Of a DNA stretch of 64,000 nucleotides, positions 1-64,000 are shown in pieces. Origin of the DNA: an uncultured Cytophagaceae bacterium (GTDB taxonomy: Bacteria; Bacteroidota; Bacteroidia; Cytophagales; Spirosomataceae). The stretch covers positions 1 through 64,000 of the forward strand of contig CAIUGL010000184.1 in the NCBI GenBank assembly GCA_903898715.1, given 5' to 3'. Below the pieces are notes generated by a model. It searched no databases, was not told where the DNA came from, and saw only the letters and a program-made list of their open reading frames with translations. Position 1 is the stretch's first letter. Every line of letters begins with the position of its first letter. Made by a program: the position numbers and the translations under genes.

Positions 1-1341
1 ATCGACCACCACACAATACGGCGTCCCAATTAAATCTTGACGGGTATAGCGCTTGCCAATTGCTCCACCATCGTCGTACGTTGTATTAAAGGCAAATTTA
101 AGTTGATTCGTAATCTCTTGTGCTTTTTCAGCCAAGCCATCTTTCTTCACCAATGGCAATACCGCCACTTTCGTTGGTGCCAATGCCGGATGAATATTCA
201 AATAAACACGCTGCTTCAAAGTTTCACCTTCGCCAGTTGTTTCTTCTGTATATGCATTGCATAAAATCGCTAAGAACAATCGATCTGCACCCACGGACGT
301 CTCCACGACATACGGAATGTAGTTCTGATTTATCTCTGGATCAAAATACTGTTGTTTCTTTTTCGATAATTCTTGATGCGCCTTCAGGTCAAAGTCGGTG
401 CGGGAGTGTATCCCCTCCATCTCTTTAAACCCAAATGGAAACTTATATTCAATGTCCACCGCCGCATTGGCATAATGCGCTAATTTATCGTGATCATGGA
501 ATTTCAAGGAATCAGCGGGTAAACCAATCGCCTGGTGAAACTTCATACGCGTCTCCTTCCATTTGTTGTACCATTCCATCTCCGTCCCAGGACGTACAAA
601 GAATTGCATTTCCATTTGTTCAAATTCACGCATGCGGAAGATGAAATTACGGGCTACAATCTCATTACGGAAGGCTTTTCCGATTTGCGCTATACCAAAC
701 GGCACTTTCATGCGGCCCGTTTTTTGCACATTTAAGAAATTGACAAAAATACCTTGAGCCGTTTCTGGACGTAAGTAAATCAACGACGCATCTTCAGATA
801 CGGCACCTACTTGCGTAGAGAACATCAAGTTAAACTGGCGTACTTCGGTCCAATTAGCCGTTCCTGAAACAGGGCATTTAATGTTTTGATCAATAATTAA
901 CTGACGAACAGCCTCTAAATCTCCCGCATCTAATCCCTTCGCCATCGCTTGCATTAAGGCTTTTGCCTCAGTTGCTTTTCCTTCGTCTTCTAATGCGGCT
1001 GCACGTTCTTCCAATAAAGTATCCGCACGGTAACGCTTCTTCGAATCTTTATTATCGATCATCGGATCGTTGAACGAGTCCACGTGACCCGAAGCTTTCC
1101 ATGTTAATGGATGCATAAAAATAGCCGCATCAAGGCCCACCACGTTGTCATTCAACATCGTCATAGCCTTGTACCAAACATTCTTTAAGTTATTCTTTAA
1201 TTCTACACCATTTTGACCGTAATCGTAAACAGCTTGTAAGCCATCGTAAATTTCCGAAGACGGGAATACGAATCCGTATTCTTTGGCATGTGATATGATA
1301 TCTTTTAATGCTGAGGCGGTATCTTGTTTTTTCGGCTCCAT
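1..1341 (-). CDS. glyS: Glycyl-tRNA synthetase (class II, dimeric type), 3' end outside window
   Basis: Charges tRNA-Gly with glycine in the cytoplasm. The frame is open on the minus strand from ATG at 1341 (alternative ATG at 1350) to the window edge, giving 447 residues without the C-terminal end. Near the N-terminus it reads AKEYGFVFPSSEIYDG, followed by CPVSGTANWTEV and the class II motif-2 stretch FRNEIVARNFIFRMREFEQ, all typical of the single-chain bacterial/eukaryotic-type GlyRS and not of the alpha2beta2 form. A TAAATTTG -7 box ends 11 bases before the 1341 ATG and only 2 before the 1350 ATG, which favours 1341. The missing part should be the last few dozen residues of the anticodon-binding domain. 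Identification is secure; the exact start is not. Confidence 0.95.
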   Translation of the reverse strand, partial: MEPKKQDTASALKDIISHAKEYGFVFPSSEIYDGLQAVYDYGQNGVELKNNLKNVWYKAMTMLNDNVVGLDAAIFMHPLTWKASGHVDSFNDPMIDNKDSKKRYRADTLLEERAAALEDEGKATEAKALMQAMAKGLDAGDLEAVRQLIIDQNIKCPVSGTANWTEVRQFNLMFSTQVGAVSEDASLIYLRPETAQGIFVNFLNVQKTGRMKVPFGIAQIGKAFRNEIVARNFIFRMREFEQMEMQFFVRPGTEMEWYNKWKETRMKFHQAIGLPADSLKFHDHDKLAHYANAAVDIEYKFPFGFKEMEGIHSRTDFDLKAHQELSKKKQQYFDPEINQNYIPYVVETSVGADRLFLAILCNAYTEETTGEGETLKQRVYLNIHPALAPTKVAVLPLVKKDGLAEKAQEITNQLKFAFNTTYDDGGAIGKRYTRQDLIGTPYCVVVD

Positions 1342-1351
1342 GTAATCCATT

Positions 1352-1359
1352 CAAATTTA
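1352..1359 (-). promoter_or_regulatory. Candidate -7 box (TAAATTTG) of glyS
   Basis: Read on the minus strand the sequence is TAAATTTG, a full match to the Bacteroidota -7 consensus TAnnTTTG. It lies 2 bases before one in-frame ATG and 10 before the next, so the transcript would have almost no leader. No clear -33 TTTG was found at the usual spacing. Confidence 0.45.
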
Positions 1360-1412
1360 GTCCGCAATTTACCGAAAAGAATGAAAGTATGCGGGTTAGC
1401 AAAGATTTTTCT

Positions 1413-1420
1413 TAATTTTG
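1413..1420 (+). promoter_or_regulatory. Candidate -7 box (TAATTTTG) of the GT9-led operon
   Basis: TAATTTTG matches TAnnTTTG and stands 18 bases before the ATG at 1439. A longer reading that starts at TTG 1418 would begin inside this box, so ATG 1439 is the better start. The -33 element is not obvious. Confidence 0.5.
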
Positions 1421-1438
1421 CGAGGCTATTTTTTTTAC

Positions 1439-2254
1439 ATGCAGCGAATTCTTTGTCTTCATTTTTCAGGTTCCCCAAACGCAATCGAAGGCGTTCGGAA
1501 AATTCGCGCCATACAAGCCGTACACCCGAATGCGGAAATCCATGTGTATTCTTCGATTGAATTTCCAGATGTTTTTAGTCTGGTCGTAGATCGTACCTTG
1601 ATTTATTTCGAGAAACCCAAAGGGATTTCGTTTGATGTAGTCTATGATTTAAGCCCTGCGTCAACGACCTTTTGGACCAAATTAACGATTGGTTCCTGGC
1701 CAAAACCTTGGACCGAAATGACCTCCATCGATTTCATCAAAGAGGTGCCTGCATTTGACCTAGTGGCTAAAGGTATTACAGGGAAATATATCGTTTACGC
1801 CCTGGAAGGTGATTTAGTGACACAGGTGTTGGATTATCCCAACATGGTTCGCCTGATGGATAAATTGGATATTCCCATTGTGTTAATTGGTAATTCCTGG
1901 GATGAGAATTTCGGGTACCGACTCAATAAAATATTTCCTGAAAAGGTACATAACCTGTGCAAGTTTTACACGCACACAGAGATGGCGGCCATCATGCGTG
2001 ATGCTGAATTTATCATATCGCATGATTCACCCATGCTCGAAATCGCGCAAATATTAGGGAAGAAGACGTTTGCTATTTTTGGCGCGTCAACGACACAATT
2101 GCCTGCCAGTGATACCCTAACGATCCTGGAAAATAAGGAGCTGGGCTGTCGGCCTTGTTCTTCAAAATTGCTTAACTATTGTCCAGTAGATCACTTTCAA
2201 TGTATGAAAGACATCGATTTAAGTCCTATCATTCACGCTTCAAAAACGCTATGA
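1439..2254 (+). CDS. Glycosyltransferase family 9 (heptosyltransferase-like)
   Basis: A 271-residue protein whose C-terminal half carries the GT9 nucleotide-sugar signature: HDSPMLEIAQ followed by FAIFGAST at about residues 195-220, matching the usual nDSg..H.A...g.p....FG.t pattern. GT9 enzymes add heptose or similar sugars to lipopolysaccharide core on the cytoplasmic side of the inner membrane. It is shorter than typical family members (about 330-350 residues) and has a compact N-terminal domain. The stop overlaps the next start as ATGA, so it is probably translationally coupled to the amidase gene behind it. The acceptor and the sugar cannot be told from sequence. Family is likely, exact function open. 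Confidence 0.75.
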   Translation: MQRILCLHFSGSPNAIEGVRKIRAIQAVHPNAEIHVYSSIEFPDVFSLVVDRTLIYFEKPKGISFDVVYDLSPASTTFWTKLTIGSWPKPWTEMTSIDFIKEVPAFDLVAKGITGKYIVYALEGDLVTQVLDYPNMVRLMDKLDIPIVLIGNSWDENFGYRLNKIFPEKVHNLCKFYTHTEMAAIMRDAEFIISHDSPMLEIAQILGKKTFAIFGASTTQLPASDTLTILENKELGCRPCSSKLLNYCPVDHFQCMKDIDLSPIIHASKTL

Positions 2255-3117
2255 AAAACGTTTCTTTTGCCTTAGTTCAGTTGACATGTTCAACGGATGT
2301 AGCGGCCAACCAGGCTAAAACGGTGCAAGCGATTCGCGATGCAGCTGCGCGCGGTGCGCAGGTAATCTGCCTACAAGAATTGTTCAGCTCTGTGTATTTC
2401 TGCTACGAAGAAAATACGGCGTTTTTTGATTTGGCAGAAGCGATTCCAGGTCCAAGCACGGATATGTTTGGCGGGTTAGCGAAGGAATTGAACGTCGTAA
2501 TTATCGCTTCGTTGTTTGAAAAACGGGCCGCGGGTTTGTTTCATAATACAACAGCAGTAATCGATGCCGATGGATCTTACCTAGGTAAGTACCGTAAAAT
2601 GCACATTCCAGACGATCCTGGCTATTACGAGAAATATTATTTTACGCCAGGTGATTTAGGCTACCAAGTGTTTGATACAAAGTATGCCAAAGTAGGCGTG
2701 TTGATTTGTTGGGACCAATGGTATCCAGAAGCAGCCCGACTAACCGCCTTGCAAGGGGCGGAGGTGTTAGTGTATCCAACGGCGATTGGCTGGGACATGG
2801 AAGAGCAAAATGCAGAGATCAACCGCGAGCAATATCAAGCCTGGCAAACGATTCAGCGTTCGCATGCCATCGCGAATGGGGTTCCTGTCATTTCGGTCAA
2901 CCGCGTAGGCGTAGAAAATGGGCAGCAGTTTTGGGGCGGTAGTTTTGTCGCCAATGCCGGCGGACGTATCATTTTCCAAGCGCCACATGACGTGGAGGAA
3001 GTGGCCATTGTGGACGTAGACGTAGAGTCAAGCGAATATTACCGCAAGACCTGGCCTTTCCTGCGTGATCGTCGCATCGATTCCTACCAAGACATCACTA
3101 AACGCTTCATCGATTGA
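2251..3117 (+). CDS. aguB: N-carbamoylputrescine amidase
   Basis: Nitrilase-superfamily enzyme of 288 residues that hydrolyses N-carbamoylputrescine to putrescine, CO2 and ammonia, the last step of the agmatine route to polyamines. The Glu-Lys-Cys catalytic set is visible: LQELF (about residue 43), YRKMHIPD (about 115) and VLICWDQWYPEAAR (about 152), the last being the characteristic AguB form. It starts at ATG 2251, overlapping the GT9 stop by 4 bases; a longer reading from 2179 runs inside the GT9 gene and is rejected. Its stop overlaps the TTG start of the next gene (TTGA). Its pathway partner, agmatine deiminase, lies at 23338-24390. Confidence 0.92.
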   Translation: MKNVSFALVQLTCSTDVAANQAKTVQAIRDAAARGAQVICLQELFSSVYFCYEENTAFFDLAEAIPGPSTDMFGGLAKELNVVIIASLFEKRAAGLFHNTTAVIDADGSYLGKYRKMHIPDDPGYYEKYYFTPGDLGYQVFDTKYAKVGVLICWDQWYPEAARLTALQGAEVLVYPTAIGWDMEEQNAEINREQYQAWQTIQRSHAIANGVPVISVNRVGVENGQQFWGGSFVANAGGRIIFQAPHDVEEVAIVDVDVESSEYYRKTWPFLRDRRIDSYQDITKRFID

Positions 3118-4955
3118 ATTATATCATTAGCCTCATTCGTTTGTACGCTTTTTGGCTAATCTTCTTTTTGGTCGAACGCATCATCTTTGTTATTCGATTT
3201 TGGGATGCTATCACCGAGGCCGGTGGCTCCGAGGTATTCGCCATCTTTCAATCAGCTTTGCGCCTCGATGCTTCGATGACGGGTTATGTGCTCGTTATTC
3301 CCGCTTTGTTGTGGGCAATCGAAATTGTTTCTGGAAAATCGTATGTTTCCCCGCGTTTTTTGATTGGGTACCAACGGTTTTTTATTGGCCTTTTTGCGCT
3401 CATCGGGGCCGTAAATTTGAATATATATCAAGAGTGGGGAGCGAAGGTTAATTATAAAGTCTTCAAAATATTTTTTAATTATCCATACGAATCGACGATC
3501 TCGAGCTTGGAAACGGGAATCGGTTTGACGGTCGGGATATTTCTTTTTCAGGTCCTGTTTTTTGGTTGGCTTATCAGATTCTTTATTCGTCCTACTTATC
3601 AACTACATCCTTGGTTAGTACGTCCGGTACTCAGTTTGTTTGTTTTAGGACTAACCTTTTTGAGCGTACGGGGCGGCTGGCAATTAGCTCCTATCAGCCA
3701 AAGTATGGCGTATTTTTCTTCCAAGCCTATCTTAAACCATGCGGCAGTGAATACTTCCTGGAATTTGGCGCAGGATGTTACGAATAATTTAGCTGGAAAT
3801 ACGGCCGACTTTCATTACTTGCCCGAGTCTCAGGTAGATTCAATTTTACATGAATATGAGTCAGGAGATTCGTTGGCCCGAACGGAGATACTCACCAACA
3901 AGCGTCCTAATGTTGTCTTCATAATCTTGGAAAGTTTCACGGCTGATGTTGTAGAATCATTAGGGGGTGAGACGGGAATAAGTGCCGAATTAGGTCAATT
4001 GATGCAGCAGGGCGTATCTTTCACGAATTTGTATGCTTCGGGAGATCGTACAGATAAAGGCTTAATTGCCGTGATGAGTGCATTTCCGGCGCAGGCTACC
4101 AAAAGCATTATTTCCGAGACGGATAAGCAGGAAAAATTACCCTCAGTCGCTCAAGTATTTAAAGAGCAAGGCTATCAAACAACCTTCATGTATGGGGGCG
4201 AAAGTGAGTTTTTTGGGTTTAAGCCTTATGTGTTGAGTCATGGGTTTGATCGCTCCACCGACAAGCATGCGTTTGCGGAGAAGGATCAAAATTCCAAATG
4301 GGGAGCGCATGATGGTGTGGTATTTAAGCGTTTTCAGTCTGAATTGGGTCAATTAAAACAGCCGTTTTTCGCGACCATGCTCACGCTTTCGAATCATGAG
4401 CCCTTTGAAATTCCGGAGACTCCACGCTTTCCTGGGTCCGATTTACCGAATCGCTTTCGGAGTACGGCCTTTTATACCGATAAATCCTTGGGTGCTTTTA
4501 TTCGTTCTGCACGTAAAGAGGCTTGGTTTAAAAATACGTTGTTTGTTATTGTGGCTGATCATGGTCACCGCTTGCCGAAAGAAAAATATGCGATTTCGGA
4601 ATCACAACGCTTCCACATTCCTTTGGTGCTTTTTGGCGATGTGATTAAACCTGAATTTCGTGGAAAACAACTGCCGGTATTTGGTAGCCAAACAGATATC
4701 GCGAAAACCGTGTTAGGCCAAATGGGCTTGGATGGCAGTCGGTTTGCGTTTAGTCAAGATTTATTTGCCACGCATCCAGATCGGGGATATGCATTTTTCG
4801 ACTGGGATAATGGTTTTGGAGTAATCAGTAAACAAGGGTTTACCAGTTATGATAATGCGGGAAAGCGCCTGATCAAGCAGGAGGGAAGTACGCGTTTATT
4901 GCCTTTTGGTCAAGCGTACATGCAAAAAGTATTTGCTACATACTTGAGTTATTAA
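3114..4955 (+). CDS. LTA synthase-like membrane sulfatase-fold phosphotransferase
   Basis: A 613-residue protein with about five N-terminal membrane segments (residues 1-190) and a C-terminal extracytoplasmic alkaline-phosphatase-superfamily domain. The domain begins PNVVFIILESF (metal-ligand Glu near 272), has a GDRTDKG stretch holding the likely Thr nucleophile (near 313) and ADHGHR (near 482). This is the layout of LtaS/OpgB/EptA-type enzymes that move phosphoglycerol or phosphoethanolamine onto envelope acceptors. In a Gram-negative cell, lipoteichoic acid is not expected, so a periplasmic glycan or lipid acceptor is more likely. It starts at TTG 3114, overlapping the aguB stop, and ends in a TTAA stop shared with the convergent bshB1. 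Confidence 0.8.
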   Translation: MNYIISLIRLYAFWLIFFLVERIIFVIRFWDAITEAGGSEVFAIFQSALRLDASMTGYVLVIPALLWAIEIVSGKSYVSPRFLIGYQRFFIGLFALIGAVNLNIYQEWGAKVNYKVFKIFFNYPYESTISSLETGIGLTVGIFLFQVLFFGWLIRFFIRPTYQLHPWLVRPVLSLFVLGLTFLSVRGGWQLAPISQSMAYFSSKPILNHAAVNTSWNLAQDVTNNLAGNTADFHYLPESQVDSILHEYESGDSLARTEILTNKRPNVVFIILESFTADVVESLGGETGISAELGQLMQQGVSFTNLYASGDRTDKGLIAVMSAFPAQATKSIISETDKQEKLPSVAQVFKEQGYQTTFMYGGESEFFGFKPYVLSHGFDRSTDKHAFAEKDQNSKWGAHDGVVFKRFQSELGQLKQPFFATMLTLSNHEPFEIPETPRFPGSDLPNRFRSTAFYTDKSLGAFIRSARKEAWFKNTLFVIVADHGHRLPKEKYAISESQRFHIPLVLFGDVIKPEFRGKQLPVFGSQTDIAKTVLGQMGLDGSRFAFSQDLFATHPDRGYAFFDWDNGFGVISKQGFTSYDNAGKRLIKQEGSTRLLPFGQAYMQKVFATYLSY

Positions 4956-5668
4956 GCGAGTATGCTTAAATCCTGAATGGCAATTGTTTTCTGTGTTTGA
5001 AACCCTTCTCCATACGTCACCCCAATCTTATGTCCCATTTCACGGGCACGTGCTTCGATGAAGTTTAAGAAATCAGGGCTTGAAATATAGGAAGCTGGCT
5101 CGTTCGAATTGGGGTCAAAAAACTGGCTACGAAACGCACGGATTGCGGCTTCTTTTGTTGGCCAATGTTCGGTAATGTCAACCACAAAATCAGGCTCCAA
5201 GTAGCGATCCTGAATGTAATGAAAGACTTGTTTAGGACGCCATTCCGTTTGTTTTTCGCCATTGCGTGACGTTTCAATCTTGCGCAAGCCACTCAAAAAA
5301 CAGGCATCTATGGCCAATTGTGCACCTTTTCCGTGGTCGGGGTGCCTATCTTCCAACGCATTAGCTAATACGATGTCCGGCTGATATGCCCGTATCACTT
5401 CAATTAACTTCAATTGGCTCGCTTGATCATTTACAAAAAAACCATCGGCTAACCCAATATTCTCACGTACCTGTATGCCTAAGATTTCCGTTGCCGCAGC
5501 AGATTCAGCTAAGCGAATTTCCGGTGTTCCGCGTGTGCCTAATTCACCACGTGTAAAATCGACGATGCCAACTTTCTTACCCAGTGCTAATTGCTTGCGG
5601 ATTGTTCCTGAGCAAGCTAATTCAGCATCATCTGGATGCGCGGCCATCACTAATATGTCAAGTTTCAT
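4952..5668 (-). CDS. bshB1: Bacillithiol biosynthesis deacetylase BshB1
   Basis: PIG-L-family zinc deacetylase of 238 residues that removes the acetyl group from GlcNAc-malate during bacillithiol synthesis. The metal site is clear: AHPDDAE at residues 10-16 and DRHPDHGKG at 107-115, and TRGELGTRG near 39-47 is characteristic of BshB1. It lies last in a minus-strand run with trxB and an M23 peptidase gene; together with trxB this suggests thiol-redox housekeeping. The stop codon overlaps that of the convergent LTA-synthase-like gene by 4 bases, leaving no room for a terminator between them. Confidence 0.92.
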   Translation of the reverse strand: MKLDILVMAAHPDDAELACSGTIRKQLALGKKVGIVDFTRGELGTRGTPEIRLAESAAATEILGIQVRENIGLADGFFVNDQASQLKLIEVIRAYQPDIVLANALEDRHPDHGKGAQLAIDACFLSGLRKIETSRNGEKQTEWRPKQVFHYIQDRYLEPDFVVDITEHWPTKEAAIRAFRSQFFDPNSNEPASYISSPDFLNFIEARAREMGHKIGVTYGEGFQTQKTIAIQDLSILA

Positions 5669-5682
5669 CGGATCGTACAGAT

Positions 5683-6795
5683 TTAGTGAATGCGAAGTCG
5701 TCTGCCAGCACGAATGGTAGAGGAAAGACGCAGGCCGTTTAGTTTGGCTAATTTATTAACCGACATCCCTGCGCGTTGCGCGATGGTGTACAATGAATCG
5801 CCTGAACGAACTTTCACCCAAGCCTTGCGACGGGTTTTGATTTTGTCACCCACGCTTCCATATTCATTACGAAGAGAAAGTGCACGGGCATTAAATGTTT
5901 GGGCTGTGATTAATAAATGGTCCGACAAGGGTTCGCCAGTTCCAAAATTAAATACCTGATTCGGATTGAATGGGTTTCCCTCATACCGTGTTTCAAAGTG
6001 CAAGTGTGAACCTGTACTCCGTCCCGTATTTCCACCTAGGCCAATTTCATCTCCCGCTTTAACGAAAGTTCCCGGCTCTAGATTTTGCTTCGAAAGGTGA
6101 CCATAAAGTGTTTCTAATCCATTGTAGTGACGAACGACCATAAATTTACCGTACCCACCCCAGTCCACACTGGCCACACGAACAATGCCATCAAACGCTG
6201 AATAAACCGGATATCCCGTCTCTAAATCCAAATCAACTCCGGCATGTAAACGGCCCCAACGTGGTCCAAATGGACTAGTTTGTTTCACAGTTGCCAATGG
6301 CGGAGACCAGTTACGGCCAGCTGGTAAATTGTATAATTCTAAATCAATTGGCTCATCAAAATCCTTTGCGTTGATATCGTATGGATCAATACTTTTGGTA
6401 TCCCAAATCGAATAATAGGACGCTACCGAGACAAAATCTTCCGATCCCACCGGTGCATTTTCTTCCTCAATTTCCACGACCAATGCCTCACCCTCATCAA
6501 TCGATGTAGTATCGAAATTACTGATCGTCGGATTAAGGATTTTCAACGGTTCGTACTTACGTTCCTGCAGCTCAGATCCCTGAATGGCCGTCGCCGTACT
6601 CTCACTCTCCGTGCGGAAAGTCAGTGGAGGTAGTTCGTCTAAATCGTTCTTTTTAGCGGAATTGTTTTGATACAAGTTGGCATTCGACTTGAAATCAATC
6701 TTCGTATTCTTCTTAAATAACTTTTTTTCTTGGGCATACGCGCTCAAAGTCACAAAGACAAGCGCTAATCCCCAAACTAGTTTTCTACTAATCAT
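5683..6795 (-). CDS. M23 family metallopeptidase with C-terminal LysM domain
   Basis: A 370-residue exported murein hydrolase or hydrolase activator. A signal peptide ends near SAYAQ (residue 22). The M23 domain (about 165-275) has the zinc residues GRLHAGVDLD and SHLHFE, plus VRHYNGLETLYGHL. A LysM peptidoglycan-binding motif closes the protein (VRSGDSLYTIAQRAG... RRLRIH, about 325-370). All catalytic positions are present, so it may be an active DD-endopeptidase. The long low-complexity stretch at residues 25-160 is a likely linker. It sits 9 bases behind trxB and 14 before bshB1, so the three are probably co-transcribed. Confidence 0.9.
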   Translation of the reverse strand: MISRKLVWGLALVFVTLSAYAQEKKLFKKNTKIDFKSNANLYQNNSAKKNDLDELPPLTFRTESESTATAIQGSELQERKYEPLKILNPTISNFDTTSIDEGEALVVEIEEENAPVGSEDFVSVASYYSIWDTKSIDPYDINAKDFDEPIDLELYNLPAGRNWSPPLATVKQTSPFGPRWGRLHAGVDLDLETGYPVYSAFDGIVRVASVDWGGYGKFMVVRHYNGLETLYGHLSKQNLEPGTFVKAGDEIGLGGNTGRSTGSHLHFETRYEGNPFNPNQVFNFGTGEPLSDHLLITAQTFNARALSLRNEYGSVGDKIKTRRKAWVKVRSGDSLYTIAQRAGMSVNKLAKLNGLRLSSTIRAGRRLRIH

Positions 6796-6804
6796 GAAAT
6801 CGTA

Positions 6805-7743
6805 TTAATGTAAATTGCTCGCGGCCAACCATCTTTCCGCGTCCAAAGCAGCCATACAGCCACTTCCTGCCGCCGTAACGGCTTGTCGGTACATCGAATC
6901 CTGCACATCCCCACACGCGAAAACGCCTGGGATATTTGTCTTACTTGTACCTTTTTCTGTGATTAGGTATTCTTGCGCATCCATGTCCAATTGGCCTTTA
7001 AAGATGCTCGTATTCGGTTGGTGACCAATCGCCACAAAGAAACCCGTTAACGCAATTTCCTCAGTCGCTTGAGTAACATTATTTTTAATGCGAATGCCCG
7101 TTACACCATTGGCATCACCTAAAATTTCTTCTGTTTCTGAATTCCAATGAATCGTGATTTTCGGATTCTTTTTTACACGCTCCTGCATGATTAAGGATGC
7201 ACGCATTTCGTCCCGACGAACAATCAGGTGCACTTGGGTACATAAATTAGCTAGGTAACTTGCCTCTTCAGCTGCGGTGTCACCGGCGCCAACAACCGCT
7301 ACGGTTTGATTGCGGTAGAAAAATCCATCACAAACAGCACAAGCCGAAACGCCTAAACCATTGTAGGTTGTTTCCCCCTCAAGTCCAAGCCATTTAGCCG
7401 ATGCTCCCGTTGCAATAATGACTGAATCAGCTAAAATTTCAGTGCTTTCATCGATCCACACTTTTTTCGGTTGGCTTGAAAAATCAACTTTCGTTGCCAT
7501 ACCAAAACGCACATCTGTCCCAAAACGCTTCGCTTGATTCTCTAAATCAACCATCATCGTAGGCCCATCTACACCCTGTGGATAGCCTGGAAAATTGTCA
7601 ACCTCCGTTGTCGTCGTTAACTGACCACCTGGTTGTCCACCCATGTACATAACAGGATTTAATCCAGCACGTGAAGCGTAAATTGCGGCCGTATATCCCG
7701 CAGGTCCAGAACCAATAATTAAGCATTTAATAGAAGAAGCCAT
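6805..7743 (-). CDS. trxB: Thioredoxin-disulfide reductase
   Basis: Flavoenzyme of 312 residues that passes electrons from NADPH to thioredoxin. It shows the FAD-binding GSGPAGYTAAIYA at the N-terminus, the redox-active CAVCDG pair (about residue 135), the NADPH-binding GAGDTAAEEA and the closing FACGDVQD segment that binds FAD. I start it at ATG 7743 because the FAD motif then begins at residue 9, as is usual; a reading from 7776 adds 11 unneeded residues. It leads the minus-strand run trxB, M23 peptidase, bshB1. No convincing -7 box was found upstream. Confidence 0.95.
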   Translation of the reverse strand: MASSIKCLIIGSGPAGYTAAIYASRAGLNPVMYMGGQPGGQLTTTTEVDNFPGYPQGVDGPTMMVDLENQAKRFGTDVRFGMATKVDFSSQPKKVWIDESTEILADSVIIATGASAKWLGLEGETTYNGLGVSACAVCDGFFYRNQTVAVVGAGDTAAEEASYLANLCTQVHLIVRRDEMRASLIMQERVKKNPKITIHWNSETEEILGDANGVTGIRIKNNVTQATEEIALTGFFVAIGHQPNTSIFKGQLDMDAQEYLITEKGTSKTNIPGVFACGDVQDSMYRQAVTAAGSGCMAALDAERWLAASNLH

Positions 7744-7830
7744 AGCTGATAAAAATTCGTTGAAATGAGCCGACAAAATTCGGCAAATAAGTGCAGAATG
7801 CCAAACGATGAAAATTTCAGTTTAGTTCCT

Positions 7831-7838
7831 TACATTTG
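7831..7838 (+). promoter_or_regulatory. Candidate -7 box (TACATTTG) of the DctA-like gene
   Basis: Exact match to TAnnTTTG, 21 bases before ATG 7860. The longer frame that begins with TTG 7836 starts inside the box and so is probably not translated. The -33 element is unclear. Confidence 0.5.
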
Positions 7839-7859
7839 TTTCAACCTCTTTTCAAACGA

Positions 7860-9119
7860 ATGAAATCAAAGAATATTACACACAACCTAACATTTTGGGT
7901 GCTTTTATCAATCTTGATTGGCGTACTTGTTGGCCATTTTGCACCTTCCCTCGCTTTATACCCTGTTTTTGAAAGTAAAATAAGCTATAGCTTGTTGGGC
8001 GCCGATTTAGCTTTTGGCCCCACGCTGAGCGAAGTTTTTAGTGGTATTTTTATCAGCCTTGTCAAATTATTTATTCATCCCATCATCTTTCTGACGATCA
8101 GTTTAGGAATCGTGAATATGGGGAATTTAAAGAAGGTCGGCCGGGTAGGCGGAAAGGCTTTGTTGTATTTTGAGGTAGTCACCACAGTTGCTTTGTTGAT
8201 CGGTTTACTCGTTTCCAATGTGTTAACTCCAGGTGAGGGCGTTATTCGAGGCGATGTCGCAGGAGGAGATATTTCGAAATACACTTCAAAGGCCGCTTCG
8301 TTCAGTTGGATCTTATTTCTAAAAGAAAATTTCACCATTCAAGTTTTAGGCTTCTCTTTGTTTTTTGGCACGTTTCTGAATTTTGTTCGCGGTAAAGCCA
8401 AAATGGTTTCCGGTATGCATCAAGCATCGGACTGGGTATTTAAAGCCTTGCATGCGATCATGTATTTAGCCCCTTTGGGAGCTTTAGGCGGTATGGCGTA
8501 TACGATCGGTAAATTTGGTATTCACTCGTTATTGCCTCTTGCGAAACTGATGGTTTCAGTTTATGCAACGATGGCCATTTTCATTTTTGTGGTGCTTGGT
8601 TTAATCATGCGTAACTGCGGCGAGCGCATCGGTAAATTCTTAAGCTACATCAAAGAAGAGTTATTGATTGTATTAGGAACTTCTTCCTCGGAAGCCGCTT
8701 TACCTTCACTCATGTTGAAGTTGGAGAAAATGGGCTGTTCTAAATCCGTTGTAGGTCTTGTAGTTCCCGCAGGTTATTCTTTTAACCTAGACGGTACCAG
8801 TATTTACTTGTCCATGGCCACGTTATTTCTGGCCCAAGTGTATGGAATCCAATTGAATTGGGAGCAATTACTAACAATCATCGGAGTATTGATGGTAACC
8901 TCCAAAGGTGCCGCTGGTGTAACTGGGAGTGGATTTGTCGTATTGGCATCTACGCTAACGGCACTACAGGTTATCCCATTGGAAGGTTTGGCATTGCTCT
9001 TAGGCGTAGATCGCTTCATGTCAGAGGCACGTGCGATTACCAATTTTATTGGCAATGGCGTAGCGACTGTTTGGTTAGCGAAACACGAAGGGGAATTTAA
9101 TCCTCCGGTTACGGATTAG
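7860..9119 (+). CDS. Dicarboxylate:cation symporter (DAACS family, DctA-like)
   Basis: A 419-residue inner-membrane secondary transporter. Family landmarks are the serine-rich hairpin GTSSSEAALPSLM (about 275), the TM7 motif YSFNLDGTSIY and the TM8 motif GVDRFMSEARAITNFIGNGVAT. The last closely resembles E. coli DctA as I recall it, rather than the DMGRT form seen in the second DAACS protein of this window (42508-43740), so C4-dicarboxylate uptake is the better guess here. It is divergent from trxB. Its stop overlaps that of the convergent M61 protease by 11 bases. Family is certain; the substrate is inferred. Confidence 0.88.
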   Translation: MKSKNITHNLTFWVLLSILIGVLVGHFAPSLALYPVFESKISYSLLGADLAFGPTLSEVFSGIFISLVKLFIHPIIFLTISLGIVNMGNLKKVGRVGGKALLYFEVVTTVALLIGLLVSNVLTPGEGVIRGDVAGGDISKYTSKAASFSWILFLKENFTIQVLGFSLFFGTFLNFVRGKAKMVSGMHQASDWVFKALHAIMYLAPLGALGGMAYTIGKFGIHSLLPLAKLMVSVYATMAIFIFVVLGLIMRNCGERIGKFLSYIKEELLIVLGTSSSEAALPSLMLKLEKMGCSKSVVGLVVPAGYSFNLDGTSIYLSMATLFLAQVYGIQLNWEQLLTIIGVLMVTSKGAAGVTGSGFVVLASTLTALQVIPLEGLALLLGVDRFMSEARAITNFIGNGVATVWLAKHEGEFNPPVTD

Positions 9120-10956
9120 CCCGCATCCAATCAGCACGAAGTTTTAACTGCTCAGGCGTCGGATAAAGTAAAGGGCGAATTGCCGACTTGCTTACCTGTG
9201 AAATAGGTGTAAAAGGGGCCTTTAGCGTGACAGAGGTGTATCCCCCCGATTCATTTGGGCGCGCCACCTCCAGTGTAAACATGTCGCCTGGCTGAATGAT
9301 TTGTAAAATCTTCTTCATGTTTTTACCAAAGTTCTCCATGTCGATCGGTAAGCCATTCAAACTGATAAATTCATCTTTGACTTGTAAGCCGAGCGCTTCT
9401 CCCTGTGCATTGATTGCGGATTTACTTTCCACATACGCGCGTTTTGTTTCCATTTTTATGGCTAATCCCTGCGGATCAAAACCAGGAGATTTGATTTCTT
9501 CTTTTTGCGTGGTATCCCACGTATAGCCGATATGCTGCAACCATGCGTCAATGGGCAATGGCTCATTTCCGGCTACATAGCGTTTAAAGAAATCACGTAA
9601 AGCAGGCATTTTCGTCATGCGTACCAAAGCCTCAAATAATTCATTATCCTGAAATGATTTATTCGGTCCATAGGTCTTAGCCAGCTCGGTCATCATTTGT
9701 TGCGTGCCATAAGCCCCGTTTGACTGTTGGCGCAAAAACAAATCCAATCCCCAACCAATCAGTGCGCCTTTTTGGTACACATTTCCATATTGTTCTTTGT
9801 GCTTCCCTAGGACTTGTTGGCTCATTACCGTAAACGGAACCTTCGCATCGAAGTGCATGTCCATGTTTTCTTTTTTCTCTTGAATGGTCTTAAAGAAATC
9901 ATTCCATGTAGTCAGCTCATACTTAGCTTGCATGTGGTGTGCTGCATATTCTGTTAAGCCTTCATATAACCATAGGTGCTGGGACATCTTCGGTTCATTA
10001 AAGTCAAATGAACCGATTTCCTCTGAGTGAATCGATAAGGGTGTCACGATATGGAAAAACTCGTGGGCGCATACATCTCGAATGGTTTGGCTGAGTTGGT
10101 CTGCATTTCCTTCGGGTAGGTAGTAAAACGAGGATTGCGCATGTTCGAGTGCTCCATAGCTTCCACCTTTGAGGTTGTCTGAAAGCACTACTAAAAAAGC
10201 ATAGCGCTTGACGGGCAACTTTCCGCCCAAGTATTTCCGTTGGGCATCGAGCAGCGGTTCAACTTTCGTAGCGACTTGTTTGGCGCTCAAGGTATTGTTT
10301 GGGGAATACAAGGAGATGATAATCTCTGATTCGCCCATCATGATTTTGGCGGTATCTGCCGGTGAATACATGATCGGGGAATCCACTAATTCTTGGTAGG
10401 ATGCTGCCAAATAGGTATCTACATCGCCTTGCGTGGTATTCTTCAGGGAGCTGACGCCCACTAAATGGCTCGGTTTTTCAATCTGTAATTTGATACGTTG
10501 TTTTTCCTGACCGCTCACATAGCCTAAAATGGTGTGTGTATTCAATGCAAACAAGGTGTCTTTTTGGAAATTACTACCCGCTGGTTCGAAGATATATTCG
10601 CCTTTCACTTCGGGACTATCCCAAGTATCGTTTGCCTCATACCGTACATAGGCTAATTTAGTCGCATCTGAAATCTGGTATTGATTGACATTTTTCTTCG
10701 TTACCGTCAGTGATTTTCCTTGTTGGTCGAATGCCTGAAAATTGACAATATACCGCCCATAATCATAGTTGGCATACGTTCCCGGCACAATCTTTGGGAA
10801 ATTAACCTGTATGCTTTTTTGTTTTTGCGGCGGGAAATTCATTTGAATTTTCAACCGATCTTCGGCCACATCTTTTAGATTGATTTGAACGTTGAACCCT
10901 TGACCAAAAATGGTGGTTCCCATGCATAGGAGACAAGCGAGTATGAATTTCTGCAT
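9109..10956 (-). CDS. M61 family metallopeptidase with PDZ domain
   Basis: A 615-residue exported protease of the glycyl-aminopeptidase family. A signal peptide ends near TTIFGQ (residue 20). The zinc site is CAHEFFHIV with the third ligand in LYEGLTEYAAH (about residues 300-345), and a PDZ-like segment near 500-590 contains GEALGLQVKDEFISLNG. Start chosen at ATG 10956, one base after the stop of the upstream permease gene; an upstream start would overlap that gene and delay the signal peptide. Probably co-transcribed with the LolC/E-type permease. The 3' end overlaps the DctA-like gene. Substrates of this family in Bacteroidota are unknown. Confidence 0.88.
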   Translation of the reverse strand: MQKFILACLLCMGTTIFGQGFNVQINLKDVAEDRLKIQMNFPPQKQKSIQVNFPKIVPGTYANYDYGRYIVNFQAFDQQGKSLTVTKKNVNQYQISDATKLAYVRYEANDTWDSPEVKGEYIFEPAGSNFQKDTLFALNTHTILGYVSGQEKQRIKLQIEKPSHLVGVSSLKNTTQGDVDTYLAASYQELVDSPIMYSPADTAKIMMGESEIIISLYSPNNTLSAKQVATKVEPLLDAQRKYLGGKLPVKRYAFLVVLSDNLKGGSYGALEHAQSSFYYLPEGNADQLSQTIRDVCAHEFFHIVTPLSIHSEEIGSFDFNEPKMSQHLWLYEGLTEYAAHHMQAKYELTTWNDFFKTIQEKKENMDMHFDAKVPFTVMSQQVLGKHKEQYGNVYQKGALIGWGLDLFLRQQSNGAYGTQQMMTELAKTYGPNKSFQDNELFEALVRMTKMPALRDFFKRYVAGNEPLPIDAWLQHIGYTWDTTQKEEIKSPGFDPQGLAIKMETKRAYVESKSAINAQGEALGLQVKDEFISLNGLPIDMENFGKNMKKILQIIQPGDMFTLEVARPNESGGYTSVTLKAPFTPISQVSKSAIRPLLYPTPEQLKLRADWMRANP

Positions 10957-10957
10957 A

Positions 10958-12205
10958 TTAATTTTTGTAATTGATCGCGGTTTGTGGATCAATCTTGTTG
11001 ATAAAATGTGTTGGAATATAAATGATGATACTAACTAAAGCACAGGTGCCTAGGTTTACCCAAACCCATGTCAACCAGTCCCAGTGGATGGGTACTGCGT
11101 TCATGTAGTAATTCACGGGGTCTAGCGGGATGAGGTGGTAGGTGGCTTGGAGCCAACAAAACCCCATGGCGAGGATATTACCTATCAGCAATCCTCTCAA
11201 CAGGATAAAGAAACCGTTCCACCAGAAAATACTGCGAATCTGTGAGGCTGAACTGCCGAGTGCCTTCAGTAAACCCACCATGGGGATACGTTCCATGATT
11301 AAAACCCACAAGGTGGAAATGAGGTTGAAGCAAGCGACAATGAGCAATAGGGAGATGAAAATGACGATGTTGCGATCAAGCATTTGCATCCAATCAAATA
11401 AAGCTGGAAAAAGTTCTACTTTGGTTTCTAGTTTCCAGGTAGGATCGAGTGTTTTTGTTAATCGGTTTGCGGCGATGTTTAGGTCTACCGGTTGCTTCAA
11501 ATAGATTTCATAAGTTCCGATCGAATCAGCGGTATACCCATTCATTTTTTGTACCCAATCACGATCTGCCAAGACGAATAGTTTATCTAATTCTTCTAAA
11601 CCTGTTTCATAGATTCCTTGCACCTGAACTTTTCGAGGTCTATTGGGCTGGCTAAGGAAATACAGTATCAGCGATCCATTGACCCGAACTTTTAATTGTT
11701 GGGCTAATTCCTGACTCAAAATGATGCTTTGGCCCTTATTCATTTGCCCACTTCCGGCAATGATATTTTGTTTTACTTGTGCCAAAGGCATATCTGCACC
11801 GATTCCCTTAATGACGACACCCGCGAGTCCTTGGTCGCCCACGAGGATTCCTGGTTTTTGAACATGCGCTTGCAGATGATCTACGTAGGGATGCTTTCTG
11901 ATGGTTTTTTCCCAGGCTTCGTTGCGTTGCATGGGCGATTCAGACAGGGAATGATTTCCGGAAATTTGGCTAATGCGCAGGTCGCCGGAAAAGTTCGTAA
12001 TCTTTTGAATGATGGCATTTTTAAAGCCAAAAAGGATGGAAAACGCAACGAGAATGATGCAAATTCCCAGCGAAATGGTGCCAATGCCCACATAGGTAAC
12101 CGTTTTAGAGAACGATGTCTCGTGCGTATTTCGAATTCGGCGGGCGACGAACAGGGGGAAATTCACGGTTATTATATTTATAAAATTTATCGGATATTTG
12201 ATCAT
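10958..12205 (-). CDS. LolC/LolE-type ABC transporter permease (FtsX/MacB fold)
   Basis: A 415-residue inner-membrane protein with one N-terminal membrane helix (about 30-60), a large periplasmic domain and three C-terminal helices (about 275-400), the MacB/FtsX layout. It resembles the lipoprotein-releasing permeases LolC/LolE: FVARRI near the start, then a GFKNAI segment after helix 1. It is a distant paralogue of the permease at 41289-42515. No ATPase gene (LolD) lies next to either, so the partner must be encoded elsewhere. It is upstream of and almost touches the M61 protease gene. It diverges from the NamZ-type gene with only about 20 bases between starts. Confidence 0.8.
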   Translation of the reverse strand: MIKYPINFINIITVNFPLFVARRIRNTHETSFSKTVTYVGIGTISLGICIILVAFSILFGFKNAIIQKITNFSGDLRISQISGNHSLSESPMQRNEAWEKTIRKHPYVDHLQAHVQKPGILVGDQGLAGVVIKGIGADMPLAQVKQNIIAGSGQMNKGQSIILSQELAQQLKVRVNGSLILYFLSQPNRPRKVQVQGIYETGLEELDKLFVLADRDWVQKMNGYTADSIGTYEIYLKQPVDLNIAANRLTKTLDPTWKLETKVELFPALFDWMQMLDRNIVIFISLLLIVACFNLISTLWVLIMERIPMVGLLKALGSSASQIRSIFWWNGFFILLRGLLIGNILAMGFCWLQATYHLIPLDPVNYYMNAVPIHWDWLTWVWVNLGTCALVSIIIYIPTHFINKIDPQTAINYKN

Positions 12206-12227
12206 TCTAATCCGAAGCGCAAAGAAA

Positions 12228-13391
12228 ATGGGAATGGCTCGAAACTACAAGTTAATAGCAGTATTGTTTTTGATGGCAATGCAAGGGATTTTCGCGCAAG
12301 CGATTCCCGGGGCATATCAAACAAATCGTTATTTTTCATTACTTAAAGGGAAGTCGGTGGGCCTCGTGGTCAACCATACGTCGGTGATTGGGTCGACGCA
12401 TTTGGCCGACAGCCTATTGCGGGCGGGTATTTCAGTCAAGCGTGTCTTCGCACCTGAGCACGGATTTAGGGGAACAGCGGATGCCGGTGCGCATATTGAT
12501 AATGAGGTCGATCGCCAAACAGGCTTACCCTTGATTTCCTTATACGGTAAGCATAAAAAGCCAACTCCAGAAGATTTGCAGGGTTTAGATGTCGTGGTTT
12601 TTGATATCCAAGATGTGGGTGCGCGGTTCTATACATATAGCTCAACCTTGTTTTATGTCATGGAGGCTTGCGCAGAGAATAAGGTGAAATTATTGATTTT
12701 GGATCGTGCAAATCCCAATGGACATTATGTAGATGGCCCGGTGTTAGATCGCAAATTTGCTTCTTTTGTGGGATTGAATCCCATTCCCGTGGTACACGGT
12801 TTAACAATGGGAGAATTTGCGGGCATGATCAACGGAGAGGGGTGGCTGGCCAATGGCCTCACTTGCGATGTTCAAGTGATTGCTTGTCGGTCTTACAAAC
12901 ATCGGAATGCAGTTCCGCTTACCATTGCACCATCCCCAAATTTGCCAAATGATCAGTCGATCGGTTTATATCCTTCACTTTGTTTGTTGGAACCTACTAT
13001 TGTTAGTGTGGGTCGTGGCACCCTGACACAGTTTCAGGTATTAGGGACACCCAATCCGTCGGCAGGCTCGTATACCTTTACACCGGTTCCTACACCCGGG
13101 GCGATGGACCCTCCTTTGAAAGATCAATTGTGTTATGGTCTTGATTTGCGCGGGGTGAATACGCGGGAGCTTGGATTTTCATTGAAATACTTAATTCATT
13201 TCTTTCAGGCGACGGGGAGTAAGGAATCCTTTTTTACTTCAGCATCATTCTTTGATAAATTAGCAGGAACAGATTCGATCCGTTTACAGCTGTTGGCCGG
13301 TAAATCGGAGGCAGAAATTCGTGGCTCGTGGCAACCGGCATTGGAGGCCTATAAAAAAATGCGTAAACGCTATTTAATTTATCGCGATTGA
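12228..13391 (+). CDS. namZ: DUF1343 protein, NamZ-type exo-beta-N-acetylmuramidase
   Basis: A 387-residue exported protein of the DUF1343/YbbC family, whose characterised members remove terminal MurNAc from peptidoglycan fragments. A signal peptide ends near GIFAQ. Family hallmarks are GLVVNHTSV, FAPEHGFRG, DAGAHIDNEVD, LYGKHKKP, FDIQDVGARFYTY and the later NLPN and TQFQVLGTP segments. The Glu in APEHGFRG is a plausible catalytic residue by family analogy. Start at ATG 12228 (ATG 12234 is equally possible); a longer frame from TTG 12198 overlaps a GATATTTG promoter-like element. Fits with the M23 and RlpA genes nearby as murein recycling or remodelling. Confidence 0.85.
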   Translation: MGMARNYKLIAVLFLMAMQGIFAQAIPGAYQTNRYFSLLKGKSVGLVVNHTSVIGSTHLADSLLRAGISVKRVFAPEHGFRGTADAGAHIDNEVDRQTGLPLISLYGKHKKPTPEDLQGLDVVVFDIQDVGARFYTYSSTLFYVMEACAENKVKLLILDRANPNGHYVDGPVLDRKFASFVGLNPIPVVHGLTMGEFAGMINGEGWLANGLTCDVQVIACRSYKHRNAVPLTIAPSPNLPNDQSIGLYPSLCLLEPTIVSVGRGTLTQFQVLGTPNPSAGSYTFTPVPTPGAMDPPLKDQLCYGLDLRGVNTRELGFSLKYLIHFFQATGSKESFFTSASFFDKLAGTDSIRLQLLAGKSEAEIRGSWQPALEAYKKMRKRYLIYRD

Positions 13392-13450
13392 TAGCCTGTT
13401 TTTCCTCATAAATTGCGACCTTTGCCGTTTATTTTTAAGCAAAAAGCTTT

Positions 13451-14974
13451 ATGGCGGAAAAAATTATCATTCTTGACTTTGGTTCTCAGGTGACGCAATT
13501 GATTGCGCGCCGCATACGTGAGACTCAAGTATATTGCGAAATACATCCATTTAATCACATTCCTGAGTTGGACGATTCTGTCAAAGGCATCATCTTGTCG
13601 GGTAGTCCTTGTTCGGTCCGTGAGGCGGATTCTCCGCGGGTTAATTTAGAGCAATTTGGTAATCGGCCTATTTTAGGAATTTGCTATGGTGCACAGTTAC
13701 TTGCCTATTTGGGTGGAGGCTCTGTGGAGGCATCTGATCACCGGGAGTATGGTCGGGCGCACATGACAACGGTTAAATCGAGTCCTTTGTTGGCCGGTTT
13801 ATCTTCAAATTCGCAAGTTTGGATGTCGCATGGTGACACGATTATGGAATTACCAGCGCAATATGAGGTGATTGGTTCGACGGAGTCGGTACGCGTCGCG
13901 GCGTTCGCACATGTGGATAAACCGATTTATGCGATTCAATTCCATCCGGAAGTAACACATTCCTTGGAGGGTGGTGCGTTGATCAAAAACTTTGTGGTCA
14001 ACATTTGTGGATGTGCACAAACATGGACGTCGGATTCCTTTGTGGATCGTACGGTGGCGGAATTGAAAGCGAAATTAGGAAACGATAAAGTGGTGTTGGG
14101 TCTATCCGGTGGGGTAGATAGTTCGGTGGCTGCGGTGTTATTGCATCGGGCGATTGGCAAGAATTTATATTGCATATTCGTGGATAATGGTTTGTTGCGC
14201 AAGGATGAATTTGAGCAAGTATTAGAATCATATACAGAGCTAGGTTTGAATGTCAAAGGCGTCAATAGCAAGCAATTGTTTTACGATGCATTGAAGGGAT
14301 TGAAAGATCCGGAAGATAAGCGGAAGGCGATTGGTAAAACATTTATTAAGGTTTTTGATCACGAGGCGCATTTAATTGAGGGTGTGGCTTGGTTAGGTCA
14401 GGGGACGATTTACCCAGATAAAATTGAGTCGGTGTCATTAAAAGGACCAAGTGCAACCATCAAATCTCACCATAACGTAGGTGGTTTGCCAGACTTCATG
14501 AAATTGAAGGTGGTGGAGCCATTAGAAGCCTTGTTTAAAGATGAGGTGCGTTTAGTGGGTAAGACCTTGGGTGTCCCTAAAGATATCTTAGGACGTCATC
14601 CATTCCCGGGTCCAGGTTTGGGTATTCGTATTTTGGGTGATATTACGCCAGAGAAAGTGGACATCTTGCAAAAGGTAGATGCCATCTTTATCAATGGTTT
14701 AAAGGAAGATGGTTTATATGATCAGGTTTGGCAGGCAGGAGCGATTCTTTTGCCAATTCAATCAGTAGGTGTGATGGGTGATGAGCGTACGTATGAGCAG
14801 GTTGTTGCCCTTCGTGCCGTGAGTAGTGTGGATGGGATGACTGCCGACTGGTGTCATCTGCCTTATGAGTTCCTAGGTCGTATTTCCAATGAAATTATCA
14901 ATAAGGTCAAAGGCGTTAATCGCGTGGTGTATGATATTTCATCGAAACCACCAGCAACGATTGAGTGGGAGTAA
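13451..14974 (+). CDS. guaA: GMP synthase (glutamine-hydrolysing)
   Basis: Converts XMP to GMP using ATP and glutamine-derived ammonia. The 507 residues hold an N-terminal class I glutamine amidotransferase (nucleophile in [15 protein letters not shown] near residue 80, His-Glu in QFHPEVTHS near 165), then the ATP-pyrophosphatase P-loop [12 protein letters not shown] (about 218) and the GMP-synthase C-terminal dimer domain ending PATIEWE. Length is standard. GACCTTTG 27 bases before the ATG is a one-mismatch -7 box. The gene is followed directly by a heptamer array and an intrinsic terminator, with convergent pepT beyond. Confidence 0.97.
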
Positions 14975-14980
14975 GATAAT

Positions 14981-15017
14981 CAGACACTGGACGCTGGACG
15001 TTAGTCTTCAGACGTTA
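14981..15017 (+). repeat. Heptamer array (GTTRGAC family) 3' of guaA
   Basis: About five degenerate heptamers such as CGCTGGA, CGTTAGT and CTTCAGA begin a few bases after the guaA stop. Read with guaA transcription they give the TRGACG/GTTRGAC phase. They are imperfectly complementary to the array at 15069-15138, so the two form the arms of a long palindrome around the terminator. Confidence 0.75.
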
Positions 15018-15030
15018 ACATATTTAGTAG

Positions 15031-15057
15031 AGACGCGAGAAATCGCGTCTTTTTTTA
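15031..15057 (+). terminator. Intrinsic terminator of guaA
   Basis: Perfect 8-bp stem AGACGCGA / TCGCGTCT with a GAAA tetraloop, followed by a run of seven T. The stem sequence recurs at 28812-28831 and, inverted, at 28849-28870. Confidence 0.88.
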
Positions 15058-15068
15058 TAAAAAACAAT

Positions 15069-15138
15069 GTCTAGCGTCTGACGTCTAACGTCTAACGTCC
15101 AGCGTCCAGCGTCCAAAGTCTAACGTCTAGCGTCTAGC
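15069..15138 (-). repeat. Heptamer array (GTCTAAC on + strand), ten units, 3' of pepT
   Basis: Ten contiguous 7-base units: GTCTAGC, GTCTGAC, GTCTAAC twice, GTCCAGC twice, GTCCAAA, GTCTAAC, GTCTAGC twice. Variation is mainly T/C at position 4 and A/G at position 6. The pepT stop codon (CTA on the + strand, 15134-15136) lies inside the last unit. Read with pepT the unit is GTTRGAC. Confidence 0.9.
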
Positions 15139-16393
15139 GAGCAAATATGCTAGCCAAATAAATGACCGTCTCCGTCGCTTTTTGCATATCCTGCACGGAA
15201 ACCCATTCCTGTTTGCTGTGGAAGGCATGTTCGCCGGCAAAGATATTCGGGCAGGGGAGTCCCATAAATGTCAAACGTGAACCATCAGTACCTCCGCGAA
15301 TCGAACAAGTTTCAGGTTTCAATCCGGCTAATTCCATCGCTTCCATCGCATAGTCCATGCACTGCGGATGATCTTTCAAGATCTCATACATGTTTCGGTA
15401 TTGTTCATTTTGCTCGAATGTAGCGGAAGCATTTGGGTAGTTAGCTAAGACTTTTTGGCTGATGGATTGTATCAATTCCCCATATTCGGCCAATTTAGCT
15501 GTATCAAAATCCCTTAATATAAAATCTATGCGCGCTTCCTCCACGGATCCTTGAATATCCGTCGGGTGAATAAATCCTTGTTTTCCTTCGGTTGTTTCTG
15601 GGCTCAATGTGTCTTTCGGTAAAGCTGCGATAATTTCTGCGGCAATTTTCAAGGCACTTTCCATGCGGCCTTTGGCAAAACCAGGATGCTGCGATATGCC
15701 TTGAATATACACCGTAAATCCATCTGCTGAGAAAGTCTCATTTTCTAAATGACCTCGCTTTTCGCCGTCTAGGGTATACCCGTAGGTGGCGTTGATTTTG
15801 GATAGGTCGATGTGGTCTGTGCCGCGGCCAACCTCCTCATCGGGGGTAAAAACGATGGAAATGGGACCGTGAGGAACTTCTGGATGGGCTACCCAAAAGG
15901 CAAGTGCATCCATAATTTCTGCCACCCCTGCTTTATTATCTGCACCTAATAGTGTTTTACCACTGGCTGTAATGATATCATTTCCATACTGTTCCAATAA
16001 ATCCGGATGCTCAGCCGCTCGAATGATTACACTCGGGTCATCGGGTAAAACGAGATCCTGTCCTTGATAGTTTTCATGCACAATCGGCTTCACATCTGCC
16101 CCCGAACAATCTGGTGAGGTGTCCATGTGCGCACAAAAACAAATCGTTGGTGTTTCATGCGCGACATTGCCAGGTAAAAATGTGTAGACATATCCGTATT
16201 GGTCAAGTTCAGCGTTTGCTAGTCCTAATTCATGAAGTTCATCCACTATTACCTTTCCTAAATTCTTCTGTTTTTCGGTCGAGGGGCTCTGCAGCGAGCG
16301 TGGATCTGATTGAGTATCAATTTGCACATAGCGAAGAAATCGTCCCGTTGACGTGAAATGATACTTTTTGAGCAAATCAGATATCAGAGCCAT
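15134..16393 (-). CDS. pepT: Peptidase T (tripeptide aminopeptidase)
   Basis: M20-family zinc exopeptidase of 419 residues that releases the N-terminal residue of tripeptides in the cytoplasm. The metal and catalytic sites are present: FCAHMDTSPD (about residue 80), GADNKAGVAEI (about 145), FTPDEEVGRGTDH (about 180), and HAFHSKQEW near the C-terminus. I start it at ATG 16393, where the protein begins MALISDLLKKY as PepT should; an upstream in-frame ATG at 16540 would add a 49-residue low-quality extension in AT-rich intergenic DNA. The TAG stop is embedded in a heptamer repeat array shared with the convergent guaA side. Confidence 0.93.
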   Translation of the reverse strand: MALISDLLKKYHFTSTGRFLRYVQIDTQSDPRSLQSPSTEKQKNLGKVIVDELHELGLANAELDQYGYVYTFLPGNVAHETPTICFCAHMDTSPDCSGADVKPIVHENYQGQDLVLPDDPSVIIRAAEHPDLLEQYGNDIITASGKTLLGADNKAGVAEIMDALAFWVAHPEVPHGPISIVFTPDEEVGRGTDHIDLSKINATYGYTLDGEKRGHLENETFSADGFTVYIQGISQHPGFAKGRMESALKIAAEIIAALPKDTLSPETTEGKQGFIHPTDIQGSVEEARIDFILRDFDTAKLAEYGELIQSISQKVLANYPNASATFEQNEQYRNMYEILKDHPQCMDYAMEAMELAGLKPETCSIRGGTDGSRLTFMGLPCPNIFAGEHAFHSKQEWVSVQDMQKATETVIYLASIFAR

Positions 16394-16505
16394 AAAATTC
16401 AATTTATTTGAAATATTAGAAGAAAAAATTGTGTTAAATGAATTTATTTTAATAGGATTTATAAAGGTAATTAACCTTTCAAAATATCGTCTTATATTCG
16501 GGCTT

Positions 16506-16536
16506 TGATTTTGCGAAACAGTTCTAAACTGTTTCG
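16506..16536 (+). promoter_or_regulatory. Perfect 10-bp inverted repeat behind a -7-like box upstream of gltA
   Basis: CGAAACAGTT (16514-16523), CTA spacer, AACTGTTTCG (16527-16536). It directly follows TGATTTTG (16506-16513), a one-mismatch -7 box, so the palindrome would lie across the transcription start or in the first bases of the mRNA. It could be a repressor operator or a 5' hairpin. The rest of 16394-16573 is AT-rich with nothing else recognisable. Confidence 0.5.
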
Positions 16537-16573
16537 TCAATTATAAATCTTTTGTCTTTTTATTTTTAAGATT

Positions 16574-17836
16574 ATGTCTCAAAATGCAGTGATCCAAGTG
16601 GATGGTAAAAGTTTTGAATTTCCGACATTGGAGGGAACCGAACACGAAAAAGCCATCGACATTGCCAAATTACGTGATTTGACAGGATACGTTACTTACG
16701 ATCCAGGGTACAAAAACACGGGTGCAACCAAGAGTGCTATTACATTTTTAGATGGCGAAGAAGGAATTCTAAGACATTGTGGCTACAGTATTGAGGAATT
16801 AGCTGATCAAGCTAGTTTTCTAGAAGTTGCCTATTTATTACTCCATGGTGAATTACCTACCAAAGCTCAGCTTGACGCGTTTGAGGAATCCATCAAAAAA
16901 TATTCAGTTGCAAATGCAGCCTTATTGAAAATTGCGGAGGCTATCCCTTCATCTACACACCCAATGAGCGAGTTATCTGCTTTAGTAGGTTTGATGGAAG
17001 GGCAATACGCAAGCAATGAACCAGCGGAAAATATCCTACGTTTGTTAGCTGCATTGCCAATTTTCGCAGCTTGGAATTACAAAAAATCAATTGGAGAACC
17101 GATTGTCGCGCCAGATCAATCGTTGGACTACTGCTCAAACTTCTTGAAAATGATGTTCGCCAAACCAGGCGAAGCCTATCAAGTAGACCCAATCGTTTCC
17201 AAAGCATTAAATAAGTTATTGATTCTGCATGCGGATCACGAGCAAAACTGCTCAACGTCAACGGTACGTTTGATTGGTTCATCACATGCAAGTATTTTCT
17301 CTTCAATTTCGGGAGGTATTCAAGCGTTGTTTGGTCCGCTACATGGTGGTGCCAACCAAGCCGTAATTGAGATGTTAGAAGAAATCAAGCAAGCAGGTGG
17401 AGATACGCAGAAATTCGTTGAAATGGCTAAGGATAAAAACTCTGGCTTCCGTTTGATGGGTTTTGGTCACCGTGTTTACAAGAATTTTGATCCACGTGCA
17501 CGTATCATTAAAGTAGCTGCAGATGATGTATTGACTGCTTTAGGTGTGAAAGATCCAGTTTTAACGATTGCACAAGAACTAGAAGCGGCTGCTTTGAGCG
17601 ATGATTATTTCGTAGCGCGTAAGTTGTATCCGAATGTGGATTTCTATTCAGGAATTATTTACCGTGCGTTACATATCCCAACGAACATGTTCACGATCTT
17701 ATTTGCGATCGGTCGTTTGCCAGGTTGGATTGCACAACACAAAGAAATGATGACTAATAAAGAGCCGATTGGCCGACCAAGACAAATATATGTGGGAGCA
17801 ACTCCACGTGCTTTTGTCCCAATGTCACAGCGCTAA
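16574..17836 (+). CDS. gltA: Citrate synthase (type II)
   Basis: Condenses oxaloacetate and acetyl-CoA in the TCA cycle. The 420-residue protein shows the catalytic residues in context: LHADHEQNCSTSTVR (about 215-230), PLHGGANQAV (about 256), GFGHRVYKNFDPRA (about 297) and YPNVDFYSGI (Asp near 357). Length and the N-terminal small beta domain are typical of hexameric type II enzymes. It is monocistronic: a strong terminator follows directly, and an AT-rich leader with a perfect palindrome precedes it, suggesting its own regulation. Confidence 0.96.
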   Translation: MSQNAVIQVDGKSFEFPTLEGTEHEKAIDIAKLRDLTGYVTYDPGYKNTGATKSAITFLDGEEGILRHCGYSIEELADQASFLEVAYLLLHGELPTKAQLDAFEESIKKYSVANAALLKIAEAIPSSTHPMSELSALVGLMEGQYASNEPAENILRLLAALPIFAAWNYKKSIGEPIVAPDQSLDYCSNFLKMMFAKPGEAYQVDPIVSKALNKLLILHADHEQNCSTSTVRLIGSSHASIFSSISGGIQALFGPLHGGANQAVIEMLEEIKQAGGDTQKFVEMAKDKNSGFRLMGFGHRVYKNFDPRARIIKVAADDVLTALGVKDPVLTIAQELEAAALSDDYFVARKLYPNVDFYSGIIYRALHIPTNMFTILFAIGRLPGWIAQHKEMMTNKEPIGRPRQIYVGATPRAFVPMSQR

Positions 17837-17859
17837 TTAGTTCTTAAATAACGTTAAAT

Positions 17860-17886
17860 AGGCCCTTGCTTGCAGGGGCCTTTTTG
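17860..17886 (+). terminator. Intrinsic terminator of gltA, T-run overlapping the rlpA -33 box
   Basis: AGGCCCTTG / CAGGGGCCT stem (9 pairs, one G-T) with loop CTTG, followed by TTTTTG. The last four bases of this tail (TTTG, 17883-17886) also lie at the correct place for the -33 element of the rlpA promoter. Confidence 0.88.
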
Positions 17887-17914
17887 TTTTATCCCCCAAT
17901 TCCCAGTAGTTTTG
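17883..17914 (+). promoter_or_regulatory. Promoter of rlpA, near-consensus
   Basis: TTTG (17883-17886), 20-base spacer, TAGTTTTG (17907-17914): both Bacteroidota boxes at consensus spacing. The rlpA ATG follows only 6 bases after the -7 box, so the mRNA should be leaderless or nearly so. Confidence 0.65.
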
Positions 17915-17920
17915 TAACCT

Positions 17921-18424
17921 ATGACTCAAAAAAATAGGTTCATTTTCAGTGCATTATGCTTGTTGGCCTCCTTCATGGGCAACGCGCAAATTCAAAAAGG
18001 CTTAGGTACGTTTTACCACAGTAGACATTGGGGTGGACGTACGTACTCAGGAGAAAAATACCATCCTTACGTTTATACAGCTGCACATAAATCCTATCCG
18101 ATGGGATCTTGGGTAGAAGTAACTTTAGTTAAAACAGGTAAAAAAGTATTTGTGCGTGTGAATGACCGCGGTCCATTTTTTCGGGGTGGCGTGATCGATG
18201 TGTCCAAAAGTGCCGCACAAGATTTAGGTTTAGTCCCATTCGGTATTTCCAAAGTGGAAGTCCGACTTCTTTCCCCGGAAGAAATTACGGATTCATTGAA
18301 GATTTCGTGGGCTCAACGCGATTCTGTGGGCCGAGCGGAACACCCAATCGCTCCCAAAAAGAAGAAGAAAAAGTCTACGCGCAAAAAGAGCAAAAAGCGC
18401 AAAAAGAAAAAAGTGCGTCGTTAA
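17921..18424 (+). CDS. RlpA-like protein with double-psi beta-barrel and basic tail
   Basis: A 167-residue exported protein. A signal peptide ends near SFMGNAQ (residue 23). The DPBB domain (about 27-125) has GLGTFYHSRHWGGRTYSG, the AAHKSYPMGSWVEV segment and VNDRGPF with the conserved Asp, as in RlpA lytic transglycosylases that act on glycan strands lacking stem peptides. There is no SPOR domain. Instead the last 25 residues are almost all Lys and Arg (KKKKKKSTRKKSKKRKKKK), which could bind anionic envelope polymers. It ends in a TTAA stop shared with the convergent OmpA-type gene. Confidence 0.82.
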   Translation: MTQKNRFIFSALCLLASFMGNAQIQKGLGTFYHSRHWGGRTYSGEKYHPYVYTAAHKSYPMGSWVEVTLVKTGKKVFVRVNDRGPFFRGGVIDVSKSAAQDLGLVPFGISKVEVRLLSPEEITDSLKISWAQRDSVGRAEHPIAPKKKKKKSTRKKSKKRKKKKVRR

Positions 18425-19617
18425 TTTGAACGTAACCGTATTTCGATGCGGCGGTTCATTTGTCGGTTAAGTTTTTCCTTCGGAACCGTATTTCCCATTC
18501 CTTGCGTGAAGATTCGATCAGCCGCAATTCCTAGTTTGATCAAATGCATTTTTACGGCTAATGCGCGTTTTTCAGATAAAATTTGATTACTGGATGCATT
18601 TCCGATATCATCAGTATGTCCTTGTATATCAATAGACTGTGATGGATTTTCTTGTAAGTAGCTTGCTAATTTGGCTAAACATTCAGGAATGGGTTCCGTT
18701 AAATTCCACGCATTATTTGCAAACTGAATGGCTTCGAAGCTAAGTGAATCAAATTGAATTCGTTTAACCGGTGCTTTCAGCCAAACATCAGGTGAGATAT
18801 AAATACGCGCTATATCTAATTCGCGTTCAGGTTCGGTCGATTTACGTGAAATGAAATACGAATCGACTTCTGGTCCCATGGAAATACCTGCATCATGGCT
18901 AGAGGTGTTCAATATATGTAAAGACTCCGGGCTTTCTACGGCAATGATGGGATATCGAGTTTGGTAATAGTCAAGCCCTCCTTTTCCGCCTGATTTACTA
19001 CTCGAAAATAGGAAGATAGATTTGTTGGCTAATATATAGGGACCTTGTTCATCTTCATTCGAGTTAATCAGGTTACCGACATTTTTAGGGGTATTCCAGC
19101 GTCCTTGATCATCTTTTTCGCTAACCCAAATATCTCGTTTTCCATATCCGCCGAGTCGATCCGATGAAAAGTACAGTTGTTTTCCATCCAAACTAATATG
19201 CGGCTGGCCTTCCCACTCATGTGAATTAATTAAGAAGCCTAAATTTTTCGGCTTTGTCCAAGAATCCCCCATCCGCTGGCTTTCATATAAATCACATCCC
19301 CCAAAGCTGTTTGGGTATTCGCAGGCAGAAAAGTATAGCGTTTTTCCATCCTTCGTCAGGCTAGGAGTTCCTTCATTATTCTCTCGATTAATCGCATCGA
19401 TGGGTGCAGGCGCATCAAAATGCCGTCCATTCCAATGCGCGACAAAAAGCTCTTCATCCGATTTAGCTGCTTTGCGGATCGTCAGGTAGAGATTTTGGCT
19501 GGCTGCATTAAAATGTGGAAAGTATTGTGTACGCTGTAAATTTAGTTCCGTAATAGGCGAGGGGAGGCTATCCAGCGGCATGCAAAAAGCGACAAATGGG
19601 ATGAGCCAGGCCAACAT
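18421..19617 (-). CDS. OmpA family protein with PD40-type beta-propeller repeats
   Basis: A 398-residue envelope protein. A hydrophobic N-terminus is followed by TolB/PD40-like repeats (for example GTPSLTKDGKTLYFSAC and GQPHISLDGKQLYFSSDR, about 80-200) and a C-terminal OmpA peptidoglycan-binding domain (about 290-398) with IDIQGHTDDIGN and NRQMNRRIEIRL. This combination is common in Bacteroidota, often as lipoproteins or gliding/secretion accessories. No clear lipobox is visible. It lies 3 bases behind queE, so the two are likely co-transcribed although functionally unrelated. Confidence 0.85.
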   Translation of the reverse strand: MLAWLIPFVAFCMPLDSLPSPITELNLQRTQYFPHFNAASQNLYLTIRKAAKSDEELFVAHWNGRHFDAPAPIDAINRENNEGTPSLTKDGKTLYFSACEYPNSFGGCDLYESQRMGDSWTKPKNLGFLINSHEWEGQPHISLDGKQLYFSSDRLGGYGKRDIWVSEKDDQGRWNTPKNVGNLINSNEDEQGPYILANKSIFLFSSSKSGGKGGLDYYQTRYPIIAVESPESLHILNTSSHDAGISMGPEVDSYFISRKSTEPERELDIARIYISPDVWLKAPVKRIQFDSLSFEAIQFANNAWNLTEPIPECLAKLASYLQENPSQSIDIQGHTDDIGNASSNQILSEKRALAVKMHLIKLGIAADRIFTQGMGNTVPKEKLNRQMNRRIEIRLRSN

Positions 19618-19620
19618 ACC

Positions 19621-20268
19621 TTAGGGGATTTGTAGGAACTTATGGGTTTGAACTGAAATGCGCCAGCGTGGATTTGATTTGACAAAATCGACAATCAAAG
19701 GATTGATTGTTTCTTGTTTAGACCACTCAGGTTGTAAATATAAGGCCGCTTCAGCTGGAATCTTATCTGCCCAAGCTGTTGCCCAAGCCATATCTGAGGG
19801 ATGAAAAATCACCACTTTTAATTCATTCACTTGGTGAAGAATGGCAGGATTAGGTTCCTTAAATTTTTTAGGTGAGAAACAAATCCAATCCCAGGTTCCG
19901 GTAACCTCCTCACAAACTCCTGAAGTTTCGATGTTGGTCTGAAAACCTGCCTGCTTAAGTGCCTCAGTTAATGGGCCTAAATCATGCATTAAAGGTTCCC
20001 CACCTGTGATAACGACGAGTCGGCATGGAAATGCTAAGGCTTCATTGACTAATTCAATGACTGATTTGCGGGGATGGGTGTCAACTGGCCAAGATTCTTT
20101 GACATCGCACCAGTGGCAACCGACGTCACAGCCTCCCAAACGTATAAAATAGGCGGCATGTCCTTGATATTTTCCTTCACCCTGAATCGTGTAAAAAGAT
20201 TCCATGACGGGATATTCAAAAACATCTGATTTTGCGCCTGTTTTTATATCTTTGAGTTTGGATTGCAT
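19621..20268 (-). CDS. queE: 7-carboxy-7-deazaguanine synthase
   Basis: Radical-SAM enzyme of 215 residues that contracts 6-carboxytetrahydropterin to 7-carboxy-7-deazaguanine in queuosine synthesis. It shows YTIQGEGKYQGHAAYFIRLGG followed by the cluster-binding CDVGCHWCDV (CxxxCxxC) and the SAM-binding VVITGGEPL. The ending QTHKFLQIP is the normal QueE C-terminus. The later queuosine enzyme QueG is encoded at 61614-62561. No queC, queD or queF is in the window. Confidence 0.93.
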   Translation of the reverse strand: MQSKLKDIKTGAKSDVFEYPVMESFYTIQGEGKYQGHAAYFIRLGGCDVGCHWCDVKESWPVDTHPRKSVIELVNEALAFPCRLVVITGGEPLMHDLGPLTEALKQAGFQTNIETSGVCEEVTGTWDWICFSPKKFKEPNPAILHQVNELKVVIFHPSDMAWATAWADKIPAEAALYLQPEWSKQETINPLIVDFVKSNPRWRISVQTHKFLQIP

Positions 20269-20366
20269 ATTGACCTAAAATTCGCAGTAAAAATACGGGT
20301 TGATTTGTAATTTAACTAATCAGAATTCGTTCTAGCGCTAGCTTAGAATTCTTTTTATTCTTTTTC

Positions 20367-20663
20367 ATGTCAAAAGCATCACGTACACGTCCACTTTGGA
20401 ATGTTCTATTCGTAGTCATTACGGCTATGCTATTGACTGCTTGTTGGTCCGCCCGTTGCCCCCGTGAAACATGTCGGGTGCGTGTAGAACACCGACATGG
20501 AGAAAGTTATTACCGCCCACGTGAGGCCATGTCATGGATGTGGACACCTCGATATAAACACGTTAGGGTAGGTGCCAATGGTCAGAAAGAGGTTGTGACG
20601 AGCAAACCTTGGTATAAATTAATAGTACGAAAAAAGCCAGCTCCAGCTGCGAAGCCACGTTAA
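20367..20663 (+). CDS. Small putative lipoprotein
   Basis: A 98-residue protein I do not recognise. It has a signal sequence with lipobox LLTAC (Cys near residue 26), then a Cys/Arg-rich stretch (ARCPRETCRVRVEHRHG) and a basic C-terminus ending PAPAAKPR. It would be anchored in the outer or inner membrane. It is the first gene of a tight plus-strand run and stops 1 base before nadE, so it is expected to be co-transcribed with NAD and CoA synthesis genes. No function can be assigned. Confidence 0.65.
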   Translation: MSKASRTRPLWNVLFVVITAMLLTACWSARCPRETCRVRVEHRHGESYYRPREAMSWMWTPRYKHVRVGANGQKEVVTSKPWYKLIVRKKPAPAAKPR

Positions 20664-20664
20664 T

Positions 20665-22587
20665 ATGTCGCAAGTCATCGTAGGAGCTGCTGTTTTAAAT
20701 CAGACTCCGTTAGATTGGGAAGGAAACTACCTTCGAATTAAGTCGGCCATCACCGAGGCAGAAGCCGAGGGAGTTCAGGTACTTTGTTTACCTGAAATGT
20801 GCCTAACAGGTTATGGCTGTGAAGATCAGTTTTTAGCCCCTTTTACTGAAACCAAAGCGATTGAATACCTCCATAAATTAGCCTCCGAAACTACTTCCAT
20901 GTTTATTTGGGTTGGTTTACCGATGCGTCATGAGGGACATTTATTCAATGTTGCCGCGGGGATTACCGCTGGAAATGTAGTCGCTTTGATTCCTAAACAG
21001 CATTTGGCCGACGATGGTGTACATTATGAGCCGCGTTGGTTTACCCCCTGGCCCGCTGGAAAACGCTCCCAGTGGCAAGGCATACCTTTGGGCGATTACC
21101 GCGTTCGCGTAGGTTCATGGACGATGGGTGTTGAAATTTGTCAGGATGCTTGGGAAGGCGATAAACGGCCAGCACATGCGCTAGCTAAGCGTGGCGTTTC
21201 ATTGGTAGTTAATCCTACGGCCTCGCATTTTTCATTTGGAAAATCGCAGGTTCGTCAAGCGTTAACCCGCGAAGGATCTCGGATTATTGATGGGGTTTAT
21301 GTCTTTGCTAATTTATTGGGAAATGAATCTGGTCGCGTGATTTTTGACGGGGATGCGTATGTGGCTGACCGGGGTAACATCATCAGCCAATCCAATCGTT
21401 TTTCCATGAACGATCACGAACTGATTTATGCCTCCGTGGAGTTGAAATCGGTTAATGACGCTGGGGAGGATATCATTTCATTGCCTGCGATGAAGGAGGT
21501 GCCGGGTGGTACGCAGACTTTTGTGGCGGCCAACTGGGAATCTTCGGAATATATAAAGGAAGAAGAATTTGCGCGTTCGGTTGCTTTAGGATTGTGGGAT
21601 TATGTGCGCAAATCGCATTCGTATGGCTTTGTTATTTCACTTTCGGGTGGGGCAGATTCATCCGCGATTGCTTCATTATGTTATTTAGCGTCTCAATTGG
21701 CCGAAAATCAGCTGGGTTGGGAAGGGATGAAAAAGCGTTTGGCCTATATTCCTTGGATGGATTCGACGCCTAACGTTAAGGAATTTGTCAAACGATTCAT
21801 TCGTACCTTATATCAAGGAACAGTTAATTCTTCCGCTGAAACCCGTGCCTCAGCTCGGACCTTAGCGGATTGCATTGGTTCCGATCATTCCGAAATTCAG
21901 ATAGATGGTTTGGTGGCGGAGTATCGCCAACTAATCGAAGGGGCGATTGGTCGTGAATTGAGCTGGAAAACAGATGACATTACCTTGCAAAATGTACAAG
22001 CACGTGTTCGAGCCCCGAGCGCGTGGATGTTGGCCAATATCAACAACGCCCTTCTTTTAGCTACTTCGAATCGCTCGGAAGCGAGTGTGGGCTATGCCAC
22101 CATGGACGGCGATACGTCGGGTTCCATCTCACCGATTGCCGGTATTGATAAATCGTTCATTCGCATTTGGTTGAAATGGATGCAAGAAACGGGCTTAGCG
22201 GGCACTTGGAAGGTTTCAGGTTTATCGGGCGTGAATGCTTTGGAGCCGAGTGCGGAATTACGTCCATTGGATTCAAAGCAGGTAGACGAGGAAGATTTGA
22301 TGCCATATCCGATCTTGAATGCCTTGGAACGCTGGTCGTTTTATGAGCGATTGTCACCTGAAGAATGTGTTTCAAAATTAAATCAAGTATATGGTGCGCA
22401 GTTTGATGCGGCCAAATTAGATGAATTTGCCCATCGATTCTTTCGTTTATGGGCGCGAAATCAGTGGAAAAGGGAGCGCTATGCCCCAGGTTTCCAGGTA
22501 GATGATTACAGCCTTGATCCCAAATCGTGGTTGCGTTTCCCGATTTTATCGGCTGGACTTGAAAAAGACTTACCTGCATGCATTTAG
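20665..22587 (+). CDS. nadE: NAD+ synthase (glutamine-hydrolysing)
   Basis: Last step of NAD synthesis: amidation of deamido-NAD with glutamine. The 640 residues combine an N-terminal nitrilase-type glutaminase (Glu in CLPEMCLTGYGCED near 45, Lys in PKQHLADDG near 111, Cys in GVEICQDAWEGD near 160) and a C-terminal synthetase with P-loop SLSGGADSSAIAS (about 330). The two-domain form carries its own ammonia supply. It lies 1 base after the small lipoprotein and overlaps coaX by 10 bases. Confidence 0.95.
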   Translation: MSQVIVGAAVLNQTPLDWEGNYLRIKSAITEAEAEGVQVLCLPEMCLTGYGCEDQFLAPFTETKAIEYLHKLASETTSMFIWVGLPMRHEGHLFNVAAGITAGNVVALIPKQHLADDGVHYEPRWFTPWPAGKRSQWQGIPLGDYRVRVGSWTMGVEICQDAWEGDKRPAHALAKRGVSLVVNPTASHFSFGKSQVRQALTREGSRIIDGVYVFANLLGNESGRVIFDGDAYVADRGNIISQSNRFSMNDHELIYASVELKSVNDAGEDIISLPAMKEVPGGTQTFVAANWESSEYIKEEEFARSVALGLWDYVRKSHSYGFVISLSGGADSSAIASLCYLASQLAENQLGWEGMKKRLAYIPWMDSTPNVKEFVKRFIRTLYQGTVNSSAETRASARTLADCIGSDHSEIQIDGLVAEYRQLIEGAIGRELSWKTDDITLQNVQARVRAPSAWMLANINNALLLATSNRSEASVGYATMDGDTSGSISPIAGIDKSFIRIWLKWMQETGLAGTWKVSGLSGVNALEPSAELRPLDSKQVDEEDLMPYPILNALERWSFYERLSPEECVSKLNQVYGAQFDAAKLDEFAHRFFRLWARNQWKRERYAPGFQVDDYSLDPKSWLRFPILSAGLEKDLPACI

Positions 22588-23336
22588 TAGTTGACATTGG
22601 AAATACAGACATCGTCTGTGGATTCTACACCGAAACGGAGTGGAAAGTGATTTTACGTACCCCTACACATCAGCCTTGGAGCGCGATTCGGATGGAGCAT
22701 TGGATTCAGAAGGAGCTTACGGATAAAGGTTTTCCGGAGGTTAAGGTAGAATCGATTTTGATTAGTTCTGTGGTGCCGTCGGTGTTAACCCAAATCCAAA
22801 AAGGATTAGAGCATTGGGTAAACTATCCCGTGAAGGTGATGGGGCCTAAATTATATGCCACATTACCTATTGAGGTGATTAGCCCGGATGAAATTGGGGC
22901 CGATTTAGTAGCGAATTCAGTTTATGCGCATACAAATTATAGATCAGATGTGTTAATTGTGGATTTTGGAACTGCTTTGACGTTCACCTTAGTGGATGCA
23001 CAGGGAAAAATGAAAGGGGTTTCGATTGCTCCGGGATTGAAAACAGCGGTTAAATCCTTGTTTTCGGAGACGGCGCAATTGCCTGAAGTACCTTTAGAAA
23101 TGCCCAATTCTGCCTTAGGTCATGATACCGTTTCTGCGATTCAATCTGGTATTTTATGGGGATATGTGGGTATGGTTAAGGAAATGATTTCGCGGGTAAA
23201 AGAAGAACGAGGGCCGGGAGTTAAAGTGATCGCTACAGGTGGATTATCATCGATTTTAACCCCTTTAGAGGCTTATTTCGACGAAGTAAATAAATTGATC
23301 ACGTTAGAAGGTTTGCGCATCGTCGCACAGCAATAA
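22578..23336 (+). CDS. coaX: Type III pantothenate kinase
   Basis: First enzyme of coenzyme A synthesis, phosphorylating pantothenate with ATP. The 252-residue protein begins HLVVDIGNTDIVCG (phosphate-binding ASKHA motif), then has SPDEIGADLVANSVYA and DFGTALTFTLV, and GLKTAVKSLFSETAQLP, all type III landmarks. It overlaps the end of nadE by 10 bases and is followed 1 base later by aguA, so the genes are probably translated as a coupled set. Confidence 0.94.
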   Translation: MHLVVDIGNTDIVCGFYTETEWKVILRTPTHQPWSAIRMEHWIQKELTDKGFPEVKVESILISSVVPSVLTQIQKGLEHWVNYPVKVMGPKLYATLPIEVISPDEIGADLVANSVYAHTNYRSDVLIVDFGTALTFTLVDAQGKMKGVSIAPGLKTAVKSLFSETAQLPEVPLEMPNSALGHDTVSAIQSGILWGYVGMVKEMISRVKEERGPGVKVIATGGLSSILTPLEAYFDEVNKLITLEGLRIVAQQ

Positions 23337-23337
23337 T

Positions 23338-24390
23338 ATGTCTACACCGCGCGAAGAAGGTTTTTATTTTCCAGCTGAATGGCATCCGCATGTAGCTACT
23401 TGGATTACATTTCCGCATAATGATCATTCCTGGCAAGGGGATAAATTAGCTGCGATGTATCCGGAGTATTTTGCGCTCATTCGGATAATTTCTCAAGGAG
23501 AATTAGTGAATATCCAAGTGAATGATGCGGCTTTGGCTACATTTATTCAAAGTCAATTACCCGTATTTGGAATTGATCCTCAGCAGATTCGATTACATAT
23601 TCGTCCCACAAATGATGCCTGGTGCCGCGATCATGGACCCGCATTTTTGGTCCATCAGTCCAGCGATGCACGCTTAATTGTCGATTGGGAATACAATGCC
23701 TGGGGTGGGAAATATCCGCCTTTTGGCGATGATAATGCTTCGCCGAAAGCTATTGCGCAAACTGTAGGATTACGTTCCGTTAGCCCTGGTATTATTATGG
23801 AAGGTGGTTCAGTTGATTTTAATGGGGCAGGAACCGTATTGACTTCACGGTCATGTTTACTGAATCCAAACCGTAATCCGCATTTGAGTCAAGCGGAAAT
23901 TGAACAATATCTTTGTGATTATTATGGGGTCCAACAAGTCTTATGGGTTTCGGATGGAATTGTAGGGGATGATACGGATGGGCACATTGACGATACGGTT
24001 CGTTTTGTTAATTCGAATACCGTGATTGCGATGGTGGAACCCCAGGTGGACGATGAAAACCATGCCGTTTTGGCTCAAAACCTAGCTGAATTGAAGGAAA
24101 TGCGTTTGTTGAACGGGGAGCCGCTGAATATAATTGAACTACCAATGCCGGATCCAGTGGTCATCGATGATTTTCGGGCGCCGGGTTCGTATGCCAATTT
24201 CTATATTTGCAATGCAGGGGTGATTGTGCCTACGTTTGATTGTCCCCAAGATGCTTTTGCCTTGGCGACATTGACACAATTATTTCCAGATCGTCCCGTT
24301 ATAGGTCTTTCAGCTAAGCAAATTATTTGGGGGCAAGGAAGTTTTCATTGCCTAACCCAGCAAGAACCTCAAGCGAACGCATGCGTGTAA
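23338..24390 (+). CDS. aguA: Agmatine deiminase
   Basis: Hydrolyses agmatine to N-carbamoylputrescine and ammonia. The 350-residue guanidine-group-modifying enzyme has NDAWCRDHGPAFLV (about 89-102), EGGSVDFNG, DDTDGHIDDTVRF and the catalytic Cys near residue 338 in GSFHCLTQQEP. Together with the AguB-type amidase at 2251-3117 it completes agmatine to putrescine, although the two genes are far apart. Its last 10 bases overlap the start of the following lipoprotein gene. Confidence 0.94.
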   Translation: MSTPREEGFYFPAEWHPHVATWITFPHNDHSWQGDKLAAMYPEYFALIRIISQGELVNIQVNDAALATFIQSQLPVFGIDPQQIRLHIRPTNDAWCRDHGPAFLVHQSSDARLIVDWEYNAWGGKYPPFGDDNASPKAIAQTVGLRSVSPGIIMEGGSVDFNGAGTVLTSRSCLLNPNRNPHLSQAEIEQYLCDYYGVQQVLWVSDGIVGDDTDGHIDDTVRFVNSNTVIAMVEPQVDDENHAVLAQNLAELKEMRLLNGEPLNIIELPMPDPVVIDDFRAPGSYANFYICNAGVIVPTFDCPQDAFALATLTQLFPDRPVIGLSAKQIIWGQGSFHCLTQQEPQANACV

Positions 24391-25085
24391 TTTTAGTATT
24401 TTTATCGGTGGCCATCGTTTGGTCTTGTGCCAAAACTTCGTCAACGGTACCTCAAGTAGCTGAGCAAAAGGTCGCGGTAAAGCCAGCCAACAAAGATGTG
24501 CAGCTTCAAATGAAGACCATCACGGCGTATGATTTGCAAGAAAATGTCACGTTGCGAGATGAAATACTGGTTCAAGTTGCGGTAGTTCGGATTGTTGGTG
24601 ATGCTGTTTATCCTGAAAGTTCTCGTTTTGTATATGTAGGTTCTGTGGCGCAGGGCCAACAAATTTCCTTGGATTCCATTCGGTTGAAGCCCGTAACGAT
24701 TGCTCCGGGGGAGCGCGTGGGAGTGCAAGTTTATTTGTGGGAATTAGATGATTATGCGCAAGATCAAGCATTTATTTATCAGTTAAATCAGGTGAGTGGT
24801 TTGGTTCAAATCCCGATGACCTTGATGGAGTGGAGCAGTTTCTCGAATCCATTGAGCTGGTTTATTTGGGGAGCGCGCCTTGGTTCTGTCGGATTAGATT
24901 GGTGGGCCAAACGGGATGGAAAGGATTTATTGGGGGTTTCAGAGGTGCAATGGGATTATGCGGATATGTCAAAAGGAAAATCTGTTCGCTTTAAGCGAGG
25001 CACTTGGAAAGGTGGTAAGAAGGGACTTGGGGCATATCAATATGGATTTTCATACGAGGTTCGTGTGAATGATTCACCCCGTTAG
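24381..25085 (+). CDS. Putative lipoprotein of unknown function
   Basis: A 234-residue protein starting at ATG 24381 inside the end of aguA; a longer frame from 24327 is rejected because it would overlap aguA by 64 bases and bury the signal peptide. The N-terminus MRVILVFLSVAIVWSCAK has a lipobox-like WSC (Cys 16). The rest is a predicted beta-rich domain with short hydrophobic stretches, including NPLSWFIWGARLG (about 155-170). I know no family. It is the last gene of the operon lipoprotein-nadE-coaX-aguA, and its conserved position may be only incidental. Confidence 0.7.
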   Translation: MRVILVFLSVAIVWSCAKTSSTVPQVAEQKVAVKPANKDVQLQMKTITAYDLQENVTLRDEILVQVAVVRIVGDAVYPESSRFVYVGSVAQGQQISLDSIRLKPVTIAPGERVGVQVYLWELDDYAQDQAFIYQLNQVSGLVQIPMTLMEWSSFSNPLSWFIWGARLGSVGLDWWAKRDGKDLLGVSEVQWDYADMSKGKSVRFKRGTWKGGKKGLGAYQYGFSYEVRVNDSPR

Positions 25086-25109
25086 CTCTGTTTATTGGTT
25101 TAATATGCG

Positions 25110-25117
25110 TAATTTTG
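25110..25117 (+). promoter_or_regulatory. Candidate -7 box (TAATTTTG) of the parvulin operon
   Basis: Full TAnnTTTG match, 40 bases before ATG 25158. TCTG at 25087-25090 could serve as a weak -33 box at 19-base spacing. Confidence 0.5.
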
Positions 25118-25157
25118 TAGCCTTGAAAAATAATTTTCAAGTGGAGTGGAATTAAAT

Positions 25158-27401
25158 ATGTTTAGAGGTATCATCTTTTGTTTGTTGGTTTCTATGTCTG
25201 CGGTTGCGCAGGTCGAATTCCCCATTACGTTGGGTTCGAAGAAGATCGCTTCAAAGGATTTCGTGAATGATTACCGGAAGTTGTTAGAAAGCGATAGTAT
25301 CAAAGCTGATAACAAACAGAAATTCTTGTCGGACTACATCGATTATCAACTCAAGTTGATGGCTGCTGAAGAGGCAAAAATTGCAACTTCTCCCGGGTTT
25401 CAGGATGAATATCAAAGTTTTCGTAAGGAATTAGCCAGTCCGTATTTGATTGATACGGAGAAGACGGAAACGTTAGTTCGTGAGGCCTATGCACGTTTGA
25501 AATTCGAAAAGCAGATTGCTCAGATCATGGTCAAAGTTCCTGCGAATCCTTCCGCTGCAGACACGTTATTGGCCTTTCAGAAAATAAATAACATACGTAC
25601 TAGGTTGTTGGCAGGTGAATCTTTCGATGTCTTGGCAAAGAAATATTCTGAGGATGATTTATCAGCCCCTAAAGGTGGCTCGTTAGGTTATGTGACAAGT
25701 TTACAATTACAATATGCTATTGAGAACGCAGTATATGCGTTGGATGTCAATGGTGTTTCACCGATAGTACGAACGGAAACGGGGTATCATTTGGTTAAGG
25801 TATTGGCCATTCGTCCAAATCAGGGGAAGATCAGATTAGCCCATATTTTAGTATCTGTGCCTGTGAATGCAGCTACAAATTTGCAAGTGGATGCAAAGAA
25901 TCGAATTGATCAGGTACAGAAATATTTAGAGAAGGGTGATGATTCATTTGAATTGATTTGTAAAAATTACTCGGAGGATCCGTATTCCAAGGGTCGTGGA
26001 GGTGAATTACGCCGCTGGTATTATTCGTCGGACTTGAGTGAAGAATTGCAGAGTCAATTATTTTCGATCCAACGATTAGGTGATTTTACGGCACCAATTC
26101 GAACAAATTTAGGTTGGCAAATTTTCAAGTTATTAGACAAGAAACCGTTGTTGAGTTATGAGGAGATGGCGGAATACATTCGTCAAAAAGTCATGACTGA
26201 CCCAGAGCGTGTTGCGATGATTCGTCGGTCCTTCATGACGCGTGTACGTGCTGAAAACCAGGTTGTGATTGTTGAGGCAGCGAAAAAGATAGCCTTGGAG
26301 CGTTTTGCACAGGACCGGGTAGGGGATGAATATTATTTAAAAATGCCTTTGGTGCAGATTGGGCAAAAGAGCTGGACGGTTCAAGATTTTTATACGTTTA
26401 TTATAGCCCAACAAAAACGTAAGTTGAAGGCCTTAGGTTATTTACCATCCGTGCCGGAGCTCGTCTATTTAGAGGAGTTTGTGGACAATCATACGATGAC
26501 GGTGGAGGAACAGCATTTGGAGACCAAATATCCCGCTTTTCAGGAACAGATGAAGGAGTTTTATGAAGGTTCGTTGTTCAGTAAAATTGTGGAGCGAGCG
26601 ATTTATGATCCTTCTTTGGATTCGTTAAATCAACAAAAATATTTCATGGCGCATGCGTCGGAATATACCTTGCCTACACGTGTACAGGCGAAGATCGTTA
26701 GCGCTGATTCACCCAAAACATTGGCTGAGGCTTTGGAATTAGTTAGTCAGGCACCTTATGTGATGAATAAGCGATTGCCTGATGTGACGTTTGGATTGGG
26801 TAAAGTGGAGATTTCGGAGGGGATGAATAAGATCCAACAAGAATTATTTTTGTTGATGGCGAAGAACCGCGATTATGTGGTGGAGATTTCTGGGCATCAA
26901 GATGCGTCTGAGGCGGATACGCTAGCAGATGCGCGTGTAAATGTCTTGGTTAAGTATTTGATGAAAAAAGGGATTGGGTCTACGCGTATTATTGAAAAGA
27001 TGGAGGGGAGTTTGAAGCCTTTATCTAAAACTGATAAGAGCAAAAATGCGCGGGTTTCTTTTCGGTTTTTCTCGCAATCGATGGAAGATGTTGTTAAGCG
27101 TTTCAATGCGGTGAAACCGATGACATTGGTGGCTGAGGAAGGTATGTATGTGAAGGGTCAACAACCTTTATTGGATTCGATGCCGTGGGAGGTGGGGAAA
27201 AAGACCATGGAATTAGATGGGCGTCAGGTGTATATTGAAATTCGTGCGATAGAACCTGAGCGTTTAAAGCGTTTTGATGAATCGCGTAGTTCGGTCATTC
27301 GTGGGTTGCAGGCGCAACTGGAACGTGATTGGTTGGCTAGTTTGAAACAAAAGTATCCTGTTCAATTAGATCAGGAAGAGTTAAATCGTTTGATGCAATA
27401 G
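25158..27401 (+). CDS. Parvulin-type peptidylprolyl isomerase with embedded OmpA-like domain
   Basis: A 747-residue periplasmic foldase. A signal peptide ends near SAVAQ. Two PpiC/parvulin domains follow (about 120-220 and 225-335), with GGSLGYV...GYHLVKVL and GGELRRW...GWQIFKLL cores. At about 535-640 there is a segment that I read as an OmpA-like peptidoglycan-binding fold: DVTFGLGKVEIS, VVEISGHQDASE, ARVNVLVKYLMKKGIGSTRI and KNARVSFRFF line up with the OmpA order. The start is ATG 25158, downstream of a -7 box; an upstream GTG at 25146 is less likely. It is co-transcribed with the SurA-like gene 5 bases later, so the two probably act on outer-membrane protein folding. Confidence 0.85.
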   Translation: MFRGIIFCLLVSMSAVAQVEFPITLGSKKIASKDFVNDYRKLLESDSIKADNKQKFLSDYIDYQLKLMAAEEAKIATSPGFQDEYQSFRKELASPYLIDTEKTETLVREAYARLKFEKQIAQIMVKVPANPSAADTLLAFQKINNIRTRLLAGESFDVLAKKYSEDDLSAPKGGSLGYVTSLQLQYAIENAVYALDVNGVSPIVRTETGYHLVKVLAIRPNQGKIRLAHILVSVPVNAATNLQVDAKNRIDQVQKYLEKGDDSFELICKNYSEDPYSKGRGGELRRWYYSSDLSEELQSQLFSIQRLGDFTAPIRTNLGWQIFKLLDKKPLLSYEEMAEYIRQKVMTDPERVAMIRRSFMTRVRAENQVVIVEAAKKIALERFAQDRVGDEYYLKMPLVQIGQKSWTVQDFYTFIIAQQKRKLKALGYLPSVPELVYLEEFVDNHTMTVEEQHLETKYPAFQEQMKEFYEGSLFSKIVERAIYDPSLDSLNQQKYFMAHASEYTLPTRVQAKIVSADSPKTLAEALELVSQAPYVMNKRLPDVTFGLGKVEISEGMNKIQQELFLLMAKNRDYVVEISGHQDASEADTLADARVNVLVKYLMKKGIGSTRIIEKMEGSLKPLSKTDKSKNARVSFRFFSQSMEDVVKRFNAVKPMTLVAEEGMYVKGQQPLLDSMPWEVGKKTMELDGRQVYIEIRAIEPERLKRFDESRSSVIRGLQAQLERDWLASLKQKYPVQLDQEELNRLMQ

Positions 27402-27406
27402 GAAAA

Positions 27407-28777
27407 ATGAAAGATATGAAATTGAGAAGTTTAGTGTTGGGTTTTGGGATGTTGCTTTTGGCGCAGGTTTCTTTTGCGCAAGAGGCTACGGAGAAGGGCC
27501 CGGTTTTGGATAAGATTATTGCCAAAGTAGACAACTATTACATTTTGCGTTCTGAAGTGGAGCAGCAATATCAACAGTATCAATCCAGCGGTCAGCCGAA
27601 TACACCGAATCGCTGCCAAATTTTGGAAGGATTGGTTGTTAATAAATTGATGTTGGCTAAAGCTGAGATTGACTCTGTGATTGTGGATGATAAGCGAATT
27701 GATGCGGAGATGAATTCACGGATGGAGCAAATGGAACAACAATATGGAACCGCAAAGAATATTGTGGAAGCGTTTGGTAAGCCCATTGTGACCTTGAAAG
27801 AAGATTTACGGACCTCATTGAAAGAGCAATTGACAGCGCGTAAGATGCAGGAGAAAATCACGGATGATGCGCGTATAACGCCGAAAGAGGTGGAGAAATT
27901 CTTTAAGCGTATCCCAACGGACTCGTTGCCTTATTTACCTTCGGAAGTTGAGATTGGCCATATCGTTCGATTAGCACAACCCAATAAATTTCAAAAGGAT
28001 GAATTGGTGAGTAAGTTATTGGATTATAAGAGGCGAGTTGAGAAAGGTGAGTCCTTTGAGGAGTTGGCTAAATTGTACTCGGAAGATTTAGGAAGTGGTA
28101 AGCGTGGTGGGGATTTAGGATTTTCTAAGCGTGGTCAAATGGTGGCTCCTTTTGAGGCCGCTGCCTTGAAGCTCAAGCCAAATCAATTGTCGGATGTGGT
28201 AGAAAGTGAGTTTGGCTTTCACTTAATTCAGTTATTAGCGGTTCGTGGGCAAGAATACCAAGCGCGTCATATATTATTGCGTCCAGATTATCAGAAATTG
28301 GACGTCACAGAACCTACGCGTTATTTAGATAGTATGCGTGTTTTGATTCAACGTGATTCAATTTCATTTGATAAAGCTGCCCGTAATGTATCCGAGGATA
28401 AGTTGACACAAGACGCAGGTGGTCTCCTCATCGACATGGCGTCACGTTCAACGCGTATGCCGTTTGATGGTACGATGGAGCCTGGTTTATATTTCTCGAT
28501 TGATTCCATGACGGTGGGTACTGTTTCCAAGCCAATTCCTTACCGTACAGAAGATGGCCGCAGTGCGATGCGAATCCTATATTTTAAGGCGAAATATCCT
28601 CCCCATTTTGCGAATTTAAACGATGATTATCAGAAAATTTCAGGCATTGCTTTGACGCAAAAGAAGAATGATATGATCGAAAAATGGTTCGTGAAAGCCA
28701 AGGACGATGTCTTTATCTTCATTGATGATGAGTATAAAGACTGTAAGGTGCTGGAAGGGAGTGTTATAGAACGTTGA
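27407..28777 (+). CDS. surA: SurA-like peptidylprolyl isomerase
   Basis: Periplasmic chaperone/isomerase of 456 residues for outer-membrane proteins. A signal peptide ends near VSFAQ; the SurA N-domain begins VLDKIIAKVDNYYILRSEVEQQ and continues through NRCQILEGLVVNKLMLAKAE. Two parvulin domains follow (about 180-280, with GSGKRGGDLGFSKRGQM and FGFHLIQLL, and about 285-385, more divergent, YQARHILLRP). The C-terminus ends with a short amphipathic region, as in SurA. It is the second gene after the parvulin-OmpA fusion. Its TGA stop is already part of the first heptamer of a downstream repeat array. Confidence 0.9.
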   Translation: MKDMKLRSLVLGFGMLLLAQVSFAQEATEKGPVLDKIIAKVDNYYILRSEVEQQYQQYQSSGQPNTPNRCQILEGLVVNKLMLAKAEIDSVIVDDKRIDAEMNSRMEQMEQQYGTAKNIVEAFGKPIVTLKEDLRTSLKEQLTARKMQEKITDDARITPKEVEKFFKRIPTDSLPYLPSEVEIGHIVRLAQPNKFQKDELVSKLLDYKRRVEKGESFEELAKLYSEDLGSGKRGGDLGFSKRGQMVAPFEAAALKLKPNQLSDVVESEFGFHLIQLLAVRGQEYQARHILLRPDYQKLDVTEPTRYLDSMRVLIQRDSISFDKAARNVSEDKLTQDAGGLLIDMASRSTRMPFDGTMEPGLYFSIDSMTVGTVSKPIPYRTEDGRSAMRILYFKAKYPPHFANLNDDYQKISGIALTQKKNDMIEKWFVKAKDDVFIFIDDEYKDCKVLEGSVIER

Positions 28778-28811
28778 CACTAGACGTTGGACATTAGACT
28801 TTAGACTTTAG
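28772..28811 (+). repeat. Heptamer array (GTTRGAC family) 3' of surA
   Basis: Units CGTTGAC, ACTAGAC, GTTGGAC, ATTAGAC, TTTAGAC follow each other from inside the surA stop codon to the terminator. It has the same unit and the same orientation to transcription as the arrays at guaA, pepT and thyA. Confidence 0.85.
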
Positions 28812-28838
28812 AGACGCGATACTTCGCGTCTTTTTTTT
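28812..28838 (+). terminator. Intrinsic terminator of surA
   Basis: Perfect 8-bp stem AGACGCGA / TCGCGTCT, loop TACT, then eight T. The stem is identical to the guaA terminator; only the loop differs. Confidence 0.88.
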
Positions 28839-28844
28839 GTAAAT

Positions 28845-28870
28845 AGAAAAGAAGCGAAGTATCGCGTCTC
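28845..28870 (-). terminator. Inverted near-copy of the terminator, serving thyA
   Basis: Read on the minus strand: AGACGCGA, TACT, TCGCTTCT, then TTTCTATTT. It is the surA hairpin copied in opposite orientation with one stem mismatch and a less regular T-run. Confidence 0.7.
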
Positions 28871-28882
28871 TACCATATTTTC

Positions 28883-28932
28883 AACGTCCAACGTCCAACG
28901 TCTAACGTCCAACGTCCAGCGTCCAACGTCTA
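28883..28932 (-). repeat. Heptamer array (GTCCAAC on + strand) 3' of thyA
   Basis: About seven units: GTCCAAC, GTCCAAC, GTCTAAC, GTCCAAC, GTCCAGC, GTCCAAC, GTCTAAA, preceded by a partial unit. The thyA stop (CTA on the + strand, 28930-28932) is in the last unit. With 28772-28870 it completes a palindrome of about 160 bases. Confidence 0.88.
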
Positions 28933-29724
28933 AACAGCTACCGGAGCTTTAATCGCCGGATGTGGATCATAGCCTTCAAGGGTGAAGTCTTCAAATACGA
29001 AATCAAGAATATCTTTTTTCGCTGGGTTAAGGTGCATCGTTGGTAATGGGCGCGGGCTGCGGCTCAATTGAATTTCAACTTGCTCCATGTGATTGCTGTA
29101 TAAATGCGTGTCGCCGCCGGTCCATACAAAATCGCCTAATCCTAAGTCGCATACTTGCGCCACCATCATCGTTAAGAGTGCATACGAGGCGATATTGAAT
29201 GGAACTCCTAGAAATACATCCGCTGATCTTTGGTATAGCTGACACGATAATTTGCCATCCGCCACATAGAATTGAAAAAATGCATGGCAAGGCATTAAAG
29301 CCATTTTGGGTAATTCAGCCACATTCCATGCGCTGACGATGATGCGTCGAGAATCTGGATTTGTTTTGAGCGTATGAATCACTTCTTTGATTTGGTCAAT
29401 TACCTGACCATCAGCACCTTCCCACGAGCGCCATTGCTTACCATATACGGGACCTAAATCACCGTTTTCATCTGCCCACTCATCCCAAATACGCACACTG
29501 TGTTCTTTCAAGTAAGCAATATTTGTTTCCCCTCTTAAGAACCAAAGTAATTCGTGAATGATGGATTTTAAATGGGTCTTTTTGGTCGTTACGAGCGGAA
29601 ACCCCTCAGCCAAATTAAATCGCATCTGGTAGCCGAAAACACTGGTTGTCCCAGTTCCTGTTCGATCCGATTTAAAGGTTCCGTTTTGTTTGATATGGGT
29701 TAATAAATCTAAATATGCTTGCAT
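28930..29724 (-). CDS. thyA: Thymidylate synthase
   Basis: Methylates dUMP to dTMP with methylenetetrahydrofolate. It has 264 residues, the E. coli ThyA length, with the catalytic Cys in [12 protein letters not shown] (about 146), [20 protein letters not shown] for dUMP binding, and the C-terminal folate-closing PAIKAPVAV. It is the last gene of the minus-strand trio PhoD-like, OsmC, thyA with 1-base gaps. A second protein-coding partner such as dihydrofolate reductase is not adjacent. The stop codon lies inside a heptamer repeat. Confidence 0.97.
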
Positions 29725-29725
29725 T

Positions 29726-30163
29726 TTAGGCTTCGAATTTAACTTCGTTTAAAAGTAAAGTATGGGTGATTGTTGCGCTTGGGGCCAACTGCGCCGTTGC
29801 GGAGCAGTATTTATCCATGGACATTTGAATAGCTCTTAGCGCTTTATTTCCATCAATGTCACCCTTTAATTCAAATTGAATATTGATTTTTCGGAATGGC
29901 ATCATCTCTGTTCCTTCGATTTTCTCCCGGTCACCTTGTACTCGAATTTGGAAATCTTCGATTACTTGACGTTGCTTTTTTAAGATCAGAATGACATCGA
30001 TGGCGGTGCAACCACCTAGACCCATCAATAGTAGTTCCATGGGACGAGCACCTGCATTATGTCCACCTATTCCCTCAGCTGCATCGATGTGAACCGAAAC
30101 GGGTGAGGAGCCTGTGGCCTCAAAGTGAAAATCCTGGTCTAGTCGGCTTAATAGTACTTCCAT
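29726..30163 (-). CDS. OsmC family protein
   Basis: A 145-residue protein of the OsmC/Ohr superfamily. It has [27 protein letters not shown] (about 37-63), containing the first conserved Cys in GGCTA, and KYCSATAQL near residue 120 with the second. Family members reduce organic or fatty-acid hydroperoxides using two cysteines, here probably via lipoyl or bacillithiol systems (inference). It sits between the PhoD-like gene and thyA with single-base gaps. The subgroup cannot be told from sequence alone. Confidence 0.88.
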
Positions 30164-30164
30164 A

Positions 30165-31469
30165 TTATTTTAGTTCACTGGATTTTAGTGCTTTTGTCCA
30201 TATAACATCCCCTTTGATATTATGTATGGTGATTTTCAAAACACGATCTTTTACTGGACCTGAAACTTCAATTTTAGAAAATGCCCGTTCGGTTACGAGC
30301 GTACCTTCCACCAATGTTTCATTATAATCTTGTTTTACTGCATCTGCCTTTCCCGCTGTCATAGGTGAAACAGTTAAATCATACAGGGGATACGTGCCTT
30401 CACGGGTTAACTTATTCAAGTCAGAAATGTGGCGATCGCCTGTTAAAAATAGTACACCAGGGATATTTCGATTCTTCAATTCTTTTAATAAATGATTACG
30501 CTCTCCCTCATAATTAGCCATGTTTTCGAACAATTTAGCAGGGCTTACCACCTGACCACCATTGACAATCACTTTAAAACTTGCTTTTGAGCCACTTAAC
30601 GCGTCCAACAACCAAGTCATTTGCTTTTCGCCCCAGTAAGCTTTTTGTGGATCTGCAATTTCATTTGGTGCACGGAACCAGCGATCATCCATCATAAAGA
30701 ATTCAACGTCTGCCCACTGAAATTTCCCTGTGATACCTTCGTTGGGGAAGATGAAATTAGGGTTACCCCAGTACATCTTAAACATTTCCAAAGACGTATG
30801 TTTTAATGGAAATGAGCGATCAGAATCATTTGGACCATAGTCGTGGTCATCCCAAATCGCATAATGATGTACATTCGCTAATAAGGGTTGAAGTGATTTG
30901 GCACCGCGTGTATGGTCGTTGCGGTGAATCATACCGGTACGGGTATAATCGGGTTCACGGTAGTAGAAATTATCTCCGCCCCACAACATGAAATCGGGTT
31001 TCTGCGCGTGCATCGCGGCATAAACTTCATCAGCCCCACCGTACGGTCGGCCTGGACGATCAGTCCCTTCTTCATTCACATAATTACAGGTTCCGAAAAT
31101 AAAGGAGAATGCCGGAGGATCTTTGCGGTATTGCCAAAGTTCCTGCGTTTGGAATTCGAGCGGATAATCAAAGGACATTTTTTTGTTATTTACCCACACT
31201 TCGTAGGCATATTTTTTACCCATCGTAACTTCATCGGCGATGATGCGCGCAATGTAGGCTGTCGCTTTTTCAGTTCGTACTGGATCTGTTTTGTAGATTT
31301 TTTTATCGCCTATTTCATGGTATTGAATATGTACGGAAGCGGCTTGTTGGGTCTGAACCCAAATAAGCACCTCTTTCATGTCAGCGTACCCTAGCATGGG
31401 ACCACTTTTGATTTGCGCAGCAAGCAAGACTGGCGCAAGAAGGAATAAGGCGATAAATATGCTTTTCAT
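30165..31469 (-). CDS. PhoD-like metallophosphatase
   Basis: A 434-residue exported phosphoesterase. A signal peptide ends near PVLLAAQ. An N-terminal fibronectin-like segment precedes the PhoD domain, with FIFGTCNYVNEEG, LWGGDNFYYREPDY, IWDDHDYGPNDSD and FLTGDRHISDL carrying the metal ligands. PhoD enzymes hydrolyse phosphodiesters and monoesters, often under phosphate limitation and often with Ca/Fe. No Pho-box was looked for with confidence. It leads the operon with OsmC and thyA, which suggests no shared function. The substrate is unknown. Confidence 0.88.
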   Translation of the reverse strand: MKSIFIALFLLAPVLLAAQIKSGPMLGYADMKEVLIWVQTQQAASVHIQYHEIGDKKIYKTDPVRTEKATAYIARIIADEVTMGKKYAYEVWVNNKKMSFDYPLEFQTQELWQYRKDPPAFSFIFGTCNYVNEEGTDRPGRPYGGADEVYAAMHAQKPDFMLWGGDNFYYREPDYTRTGMIHRNDHTRGAKSLQPLLANVHHYAIWDDHDYGPNDSDRSFPLKHTSLEMFKMYWGNPNFIFPNEGITGKFQWADVEFFMMDDRWFRAPNEIADPQKAYWGEKQMTWLLDALSGSKASFKVIVNGGQVVSPAKLFENMANYEGERNHLLKELKNRNIPGVLFLTGDRHISDLNKLTREGTYPLYDLTVSPMTAGKADAVKQDYNETLVEGTLVTERAFSKIEVSGPVKDRVLKITIHNIKGDVIWTKALKSSELK

Positions 31470-31483
31470 GTGTGTTAGATTAG

Positions 31484-31491
31484 TATCTTTG
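31484..31491 (+). promoter_or_regulatory. Candidate -7 box (TATCTTTG) of lysA
   Basis: Full TAnnTTTG match 17 bases before the lysA ATG, in the short divergent gap between the PhoD-like gene and lysA. A -33 box is not clear. Confidence 0.5.
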
Positions 31492-31508
31492 TGGCTTAAA
31501 TTTTCCCT

Positions 31509-32744
31509 ATGGCTTATTATTCAATTCAGAACATTGCGTTAACCGATTTGGCCAAAGAATTTGGTACTCCACTTTACGTCTACGATGCCGACAAAATTAG
31601 GGAAAAAATCTCGGTTTTAAGAGCTGCTTTTGAGGGAATTGATTTGACTATAAAATACGCGGTTAAGGCGAATACGAATTTGTCTATTTTGCGTTTAATG
31701 CGTGCAAATGGTGTGGATATGGATGTGGTTTCGCCACAGGAATTGGAGATGGGATTGATCGCTGGGTATGCTGGGAAAGATATTACATTTACGCCTTCTG
31801 GAGTACATTTTTCTGAGATTGAATATGCGGTTTCTCAAGGTGCATTAGTGAATTTGGATAATTTGGCGGTTTTAGAAAAGTTTGGTGCGACCTATGGTTC
31901 GACCCAACCTTGTTTAATTCGCATTAAGCCACATGTTTTTGGTGGGGGAAATGAGAAGATTATGACGGCTCATCCTGAGTCTAAATTTGGTATTTCAATT
32001 CATCAAAAAGCGGAGATTTTAGCGATAGTTGACAAATATCAGATGCAGGTAATTGGGTTGCACCAACATACCGGATCGGATATTAAGGATGGCAAGACGT
32101 TTGAGCAGGCTGCTTCGGCGCTTTTTGATTTTGCGTATGATTTCAAGGACTTACAAATAATCGATTTAGGTGGCGGCTTCAAAGTCCCGTATTCACCAGA
32201 AGATCCAGGTGTAAACATGCAGGAAGTAGGCCTCATCATGAGCAACGCTTTTCGAGCATTCTGCCAAAAATACGGTCGGCAATTACGCCTTTGGGTAGAA
32301 CCAGGCAAGTTTTTGGTCAGTGAGTCAGGCACGTTTTTAGCGGAGACCAATGTGATCAAACGTGATCCTGTGAAAACATTTGTTGGCATTAATACCGGAC
32401 TAAATCACTTGATTCGTCCGATGATGTACGGATCATATCACTATATTTTCAATGCGTCAAACCAAGATACTTCGAATCAAGAATCGTATCGAGTAACGGG
32501 TTATATCTGTGAAACGGATACCTTCTCATTTGATTTTAAAGGCAAGCAAGACGAACGTCTGTTAAATGAAGTGAAAGAAGGGGATATCATTGCCATGGCT
32601 AACGCGGGCGCGTATGGTTTTACCATGGCTTCGCATTATAATTCACGCTTTTTGCCTGCCGAAGTAATGGTAGATGGCGGTGTTGCTCGCGTCATTCGGA
32701 AGCGAGAAACGATGGAAGATTTGTTGAGAAATCAAGAGATTTAA
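31509..32744 (+). CDS. lysA: Diaminopimelate decarboxylase
   Basis: PLP enzyme of 411 residues that makes lysine from meso-diaminopimelate. The alanine-racemase-fold barrel has the PLP lysine in KYAVKANTNLSILRLM (about 47), the HQHTGSD segment (about 182), GGGFKVPY (about 220) and EPGKFLVSESG; the second domain holds CETDTF near 340 (substrate-binding Cys from the other subunit) and ANAGAYGFTMASHYN. It is monocistronic by position, diverging from the PhoD-like operon and followed by a heptamer array. Confidence 0.95.
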   Translation: MAYYSIQNIALTDLAKEFGTPLYVYDADKIREKISVLRAAFEGIDLTIKYAVKANTNLSILRLMRANGVDMDVVSPQELEMGLIAGYAGKDITFTPSGVHFSEIEYAVSQGALVNLDNLAVLEKFGATYGSTQPCLIRIKPHVFGGGNEKIMTAHPESKFGISIHQKAEILAIVDKYQMQVIGLHQHTGSDIKDGKTFEQAASALFDFAYDFKDLQIIDLGGGFKVPYSPEDPGVNMQEVGLIMSNAFRAFCQKYGRQLRLWVEPGKFLVSESGTFLAETNVIKRDPVKTFVGINTGLNHLIRPMMYGSYHYIFNASNQDTSNQESYRVTGYICETDTFSFDFKGKQDERLLNEVKEGDIIAMANAGAYGFTMASHYNSRFLPAEVMVDGGVARVIRKRETMEDLLRNQEI

Positions 32745-32746
32745 AA

Positions 32747-32795
32747 TAGACATTAGACGTTAGACGTTTGACTTTGTAGTCTGACGCCAAGCGTT
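32747..32795 (+). repeat. Heptamer array (GTTRGAC family) 3' of lysA
   Basis: Units ATTAGAC, GTTAGAC, GTTTGAC, then degenerate TTTGTAG, TCTGACG and CCAAGCG, beginning 4 bases after the lysA stop. Here the opposite (minus-strand) gene has no matching arm; its 3' side carries palindromic elements instead. Confidence 0.75.
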
Positions 32796-32804
32796 TAATT
32801 ATTA

Positions 32805-33020
32805 ACCTCAGAATATTGTTTGAGGAATCGACGCATTTCATGCGTCTCAAGCCTTGGCAAACCAGGGAGGTTTGCCAAAGCGACTAGATTATCATCATGA
32901 CTATTTGATAACCTCAGACTTTAGCCTGAGGAATTGAAGGTTTGCCAAAGCGCCTAGATTATCATCATGACTATTTGATAACCTCAGACTTTAGTCTGAG
33001 GAATTGAAGGTTTGCCAAAG
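32805..33020. repeat. Composite palindromic repeat region with tandem 70-bp duplication
   Basis: This fills most of the 291-base gap between lysA and the AraC-type gene; I see no ORF in it. It begins with a CCTCA/TGAGG hairpin (about 32805-32825), then GACGCAT/ATGCGTC (32830-32846) and TTGGCAAACC/GGTTTGCCAA (32854-32878). A 70-base unit follows twice in tandem (32871-32940 and 32941-33010, two differences) and then a 10-base third start (33011-33020). Each unit holds TTATCA/TGATAA and a CCTCAGAC/GTCTGAGG hairpin. Related elements lie at 34290-34426. Confidence 0.88.
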
Positions 33021-33035
33021 AAATAAGTGGACTCG

Positions 33036-34229
33036 CTAGGCTTTCCCCATTGACTTAATATACGCCGACGGCGTAATTCCCAATTGGTCTTTAAACGCAT
33101 CGATGAATTTTGATCTAGAGGCAAAGCCAACATTCGCTGCGATGGCTTCTAAAGTTATTTTTTTTGACTCTCCAGAATTTATCAATTCTATGGCATAGTC
33201 TATCCGTATTTTCTTACGCCATTGACTAAATGAAGAATCTAATTCAACATTAAAATAATGGGAGAGTGTTCTTTCAGATATTTTCAGATCAAATGCCAAT
33301 TGTGCGAGGGAGAAATCACGTTTGGTGAAAGCAAGCGTTTGAATATAGGTGTTTAACTCCTCCTCAATGGCTAAGTCGGCCTCAATCTTCTTTCTTTTTT
33401 TCGGCAGATTTGATTTGAATTCACGAAGAATACTTCCATTTCCCTGTTCGGGTATGAATGAAACGTTTCCGTAAAGAATCTTTGGAAACAAGAACAAGAA
33501 TAGGTTTTGCAGAAAAAAACCTCCTCCAGCAACGCTTAGGTAGAGATTCTTTGAGGTGAAGATTTTGGTGTAAGTTTCACTTTCAAAATCAAAATAGATG
33601 CCTACCACGTGGAGAATATGCAGGACACTATTGCCTGAAATGACAAATTGAATCGTGCACAACAAATAAATCCAACGCTTTAAAATGGAGTGATTGGTAG
33701 ACAATTTTCCAAATCTTGCGATTGTTTTATTTGTGTGTCGTGTAAAGTAAATCATTGAAAATAGGCAATAGCTGATGAGGTGTATTGACCTAGCAATCAA
33801 GATAAATTCAAAGGAAACAAAGTTGAAATCGAGCGAGTATTTTTGCGTTACATTAATGATGTGGTGGGCAATTCTCGATTTTTCTTCAAAAGGCAATGTG
33901 GTGAAAGGAAGGCAGTTAATGACTATAAATGCTGCGGGAAGCAGATGAAGGAAGTCGGCCTTTTCAAGTTTTTGTTTAGCGGTAACCAAGGTTTTAACGT
34001 AATAAAACAAAAATGGCCCAAGCAAAAAAGATAGTGGCAGCCAGTTGACAAAACATATACCTTCCCAGAATGGATCTACGGTGTAATGTAGTCCGTAATA
34101 GACTAAGACAATCAGATTGCAGCACAAAAAGAAAAGCGCCAAAAATCCATTTGATCTATTTAATGAACTTAAGTAATAGATAAGTATAAATGATGTAAAT
34201 ATTCCGAACAAGGGGAAAACAAGACCCAT
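33036..34229 (-). CDS. Membrane-anchored AraC-family transcriptional regulator
   Basis: A 397-residue protein with about seven hydrophobic helices (residues 5-255) and a C-terminal AraC-type double helix-turn-helix (about 295-395): FSLAQLAFDLKISERTLSHYFN and ITLEAIAANVGFASRSKFIDAFKDQLGITPSAYI. The cytoplasmic DNA-binding domain is tethered to a membrane sensor, a design common in Bacteroidota. It is flanked on both sides by palindromic repeat elements and has no co-directional partner close by, so its target genes are not evident. A leader-side element upstream of 34229 was not recognised. Confidence 0.87.
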   Translation of the reverse strand: MGLVFPLFGIFTSFILIYYLSSLNRSNGFLALFFLCCNLIVLVYYGLHYTVDPFWEGICFVNWLPLSFLLGPFLFYYVKTLVTAKQKLEKADFLHLLPAAFIVINCLPFTTLPFEEKSRIAHHIINVTQKYSLDFNFVSFEFILIARSIHLISYCLFSMIYFTRHTNKTIARFGKLSTNHSILKRWIYLLCTIQFVISGNSVLHILHVVGIYFDFESETYTKIFTSKNLYLSVAGGGFFLQNLFLFLFPKILYGNVSFIPEQGNGSILREFKSNLPKKRKKIEADLAIEEELNTYIQTLAFTKRDFSLAQLAFDLKISERTLSHYFNVELDSSFSQWRKKIRIDYAIELINSGESKKITLEAIAANVGFASRSKFIDAFKDQLGITPSAYIKSMGKA

Positions 34230-34289
34230 AAACTAAGCACTTTATTAATTATGGGCCAAGTTAGGCAAAATTTGGGCTATGTAGATTTT

Positions 34290-34426
34290 AATCGGCGTGA
34301 AAAACGCCTCAAGCCTTGGCAAACCTTGAAGGTTTGCCAAAGCGGCTGGGTTCTAATGAAGTCTAAGGAATCGGCGTGAAAAACGCCTCAAGCCTTGGCA
34401 ATCCTTGAAGGTTTGCCAAGGCGGCT
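34290..34426. repeat. Two palindromic elements (58 bp each, period 79) related to 32826-32885
   Basis: Copies at 34290-34347 and 34369-34426 share AATCGGCGTGAAAAACGCC, then TCAAGCCTTGGCAA(A/T)CC, TTGAA loop, GGTTTGCCAA. Each has two hairpins: GGCGT/ACGCC and TTGGCAAACC/GGTTTGCCAA (one mismatch in copy 2). The copy at 32826-32885 has the same second hairpin but a different, still palindromic, first hairpin. The intervening 34348-34368 is unique. Confidence 0.88.
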
Positions 34427-34462
34427 AACGTCCAGCGACTAACGTCCAACGTCCAGCGTCTA
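34424..34462 (-). repeat. Heptamer array 3' of the ATP-grasp gene
   Basis: Units GCTAACG, TCCAGCG, ACTAACG, TCCAACG, TCCAGCG, TCTAAT run from the palindromic element into the TAG stop of the minus-strand ATP-grasp gene (CTA at 34460-34462). Only one arm is present, as expected if arrays belong to one upstream gene each. Confidence 0.82.
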
Positions 34463-35890
34463 ATACAACACCCACGTATCTTTCGACCCACCACCCTGAG
34501 AGGAGTTAACCACCAACGAATCCTTTCGCAACGCCACGCGCGTTAATCCGCCCGGCATTACCTTGACTCCATCGCCATACAAGATGTAAGGCCGCAAATC
34601 TACGTGCCGACCTTCTGCATGATCATCAATTAAACAGGGAACCCTTGATAGGGAGATGGTGGGCTGCGCGATGTAATTACGCGGATTCTTCACGATAAAC
34701 TCCTTGAATTTTTCTTGTTCTTCTTTGGTCGATTTGGGACCTATCAACATCCCATAGCCTCCTGCTTCATTGGCTTCTTTGACAACCAACTTTTCAATAT
34801 TGGCCAATACATATTCCAAATCCTCCGGCTCACTGCAAATGTAGGTTTTGACATTTTTAATGATGGGTTCCTCATTTAAATAGTATTTGATGATCCGAGG
34901 AACATACGCGTAAATCACCTTGTCATCCGCAACACCTGTTCCGGGGGCATTGGCAATCGCTACTTTTCCATTTTTATACACGTCAAAAATTCCTGGAATA
35001 CCGATCATCGAATCGGGATTAAATGCCAAAGGATCTAAAAACGTATCATCGATCCGACGGTAAATCACATCCACAATTTTAAATCCTTTCGTTGTGCGCA
35101 TTTTAACATAGCCCTCATGAACCACTAAATCACGCGCATCCACTAACTCAACACCCATTTGTTGGGCCAAATACGAATGCTCAAAATAAGCTGAATTATA
35201 AATTCCAGGCGTCAAAACCACCACCGTTGGCTCCGGTCGATCACTGATAAATCGCAGCATTTCAAGTAATTTATGCGGATAATCCGATATCGGTCGAATC
35301 TGTGTTTTGGCTACAACCTCCGGAAATGTTTGCTTCAATAACTCCCGATTTTCCATCATGTAAGACACGCCAGAAGGACAACGTAAATTGTCCTCCAAAA
35401 TCATGTATTCGCCATCCGCACCTCGGATTAAATCAGTGCCCGTAATATGTATGTAAATGTTTTTGGCAGGTTTTATGCCTATGCATGGCCTAAGGAAGTC
35501 TTTAGATGACTCAATAACCTCCCGGGGAATGATCCCGTCTTGGATGATTTTTTGATCCGAATAAATATCATTCAAAAATAAATTCAGTGCCGTGATGCGC
35601 TGAATTAATCCTTTCTCAATTTTCTCCCATTCATGCGCTTCCACAATACGTGGAATAATATCCACAGGCATAATGCGCTCGGTTCCCTCGTTTTCAGAAT
35701 ACACATTAAAGGTAATTCCCATCGCCATCAATGCCCGCTCAGCAGATTGCTGGCGTCTCGTAAATTCCTCTTTGGTTAATTTCTCAACGCGATCCTTAAA
35801 GTGGGAATAACCTGCGCGGACTTGACCCTCTGGAGTGAACATTTCATCGAAAAATCCCTCCGCATCGTAGTTGTTAAATGAAAAATTCAT
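34460..35890 (-). CDS. Circularly permuted type 2 ATP-grasp protein (DUF404/DUF407)
   Basis: A 476-residue protein of the circularly permuted ATP-grasp group. Landmarks are EDNLRCPSGVSYMMENREL (about 182-200), VVVLTPGIYNSAYFEH (about 222-238), YRRIDDTFLDPL, ANAPGTGVADDK and the closing PGGLTRVALRKDSLVVNSSQGGG with KDTWVL. In most genomes the gene stands next to an alpha-E domain protein and a transglutaminase-like gene; neither is nearby here. The family is thought to form an amide or peptide-like bond, but no reaction is settled. The stop lies in a heptamer array; the upstream gap (35891-36037) is AT-rich. Confidence 0.88.
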   Translation of the reverse strand: MNFSFNNYDAEGFFDEMFTPEGQVRAGYSHFKDRVEKLTKEEFTRRQQSAERALMAMGITFNVYSENEGTERIMPVDIIPRIVEAHEWEKIEKGLIQRITALNLFLNDIYSDQKIIQDGIIPREVIESSKDFLRPCIGIKPAKNIYIHITGTDLIRGADGEYMILEDNLRCPSGVSYMMENRELLKQTFPEVVAKTQIRPISDYPHKLLEMLRFISDRPEPTVVVLTPGIYNSAYFEHSYLAQQMGVELVDARDLVVHEGYVKMRTTKGFKIVDVIYRRIDDTFLDPLAFNPDSMIGIPGIFDVYKNGKVAIANAPGTGVADDKVIYAYVPRIIKYYLNEEPIIKNVKTYICSEPEDLEYVLANIEKLVVKEANEAGGYGMLIGPKSTKEEQEKFKEFIVKNPRNYIAQPTISLSRVPCLIDDHAEGRHVDLRPYILYGDGVKVMPGGLTRVALRKDSLVVNSSQGGGSKDTWVLY

Positions 35891-36037
35891 AGGCCGATAA
35901 ACGTGTAAATGCTTGATAATGAAATAATTTAAAACTTAATTTTTGGTTATCAGAATCTAATTTCAGAATTATTTAATTTTTGCTAAAAATATACTTTTTA
36001 ATAGTAGAAATTTACCATTTTCGACGGATTTTGATTG

Positions 36038-36045
36038 TATTTTTG
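36038..36045 (+). promoter_or_regulatory. Candidate -7 box (TATTTTTG) of ogt
   Basis: Full TAnnTTTG match ending 4 bases before ATG 36050, predicting a leaderless mRNA. The alternative TTG start at 36035 lies upstream of the box and is rejected. Confidence 0.5.
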
Positions 36046-36049
36046 CCCC

Positions 36050-36556
36050 ATGATTTTATTGAATTTCCTCTACTTTGAAAGTCCCATCGGCACAATACGT
36101 GTCGAATATGCTGCATCTGGTCTGCATAGCCTTCGCTTTGTAACTACCAAAGGCGATAATCATACCGATGATCAGAGGATGGAGAAAATGATTCAGGCCG
36201 ACTTACAATCCTATTTTCAAAATCCAGAGCACCGCTGGGAAAGCCCAATCGCCTTGCACTTGGGGACTGAATTTCAAGAAAAAGTATGGTTAGCCTTGCG
36301 CATGATTCCTGCAGGAGAAGCACGAAGCTATCAGGAAATTGCTCAGTTAATAGGCCAGCCAAACGCCGCGCAGGCCGTAGGAAGAGCAAATGGCCAAAAT
36401 CCACTTTTACTTCGCATTCCTTGTCACCGAGTTATCGGATCCGACGGTTCCATGGTAGGCTATGCCGGCGAGTTGTGGCGAAAAGAATGGTTATTAACCC
36501 ATGAGGGTTTTGAGGGGGTAAACCAACAAATGACTTTGTTTGCAGATGGAGAATGA
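36050..36556 (+). CDS. ogt: Methylated-DNA--protein-cysteine methyltransferase
   Basis: Suicide repair protein of 168 residues that takes the alkyl group from O6-alkylguanine onto its own cysteine. The active-site PCHRVIGSDGSMVGYAG is intact (Cys near 126), preceded by the DNA-binding RSYQEIAQLIGQPNAAQAVGRANGQNP. Start at ATG 36050, just behind a -7 box. It overlaps the PolX-like gene by 11 bases, which suggests a small DNA-repair operon. Confidence 0.95.
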   Translation: MILLNFLYFESPIGTIRVEYAASGLHSLRFVTTKGDNHTDDQRMEKMIQADLQSYFQNPEHRWESPIALHLGTEFQEKVWLALRMIPAGEARSYQEIAQLIGQPNAAQAVGRANGQNPLLLRIPCHRVIGSDGSMVGYAGELWRKEWLLTHEGFEGVNQQMTLFADGE

Positions 36557-38204
36557 ACAGATTGTTGACGCATTAGAATTGCTTGTCAAATTATGGGATG
36601 TGCACGGTATCAATGAATTCAAGAGTAAAAACTTGAGTTTTGCTGCGCGTGGATTAGATAAATTTCCAGGTCGAATAGCCAATCTCACGGAAGAAGAATT
36701 ATATGCCATTCCAGGCGTAGGGAAGGTGGTCATTCAAATTGTGCGCGATATCGCGCAAACAGGAACTTGCCCTGATTTAGAGGCGATGATCGAACAAAGC
36801 CCTCCCGGAATTTTAGATCTCCTTAAAGTCAAAGGAATGGGCCCGAAGAAAGTGGGCCTCGTTTGGAAAGAACTGGGCATTACCGAATTAGACGATTTAT
36901 TAGCCGCTTGTGAATCTGGTCAACTCGAGCAAGTAAAAGGCTTTGGGAAGTCGGTGACCGAAAATATCCGCACCTACATTCTGTTTTTACAAGAGAATCG
37001 TAAGAAAATGCGAATCAATAAGGCTGAAAAACTCAGCGAAGAATTAGTGCATTTATTAGCGCCTAATTTTAGCAAAATAGCCGTTTCAGGTGAATTAGCT
37101 CGAGATTGTGAGGTTATCAGTTCCTTGGTTTTTGTTGCACAAACGGATGATATTTTTGGTAGCCAATTTTTGATTGAGGCGATTGAAGGATTTCAGACGG
37201 ATCACCAACAATCCTCTCCGTTCACGTGGAGGGGTCATTTTGCGGGTCATTTAATCCCTATCGAAATTCATTTTACGGATGCATTGCAATTTGACATGAT
37301 GGTCTATCAGTGGTCGGCACACCCAGAACACCTTGGTCAAGTCAATTTTTTCAAATTGAAAAATATCAAATCTGCTGAGGAAGTATACAGTAGCCAAAGT
37401 TTACCCTACATCGTTCCGGCCATGCGTGAGGGTCTGCAAGAATTTGCTTGGAGTGAAAAACATGCACCAAGTGATCTCATTGAATTAGCAGATTTGAAAG
37501 GATGTGTACATAATCACTCCACGTACTCGGACGGAAAAAACAGCCTTTTAGAGATGGCAGAGGCTTGTCGGGCCATGGGATTAGCTTACTTTGGCATTGC
37601 AGATCATTCACAATATGCGGCCTATGCTGGTGGATTGAAGGAAGAGGATGTACAGCGCCAACATGCCGAAATAGATGCGTTGAATGCCCAGTGGACCGAT
37701 TTTAAAATTTTAAAAGGGATTGAGGCAGATATTTTGCCAGATGGTAGTTTGGATTATAATCCACGAATTTTGGCGAGTTTCGATTATGTGGTGGCATCCG
37801 TGCATGCCCAACTGGTTATGGATCAAGACCGCGCGATGGATCGTTTAATGAAGGCGATTGAAAATCCGTATACGTCCATTTTGGGTCACCCAACCGGTAG
37901 ATTATTATTGACGCGTGCTGGTTATCCCATTGATACCATGAAGATTTTGGATGCCTGTAAGGCCAATGGCGTTAGTATTGAGCTGAATGCCAGTCCGTAT
38001 CGATTGGATTTAGACTGGCGTTATTTGTATGCAGCGATGGATAAAGGAGTGTATGTTTCCATTAATCCAGATGCGCATAAAATTGAGGGCCTGAAAGATA
38101 TGGAATATGGTGTGCGTGTAGGGCGCAAGGGAGGCTTATTGAAAAGCCTAACCCTAAATGCGCTTCCACTTGCTGATATATTGAAGTTCTTCTCGAAATC
38201 CTAG
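36546..38204 (+). CDS. PolX-like protein: HhH/polymerase-X fold plus PHP domain, polymerase site degenerate
   Basis: A 552-residue protein with the PolX layout: N-terminal helix-hairpin-helix region (IPGVGKVV, VKGMGPKKVG, VKGFGKSV, residues 40-145), a polymerase-X-like region (about 155-325) and a C-terminal PHP phosphoesterase domain (about 330-552). The PHP metal motifs are present: VHNHSTYSDGKNS, IADHSQYA, SVHAQ, LGHPTGRL and INPDAHK. In the polymerase region the usual G-S-x-R-R...D-x-D is replaced by SGELARDCEVISSLVF, losing both aspartates, so only the PHP 3'-5' exonuclease/phosphoesterase is likely active. It starts at ATG 36546 within the end of ogt and ends in CTAG shared with the LOG gene. 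Confidence 0.85.
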   Translation: MENEQIVDALELLVKLWDVHGINEFKSKNLSFAARGLDKFPGRIANLTEEELYAIPGVGKVVIQIVRDIAQTGTCPDLEAMIEQSPPGILDLLKVKGMGPKKVGLVWKELGITELDDLLAACESGQLEQVKGFGKSVTENIRTYILFLQENRKKMRINKAEKLSEELVHLLAPNFSKIAVSGELARDCEVISSLVFVAQTDDIFGSQFLIEAIEGFQTDHQQSSPFTWRGHFAGHLIPIEIHFTDALQFDMMVYQWSAHPEHLGQVNFFKLKNIKSAEEVYSSQSLPYIVPAMREGLQEFAWSEKHAPSDLIELADLKGCVHNHSTYSDGKNSLLEMAEACRAMGLAYFGIADHSQYAAYAGGLKEEDVQRQHAEIDALNAQWTDFKILKGIEADILPDGSLDYNPRILASFDYVVASVHAQLVMDQDRAMDRLMKAIENPYTSILGHPTGRLLLTRAGYPIDTMKILDACKANGVSIELNASPYRLDLDWRYLYAAMDKGVYVSINPDAHKIEGLKDMEYGVRVGRKGGLLKSLTLNALPLADILKFFSKS

Positions 38205-38920
38205 AAGTTTGGTTTCAATAGGTATTTCGCATAGAAATCATCAATGATTTTTACGGCTTCCGTTGGCGTATCTACCACCGCAAAAAGTTCGAGGTCCTCG
38301 GCGTGTATGTTGCCATGGCCTACCATCGTTTTTTTCATCCAATCTAATAAACCTGACCAATAGTCGGATCCTACAAGTACTACCGGGAAACGTCCTATTT
38401 TATGTGTTTGAATCAAGGTTAGCGATTCGAACATTTCATCTAGCGTGCCAAATCCCCCAGGCATGATGATGAATCCTTGCGAATACTTGACAAACATCAC
38501 TTTGCGCACAAAGAAAAAGTCAAAATTCATATTCTTGTCGGCATCAATAAACGGATTAGGCGTCTGCTCAAACGGTAATTCGATGTTTAAACCTACCGAA
38601 CGTCCATTCTCGCTTTTAGCACCTTTGTTTCCAGCTTCCATGATTCCGGGACCACCCCCTGTAATGACACCGTAACCGTGACGGACTAGTTTGGCGGCTA
38701 TTTGTTCGGCCAACTGGTAATATTTGTCTTCGGGGGAGGTTCTTGCGGAACCGAAAATGGATACACAAGGCCCAATTTTAGATAAGTGATCAATGCCTTG
38801 CACAAATTCACTCATGATTTTGAAGATCCGCCAGGATTCTTCTGATTTAATTTCAGACCAGGTTTTGTCTCCAAATACTTTTTTAATGCGGTCTTCGTCT
38901 TCTTGCCAATTATCTGACAT
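38201..38920 (-). CDS. LOG family (TIGR00730) nucleoside 5'-monophosphate phosphoribohydrolase
   Basis: A 239-residue Rossmann-fold protein with GSARTSPEDKYYQLA, VITGGGPGIMEAGNKGA and the family signature MPGGFGTLDEMFE. Such proteins were once called lysine decarboxylases but characterised members release ribose phosphate from cytokinin or purine nucleotides. The start is ATG 38920, because the upstream ATG at 38941 lies next to a -7 box (38943-38950) and would precede the transcript start. It diverges from rpiB and is convergent with the PolX-like gene, sharing a CTAG stop. Confidence 0.88.
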   Translation of the reverse strand: MSDNWQEDEDRIKKVFGDKTWSEIKSEESWRIFKIMSEFVQGIDHLSKIGPCVSIFGSARTSPEDKYYQLAEQIAAKLVRHGYGVITGGGPGIMEAGNKGAKSENGRSVGLNIELPFEQTPNPFIDADKNMNFDFFFVRKVMFVKYSQGFIIMPGGFGTLDEMFESLTLIQTHKIGRFPVVLVGSDYWSGLLDWMKKTMVGHGNIHAEDLELFAVVDTPTEAVKIIDDFYAKYLLKPNF

Positions 38921-38942
38921 AATTTTATCTGTTTGTTGCATG

Positions 38943-38976
38943 CAAATGTAATTGATAACAACGACCTTTGTCAAAA
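38943..38976 (-). promoter_or_regulatory. Promoter of the LOG gene
   Basis: On the minus strand TTTTG (38976-38972), 21-base spacer, TACATTTG (38950-38943): both Bacteroidota boxes. It interleaves with a GACCTTTG -7-like element for rpiB on the other strand (38963-38970), so the two genes have overlapping divergent promoters. Confidence 0.6.
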
Positions 38977-38994
38977 TTTACACCCTTTCATTTT

Positions 38995-39438
38995 ATGAAT
39001 TTATCTAAATCCTTTGCCGTAGGTGGTGATCATGCTGGTTTTGACTACAAAGATCAATTAATTGATTATTTGAAAGTACAAGGTTTCACTGTCAAAGATT
39101 GCGGTACCTATTCAGCAGATTCAGTTGATTATCCTGATTTTGCTCATCCTGTGGCAAATGCTGTGGAGTCTGGTGAAGTTTCTTGGGGATTGTTATTGTG
39201 CGGTAGTGCGAATGGGGTGGCGATTACGGCCAACAAGCATCAAGGTATTCGGGCTGGATTAGCATGGAATACAGAGGTGGCCCAATTAGTTCGTCGGCAT
39301 AATGATGCCAATGTCATCTGTTTGCCTGTTCGATTTATCAGTTTAGAAGAAGCAAAAGCTTGTCTTCAAATGTTTATCGATACCGAATTCGAAGGTGGAC
39401 GGCATGCTGGACGCGTCAATAAAATCGGCTGCGTTTAA
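38995..39438 (+). CDS. rpiB: Ribose-5-phosphate isomerase B
   Basis: Interconverts ribose 5-phosphate and ribulose 5-phosphate. The 147-residue RpiB/LacAB protein has GGDHAGFDYKDQL, CGTYSADSVDYPDFA, the catalytic LLLCGSANGVAITANKH (Cys near 72) and RRHNDANVICLPVRF. Start at ATG 38995; an upstream frame begins in the promoter region and adds nothing recognisable. Its stop shares TTAA with the convergent membrane-protein gene. Confidence 0.94.
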   Translation: MNLSKSFAVGGDHAGFDYKDQLIDYLKVQGFTVKDCGTYSADSVDYPDFAHPVANAVESGEVSWGLLLCGSANGVAITANKHQGIRAGLAWNTEVAQLVRRHNDANVICLPVRFISLEEAKACLQMFIDTEFEGGRHAGRVNKIGCV

Positions 39439-40805
39439 TTCTTCCGTTTATACAAATGCTTTTGAACTTCCACGTATGTATCCTGTAAATAGGGTAGGTA
39501 GTAGCGCATGCGTGGAAAGTTGCCGGCAGGATCATAAATGTAGGTGGGTGTATCCATCTCCAAATACCGTTGCAACTTGACGACCGTTCGGTAGGTATTC
39601 AACTCAGAAAACACATCATTTGATAATTCCCAGTTGACAAATGGTCCAGCCATTTGATTGTTCTGATATTCGTCAATTTGTGGTCCCAACACCATTAAGC
39701 GCTCATTTCTAATTGGTAATTTTCCCGCCTGAACGCGGTTGTAACTGCTATTATTCCATTCAGATTGCCAGCTGAACCATACGCTACCTAAAATCGCAAA
39801 CAAGATCAATTCTTGGATCCAATAACGCTTTAACAAGAAGAATAAGTTGAGCGTAAAATAGGCCATGGCTGGCAGGATAAACAGGTAATTGTGGCTATTA
39901 TTGGCTGGCAATGTAAAAGCAGCAAAAAAGCTAATGAAGACCCAAATGAAATTTGTTTGCTGCGCCTTTTGGCCATTCGACTTGATCTTTGGACGCTGAA
40001 TGACTGTCCACAGCCCGTAAAAACCCAAAAGAATCGCCATCACGTACGTCGATGCAATGCGCTGAATATCTGCCCAAGCGGGGGTGTGAAAAACGAATGC
40101 CGACTTTTGGAATACTTCGATTAAGTAGGAAAAATTACCATTGTAGGTATATAAAAGTGCCGTGATGCCGTTGACGATTAAAAAGCCAACAATCACCAAA
40201 AGCATTTGACGAATATTAATACCCGAATAGAATAACAAGCCAAGAAATCCCCAGAAGATGAATAAGTAATAAGTAGGGTAGCACAAACCTGCCGCGCCGA
40301 TAAATAGGCCGATGAGAAATACGCGGTCGTCAACTTGTAAGGTGCTTTGTTGTTTGATGATTTCACGCCAAGCGAGAATCAAAAATGTAAGGCCGATTAA
40401 GGCAGCACTGGGTACCCAAAAATCTAAGGAAATGTGTAGAAACAAGGTGTAGATAAAAAAGGGCATGTTGCCTAACGGACCCATTAATTCATAGCGATTA
40501 ATGGTGCGTTGAAAAACAATCGCTTGAAATAGGATGATGCCGGTAGCCCAGTAGGCATTCCAGGAGATCGGGAAGTTTAAGAACTCAATTAACTGGAAAA
40601 ATCCGGCTGATAATGGTCCCGAGTTATCGCGAATATCTTGATACATGCGAAAACCCTCATTTAATTTCTGCCCAAGTAAATAGTTTTTCAATTCCCAGCC
40701 AAGCGGTGAAATATCTGCTTGTACAAACGCAAAGGTCGCAATCGTCCACATACCCACGAGTAGGAAGAAGGTAATCGATGCGTTTGATCGTAGAAATTGA
40801 AACAT
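39435..40805 (-). CDS. Polytopic membrane protein, possibly GT-C-like
   Basis: A 456-residue protein with roughly ten hydrophobic helices spread to about residue 350 and a soluble C-terminal tail of about 100 residues. The first loop reads EGFRMYQDIRDNSGPLSAGF, which resembles the Gx(l/p)Y.Di.d..gPl motif of GT-C glycosyltransferases of the ArnT/PMT kind, but no acidic DxD or D-E catalytic pair is certain. I do not recognise a named family. It diverges from rbfA and is convergent with rpiB. A lipid-linked sugar transferase or polymerase is one possibility; treat as unknown. Confidence 0.6.
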   Translation of the reverse strand: MFQFLRSNASITFFLLVGMWTIATFAFVQADISPLGWELKNYLLGQKLNEGFRMYQDIRDNSGPLSAGFFQLIEFLNFPISWNAYWATGIILFQAIVFQRTINRYELMGPLGNMPFFIYTLFLHISLDFWVPSAALIGLTFLILAWREIIKQQSTLQVDDRVFLIGLFIGAAGLCYPTYYLFIFWGFLGLLFYSGINIRQMLLVIVGFLIVNGITALLYTYNGNFSYLIEVFQKSAFVFHTPAWADIQRIASTYVMAILLGFYGLWTVIQRPKIKSNGQKAQQTNFIWVFISFFAAFTLPANNSHNYLFILPAMAYFTLNLFFLLKRYWIQELILFAILGSVWFSWQSEWNNSSYNRVQAGKLPIRNERLMVLGPQIDEYQNNQMAGPFVNWELSNDVFSELNTYRTVVKLQRYLEMDTPTYIYDPAGNFPRMRYYLPYLQDTYVEVQKHLYKRKN

Positions 40806-40895
40806 AATTACATTTTGAATTTGCTAAATTACGGTGATTCCAATTATTATTCTGAAATTTGTTGGATTTTTGAGTAGAAATGAATCGGAGCAATT

Positions 40896-41276
40896 ATGGA
40901 AAGTAAGCGTCAGCAGAAGTTTGGGAGACAAATCCAAAAGGATTTAAGTGATATTTTTCAAAAGGAGTTTAAGGAGATTTTTGGCAAAGCGATGGTTACC
41001 ATCACCGATGTGAAAATGAGTCCTGATCTCTCCGCTGCTCGTTGCTATTTAAGCTTTTTATTAGCAGACGATATCGACCAAATCATGGAAGAATTGGATG
41101 TGCGCAATAAAGCAATTCGCAATGCATTAGCCATTCGAATCCGTAAACAAGCACGAATCATTCCTCATTTAGCTTTTTATTTAGATGATACAGCTGCTTA
41201 CGCGGCTAAAATCGAAGCCTTATTTGAAGGGCTTGTAATTCCTCCATCGGACGGAATTCCCTCTGAAGAACTTTAA
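40896..41276 (+). CDS. rbfA: 30S ribosome-binding factor A
   Basis: A 126-residue KH-fold protein that helps mature the 16S rRNA 5' end. It begins ESKRQQKFGRQIQKDLSDIF and has VTITDVKMSPDLSAARCYLSFL followed by RIIPHLAFYLDDTAAYAAKIEALFE, the standard RbfA pattern. It lies 12 bases before the LolC/E-type permease gene, so the two may share a transcript. Confidence 0.93.
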   Translation: MESKRQQKFGRQIQKDLSDIFQKEFKEIFGKAMVTITDVKMSPDLSAARCYLSFLLADDIDQIMEELDVRNKAIRNALAIRIRKQARIIPHLAFYLDDTAAYAAKIEALFEGLVIPPSDGIPSEEL

Positions 41277-41288
41277 TGTGTTGACCCC

Positions 41289-42515
41289 GTGAATTTTTCC
41301 TTATTTATTGCAAAAAGGTATTTTTTTTCAAAAAGTAAGGCGAGCTTTATCTCCTTAATTTCACGCATTGCCATGATTAGTGTAGGCGTCGAAGTGATGG
41401 CGCTCGTGCTGATTCTATCCGTCTTTAATGGCCTAGAGGAGTTTCAAAAAGGGCTTTTTAACACATTCGACCCTGATCTTAAAATTGTTCAAGCGAAAGG
41501 CGACCGTTTTCAGTTGACCGCCACCCAAGTCAAATCCATTAGTCAGTTATCAGGAGTAAAATTTGTTAATCCCATTCTAGAGGATCAGGGCCTTATTCGA
41601 TTCCAACAAAAGCAATTAGTCGTACGGATGAAAGGAGTGGATCCATCGTATTTGTCGGCAGGCCGACTGAAAAATCAGGTGGTTGAGGGTGACTATTTTA
41701 TCGAATCGGGGGAACATCCATTTGCCTTAGTGGGCATCGGTGTGTTTTTAGCGATGGGCATGAGTTTTGATAATGTATTTGAGCCCATTGAGGCTTGGTA
41801 CCCCAATCATTCGCAGTTGAAACGCGCTGCACTGAACGAAAATGCCATCCGTCGAAATTTCTTTTTCCCTTCCGGTGTGCTCGAAGTAGAGCAAAATTTT
41901 GATAACCAAACGGTCATCGTTCCCTTAGATTGGATGGAAGAATTAGTGGGTGTGCCCGGTTACCGTTCTGCCTACGAAATCATGTTGGCCCCCAACACCG
42001 ACGACCAAGCGATCAAAAATCAAATTCAAACGATTCTTGGCTCAACTTACCGTGTGCAAACACGTAATGAACAACATGCCATTTTGCTCAAAGCCATTAA
42101 AATTGAAAAGCTATTTGTGTTTTTAATCATGGCCTTCGTGATGGGAATCGCCTCATTTACGCTCTTCTATGCGCTATCACTTTTGGTTTTAGAAAAACGA
42201 AAGGATCTGTATACGCTGATGGCGATGGGGGTTTCACGCCAACAAGTTTTTCGGGCTTTTCTTTGGGTAGGCGCGTTGATTAGCTTCTCGGGAGCGGCGA
42301 TCGGGATGTTACTGGGATTTGTGTTGGCAACGATCCAACAACAATTTGGGGTCATTTCTTTGGGTATTCCCAATGCCTTAATTGAAGCCTATCCCATTCA
42401 AATGGATCCTTGGGATTTTATCTGGACAGCTTTGGTGGTCATTCTCATCACGGGATTAGCCGCTTTGTTTCCTGCACGCAAAGCTGTCCAAATGACTTTT
42501 AATTCGTTTAAGTAG
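41289..42515 (+). CDS. LolC/LolE-type ABC transporter permease
   Basis: A 408-residue permease with GTG start at 41289: LFIAKRYFFSKSKASFISLISRIAMISV opens the first helix, followed by LSVFNGLEEFQKGLF, which is the LolC/LolE motif, a periplasmic domain (about 60-265) and three C-terminal helices with SLLVLEKRKDLYTLMAMG. It releases lipoproteins from the inner membrane with LolD and LolE partners in other bacteria. No LolD is adjacent. It is related to the permease at 10958-12205. The stop overlaps the second DAACS gene by 8 bases. Confidence 0.87.
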   Translation: MNFSLFIAKRYFFSKSKASFISLISRIAMISVGVEVMALVLILSVFNGLEEFQKGLFNTFDPDLKIVQAKGDRFQLTATQVKSISQLSGVKFVNPILEDQGLIRFQQKQLVVRMKGVDPSYLSAGRLKNQVVEGDYFIESGEHPFALVGIGVFLAMGMSFDNVFEPIEAWYPNHSQLKRAALNENAIRRNFFFPSGVLEVEQNFDNQTVIVPLDWMEELVGVPGYRSAYEIMLAPNTDDQAIKNQIQTILGSTYRVQTRNEQHAILLKAIKIEKLFVFLIMAFVMGIASFTLFYALSLLVLEKRKDLYTLMAMGVSRQQVFRAFLWVGALISFSGAAIGMLLGFVLATIQQQFGVISLGIPNALIEAYPIQMDPWDFIWTALVVILITGLAALFPARKAVQMTFNSFK

Positions 42516-43740
42516 TTGGGTTAAATTCCCCTTCCCACTTCGATACCACGCAAGTTGCCACGCCATTTCCAGCCACCGAAGTAACCGTGCGGCCCATATC
42601 CAAGAATGGATCTACACCTAACAACAAGGCAATTCCTTCCACAGGTAAATTAAACATGGTCAGCGTTCCAGCAATGATGACCAATGAAGCTCTTGGTACG
42701 CCGGCAATTCCTTTGGACGTAATCATCAGCGTTAATAACATCGTGATTTGTTGCTCCAGGCTCAATTGAACACCATAAGCTTGCGCAATGAAACCGGTCG
42801 CGAACGTCATATACAACATAGAACCATCTAAATTGAAGCTGTAGCCTAATGGCAATACAAAGCCCACAATTCTACGGCTACATCCAAATTTCTCCAAGGC
42901 CGCAATTGTTTGAGGAAACGATGCCTCTGAACTGGCTGTTGAAAAGGAAATCAATAAGGCTTCTTTCAATGCTTTCAGCAGCTTCCAATAATTAATGCCA
43001 TTCAGAGCAGCAATGATCCATAAAATGACTACGGTAAAGAAGAGTAGGCCTCCCATAAAGCAAATCATGAGGTAACCATAACTAATTAGAATACTTAACC
43101 CTTTATTAGCAACAACCGTTGTCATGGCAGCAAAAACAGCGTAAGGTGCCACTTCCATGACATAATTCACCATTTTAAATACGACCTCAGCTAAGTTTTC
43201 AATGACATGAATAAGCTTTTTTCCTGTTTCACCGATCGAACCCAAGGCCACCCCGAAAAACAAGGAGAAAATAACAATTTGAAGAATCTCATTTTCCGCT
43301 AAAGCTTTGAAAAAGCTATCTGGAAAGATGTGTAAGATGAAATCTTCCAATGACTTCGTTTTGCTGGCGTCAATTCCTGTTTCCGTTCCTGCTGCGGGTT
43401 TAGGCCAACTTTGCAAGCTGCCTGGTTTGGTTACATTAACTACGACTAATCCAGTTACTAGGGATAATATGGTTGCAAAATAAAAGTAGCCTATGGTTTT
43501 AACACCGATACGGCCTACGGCCTTGAAATCACCTAATTTGGCAATACCGACCACTAAGGTGCAGAATACCAGTGGGCCAACAATCATTTTGATTAGACGC
43601 AAGAATACTTTTGAAACAACTTGAACGTAACCTGCCCATTGATGAGCTACTTCTGGACTCAGACTTAAATAAAAAAATTCTCCTAAGGCGAGGCCCAAGA
43701 CAAATCCAACGATGATTTTTTGAGTTAATGTTAATTTCAT
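42508..43740 (-). CDS. Dicarboxylate/amino acid:cation symporter (DAACS family, GltP-like)
   Basis: A 410-residue inner-membrane transporter. It has FSTASSEASFPQTIAALEKFG (hairpin 1), GYSFNLDGSMLYMTFA (TM7) and LLGVDPFLDMGRTVTSVAGNGVAT (TM8). The DMGRT form resembles glutamate/aspartate carriers such as GltP, unlike the DctA-like paralogue at 7860-9119. It is the last gene of a minus-strand cluster, 8 bases behind the SRPBCC gene, although a functional link with that cluster is unproven. Substrate is inferred. Confidence 0.86.
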   Translation of the reverse strand: MKLTLTQKIIVGFVLGLALGEFFYLSLSPEVAHQWAGYVQVVSKVFLRLIKMIVGPLVFCTLVVGIAKLGDFKAVGRIGVKTIGYFYFATILSLVTGLVVVNVTKPGSLQSWPKPAAGTETGIDASKTKSLEDFILHIFPDSFFKALAENEILQIVIFSLFFGVALGSIGETGKKLIHVIENLAEVVFKMVNYVMEVAPYAVFAAMTTVVANKGLSILISYGYLMICFMGGLLFFTVVILWIIAALNGINYWKLLKALKEALLISFSTASSEASFPQTIAALEKFGCSRRIVGFVLPLGYSFNLDGSMLYMTFATGFIAQAYGVQLSLEQQITMLLTLMITSKGIAGVPRASLVIIAGTLTMFNLPVEGIALLLGVDPFLDMGRTVTSVAGNGVATCVVSKWEGEFNPTT

Positions 43741-43748
43741 ACGCGTGC

Positions 43749-44192
43749 TTATTTATTTAAGTACAATTTGTAGAATGGAATTCGGTATACGATCATTCCC
43801 CAAAACAAAGGAAGTAAAAGATAGTCTAAAAGCCAATTCTTCGATTTGAAGGAAATATGGTCAACGATGTAGGTGGATTCCGCATCTCTTTTTTCCATGC
43901 GATGCTCATGGCGCCAGGCTGTGAGTCCTAAAGGCATTTCAACTCCTTCGTCTACAAAGTAACATGCTTGTTCCCCCTGAACTGAATCCGTAATCTTAGA
44001 CGTCCACAAGGGTTTTGCTACCTGTAGATTTAATTCAAGTGTGACGATGTCTCCCGTCTGGCAGCCATCGAACTGTACAATTCGAACTTGAGGAAATGGG
44101 GGAGATAGCTTTTTCAATAATGCCGAATCGAACTGAGTCCAAACGTCTTTCATTGGGGCATTAACCCGTGTTCGAACTCGAAATGATGGCAT
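43749..44192 (-). CDS. SRPBCC-like ligand-binding protein
   Basis: A 147-residue protein that opens FRVRTRVNAPMKDVWTQFD and continues with beta strands, the usual beginning of SRPBCC/START-like folds, with TSKITDSVQGEQACYFVDEG and HEHRMEKRD in the middle. The last 25 residues are hydrophobic (LLLPLFWGMIVYRIPFYKLYL), so it may bind or sit at the membrane. It is coupled to the upstream small lipoprotein gene (1-base overlap) and lies 8 bases before the GltP-like transporter gene. Ligand unknown; fold assignment is from the N-terminal pattern only. Confidence 0.6.
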   Translation of the reverse strand: MPSFRVRTRVNAPMKDVWTQFDSALLKKLSPPFPQVRIVQFDGCQTGDIVTLELNLQVAKPLWTSKITDSVQGEQACYFVDEGVEMPLGLTAWRHEHRMEKRDAESTYIVDHISFKSKNWLLDYLLLPLFWGMIVYRIPFYKLYLNK

Positions 44193-44473
44193 TATAGAAT
44201 GGAAGTAATGATTTTGAGCAACATCGCTGTCATGAATTTAATTCCCGACCAGATTACCTCAGAAATAGAAAACCTGCTTTCTTCTTGCTGTTGGTCTGCT
44301 TCACGAACCACTGCCATCTCTTTGCTAGGGGCATAAATCGCTTTCTTTCGGGTACTATCAGCCTGTGTTGTTTTTTCAATTTGTGGATGCAAAGAGGCAT
44401 ATTCTACCATCCCAAAATTGCAATTGAGTAGGCAAAAGGCTCCGGCCAACAGCCAAATTTTTACTAATCTCAT
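44192..44473 (-). CDS. Small putative lipoprotein
   Basis: A 93-residue protein with lipobox-like FCLLNC (Cys near 18) after a hydrophobic N-terminus, a polar middle rich in Lys, Glu and Gln, and a second hydrophobic stretch at the C-terminus (WSGIKFMTAMLLKIITSIL). I recognise no family. It overlaps the coiled-coil gene upstream by 4 bases (ATGA) and the SRPBCC gene downstream by 1 base, so the three are probably translated together. Confidence 0.6.
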   Translation of the reverse strand: MRLVKIWLLAGAFCLLNCNFGMVEYASLHPQIEKTTQADSTRKKAIYAPSKEMAVVREADQQQEESRFSISEVIWSGIKFMTAMLLKIITSIL

Positions 44474-45147
44474 TTGATTTTTTGTTTCGCTGTTTCCAGC
44501 TTTTGAGCCTGCTGCAAGATCGCATCTTCATTGGTTTTCAAATCCAATCTGTTTTGTTCTTGGTTAGCTAAAATCTTTTCTTTCTCTACTTTCGCTTCCT
44601 CTAATTTCTTTGTTAAAAGTTCAGCTTGGCGTTTATTTGAATCCAATTCACGCACAAAACGATCTGCTAGCTTCTGTTGTTTCGCCTTGTTACTGATTAA
44701 TTCATTCAGCTTTTTCTCTTCCACACGCACATCTTCCTCTAAGTTGATCAATCGAACAAACTCTTCCACCCAGTTACTCGCCTCTCGAAATGATTCATGC
44801 CCGGTTTGAATGTACATATCTGGGCCTCTGCTGATGGAAACAAACAATTTGGTCTTATTTTTCTCCTCGCTTACCTTAGATAATAAGCTTACAGGCTTAT
44901 CCGATATTTCCTTGATTTTAGCTGAATATACGTTTAACGTACCGCCATTGCGGCCATTTTCTACAGAACCTACTTGCTTTAAATATTTCTTCCAAGCTTC
45001 AATCACGTATTTCTCTTCTGAATTGATATACGTGTAAAAGCCTTCTTTTTTCGCTTTGTCAATTTCCTCTAAACCCGAAAAAACTTGTGCGTACATGGAA
45101 CTCGTCGCCAAGGTGCATAATAGACCGAATAATATGCCTTTTATCAT
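44470..45147 (-). CDS. Exported coiled-coil protein of unknown function
   Basis: A 225-residue protein starting at ATG 45147 (an upstream ATG at 45183 would precede the signal peptide by 12 residues). A signal peptide ends near SSMYAQ. The first part (about 25-140) is a mixed domain with GGTLNVYSAKIKEISDKPVSLL; the second (about 140-225) is a continuous coiled coil of Lys, Glu and Gln. No known family. It is second in the minus-strand run methyltransferase, coiled coil, lipoprotein, SRPBCC, GltP-like. Confidence 0.7.
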   Translation of the reverse strand: MIKGILFGLLCTLATSSMYAQVFSGLEEIDKAKKEGFYTYINSEEKYVIEAWKKYLKQVGSVENGRNGGTLNVYSAKIKEISDKPVSLLSKVSEEKNKTKLFVSISRGPDMYIQTGHESFREASNWVEEFVRLINLEEDVRVEEKKLNELISNKAKQQKLADRFVRELDSNKRQAELLTKKLEEAKVEKEKILANQEQNRLDLKTNEDAILQQAQKLETAKQKIK

Positions 45148-45166
45148 GAGATAATGAGTTGATGTG

Positions 45167-46318
45167 TTAATTTGAATGAGCAAAGGTAATTTTTTTGGTG
45201 AGAATCAGCTCATTTTTTTTACTCGAATTTTGAATTCCAAAGAGCGTATAGGCGCCTCCGTCTTTCAACTTTAACTTTTTCCGCAAAGCCTCCGGGCTCA
45301 TCGGGAAATTACGTGTACTAATATTCGCCTGATTGACCGAAAGCCAATTCGCCTGAACCGGTCCCGATTCAATAACCTCATATATTTTTCCCGGGAAATC
45401 CTCCATTATACTTTCCGAACTGTAGAGATGCGTATGTTGGCCTAATTGAATGAGGTCGTTTCGAAGCACCGACTTGAAAAATCCAGCCTTCATCACGCCG
45501 GGGTGTGCCTCATAAACATAGCGTTTTAGGCTTCCAATAACATTATTTGATTCGCGTTCCTGAATAGCTGTGCCCTCGAAAATGGTTTGACCTTCTTCAA
45601 CAATAGTAATTTTCGGGTCCAGCGATTCATTTCCAGCCTTCACAAATAACAACTCCTTGACTTCTTGCTTGGTGCTCACCACATAAACTTGGCTGACGCC
45701 GCCTAATTCGTGTACGGCCCGACTGATATCCAACACTGGACTCGTTTTAATCAGTATCTTTTTAGTTGGATGCTGCGCAATGACATCCAACACGTTCGGT
45801 TGGCAATCCTTAAATAAAATCACCTTATCCCCCTGTGCATTTCGTCGTGCCGGATCCACATAAATCCAGTCTGTATCCACTTGATTTAATACATCAAGGC
45901 CGTTTTTAGCGAAATACATGATGTTTTTAACGCCGAGTACCTTGTGGTTATATTCCGTAAATGAGGCTAAATCCTCCTGCATTTCTACATAAGTCACGTG
46001 CGCACATGTTTGGGCAAATGCCCAAGTGTCAACGCCCATTCCTCCGGTGATATCAATCAGCCGACCAGAAACTAAGGATGCTTTGTAGTTGGCAGTGCTT
46101 TCAGACGAGGATTGTTCAAGTGAAATAGAGGCAGGGAAGAAGACCTTTTTTTCAGCCACCCAGCTCGGTAATTTATCTGCTAATTTCTGGCGCGCCTGAA
46201 TCTGATGCGCCATTTTTTTGATATCAAGCTCCGGGTATTTACGTGCATCTAATGCGATGTCCGCCGGGGACCGCTGGCCGTTATTCGCGATAAACTCAAT
46301 TTCGTTCGGTTGGAGCAT
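45167..46318 (-). CDS. SAM-dependent methyltransferase with THUMP-like domain
   Basis: A 383-residue class I methyltransferase. The SAM site is in LIDITGGMGVDTWAFAQTCAHVTYVEMQ (about 88-115), and the catalytic region has DWIYVDPARRNAQGDKV, an atypical DPAR form of the (D/N)PP(Y/F) motif, at about 150-168. The C-terminal part resembles the THUMP-like domain of Bacteroidota methyltransferases (RNFPMSPEALRKKLKLKDGG near 335-355), so the substrate is likely RNA. It leads the five-gene minus cluster to the GltP-like transporter. Confidence 0.82.
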   Translation of the reverse strand: MLQPNEIEFIANNGQRSPADIALDARKYPELDIKKMAHQIQARQKLADKLPSWVAEKKVFFPASISLEQSSSESTANYKASLVSGRLIDITGGMGVDTWAFAQTCAHVTYVEMQEDLASFTEYNHKVLGVKNIMYFAKNGLDVLNQVDTDWIYVDPARRNAQGDKVILFKDCQPNVLDVIAQHPTKKILIKTSPVLDISRAVHELGGVSQVYVVSTKQEVKELLFVKAGNESLDPKITIVEEGQTIFEGTAIQERESNNVIGSLKRYVYEAHPGVMKAGFFKSVLRNDLIQLGQHTHLYSSESIMEDFPGKIYEVIESGPVQANWLSVNQANISTRNFPMSPEALRKKLKLKDGGAYTLFGIQNSSKKNELILTKKITFAHSN

Positions 46319-46389
46319 TTGGCAAAAATAGAACCCTAAGTGGATAAATTAAATTTTATTGTAAATTTATGGGTATTAAAAAATGGATT

Positions 46390-46863
46390 ATGCCTACTTA
46401 CCAACTAACGATTAATGCCAAGAAGCATCGCGTCGATGTGGATTCAGATACCCCACTTTTATGGGTCATTCGTGACGAAATAGGATATACAGGAACGAAG
46501 TTCGGTTGCGGCATGGGTTTGTGTGGCGCGTGTACGGTCCTGTTAAATGGCCAACCGATTCGTTCGTGTTCAACGCCCGTATCGACAGTTAAATTAACAG
46601 ACAAAGTAACAACCATCGAAGGTTTAGCTGCAGGTAATGCGGTCCAGGAAGCTTGGATCGAAGCTCAGGTCCCACAATGCGGCTATTGTCAATCAGGTCA
46701 AATACTTGCCGCTTCCGCTTTATTAGCTTCAAATACAAATCCAAGCGATGAGGATATTGATAACGCGATGGCCGGAAATATTTGTCGGTGCGGCACCTAT
46801 CCACGCATGCGCCAAGCCATCCACTCAGCTGCTGCTAAAATTCAAAAATCTAAAAAAGCCTAA
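46390..46863 (+). CDS. iorA: Molybdenum hydroxylase [2Fe-2S] small subunit (isoquinoline 1-oxidoreductase alpha type)
   Basis: A 157-residue iron-sulfur protein for electron transfer from a molybdenum enzyme. The plant-type cluster site is [21 protein letters not shown] (first cluster, about 40-60) and CGYCQSGQ...NICRCGTY (second, about 99-138). It starts at ATG 46390 or at ATG 46369, seven residues earlier. It lies 4 bases before the large subunit and, with mocA, forms a three-gene operon. There is no FAD subunit, as is usual for the isoquinoline oxidoreductase type. Confidence 0.88.
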
Positions 46864-46867
46864 GGAC

Positions 46868-49057
46868 ATGAACACATCAAGACGTGATTTTATTCGCATC
46901 GGAGGGCAGTCGGCCTTAATCCTAGCCCTAGGTTTTTCCGTTTCAGGTAAATCAAAAACTTTACATAAAGTAACCGCACTAGGCATAGAGATCAATCCAT
47001 ACATCATTATTAACGAAGCGGGCAAGGTGACTATTTTTAATCCGCGGCCTGATATGGGACAAGGTACCTATCAGTCGCTGCCGATGTTGATTGCTGAGGA
47101 ATTAGAGATTCCATTAGATAAGGTAGCTATTCAAATGACAGACGGATCTGCTCGTTTTGGGTCCCAATTGTCGGGAGGCTCCTCTTCCGTGCGCACCCGA
47201 TGGATTCCCATGCGAACAGCTGGGGCGGCTGTGAAAGAGATGCTTTTGCAAGCCGGTGCGAATCGTTGGAAAGTTTCCATCACAGATTGTTTTGCCAAAG
47301 ACGGGTTTATCATTAACCGTGTTTCAAATGCCAAGCTTTCCTATGGCGAGTTAGTAGAAGAAGCATCTAAATTGCCGGTCCCACAAAAGCCGCGATTAAA
47401 AACATGGAGTGAGTTTACGCAATTGGGTAAAAAATCATTCCGTCCGGATGTTACCTCCAAGGTTGATGGAACAGCCATTTTTGGTATGGACGTTAAATTG
47501 CCTGGGATGTTATATGCGAGTATTGTGCATTCCCCTACGATTTATGGTAAGGTGAAAAGCTTCAGTGCCGACAAAGCCATGGGGGTTAAAGGGGTTCGCT
47601 TCGTGTTAAAGACTGAACGTAATTTTTACCATGGTCCATTTTCGCCCGATGTTGAATTAAATCAAAAGGCTCGTGCGAAGTCGGAAGCTATTGCCGTAGT
47701 AGCTGAATCTTATTGGTCAGCTTTGAAGGGAAAGAAATTGGTACAAGCTGCTTGGTCTTCTGAGGGAGCCGCAGAAAGTGCCACATCGCAATATTTTAAT
47801 GCTGCCAAAGCCAAGGCGCAATCTGAAGGTGCTACGTATAAAGACGCAGCCGTTGGAGATTTTGCCAAAGCCCTTCAGTTATCAGATTATAAAATTCAGG
47901 CAACCTATCAAACGCCCTTTATGGCGCATGCTCCCATGGAACCTTGCAATGCAACGGTTTATGTGCAGGATGGTAAAGTAGAAGTTTGGGCTCCTGTTCA
48001 AGGGCCTGATAGTTTAGTAACTGAATTAGCAGGTTATTTAGGAATGAAGCCTGAACATGTAAAAATCAATGTGACCTTTTTAGGAGGGGCGTTTGGTCGG
48101 AAAGCTTATTACGATTATGTATTGGAAGCAGCGCATATTTCACGTCAGGTGAATGCGCCAGTTAAGGTAATTTGGACGCGGGAGGAAGATATCCAACAAG
48201 GACCATTCCGTCCGGGAATGATTTCAGCTATGCAAGGCGGAATCGATAATCAAGGAAATGTGTTGGCATTTGAACATCGGTTAAATGGTGCGTCCATTAT
48301 GGCTAATGTATTCAAGGCCGATATGCGTGGAAAAATTGATCCGTGGGCGGGAGAGGGTATTAGCATCGAGGATAGTCCGTATGCTTTTCCTGCGCGTCGT
48401 AATTCATTTAATTGGGTTGATCCGCAGATGCCTATTTTATGGTGGCGTTCTGTATATGCGTCGACCAATGTATTTGCTCAGGAATGTTTCATGGATGAAT
48501 TAGCCCATGAAGGTGAAAAGGATCCGCTGGACCTACGATTACATTTGTTGAAAGACTCCCCTCGTTTTGTAGCCGTACTAAATAAGTTGGCAGAAATTTC
48601 CGATTATCGGGCCAAACGCAAATCAGGTAAATCCATTGGTATCGCGATTGCCCGTTCTTTTGCCAGTATCGCTGCCCATGCATTTGAGGTAGAAAAGCAG
48701 GGAACAGGTGTCAAGATTAAGCAAATCTACGCGGTGATCGATTGTGGTTTTGCTGTTAATCCTGATAATATTGTTGCCCAAATGCAAAGTAATTTGGTGT
48801 ATGGACTATCGGCTACCATTAAAAATGAAATTACCCGGAATCATGGGGTGATTGAGCAAAGTAATTTTCATGACTTTGCGGTGCTCCGACAAGGCGAAAT
48901 TCCGGATGCGGTTATTCATGTCATGCAAAATGAGGAAGAGCCTGGTGGTGTAGGGGAACCTGGATTACCTCCCGTGGCGCCTGCTTTGTGCAATGCCATT
49001 TTCTTAGCCACAGGTAAACGTGTCCGCACGTTGCCATTAGATTTAAGTTCGATTTAA
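46868..49057 (+). CDS. iorB: Molybdopterin-binding large subunit, xanthine dehydrogenase family (isoquinoline 1-oxidoreductase beta type)
   Basis: A 729-residue molybdenum hydroxylase subunit. It starts [15 protein letters not shown], a twin-arginine signal, so the complex should be exported folded with its cofactor and with the signal-less small subunit carried along (inference). Cofactor and catalytic features include [21 protein letters not shown] and the C-terminal [14 protein letters not shown] with the catalytic Glu. A longer frame from 46748 overlaps the small subunit and is rejected. The substrate (aldehyde, N-heterocycle or other) cannot be told. The next gene is the cofactor enzyme. 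Confidence 0.9.
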
Positions 49058-49630
49058 ATGGTAGGATTAATTCTGGCCGCTGGGGCCTCATCTCGTTTAG
49101 GAGAAGCGAAACAATTATTAGTTTATCAAGGCCAAAGCTTGCTAGAGCGCTCTATACGCCTCGCGTTTTCGGTATGCCAAGAGGTTTTAGTTTGCCTTGG
49201 GGCTGAAGTGGAGCAGTCTAGTGCCATTATTGACAATTTACAAAAGGAGTTTCCCAACTTGACTTTTGTTCAGGTAGCGCAATGGGAAAAAGGGATGGGA
49301 GAGTCGTTGGCCGTAGGACTTAAAGCAGTGGATATCTCGCGTGATGTATTGGTTTTGTTATGCGATTTGCCTTTTCTGACCTCTTCTCATCTGAAGAACA
49401 TAACGTCGCTGGCCAATCCAGATCGAGCCATTGTCGCCTCATTTCAAGGAGTTAATTCTCCACCTGTATTAATACCACAAGCTTTGCGACCTTTGTTTAA
49501 TCATTGGAGTGGTGATCAAGGTTTGGGTAAATTTTGGCGCCAGAATCCCATGCTCTGTGAGATTGTTCACTTTTCAGATAAATTCCGGGATGTGGATGTT
49601 CCGGAAGATCGGAAGTATTGGGGGATATAA
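49058..49630 (+). CDS. mocA: MobA-like nucleotidyltransferase, probable molybdenum cofactor cytidylyltransferase
   Basis: A 190-residue NTP-transferase. It begins GLILAAGASSRLGEAKQLLVYQG and has VLLCDLPFLTSSHL (metal site) and FQGVNSPPVLIPQ. Family members add CMP or GMP to molybdopterin. Its position exactly after the large subunit gene (no gap) suggests that it makes the MCD cofactor for this enzyme, as MocA does for the xanthine dehydrogenase family. Followed by a heptamer array. Confidence 0.85.
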   Translation: MVGLILAAGASSRLGEAKQLLVYQGQSLLERSIRLAFSVCQEVLVCLGAEVEQSSAIIDNLQKEFPNLTFVQVAQWEKGMGESLAVGLKAVDISRDVLVLLCDLPFLTSSHLKNITSLANPDRAIVASFQGVNSPPVLIPQALRPLFNHWSGDQGLGKFWRQNPMLCEIVHFSDKFRDVDVPEDRKYWGI

Positions 49631-49632
49631 AA

Positions 49633-49672
49633 GCTAGACTTTAGACGCTGGACGTTGGACATTGATCGTTAT
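49633..49672 (+). repeat. Heptamer array (GTTRGAC family) 3' of mocA
   Basis: Units GCTAGAC, TTTAGAC, GCTGGAC, GTTGGAC, ATTGATC start 3 bases after the mocA stop. The next gene, purL, is co-directional, and only a single arm is present. The remaining 49673-49744 has AT-rich DNA and no feature I recognise. Confidence 0.8.
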
Positions 49673-49716
49673 ACGCTATAAATAAGCTCTCTTCATCTTA
49701 CTATTTTTACCTAATA

Positions 49717-49752
49717 TTTTTTCGGGTCTCTCCTCTAAATTTATTACCTTTG
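49717..49752 (+). promoter_or_regulatory. Promoter of purL
   Basis: TTTTTTC (49717-49723) as a weak -33 box, 21-base spacer, TACCTTTG (49745-49752) as a full -7 match. The roughly 45-base leader holds a small hairpin CTTGC/GCAAG (49759-49774). I see no purine riboswitch core. Confidence 0.55.
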
Positions 49753-49800
49753 TGCCTTCTTGCGTCAATGCAAGTGCATTTCTTACTATAACAATTTATT

Positions 49801-52032
49801 GTGGAATCGATCGAAAGCTTACCTACCGTAGAAACAGCCAAAAAATTAGGTTTATTGCCAGAAGAATATGACCGTATTCAGGAAATTTTAGGCCGCAAGC
49901 CAAACTTTACTGAGTTGTCCATTTTCTCTGTCATGTGGTCTGAACACTGTAGCTATAAAAACTCTATTGTTTGGTTAAAGACACTCCCGAAAGATTCTCC
50001 ACGTATGTTGGCCAAAGCCGGTGAAGAAAATGCTGGTCTTGTTGACCTAGGCGACGGTTTAGGCTGTGCCTTCAAAATTGAATCCCACAATCACCCTTCG
50101 GCATTAGAACCTTATCAAGGTGCTGCGACAGGGGTAGGCGGTATCAACCGGGATATTTTCACCATGGGTGCACGTCCAATTGCTCAATTAAATTCTTTGC
50201 GTTTTGGTAACATCGATTTGGCGAAGACTAAATGGTTAGTGAAAGGGGTTGTGAAGGGAATTGGTGATTACGGGAATGCGTTTGGTATCCCAACGGTCGG
50301 TGGAGAAGTTCAATTTGACGATTGTTATAATGTAAATCCACTCGTAAATGCCTTTTCTGCAGGTATTTTGAAGGTGGGTACCCAAGCATCTGCTATTTCA
50401 TATGGTGTAGGTAATGGTGTATTTATTGTCGGATCAGCGACAGGAAAAGACGGAATTGGTGGTGCAAGTTTTGCATCCGAAGATATTACTTCTAAATCTT
50501 CTGAAAAATTACCTGCGGTTCAAGTAGGAGATCCTTTTCAAGAGAAATTATTATTAGAGGCTTCGTTGGAAATCATTGAAGCGGGTTGTGTGATTGGTAT
50601 TCAAGACATGGGTGCGGCAGGTATTATCTGTTCAACGTCCGAAATGTCTGCCAAAGGAGAGCACGGAATGATCATTGATCTTTCCAAAGTTCCTACGCGC
50701 CAGGCCAATATGAAGCCATTTGAAATTTTATTATCCGAGTCGCAAGAGCGTATGTTGATCGTCGTGGAAAAAGGACGTGAAGCGGAGGCGAAGAAGATTT
50801 TTGATAAGTGGGATTTGAATTGCGAGCAAATTGGTACGGTAACAGATACTAAACGTTTGGAATTCTACCAAGATGGCGTTTTAGTAGCGGATGTTCCTGC
50901 GGATGATTTGGTACTGGGCGGAGGCGCACCAGTTTATCACCGCGAATATAAGGAGCCTGCTTACTTCCAAGAGTTCAAAAAATTTGACATTAATTCAGTA
51001 CAAGATATCCCAGCGGCAGAATTGCCCAAGGCATTCGATTTCTTAATGAATCACCCCAACATCGCTTCCAAGAAGTGGGTGGCGGAACAATATGATTCAT
51101 CGATCGGCCGCGCAAATCGTAACACGAATGCGCCCTCGGATGCAGGCGTGGTGAAGGTTCACGGATCCGATAAGTCGATTGTGATTACCGTGGATTGTAA
51201 TTCACGCTACGTAAACGCAGATCCAGAAGAGGGTTGTGCAATGGCGGTTGCGGAGGCAGCGCGTAATATTGTTTGTTCGGGAGGTTTGCCGGTGGCAATC
51301 ACCAACTGCCTGAATTTTGGTAATCCGTACGTTCCAGAAGTTTACTGGCAATTCGTTGGTGCGATCAAAGGAATGAAGAAAGCTTGTGAAGCATTCGAAA
51401 CTCCGGTAACGGGTGGTAACGTAAGTTTCTATAACCAATCTTCGGATGAAGGTCCGGTGTTCCCGACGCCAACCATTGGTATGTTGGGTATTCTAGAAAA
51501 AGCCGAAAACAAAATGACCTTGGATTTCAAGGCTGAAGGAGATTTAGTATACTTAGTAGGGGAGTCAGTAAATGACATCGCTTCTTCTGAGTTTTTATAT
51601 TCATACCGCAAGGTGAAGGCGTCGCCGGCACCGCATTTTGATTTACCTACGGAGCAATTGGTTCAAAAAGGTATCTCAGAATTAATTGAAGCCAAATTAA
51701 TCCAATCAGCACATGACGTGTCTGATGGAGGTGTTTTAGTAACACTTGCGGAATCAGCTTTCCCACGTGGTTTAGGATTTGATGTGAAATCAGATGCAGG
51801 TATTCGTCAAGATGCGATGTGGTTTGGTGAGGCTCAATCGCGTGTGATTGTATCGGTTGCTCCAACAAAGAAAGCTGCTTTTGAAGCTCATTTAACAGGA
51901 TTGGGTGTTAAGTCTTCTCAATTGGGTACCGTAAAAGGTACGGACATGGTGGTCGATGGCCAAGTGGTAAGTTCATTAGCGAAGGCTTCTGGTTCTTATT
52001 TCACGGCATTAGAAACTGCCTTAACAAAATAA
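49801..52032 (+). CDS. purL: Phosphoribosylformylglycinamidine synthase subunit PurL
   Basis: Fourth step of purine synthesis, forming FGAM from FGAR with ATP. The 743 residues make the small (PurQ-separate) PurL: MWSEHCSYKNS near residue 43 (catalytic His region), KIESHNHPSALEPYQGAATGVGG, QDMGAAGI and SAHDVSDGGVLVTLAE. Start is GTG at 49801, supported by a leader of about 45 bases from its promoter. PurQ and PurS are not nearby. Confidence 0.96.
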   Translation: MESIESLPTVETAKKLGLLPEEYDRIQEILGRKPNFTELSIFSVMWSEHCSYKNSIVWLKTLPKDSPRMLAKAGEENAGLVDLGDGLGCAFKIESHNHPSALEPYQGAATGVGGINRDIFTMGARPIAQLNSLRFGNIDLAKTKWLVKGVVKGIGDYGNAFGIPTVGGEVQFDDCYNVNPLVNAFSAGILKVGTQASAISYGVGNGVFIVGSATGKDGIGGASFASEDITSKSSEKLPAVQVGDPFQEKLLLEASLEIIEAGCVIGIQDMGAAGIICSTSEMSAKGEHGMIIDLSKVPTRQANMKPFEILLSESQERMLIVVEKGREAEAKKIFDKWDLNCEQIGTVTDTKRLEFYQDGVLVADVPADDLVLGGGAPVYHREYKEPAYFQEFKKFDINSVQDIPAAELPKAFDFLMNHPNIASKKWVAEQYDSSIGRANRNTNAPSDAGVVKVHGSDKSIVITVDCNSRYVNADPEEGCAMAVAEAARNIVCSGGLPVAITNCLNFGNPYVPEVYWQFVGAIKGMKKACEAFETPVTGGNVSFYNQSSDEGPVFPTPTIGMLGILEKAENKMTLDFKAEGDLVYLVGESVNDIASSEFLYSYRKVKASPAPHFDLPTEQLVQKGISELIEAKLIQSAHDVSDGGVLVTLAESAFPRGLGFDVKSDAGIRQDAMWFGEAQSRVIVSVAPTKKAAFEAHLTGLGVKSSQLGTVKGTDMVVDGQVVSSLAKASGSYFTALETALTK

Positions 52033-52039
52033 TTTCAAG

Positions 52040-52795
52040 ATGAGCCGCTATGCACTGCAATTCGCTTATGATGGCGGCTCGTTTCATGGATATCAGATCC
52101 AGCCGAATGCACCTAGTGTGCAAGCGGAATTAGAGGAAAAATTAAGTCTTTTATTGGGAGAAACCGTTGCGATCACGGGAAGCGGTCGGACGGATACAGG
52201 TGTGCATGCGGCGCATCAAATTGCTCATTTCGATACGTCATTGGTCATTGATGACAATCTAATTTACCGCTTGAATCGTATGCTTTCGCCGGCATTAACA
52301 GCGCAAGCCATTTATGCAGTTTCAGATGATTTTCATGCCCGTTTCGATGCGACGTCTCGTACTTATATATATCGGATTACGCGCCAAAAGGATCCATTTT
52401 TGCGTGATTTCGCCTACTGGTACGAAGCAGATTTGGATCTGTCAGCAATGAATGAGGCTGCCAAATTACTCTTGTCTCACACGGATTTTCAGTGTTTCTC
52501 GAAAGTGAAAACGGAGGTAAATACCTTTGAATGTACGATTATGCGTGCTTTTTGGGAGGTAGATGGCGATAACTTGGTATTTACAATCGAAGGAAATCGC
52601 TTTTTACGCGGGATGGTTCGCGCCATCGTGGGTACACTGATGGAAATCGGTATGGGTAAATGGACGGTAGCTGATTTAAAACGGATATTGGAATCAAAAA
52701 GCCGACAAGAAGCCGGTCGGGCAGTTCCTGCACACGGGTTGCACTTGGTGAAAGTTACTTATCCCGAAGCTAGTTTTGGCGCCAGATGTTCATGA
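52040..52795 (+). CDS. truA: tRNA pseudouridine(38-40) synthase
   Basis: Converts uridines 38-40 of the anticodon arm to pseudouridine. The 251 residues show LQFAYDGGSFHGYQIQP, the catalytic Asp in GSGRTDTGVHAAHQIAHF (about 52), RTYIYRI and RFLRGMVRAIVGTLMEIG. It follows purL by 7 bases and overlaps convergent radA by 26 bases, the largest overlap in the window. Confidence 0.95.
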   Translation: MSRYALQFAYDGGSFHGYQIQPNAPSVQAELEEKLSLLLGETVAITGSGRTDTGVHAAHQIAHFDTSLVIDDNLIYRLNRMLSPALTAQAIYAVSDDFHARFDATSRTYIYRITRQKDPFLRDFAYWYEADLDLSAMNEAAKLLLSHTDFQCFSKVKTEVNTFECTIMRAFWEVDGDNLVFTIEGNRFLRGMVRAIVGTLMEIGMGKWTVADLKRILESKSRQEAGRAVPAHGLHLVKVTYPEASFGARCS

Positions 52796-54149
52796 TGACA
52801 TCCATTAAGCTGGCCGCAGATTTAATCTGAATGCTTTTCGGTTTGTAATTCAAGCCTTTCAAATTGTATTTCGAAATCCAGATTTCTTTGAATCCCAGTT
52901 TTTCTGCCTCAGCGATTCGTTGGTCTATACGTGTGACCGAACGCAATTCACCACCTAATCCTACCTCTGCCGCAAAACATTTAGATGAATCAATAATCTT
53001 ATCTTCGTAAGAAGAAACCACGGATAGGCAAGTGGCCAAATCCAATGCCGGATCATCCACGCGAATTCCTCCCGTCACATTCAAGAATACGTCCTGCGTG
53101 CCTAATTTATATCCACCGCGCTTTTCGATAACTGCCAAAAGCATATTCAAACGTTTTCCATCATATCCATTGGCGGTTCGTTGCGCAGTTCCATAGGATG
53201 TGGTGGAAACTAAGGATTGTATTTCAACTAATAGGGGTCGATTTCCTTCCATTAATGTCCCAATGGCTACACCAGAAGCCGGTTCATCCCGCTGGGATAA
53301 TAAAATTTCCGAGGGATTTGTGACGGCGCGCAAGCCAGATCCCAGCATTTCGTAGATACCTAATTCAGATGTACTACCAAATCGGTTCTTTGTAGTACGA
53401 AGAATACGGTAGATCATGTGACGGTCTCCTTCGAATTGAAGGACGGTATCCACTAAATGTTCGAGCACTTTAGGTCCTGCGATAGATCCTTCTTTGGTGA
53501 TGTGGCCAACTAAAAATATTGGGGTATTGGACTCTTTAGCGAAACGCATCAGTTCCAATGCACATTCGCGAATTTGAGAAACGGAACCAGGTCCTGATTC
53601 GATTTGGTCTGAAAATAGGGTTTGAATGGAATCAACGATGATTAATTCCGGTTCAAGGTCCACCAAATGCTTAAAAATGGCTTGTGTATTTGTTTCCGTT
53701 AGGATATATAAACTATCTGATTTTTTCTCAAGACGGTCTGCACGAAGTTTAATTTGTTGCTCTGATTCTTCTCCTGTCACGTATAAAACTTTCGTGCCAC
53801 TTAACGAAAGGGCCACTTGCAATAGGAGCGTCGACTTTCCGATTCCTGGTTCACCGCCAATTAACACTAAGCTGCCAGGTACAATTCCGCCACCTAATAC
53901 CCGACTGAATTCCGTATCTGAACAAGGTATTTTGGGTGTATTTTCGAAGTCGACTTCTTGAAGTAATTTTGGTAGTGGCTTAGAACGGGAGGAGGTTTTT
54001 GTTTTCCAAACTTCCGCTGGGTGAGAGCTAACTTCCACTAATTCCTCCACGAACGTATTCCATTCTCCGCAAGAGGGACATTTGCCTAGCCATTTGGGTG
54101 CATTATGTCCGCAGGATTGACAGAAAAAGGAAGTTTTAGCTTTAGCCAC
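52770..54149 (-). CDS. radA: DNA repair protein RadA
   Basis: A 459-residue branch-migration helicase acting in recombination. It has an N-terminal zinc finger (CQSCGHNAPKWLGKCPSCGEW), a RecA-like ATPase with Walker A GGEPGIGKSTLL (about 95) and the RadA motif TTKNRFGSTSELG (about 245), and a C-terminal Lon-like domain. Length is typical. The gene stands alone; the 3' end runs into truA. Confidence 0.96.
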   Translation of the reverse strand: MAKAKTSFFCQSCGHNAPKWLGKCPSCGEWNTFVEELVEVSSHPAEVWKTKTSSRSKPLPKLLQEVDFENTPKIPCSDTEFSRVLGGGIVPGSLVLIGGEPGIGKSTLLLQVALSLSGTKVLYVTGEESEQQIKLRADRLEKKSDSLYILTETNTQAIFKHLVDLEPELIIVDSIQTLFSDQIESGPGSVSQIRECALELMRFAKESNTPIFLVGHITKEGSIAGPKVLEHLVDTVLQFEGDRHMIYRILRTTKNRFGSTSELGIYEMLGSGLRAVTNPSEILLSQRDEPASGVAIGTLMEGNRPLLVEIQSLVSTTSYGTAQRTANGYDGKRLNMLLAVIEKRGGYKLGTQDVFLNVTGGIRVDDPALDLATCLSVVSSYEDKIIDSSKCFAAEVGLGGELRSVTRIDQRIAEAEKLGFKEIWISKYNLKGLNYKPKSIQIKSAASLMDVIMNIWRQN

Positions 54150-54256
54150 GTGTGATTTTATTTGGTTTCAAAATTACGCTTTTCGTTGGTTTTTCCTTTT
54201 TTTTTGGATGAAAAAGGATAATTTTACAGCTTAATTGACTAAAACCGTTTTTGTTC

Positions 54257-54934
54257 ATGAGGATATCGGGTAGGGTTGTTGGCCTTCTTTTACTTTCTTT
54301 CATTTTTGTGACTCCTGTGCGAGCACAATTGTTGATGCCCGTACGTAAGGCAACGGGTAATTTTTTCCGATTTGGAATTAAGGGAGGGGTTAATTTAACC
54401 AACCTAACGTTGGATGGTTTGACGGTGGATGGTGTTTCAGATTATGTTGCCAAGAGTATGACAGCCAAAAATGGTTATGTAGCTGGAGTTTACGCTCGGC
54501 TCGGTCGGCGCGTATTTTTTCAACCTGAATTGTTAGCAGGGATTAAGTATGCCAAAGTAAACGTGCTGAATGCGGCGCTTGGATTAGATAAAAAGGTGGA
54601 GATTGGTTACACAAGCGTTGATATTCCGTTAATGTTGGGGTATCGCTTAGGACCATTGCACGTCATGGCTGGACCTGTAGCTTCGTACAGTGTGACACCC
54701 AATACTACTTTTTCTCAACTGAAAGCATTAAATGGCACATTAAGTGATGCTGCGACCAATGCTTATTTTTCCTATACTGCGGGTGCGGGCATCGATCTAT
54801 TAGGGTTTACATTAGATGTTCGATATGAGAGTAATTTGACAGATTTGTCGAAAACGATTCCTTTGCCTTCTGGTGTTAATTTTTCCCAAAAAGCGAGTTC
54901 ATTTCAAGCTACTTTGGGAATGAAAATATTATAA
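54257..54934 (+). CDS. PorT-like outer-membrane beta-barrel protein (first of two)
   Basis: A 225-residue protein with a signal peptide ending near PVRAQ and about eight predicted beta strands with aromatic ends, ending FQATLGMKIL as outer-membrane barrels do. FRFGIKGGVNLTNL near residue 38 and YARLGRRVFFQPELLAGI are the PorT/OMP_b-brl_2 pattern. Start at ATG 54257; TTG 54251 is less likely. It is followed 1 base later by a paralogue. Confidence 0.8.
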   Translation: MRISGRVVGLLLLSFIFVTPVRAQLLMPVRKATGNFFRFGIKGGVNLTNLTLDGLTVDGVSDYVAKSMTAKNGYVAGVYARLGRRVFFQPELLAGIKYAKVNVLNAALGLDKKVEIGYTSVDIPLMLGYRLGPLHVMAGPVASYSVTPNTTFSQLKALNGTLSDAATNAYFSYTAGAGIDLLGFTLDVRYESNLTDLSKTIPLPSGVNFSQKASSFQATLGMKIL

Positions 54935-54935
54935 G

Positions 54936-55580
54936 ATGAGAGTATGTCTATTGTTTCTGGTATGTCTATGGAGTTTTGCGGTATCTGCCCAAAAAATCCC
55001 TTCTTGGCTATCTATTGGTCTAAAAGGAGGTGCTAATATTCAAAATTATTCAACCGATTTTAGATTTAAAGGTGAATCAGTTTTGATTCGAAATAGCGCA
55101 GCATTCAAGCAAGGCTATACCTTTGGAGGTTATGCACGGGTTGGTAAAAAGTTTTTTGTTCAGCCTGAAATGACCTTGTCTACTCGCGGAGGAAAGATGA
55201 CTGCATTGAACTCCACATCAGGTGTTTATTCGGAAGTTGACTCGGATTACATGACCATTGATGCGCCTTTGTTATTGGGATATACATTTAAGCATATCTA
55301 TGTCGTAGGTGGCCCAGTAGGATCTCTTGGTCATGCCCGCTATGACAATTTGGAGGAGCTGACGCATTATTACTTTAATGGATATGGTAAATTGGGAATT
55401 CCACGATTTATGTATTCGTACCAAGCGGGTGTTGGTGTTACTTATTCGCGCTTAAGTTTAGATTTACGCTATGAGCTAGGTCAAACGGATTTAGCGGCCG
55501 ATTTATTAAAGCCGGAAGGTGTTTATTTCTCGCAAAAACCGCAATCACTCCATGTGACAGTTGGGTTTAAGTTATTTTAA
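54936..55580 (+). CDS. PorT-like outer-membrane beta-barrel protein (second of two)
   Basis: A 214-residue protein with a signal peptide ending near FAVSAQ, the same barrel outline as its neighbour (SIGLKGGANIQNY, GGYARVGKKFFVQPEMTLS, QSLHVTVGFKLF), and low overall identity to it. The pair looks like an old tandem duplication. It lies 3 bases before pheS, so an envelope protein and a tRNA synthetase seem to share a transcript. Confidence 0.8.
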   Translation: MRVCLLFLVCLWSFAVSAQKIPSWLSIGLKGGANIQNYSTDFRFKGESVLIRNSAAFKQGYTFGGYARVGKKFFVQPEMTLSTRGGKMTALNSTSGVYSEVDSDYMTIDAPLLLGYTFKHIYVVGGPVGSLGHARYDNLEELTHYYFNGYGKLGIPRFMYSYQAGVGVTYSRLSLDLRYELGQTDLAADLLKPEGVYFSQKPQSLHVTVGFKLF

Positions 55581-55583
55581 ATT

Positions 55584-56609
55584 ATGAACGATAAAATACA
55601 GGCGATTCAGTCTGAAATTGAGGCATTTGTTATTTCAGATGCGGCAGCATTAGAGCAATTTCGTATTCAGTTTGTAGGTCGGAAAGGACGTTTAGCTGAA
55701 TTATTTGATGGTTTGAAGGACGTTGCAGCGGAGAGCCGACGTGACGTAGGACAAGCATTAAATGGGTTAAAGAATTTAGCCGAAGCTAAGTTTGCTGCTG
55801 CACAAGAAGAATTTGCAGGTGCGGATCAGTCGATTGAAATTCCTGCTGATTTAACTTTATCGGATCCATTGATTCAAGGTTCATTACATCCGTTGACCTT
55901 AGTACGCTCACGCATCCTAGAGATTTTCAACCGGATGGGCTTTTCGGTGTCAGATGGACCGGAGATTGAAACAGATTTCTACAATTTTACCGCCTTAAAT
56001 TTCCCTGAAAATCATCCCGCACGTGAAATGCAGGATACATTCTTCATCGAAAAAGGTCAAGGCGAAATTCAAGATGATGTCTTATTACGTACGCATACGT
56101 CGAATGTTCAAATTCGCTTAATGCAACATGCTAAGCCACCATTTCGTTCAATTATGCCGGGTCGTGTTTTTCGTAACGAGGCCATTTCAGCGCGCGCTCA
56201 CTGCTTATTTCATCAGGTAGAAGGCTTATATGTCGACAAGGAAGTGAGCTTTAAAGATTTGAAAGATACCTTGTATCACTTCGCGAAGGAGATGTTTGGC
56301 AAGGATACGAAAGTTCGTTTCCGTCCTTCTTATTTTCCGTTTACTGAACCAAGTGCGGAGATGGATATTACATGCCTTTTGTGCAAGGGAGATGGTTGCA
56401 ATGTCTGCAAGCAAGCCGGTTGGGTAGAAATTGCAGGTGCAGGTATGGTTGATCCGAATGTGCTTGAGAATGTAGGTATTGATTCCAAGGAATATTCCGG
56501 CTTTGCCTTCGGTATGGGTATTGAACGCATCACCATGCTAAAATACCAAATCAAAGATTTACGTCTATTTACGGAAAATGATGTCCGTTTTCTACGTCAG
56601 TTCAATTAA
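55584..56609 (+). CDS. pheS: Phenylalanyl-tRNA synthetase alpha subunit
   Basis: Catalytic subunit of PheRS, 341 residues. It has an N-terminal coiled coil, HPLTLVRSRILEIFNRMGF, the class II motif 2 in PGRVFRNEAISARAHCLFHQVEGLYVD, and the motif 3 region with GFAFGMGIERITMLKY. The CLLCKGDGCNVCKQAGW insertion is normal in many bacterial PheS. The beta subunit gene pheT is not adjacent. It is the third gene behind the two barrels. Confidence 0.95.
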   Translation: MNDKIQAIQSEIEAFVISDAAALEQFRIQFVGRKGRLAELFDGLKDVAAESRRDVGQALNGLKNLAEAKFAAAQEEFAGADQSIEIPADLTLSDPLIQGSLHPLTLVRSRILEIFNRMGFSVSDGPEIETDFYNFTALNFPENHPAREMQDTFFIEKGQGEIQDDVLLRTHTSNVQIRLMQHAKPPFRSIMPGRVFRNEAISARAHCLFHQVEGLYVDKEVSFKDLKDTLYHFAKEMFGKDTKVRFRPSYFPFTEPSAEMDITCLLCKGDGCNVCKQAGWVEIAGAGMVDPNVLENVGIDSKEYSGFAFGMGIERITMLKYQIKDLRLFTENDVRFLRQFN

Positions 56610-56669
56610 CAAATTTTAAAGTCCGTGAGTGCGGAGTTTAACTTACTTTTGACATTATTTTAATTTCTT

Positions 56670-59642
56670 ATGCAGCAATTTAAACGCAATAATAACCTCG
56701 TAGGTTGGATTGTCTTTGCCATTTCTCTTATCACGTATACGCTAACGGTGGAGCCAACAGCCTCTTTCTGGGACTGTGGTGAATTCATTGCTTGTGCCTA
56801 CAAATTACAGGTACCACATCCTCCAGGAGCACCTTTATTCTTGTTGCTCGGACGTATGTTCTCTTTCCTAGCTTTAGGCGATGTGACGCGTGTGGCGTTC
56901 TGGATTAATATGATGTCTGTGGTAGCGAGTGCATTAACGATTTTGTTTATGCATTGGACCATCGTGATGATTGGTCGCAAGGTATTACGCAAGTCATTTG
57001 CGGAATTGACACAATCAGAAGGAATCATTTTATTGCTTTCAGGTGCGGTAGGATCATTAATTTATGCATTCTCTGACACGTTTTGGTTCTCTGCGGTAGA
57101 AGCCGAGGTATATGCCATGTCTTCGTTTTTTACGGCTATTGTTGTTTGGGCAGCTTTTCGTTGGGAGTTGGTTGAAAACGAAGCAGAAGCCAATCGCTGG
57201 ATTTTATTCATCGCTTATTTAGTAGGTCTTTCCATTGGAGTCCACTTATTGAACTTGGTTACCTTGCCCGCATTGGCCTTGTTATGGTACTTTAAGAAAG
57301 AGGCTAAGCCAACGTATAAAGGCGGATTTATCGCGATACTTGGCGGTTTATTCATACTAGGTATCATTAACTCAGGAATCATTCCAGGATTGCCTTCGAT
57401 GGCCTTTTGGTTTGAATTACAGTTTGTAAATAACCTGGGCATGAGCTATGGCATGGGAGCAATTTTCTTCTTGTTGGTGCTCCTAGCCGCTATCGTTTTG
57501 GGTATTCGTTATTCCTACAAAGCGGGAAAAGAGGTATTAAATGTGGCCTTGTTCTCCTTTGTGTTTTTACTGATAGGTTATTCTACCTACACGGTGGCAT
57601 TGGTTCGTTCGGGATATAATCCACCGATCAACGAGAATGATCCAAGTAATATCTTGAACTTCTTGAAGTATTTGAAGCGTGAGCAATATGGATCACGTTC
57701 TTTGCTATACGGTCCTGTATATACGGCTGAGATTGAGGAGTTTAAAGAAGGGGATGAGGTTTACAAAATGAAAGATGGTAAGTATGTGGTTTACACACAC
57801 AAGCCGGAGTATGTCTATCAGAAGGACCAACAAATGTTATTGCCGCGTGTGTGGAGTAATTCGGGCCAACATGTTGCCTTGTATCAAGATATGCTAGGTA
57901 TTCCGGCAGGTCAAAAACCAGGCTTTGGCGATAACTTACGATTTATGTTTAGCCATCAAATGGGGCATATGTACATGCGCTATTTGCTTTGGAATTTCGT
58001 AGGTCGGGAAAGTGACCAACAAGACGCTTGGGCGATTAACGTCTTTGAAGATACATCTGCATTGCCAGATGTGATGAAGAACAACAAAGCGCGGAATAAC
58101 TATTATTATTTGCCATTGCTTCTGGTACTTTTTGGATTTTATCTATTGTATCGAAAGAATGAGAAGGATTTCTTAGTGACCATCCTGATGTTTGTATTGA
58201 CGGGAGTTGGTTTAGTTGTTTATTTGAATTCACCACCGGTAGAACCACGTGAGCGTGATTATATCTATGTAGGATCGTTTTATTTCTTAGCGATTTGGGC
58301 AGGATTGGGCGTGATGCAATTATTCGAATGGTTGAGTCTCATCGTGAAGAAACCACAGGTTCGTTGGGCCCTAGTCACGTTATTAAGTTTCTCTGCGCCG
58401 GTCATTTTAGCGCAGCAAAACTGGGATGATCATGATCGCAGTGGCCGTTACCATCAAATTGATTTTGCCAAAAACCTTTTGAATTCTTGTGCTCCGAATG
58501 CCATCTTATTTACGGGTGGTGATAATGACACTTTCCCATTGTGGTACGTTCAAGAAGTAGAAGGGTTCCGTACGGATGTGCGTGTATGTAATTTATCCCT
58601 ATTGGGTACGGATTGGTACATTGATCAAATGAAGCGTCAAACCTACCAATCAAGTCCTTTGCCAATTGTCTTGAAAAAGGATCAATTTTTAGAGGGTGTT
58701 AATGATCAAATCATGTATTCGGAAAATCCGAATATCAAGGAGATGTCTTTACCTGATTATTTAGATTTAGTGCATAAAGATGATCCGCGCATTCAAGCTC
58801 AGACGCAAAGTGGGGAATTGATTAATACATTCCCATCTGATTCATTAGTGATTCCTGTGAATGCGATGAAAGTGGCGCAGTCCAACTGGTTTCCGAAGGA
58901 GTTCGTGCCGTTTTTGTCGGACCGTCTTAGCTGGAAATTGCCTTCAAAAAATATCTTTAAAGGGGAGTTAATCCAATTGGAGATCATCTCAAACAACGCG
59001 TTAGCTGGTTGGACACGTCCGATCTATTTTGCGGCGACCTTGCCGAATGACCAGTATTTAGGTTTGAAGGAGAGTATGCAATTAGAAGGTTATGCGTATC
59101 GTTTGATGCCATTTAAAATTCAGGGTGCACAGGATGGTTTCGTGAATTCGAAAATCATGGCGGATAACATGTTGAATAAGATGTATTGGCGTGGATTGAA
59201 TGATGAGAAGGTTTACTACCATGGAGACTTTTACATGGGTATTCCAAGTGTGACCTTGCGTTTGGGTACGTATAGACTCGCTGACCAGTTGGTTCGTGAG
59301 GGCAATGCTCCTTTAGCTAAAAAGGTATTAGATCATTTGGAGCAAATCATGCCAAACAAAGTGATTCCTTACGATCAATTTTCGGCTAGTATGGTTGGTT
59401 TATATCTATTGCTAGGCGAAGAATCTAAAGCCTTGAAAATGGCCAAAACGATGGTGGACCGTAACGATCAAGCATTAGATTACTACTTATCAGGCGGTAT
59501 GCGTGCGCATGAGCGTGATATTCAAATTGCCTTATACGAAATGAATGTGATTGTTTCTTCGTTCAAGGAATCCAAGGTATCCCCAGCGAAATACAAGGAT
59601 CTTGAATCTAAGTTCATGAAGCAAATGGCGAGGGTTCAATAA
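56670..59642 (+). CDS. DUF2723 membrane protein (GT-C-like, O-mannosyltransferase-like)
   Basis: A 990-residue protein with about twelve membrane helices in the first 560 residues and a large extracytoplasmic C-terminal domain. It opens with WIVFAISLITYTLTVEPTASFWDCGEFIACAYKLQVPHPPGAPLF, the DUF2723 signature with the Asp-Glu pair in WDCGEF in the first loop, as in GT-C transferases. GDNDTFPLWYVQEVEGFRTDVRV near 625-645 is another conserved block. Members are suspected to glycosylate proteins or lipids in the periplasm. It is followed by a heptamer array and a bidirectional terminator. Confidence 0.85.
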   Translation: MQQFKRNNNLVGWIVFAISLITYTLTVEPTASFWDCGEFIACAYKLQVPHPPGAPLFLLLGRMFSFLALGDVTRVAFWINMMSVVASALTILFMHWTIVMIGRKVLRKSFAELTQSEGIILLLSGAVGSLIYAFSDTFWFSAVEAEVYAMSSFFTAIVVWAAFRWELVENEAEANRWILFIAYLVGLSIGVHLLNLVTLPALALLWYFKKEAKPTYKGGFIAILGGLFILGIINSGIIPGLPSMAFWFELQFVNNLGMSYGMGAIFFLLVLLAAIVLGIRYSYKAGKEVLNVALFSFVFLLIGYSTYTVALVRSGYNPPINENDPSNILNFLKYLKREQYGSRSLLYGPVYTAEIEEFKEGDEVYKMKDGKYVVYTHKPEYVYQKDQQMLLPRVWSNSGQHVALYQDMLGIPAGQKPGFGDNLRFMFSHQMGHMYMRYLLWNFVGRESDQQDAWAINVFEDTSALPDVMKNNKARNNYYYLPLLLVLFGFYLLYRKNEKDFLVTILMFVLTGVGLVVYLNSPPVEPRERDYIYVGSFYFLAIWAGLGVMQLFEWLSLIVKKPQVRWALVTLLSFSAPVILAQQNWDDHDRSGRYHQIDFAKNLLNSCAPNAILFTGGDNDTFPLWYVQEVEGFRTDVRVCNLSLLGTDWYIDQMKRQTYQSSPLPIVLKKDQFLEGVNDQIMYSENPNIKEMSLPDYLDLVHKDDPRIQAQTQSGELINTFPSDSLVIPVNAMKVAQSNWFPKEFVPFLSDRLSWKLPSKNIFKGELIQLEIISNNALAGWTRPIYFAATLPNDQYLGLKESMQLEGYAYRLMPFKIQGAQDGFVNSKIMADNMLNKMYWRGLNDEKVYYHGDFYMGIPSVTLRLGTYRLADQLVREGNAPLAKKVLDHLEQIMPNKVIPYDQFSASMVGLYLLLGEESKALKMAKTMVDRNDQALDYYLSGGMRAHERDIQIALYEMNVIVSSFKESKVSPAKYKDLESKFMKQMARVQ

Positions 59643-59643
59643 A

Positions 59644-59674
59644 GAGGTGAGAAGTGAGAGGTAAGAACTGAGAG
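59644..59674 (+). repeat. Heptamer array (GAGGTRA family) 3' of the DUF2723 gene
   Basis: GAGGTGA, GAAGTGA, GAGGTAA, GAACTGA and GAG start one base after the stop. They are degenerate and complementary to the array at 59732-59836. Confidence 0.8.
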
Positions 59675-59687
59675 TTGACATATTAAT

Positions 59688-59720
59688 AAAAATGCCCAAG
59701 GAAATTCCCTGGGCATTTTT
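59688..59720. terminator. Bidirectional intrinsic terminator between DUF2723 and dnaJ
   Basis: AAAAATGCCCA pairs with TGGGCATTTTT (11 bp), extended inward by GG/CC after one mismatch, loop AAATT. It has T-runs on both strands, so it can end both convergent transcripts. Confidence 0.88.
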
Positions 59721-59731
59721 ATTTGTTACTA

Positions 59732-59836
59732 TTACCTCTCACCTCTTACCTCTTACCTCTTACCTCTTACCTCTTACCTCTTACCTCTTACCTCTTACCT
59801 CTTACCTCTTACCTCTTACCTCTCACCTCTCACCTC
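59732..59836 (-). repeat. Heptamer array (TTACCTC on + strand), exactly 15 units, 3' of dnaJ
   Basis: Fifteen contiguous 7-base units over 105 bases: twelve TTACCTC and three TCACCTC. The final C is the first base of the dnaJ stop on the + strand (CTA, 59836-59838). Read with dnaJ the unit is GAGGTAA. It is much more homogeneous than the GTTRGAC arrays, suggesting recent expansion. Confidence 0.95.
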
Positions 59837-60999
59837 TAGGAAAACATATCTCTCACCTTGTGAAAGAATCCTTTTTCCGACTTCCCTGGTTGAGGGGCGA
59901 AGTTGGCCGAATCACGCAGTTTTTCTAATAACTCGCGTTCTTCTTTATTCACCTCTTTCGGGGTCCAAATATTCACATGGACTAATTGATCCCCTACGGA
60001 ATAGCCGTTCAGTTCTTTGATTCCCTTGCCTTTTAAGCGTAAGATTTTTCCACTCTGCGTTCCGGCTTCTAAGGTAATTTTAGCTTTTCCGCCGATGGTA
60101 GGTACTTCGACAGAGGTTCCTAAGGCTGCGTCAACGAAGCTTACATAGAGGTCAAAAATCACGTTGTTTCCATCGCGGTGCAATACCTCATGTGCTTCTT
60201 CTTCAATGACAATTAACAAATCGCCGGCTACGCCACCACGTGGTGGAACGTTTCCTTTGCCCGACATGGATAATTGCATATCGTTAGATACACCTGCAGG
60301 GATTTTGATTGGGATGATTTCTTCTTCTAACACGCGGCCTTCACCGAAACATGCGTCACATTTAGCACCTACGCTTTTGCCTTCGCCGCTACAGGTAGGG
60401 CAGGTAGATGAAGTGACCATTTGGCCCAACATCGTATTTTGAACACGTTTTACTTGACCAGAACCTTGGCACGTACCGCAAGTTTTTAAGTCAGTACCGT
60501 TCTTGGAACCATTGCCTGAGCAAGATTTACAAGCTACGTGGCGCTTTACCTTGATTTTCTTTTCGACGCCATTGGCAATCTCTTCCAAGTTTAACTTCAA
60601 CTTGATTCGTAGATCAGTGCCTTTGCGCTGACGTCTGCCACCACCGCGGCCTCCGTTGAAAAAGCTTCCGAATGGACTATCGTCGCCACCACCACCGAAG
60701 ATATCACCAAACTGAGAGAAGATATCTTCCATGTTCATGCCTTGGCCACCAAATCCGCCGCCAGCAGCTCCACCCATTCCCGCATGACCAAATCGGTCAT
60801 ATTGCGATTTCTTTTGGGCGTTACTTAATACTTCATAAGCTTCAGCAGCCTCCTTGAATTTTTCTTCAGAAGCTTTGTCGTCTGGGTTTTTATCTGGGTG
60901 ATACTTGACCGCTAATTTGCGGTAAGCTTTCTTGATTTCCTCCTCAGAAGCTGACTTGGATACGCCTAATACCTCGTAATAATCTCTTTTCTGCGCCAT
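59836..60999 (-). CDS. dnaJ: Chaperone protein DnaJ
   Basis: Hsp40 co-chaperone of 387 residues that stimulates DnaK. It shows the J domain with HPDKNP (about 33), a Gly/Phe-rich linker ([12 protein letters not shown], about 75-125), four zinc repeats [32 protein letters not shown] (about 155-215) and a C-terminal substrate-binding domain. It lies 6 bases behind grpE. The TAG stop touches a heptamer array. Confidence 0.97.
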
Positions 61000-61005
61000 T
61001 GTAAA

Positions 61006-61512
61006 TTAGTTACCAACCACCACTTTTGCGAAGCGAATGACTTTTTCGTTTAATGTATATCCTTTTTCAGCTACCTCCATCACCTTTCCTTTGTCGTCTT
61101 CCGTTGGCGCTGGAAATTGCGTAATGCAATCATGTAATTCCGCGTCAAATACTTCACCTTTCGCAGGTAATTCTTTCAGTCCTTTTGTTTGAAGTGTCGC
61201 AGTGATTTTAGCAAATATCAATTGGATTCCTTCTGATATTTCGCCTTCTGGTGCGTTCGCTAAGGCGCGCTCATAATCGTCGATGACAGGTAATAAGTCT
61301 ACGATTAATCCAGCAGAGGCTGTTTGAATTAGGTCAATTTTCTCCTTCGCCGTTCTTTTTCTAAAGTTTTCAAAGTCTGAATATAAACGAAGGTATTTTT
61401 CTTTCATTTCAGCCAGTTCATCTGGCGCTTGTGTTTCTTCGGTCGGTGCTTGTTCAGCAGTCTCTTGTACGATCTCTTCTTCGATTGGCTTTTCAGTCTC
61501 TTTCTTTTTCAT
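61006..61512 (-). CDS. grpE: Nucleotide exchange factor GrpE
   Basis: A 168-residue cofactor of DnaK. An acidic Glu/Thr-rich N-terminus (about 1-35) leads to the coiled coil MKEKYLRLYSDFENFRKRTAKEK and the C-terminal GrpE signature with ELHDCITQ and GYTLNEKVIRFAKVVVG. It forms an operon with dnaJ. No CIRCE or other heat-shock operator was seen in the gap before 61512. Confidence 0.96.
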   Translation of the reverse strand: MKKKETEKPIEEEIVQETAEQAPTEETQAPDELAEMKEKYLRLYSDFENFRKRTAKEKIDLIQTASAGLIVDLLPVIDDYERALANAPEGEISEGIQLIFAKITATLQTKGLKELPAKGEVFDAELHDCITQFPAPTEDDKGKVMEVAEKGYTLNEKVIRFAKVVVGN

Positions 61513-61574
61513 AAGGCAAAATTAATAGGGTTTTCGTCTACTCAAATGATGAACCAAAAACTATTTTCTGACAG

Positions 61575-61607
61575 TTTGGCATAAATTCAGTGAGCTTCGT
61601 AATTTTA
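61575..61607 (+). promoter_or_regulatory. Candidate promoter of queG
   Basis: TTTG (61575-61578), 21-base spacer, TAATTTTA (61600-61607), one mismatch to TAnnTTTG. The ATG at 61614 follows 6 bases later, again predicting a leaderless or near-leaderless mRNA. Confidence 0.45.
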
Positions 61608-61613
61608 TGGCAC

Positions 61614-62561
61614 ATGAATGCGTCACCATCTCACGTTTCCCAAACCATTAAACGCCTAGCACACCAGCATGGTTTTCAATTTTGTGGGATTTCTAAAGCT
61701 GAATTTTTATCCGAAGAGGCACCGCATTTGGAGCGCTGGTTAAACCAACACATGCACGGCGAGATGAGCTACATGGCGAACCATTTCGATAAACGACTAG
61801 ATCCGCGTAAACTTGTGGACGATTGCCAAACGGTGATTTCCCTCGCATACAATTACTTTCCTGATCCTTCCATTCAAGTCTTATCAGATTCCTTTCAGGT
61901 CTCCAAATATGCGTTTGGAAAAGATTACCATGTGGTCATTAAAGATAAAATGAAGCTTTTGTGGGATGATCTACAACGCGAGATGGGTGATTTTAGCGGT
62001 CGGATGTTTGTAGACTCCGCCCCGGTATTGGAAAAAGCTTGGGCCAAAAAGTCTGGTTTGGGATGGATAGGGAAGAATGCCAACTTGATCATTCCGAAAC
62101 AAGGGAGTTTCTTTTTCTTAGCGGAGCTTTTGGTGGACTTGAAGGCAGAACCCGACGGGCCCATCAAAGATTTTTGTGGGACCTGTACGCGCTGTATCGA
62201 GGCATGCCCGACGGATGCCATTGCGCCTTATGTGGTGGATGGATCTAAATGCATTAGTTATTTCACGATTGAATTGAAGGATCAAATGCCGGCAGAGTTG
62301 CAGGCTAATTTTCAAGATTGGATCTTTGGATGTGATATTTGTCAAGATGTTTGCCCATGGAATCGTCATTCCAAACCGCATCAAGAAATTGCGTTTCAAC
62401 CTAACGAGAGGTTTTTAGATTTATCGAAGCAAGATTGGGAGGATTTATCAGAAGATCTATTTAAAGAATTATTTCAGTTCTCTGCGATCAGTAGAACTAA
62501 GTTGAAAGGTCTGCGCCGCAATATTGCTTATGCAAAAAAAAATGGGTCACGAAAATCATGA
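61614..62561 (+). CDS. queG: Epoxyqueuosine reductase
   Basis: Cobalamin and iron-sulfur enzyme of 315 residues for the last queuosine step on tRNA. It has two [4Fe-4S] motifs, [16 protein letters not shown] and [11 protein letters not shown] (about 190-255), and the DUF1730 region with [11 protein letters not shown]. Start at ATG 61614 after a promoter-like pair; an upstream GTG at 61590 overlaps that promoter. QueE is at 19621-20268. The last codons lie within the terminator hairpin of the convergent GntR gene. Confidence 0.94.
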
Positions 62562-62568
62562 CCCATTT
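62536..62568 (-). terminator. Intrinsic terminator of the GntR gene, overlapping the queG stop
   Basis: On the minus strand AAATGGGTCA / TGACCCATTT (10 bp) with a 9-base loop, then a run of T reading into queG. The queG TGA stop (62559-62561) is part of the stem. The plus side lacks a good T-run, so it mostly serves the minus-strand gene. Confidence 0.75.
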
Positions 62569-62582
62569 CAGCAAATTAAACC

Positions 62583-63611
62583 CTAAAGTGATTTTCTTAT
62601 AATAAACTGTAATGCTAGTTCATGGCTGCTTTTGTCATTGTCTTGAATCAATTGTGCGGCCATTTCGCCTAATAAGCTAGGTTGATTTGATAAAACTGTA
62701 ATTCCCCCGGCAACGATTTCTTTAAAATGACAATCGTTAAATGCAATGAGACCAAGATTTTCACCTATCGTCAATCCATTTGTTTCCCCGTATTTGATAG
62801 CCTTCACCAAGTCTTTGTCGTCTAGTGTGAAATAAATTTCACCAGCACGTACATCCACCGGATCTAGGCCATCCAATACTTGGAACTCCAGGCCATTCGC
62901 CTCGCAGAATTCACTGCAACCGTTAATCAATCCAGCATCGAAATAATCCTCCTCTGAAACGACTAAATTGAACGAATGGTATTTATTAAACAGGTTTATT
63001 TGGTTTGAAAAGTGAAAGTTTAAAGCCGTTTTAGGCTGAGAAATAATGCTCGCATGCGCATTGGAAATACTATTGAAGTTTTGATCCAATAAAATCAAGC
63101 GGTCCCCTGAAATCTTCTTTAAGCACTTAATGTTTTCCTCTTCCTCTTCTATTAGGTGAGGCATGATGACGTAATAATGGTAATTCCCCAACTGCTGCGC
63201 CATGATTTCTTGAAACTGGCGTGTCTTGTATTGGTAGGTGTAAATATCCACCATGACATTTTTGCCTAATGACTCGCAAAATGAATCAAAGATCTCTTTA
63301 TTGGTATTCGTAATTTTGCCCACCAAAAAAAGTACTTTGGTTTTGGTCTTTATAGACGAGTTAGAAATGAAGTATCCTTTTCGAAAGATCGACGTGATAA
63401 CCCCCATTTTATGTAACTCCGTGTAAGCACGTTCTACTGTATCGCGGGATAGATAACATTCTTCGGAAGCCTCGTTAATGGAAGGTAATCTTTCCCCCGG
63501 TTTCAATTCACCCATTTCAATATCTTGCAATAGGGAATTAATTAATTGCTGATATTTCGGAAGTTTGTTGTCCGAATTTTTTGCAGAAAAAGAAACAAAT
63601 GTCTTGACCAT
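62583..63611 (-). CDS. GntR-family transcriptional regulator with sugar-binding-like sensor domain
   Basis: A 342-residue repressor-type protein. The N-terminal winged helix (about 18-85) has LPKYQQLINSLLQDIEMGELKPGERLPSINEASEECYLSRDTVERAYTELHKMGV, and the remaining 250 residues resemble periplasmic-binding-protein/LacI-like sensors (KVLFLVGKI, IIVPHLIEEE-like, LGLIAFNDC). This GntR-LacI-like mix is common in Bacteroidota for carbohydrate control. It is divergent from the propeller sensor gene at 63835, which may be its target or partner. Confidence 0.88.
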   Translation of the reverse strand: MVKTFVSFSAKNSDNKLPKYQQLINSLLQDIEMGELKPGERLPSINEASEECYLSRDTVERAYTELHKMGVITSIFRKGYFISNSSIKTKTKVLFLVGKITNTNKEIFDSFCESLGKNVMVDIYTYQYKTRQFQEIMAQQLGNYHYYVIMPHLIEEEEENIKCLKKISGDRLILLDQNFNSISNAHASIISQPKTALNFHFSNQINLFNKYHSFNLVVSEEDYFDAGLINGCSEFCEANGLEFQVLDGLDPVDVRAGEIYFTLDDKDLVKAIKYGETNGLTIGENLGLIAFNDCHFKEIVAGGITVLSNQPSLLGEMAAQLIQDNDKSSHELALQFIIRKSL

Positions 63612-63632
63612 GTCTATTTATGCGATTTCGTT

Positions 63633-63654
63633 ATGAATAACATAAACAAATGTA
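63633..63654 (-). promoter_or_regulatory. Candidate -7 box and operator-like palindrome of the GntR gene
   Basis: TACATTTG on the minus strand (63654-63647) is a full -7 match, 35 bases before the ATG. Directly downstream lies TTATG/CATAA (about 63631-63645), a small inverted repeat that could be the protein's own operator. No clear -33 box. Confidence 0.4.
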
Positions 63655-63834
63655 ATCCAACTACCCTGCTTTCGATTGGACAAATCTTTCAAATTTGTGG
63701 ACGATTCTTGCACTAAACCGCTTTTGAAAGAATTATACGTGAATTAATGGCTTTGTCGCGTGGAATATATACCGGTAAGTCGGCGTAACTTTTACCTTTA
63801 TTTTTCTAATTTAGACGTTCTATATTTTACGACT

Positions 63835-64000
63835 TTGCGGACTTTTTTGTGTTTCATTTGGCTTCTGATTTCAGCTTCCCTTCATGGGCAAGTGGGCAAT
63901 CGATTTGAGCGCTTATCTACCGCCTCAGGTTTATCTCAAAGTTCGGTTTACAAGATTATTCAAGACAAGAAAGGTTTTCTTTGGTTTGCTACGGCGGATG
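63835..64000 (+). CDS. Two-component-regulator propeller sensor (partial, runs off window)
   Basis: Open frame to the window end, 55 residues seen. TTG at 63835 gives LRTFLCFIWLLISASLHGQ, a likely signal peptide, then RFERLSTASGLSQSSVYKIIQDKKGFLWFATAD, the start of a two-component-regulator beta-propeller. Such proteins are often hybrid histidine kinases or other sensors for glycans. The TTG start is a best guess: no in-frame ATG lies in the open stretch after the stop codon at 63745-63747, and a GTG at 63760 is possible. TATATTTT (63821-63828) may be its -7 box. The rest of 63655-63834 has nothing recognisable. Confidence 0.7.
   Translation, partial: MRTFLCFIWLLISASLHGQVGNRFERLSTASGLSQSSVYKIIQDKKGFLWFATAD

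Follow-up and report, generated by a model that had tools for sequence, protein, structure and literature searches.

SurA, a periplasmic chaperone of E. coli type, has a pair of parvulin domains and is generally regarded as unattached within the periplasm, and PrsA foldases are lipoproteins with one parvulin domain. OmpA-type domains are known from other carriers, which in Pal and OmpA are a lipoprotein and a barrel. In Bacteroidota, the type IX protein PorE bears an OmpA domain at the C-terminus of a multi-domain periplasmic scaffold. Its structure (6top) was solved with a peptidoglycan fragment, the diaminopimelate being held by the side chains of Asp576, Asn584 and Arg591 (both according to excerpts of PMC7192894). 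The SurA of B. thetaiotaomicron, Bt3848, co-purifies with BamA, as given in an excerpt of PMC12578637. Fibrobacter OmpA proteins and parvulins occupy separate table rows in the excerpted part of PMC6851124, and a limited literature search, which covered sources in part, returned no description of an OmpA domain nested in a parvulin domain. Both parts are well known; their nested arrangement, which we describe here, appears to be the new part.

The window analysed was a stretch of 64,000 nucleotides from an uncultured Cytophagaceae bacterium (contig CAIUGL010000184.1). The forward-strand ORF at 25158-27401 (start ATG at 25158, stop at 27401, with an in-frame GTG ahead of it at 25146) encodes a 747 aa protein. 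Its product is a SurA/PrsA-like periplasmic chaperone with three parvulin domains, two of them recognisable and one degenerate. A Pfam scan of the whole protein matched PF00639 in two stretches (E 5.4e-38). The protein began with what by eye, rather than by a cleavage-prediction tool, was a type I signal peptide, MFRGIIFCLLVSMSAVAQ (25158..25211), and no lipobox was seen by eye. This was followed by a chaperone-like region that was mostly helical in the model (residues 19-113, 25212..25496), which had no Pfam match to SurA_N at E<=1. Parvulin domain 1 (residues ~116-218, 25503..25811) was delimited from the best PF00639 stretch (123-215), a fold match to 3gpk (Z 15.8) and a residue table. Parvulin domain 2 (residues ~223-331, 25824..26150) was delimited from the second PF00639 stretch, the match to SurA, the model and the residue table. 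The third domain was in two pieces, a first half with strand 1 and helix 1 (residues ~504-529, 26667..26744) and a second half with helix 2 and strands 2-4 (residues ~642-702, 27081..27263), separated by the OmpA-like insert (residues ~535-639, 26760..27074). The first half was placed by the model and by alignment with homologues lacking the insert, and the second by the model and by hhalign to the third domain of those homologues. A long helix, a short strand and a helix closed the model (residues ~703-747, 27264..27398). Residue numbers refer to the precursor and equal the model (mature) numbering plus 18.

SurA was the nearest match of the chaperone. The E. coli-type structure 1m5y was its top sequence match, over residues 116-331, and also ranked first in Foldseek, in a loose superposition (rmsd about 26 A) of flexible domains. 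Unlike SurA, the chaperone lacked a SurA_N match, had three parvulin domains instead of two, carried the OmpA insert and reached 747 aa. It scored 69.1 bits against the NCBIfam SurA model, below the cut-off of 394 bits, and was not assigned to SurA. Its parvulin domains also scored well against PrsA foldases, with 6vj6 among the fold matches. Unlike PrsA, however, it had no lipobox by eye, and its 96.2 bits fell far below the NCBIfam cut-off of 343 bits, so that it was not placed in PrsA either. Fold searches with the chaperone model returned SurA, PrsA, Pin1 and OmpA/Pal chains.

The initial annotation had pointed to an embedded OmpA-like segment at about residues 535-640. The motifs that it had named were all present: DVTFGLGKVEIS (542-553), ISGHQD (577-582), KYLMKKGIGSTRI (599-611) and KNARVSF (629-635). 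Against the whole protein, PF00691 matched residues 560-629 with E 1.8e-5 and 25.4 bits, just below the cut-off of 27.2. This shortfall would favour a chance likeness within a divergent parvulin region. However, the excised segment (530-645) scored above the same cut-off (29.2 bits, E 1.2e-6), and at E<=0.01 PF00691 matched 55 of the 65 inserts that were excised, including that of the window. In a six-frame search of its own genome the insert again scored 29.2 bits, the weakest of five OmpA domains. A profile of the 65 inserts retrieved OmpA domains from the PDB, with 6top (PorE) at the top (E 3.2e-18).

The predicted structure agreed with these matches. The AlphaFold2 model, for which the input was an alignment of 62 OmpA-bearing sequences with the window protein first, had a mean pLDDT of 93.0 and a pTM of 0.68, and its strands and helices followed the OmpA order with high confidence. 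Model residues 521-620 superposed on Pal of A. baumannii (4g4w) with Z 16.0 and 1.6 A over 100 residues. The corresponding Z scores were 15.1 for 1oap and 14.7 for 3td5, the A. baumannii OmpA-like domain with a diaminopimelate-containing peptide; all were obtained by re-examining Foldseek's own matches. The outcome that was to have counted against the segment, a structure prediction with no OmpA fold, did not arise. The segment was also missing as one block from relatives, and a chance likeness, to which we give next to no probability, was rejected on profile, fold and insertion pattern together. The insert is a true OmpA domain by sequence and fold. Its fold is the one found at the C-terminus of Pal and OmpA, placed here in a soluble chaperone and with an altered pocket.

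The insert lay between model helices 501-511 and 624-634 (mature numbering), the first of which was preceded by a model strand at 490-498. In the homologue L079, which has no insert (model mean pLDDT 93.8), the same region ran strand, helix, helix, three strands, the order of a parvulin. The third domain of the form without the insert aligned with parvulins 1 and 2 of that form at hhalign probabilities of 92.5 and 92.6% (E about 5e-7), against 0.2-0.3% for three unrelated control segments of the protein. The OmpA-bearing third domain, with the insert removed, matched the third domain of the shorter form at 99.8% (E 7.5e-29). It gave no direct alignment to parvulins 1 and 2 (hhalign 0.2-0.7%), and its link to the parvulins therefore passes through the shorter form. 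The best stretch of Pfam Rotamase_2 in another such homologue, L060, was also the third domain (479-591). Domain 3 is, on the predicted order of its secondary structure, the hhalign results and the Rotamase_2 match, a putative degenerate parvulin. Since the model, L079, hhalign and Rotamase_2 all bear on this, the OmpA domain can be described as nested in a degenerate parvulin domain. It sits in a surface loop of domain 3, between its first two helices. The word "embedded" in the initial annotation thus understated the case, as homologues without the insert place the segment inside a third parvulin-like domain. A gene fusion at the protein end was rejected, because domain 3 encloses the insert and each half of this domain aligns to relatives without an insert. 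One 541 aa homologue in another family (L183, genome G703, family f102) lacked the whole third parvulin domain, which is therefore dispensable in some lineages.

Matches to the protein were found in 150/150 genomes of the family sample, 383/390 of the order sample, 157/159 of the class sample and 147/148 of the phylum sample, but weak matches can be SurA and these counts are not counts of the nested architecture. The architecture was scored from the stretch between flanking alignment columns in 189 loci. These were what was left of 203 after setting aside the short L165 and 13 fragments, duplicates or SurA-type hits, including L004 and L012, both copies of one close relative. Near-copies were retained in the 189, namely L001, which is the window's locus, its 99% copy L008 and one record present twice (L006 and L017). 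The stretch measured 114-133 aa in 87 loci and 15-21 aa in 94, two main groups with no length between 77 and 113 aa. It was 68-76 aa in five of the other eight, 38 and 44 aa in one each, and 6 aa in L183. The five intermediate inserts, from families f33 and f46 (L124, L125, L188, L190 and L191), were lysine-rich and occupied the same loop, as did the inserts of 38-44 aa in two other families (L133 and L194).

The form with an insert of OmpA length was present in 14 of the 18 families of the order from which a homologue was extracted (f1, f2, f4, f5, f7, f9, f10, f12, f14, f15, f17, f18, f20 and f22). The shorter form occurred in the other four, f3, f11, f16 and f19, as well as in the other families extracted, and the insert is therefore dispensable to the basic task of the family. 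In genomes of f6, f8, f13 and f21 all matches were weak and of SurA type. Two families outside the order also had the OmpA-length form: f76, which belongs to a different order, and f37, from a different class. In most relatives elsewhere in the phylum the stretch was no longer than 15-21 aa. Among the matches listed for the other orders of the class sample, only that of G631 (f76) extended through the insert. The two loci of this genome, L164 and L165, are probably parts of a single gene that contig ends interrupt.

The history of the insert was followed in two trees built without the insert columns, one with FastTree and one more careful. The proteins of f37 were placed among insert-less proteins of other classes in both trees, with support in the careful tree of 98/90 for a group of four rows and 100/99 for a group of six. 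This position indicates an independent gain of an OmpA-like insert in f37. The f37 inserts occupied the same site and scored 34.8 bits against PF00691 in L129 and 21.0 bits, below the cut-off, in L187. For the OmpA-bearing rows other than those of f37, parsimony required five label changes in both trees. Of these, the starred branches by themselves forced four with FastTree but just one in the careful tree. The five changes led us to reject one origin with no subsequent loss. One gain followed by several losses is the simple reading of the trees, short of proof, and the insert was likely lost in f3, f11, f16 and f19. L164 (f76) took no settled position in the careful tree. From the sequence comparison, the loop in domain 3 appears to be an insertion hot spot.

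The initial annotation had described the second conserved Asp/Arg pair as partly replaced. This was not what the profile alignment to 6top gave: Asp582 (26901-26903) and Arg593 (26934-26936) were both kept, and a loop of four residues was missing instead, including those equivalent to Tyr583 and Asn584 of PorE. Two of the three side chains that contact peptidoglycan in PorE were thus retained, and the third was gone with its loop. Asn and loop being deleted, we class the insert as an OmpA fold and not as a proven peptidoglycan binder. Like PorE, the chaperone combines an OmpA domain with a multi-domain periplasmic scaffold in Bacteroidota; in contrast to PorE, its OmpA domain lies inside a parvulin and lacks the Asn loop. 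In 62 Cytophagales inserts, thinned to <85% identity, the Arg was present in 61, a Glu three positions after the Asp in 59 and the Asp itself in 39. The spacing from Asp to Arg was 11 in 50 of them, 9-12 in five others and 14-16 in seven, compared with 15 in PorE. Glu585 (26910-26912) and Arg593 were the only columns conserved at >=90% in the 65 inserts. Elsewhere in this genome, the remaining four OmpA domains had loops with Asp, Asn and Arg, spaced by 15 in three and by more in one, which makes the insert of the chaperone the odd one out. One further protein in the window, a PD40 and OmpA protein on the reverse strand (18421-19617), contained the window's second OmpA domain, with a classical loop. 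The insert of L164, in another order, had the whole classical motif and scored 75.3 bits against PF00691.

The pocket has thus been altered, yet Arg593 is under strong constraint. Glu585 may stand in for the Asn and hold the amino group, or it might shut the pocket by pairing with Arg593, or both residues may serve the fold. We suggest that Asp582 and Arg593 would still let the insert contact the diaminopimelate stem of peptidoglycan, with Glu585 perhaps replacing the deleted Asn. The insert would thereby hold a chaperone that is not lipidated close to the wall, beneath the outer membrane. The insert was the sole anchor-like feature in a chaperone with no visible lipid anchor, and a tether to the cell wall by this putative peptidoglycan-binding domain is plausible. 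Several points speak against it, as the pocket loop was deleted, the Asp was lost in 23/62 inserts and Arg593 may serve the fold alone. These losses would be expected if the insert, still a true OmpA fold, no longer bound peptidoglycan and instead served as a module for structure or protein docking: it might, for instance, dock to BAM or to components of type IX, or make the client-binding cradle wider. The absence of the insert from four families of the order and the loss of the GHxD motif in all 12 extracted members of f2, f4, f10 and f18 point the same way. However, a near-invariant Arg593 accompanied by Glu585 fits a kept pocket better, even if the Arg may serve the fold, and we regard such a module as a real but rather doubtful alternative to wall contact.

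The initial annotation had also called the protein an isomerase. The conserved His pair of the parvulin active site, whose positions we name after those of Pin1, was incomplete in both recognisable domains, each of which had one His of the two. In domain 1 the first His was replaced by Gln122 and His211 was kept, while in domain 2 the first, His229, was kept and the last was replaced by Gln321. Position 321 was Gln in all 20 rows of the window's genus, as well as in the single row from g30, and His in 28/28 other rows of the family, 38/39 other OmpA-bearing rows and 99/102 rows without OmpA. Position 122 was Gln in 10/20 genus rows and 9/28 other family rows, and His in 38/39 other OmpA-bearing rows and 95/102 rows without OmpA. 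A Leu at 297 stood in place of the usual Phe in 20/20 genus rows. These rows include near-copies; the 20 of the genus include the window protein, L001, L008 and three named MAG loci placed by similarity, and 17 of them were <98% identical to each other. Given the His-to-Gln changes in both recognisable domains, the window's genus has probably lost much of its isomerase activity, and the label "isomerase" is doubtful for the window protein.

These residues bear on the original proposal as a whole, in which a normal OmpA domain fixes an active prolyl isomerase to the wall. Two PF00639 stretches and an OmpA fold speak for that proposal. It may hold outside the window's family, where 37-38 of 39 OmpA-bearing rows were intact at each His position and the OmpA-bearing form may keep isomerase activity. 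For the window protein we consider it improbable, as Gln122 and Gln321 each break the two-His pattern, the usual Phe is replaced throughout the genus and the wall pocket is altered.

A free SurA beside the gene had been proposed as well, and a SurA-like chaperone gene (27407-28777, forward strand) was indeed found directly downstream, starting five bases past the stop of the chaperone gene on the same strand. Its product matched PF00639 and PF13616 above cut-off, and SurA_N with 29.3 bits, just under the cut-off of 30.8. Among loci with at least 700 bp of downstream sequence, a SurA-like neighbour was present in 57/83 that bear the OmpA insert and in 43/97 that lack it. It was not found in the remaining 26/83 OmpA-bearing loci, although neighbours were detected by their likeness to the window's own SurA and far relatives may be missed.

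The explanation that we favour, with moderate confidence, is that a soluble SurA/PrsA-type chaperone is held at the wall by its OmpA insert and works with SurA on outer-membrane proteins. The two chaperones would most likely be made together and act together on these proteins in transit. The OmpA-type domain was inserted into the surface loop of domain 3 in the Cytophagales lineage, and in the window's genus the protein would be mainly a chaperone of the holding type, low in isomerase activity. Within this explanation the domain, its fold, its insertion site and its retention across families were computed directly. More tentatively, and with the balance of probability somewhat against it, much of one Bacteroidota order would keep an outer-membrane protein chaperone on the wall by a nested OmpA domain with a rebuilt Asp-Glu-Arg pocket whose Asn loop was deleted. 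A second lineage would then have acquired a similar insert in this loop, which would be a hot spot where such chaperones gain localisation modules. A SurA relative held at the wall would, if confirmed, provide a spatial arrangement in which clients could be passed on to the outer membrane, and removal of the insert would be a simple way to ask whether the location of the chaperone matters. The chaperone also exemplifies a domain nested inside a domain, an arrangement that by the trees arose no fewer than two times at this loop.

Two further genes lay upstream on the forward strand. The protein encoded at 24327-25085 had a lipobox-like stretch by eye and no Pfam match above cut-off. A relative of it was found upstream of 40/84 OmpA-bearing loci and 0/95 loci without the insert, a difference that may reflect distance from the window alone. 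The gene at 23338-24390 encoded a PAD_porph-family protein (E 1.1e-113), presumably of the agmatine-deiminase type.
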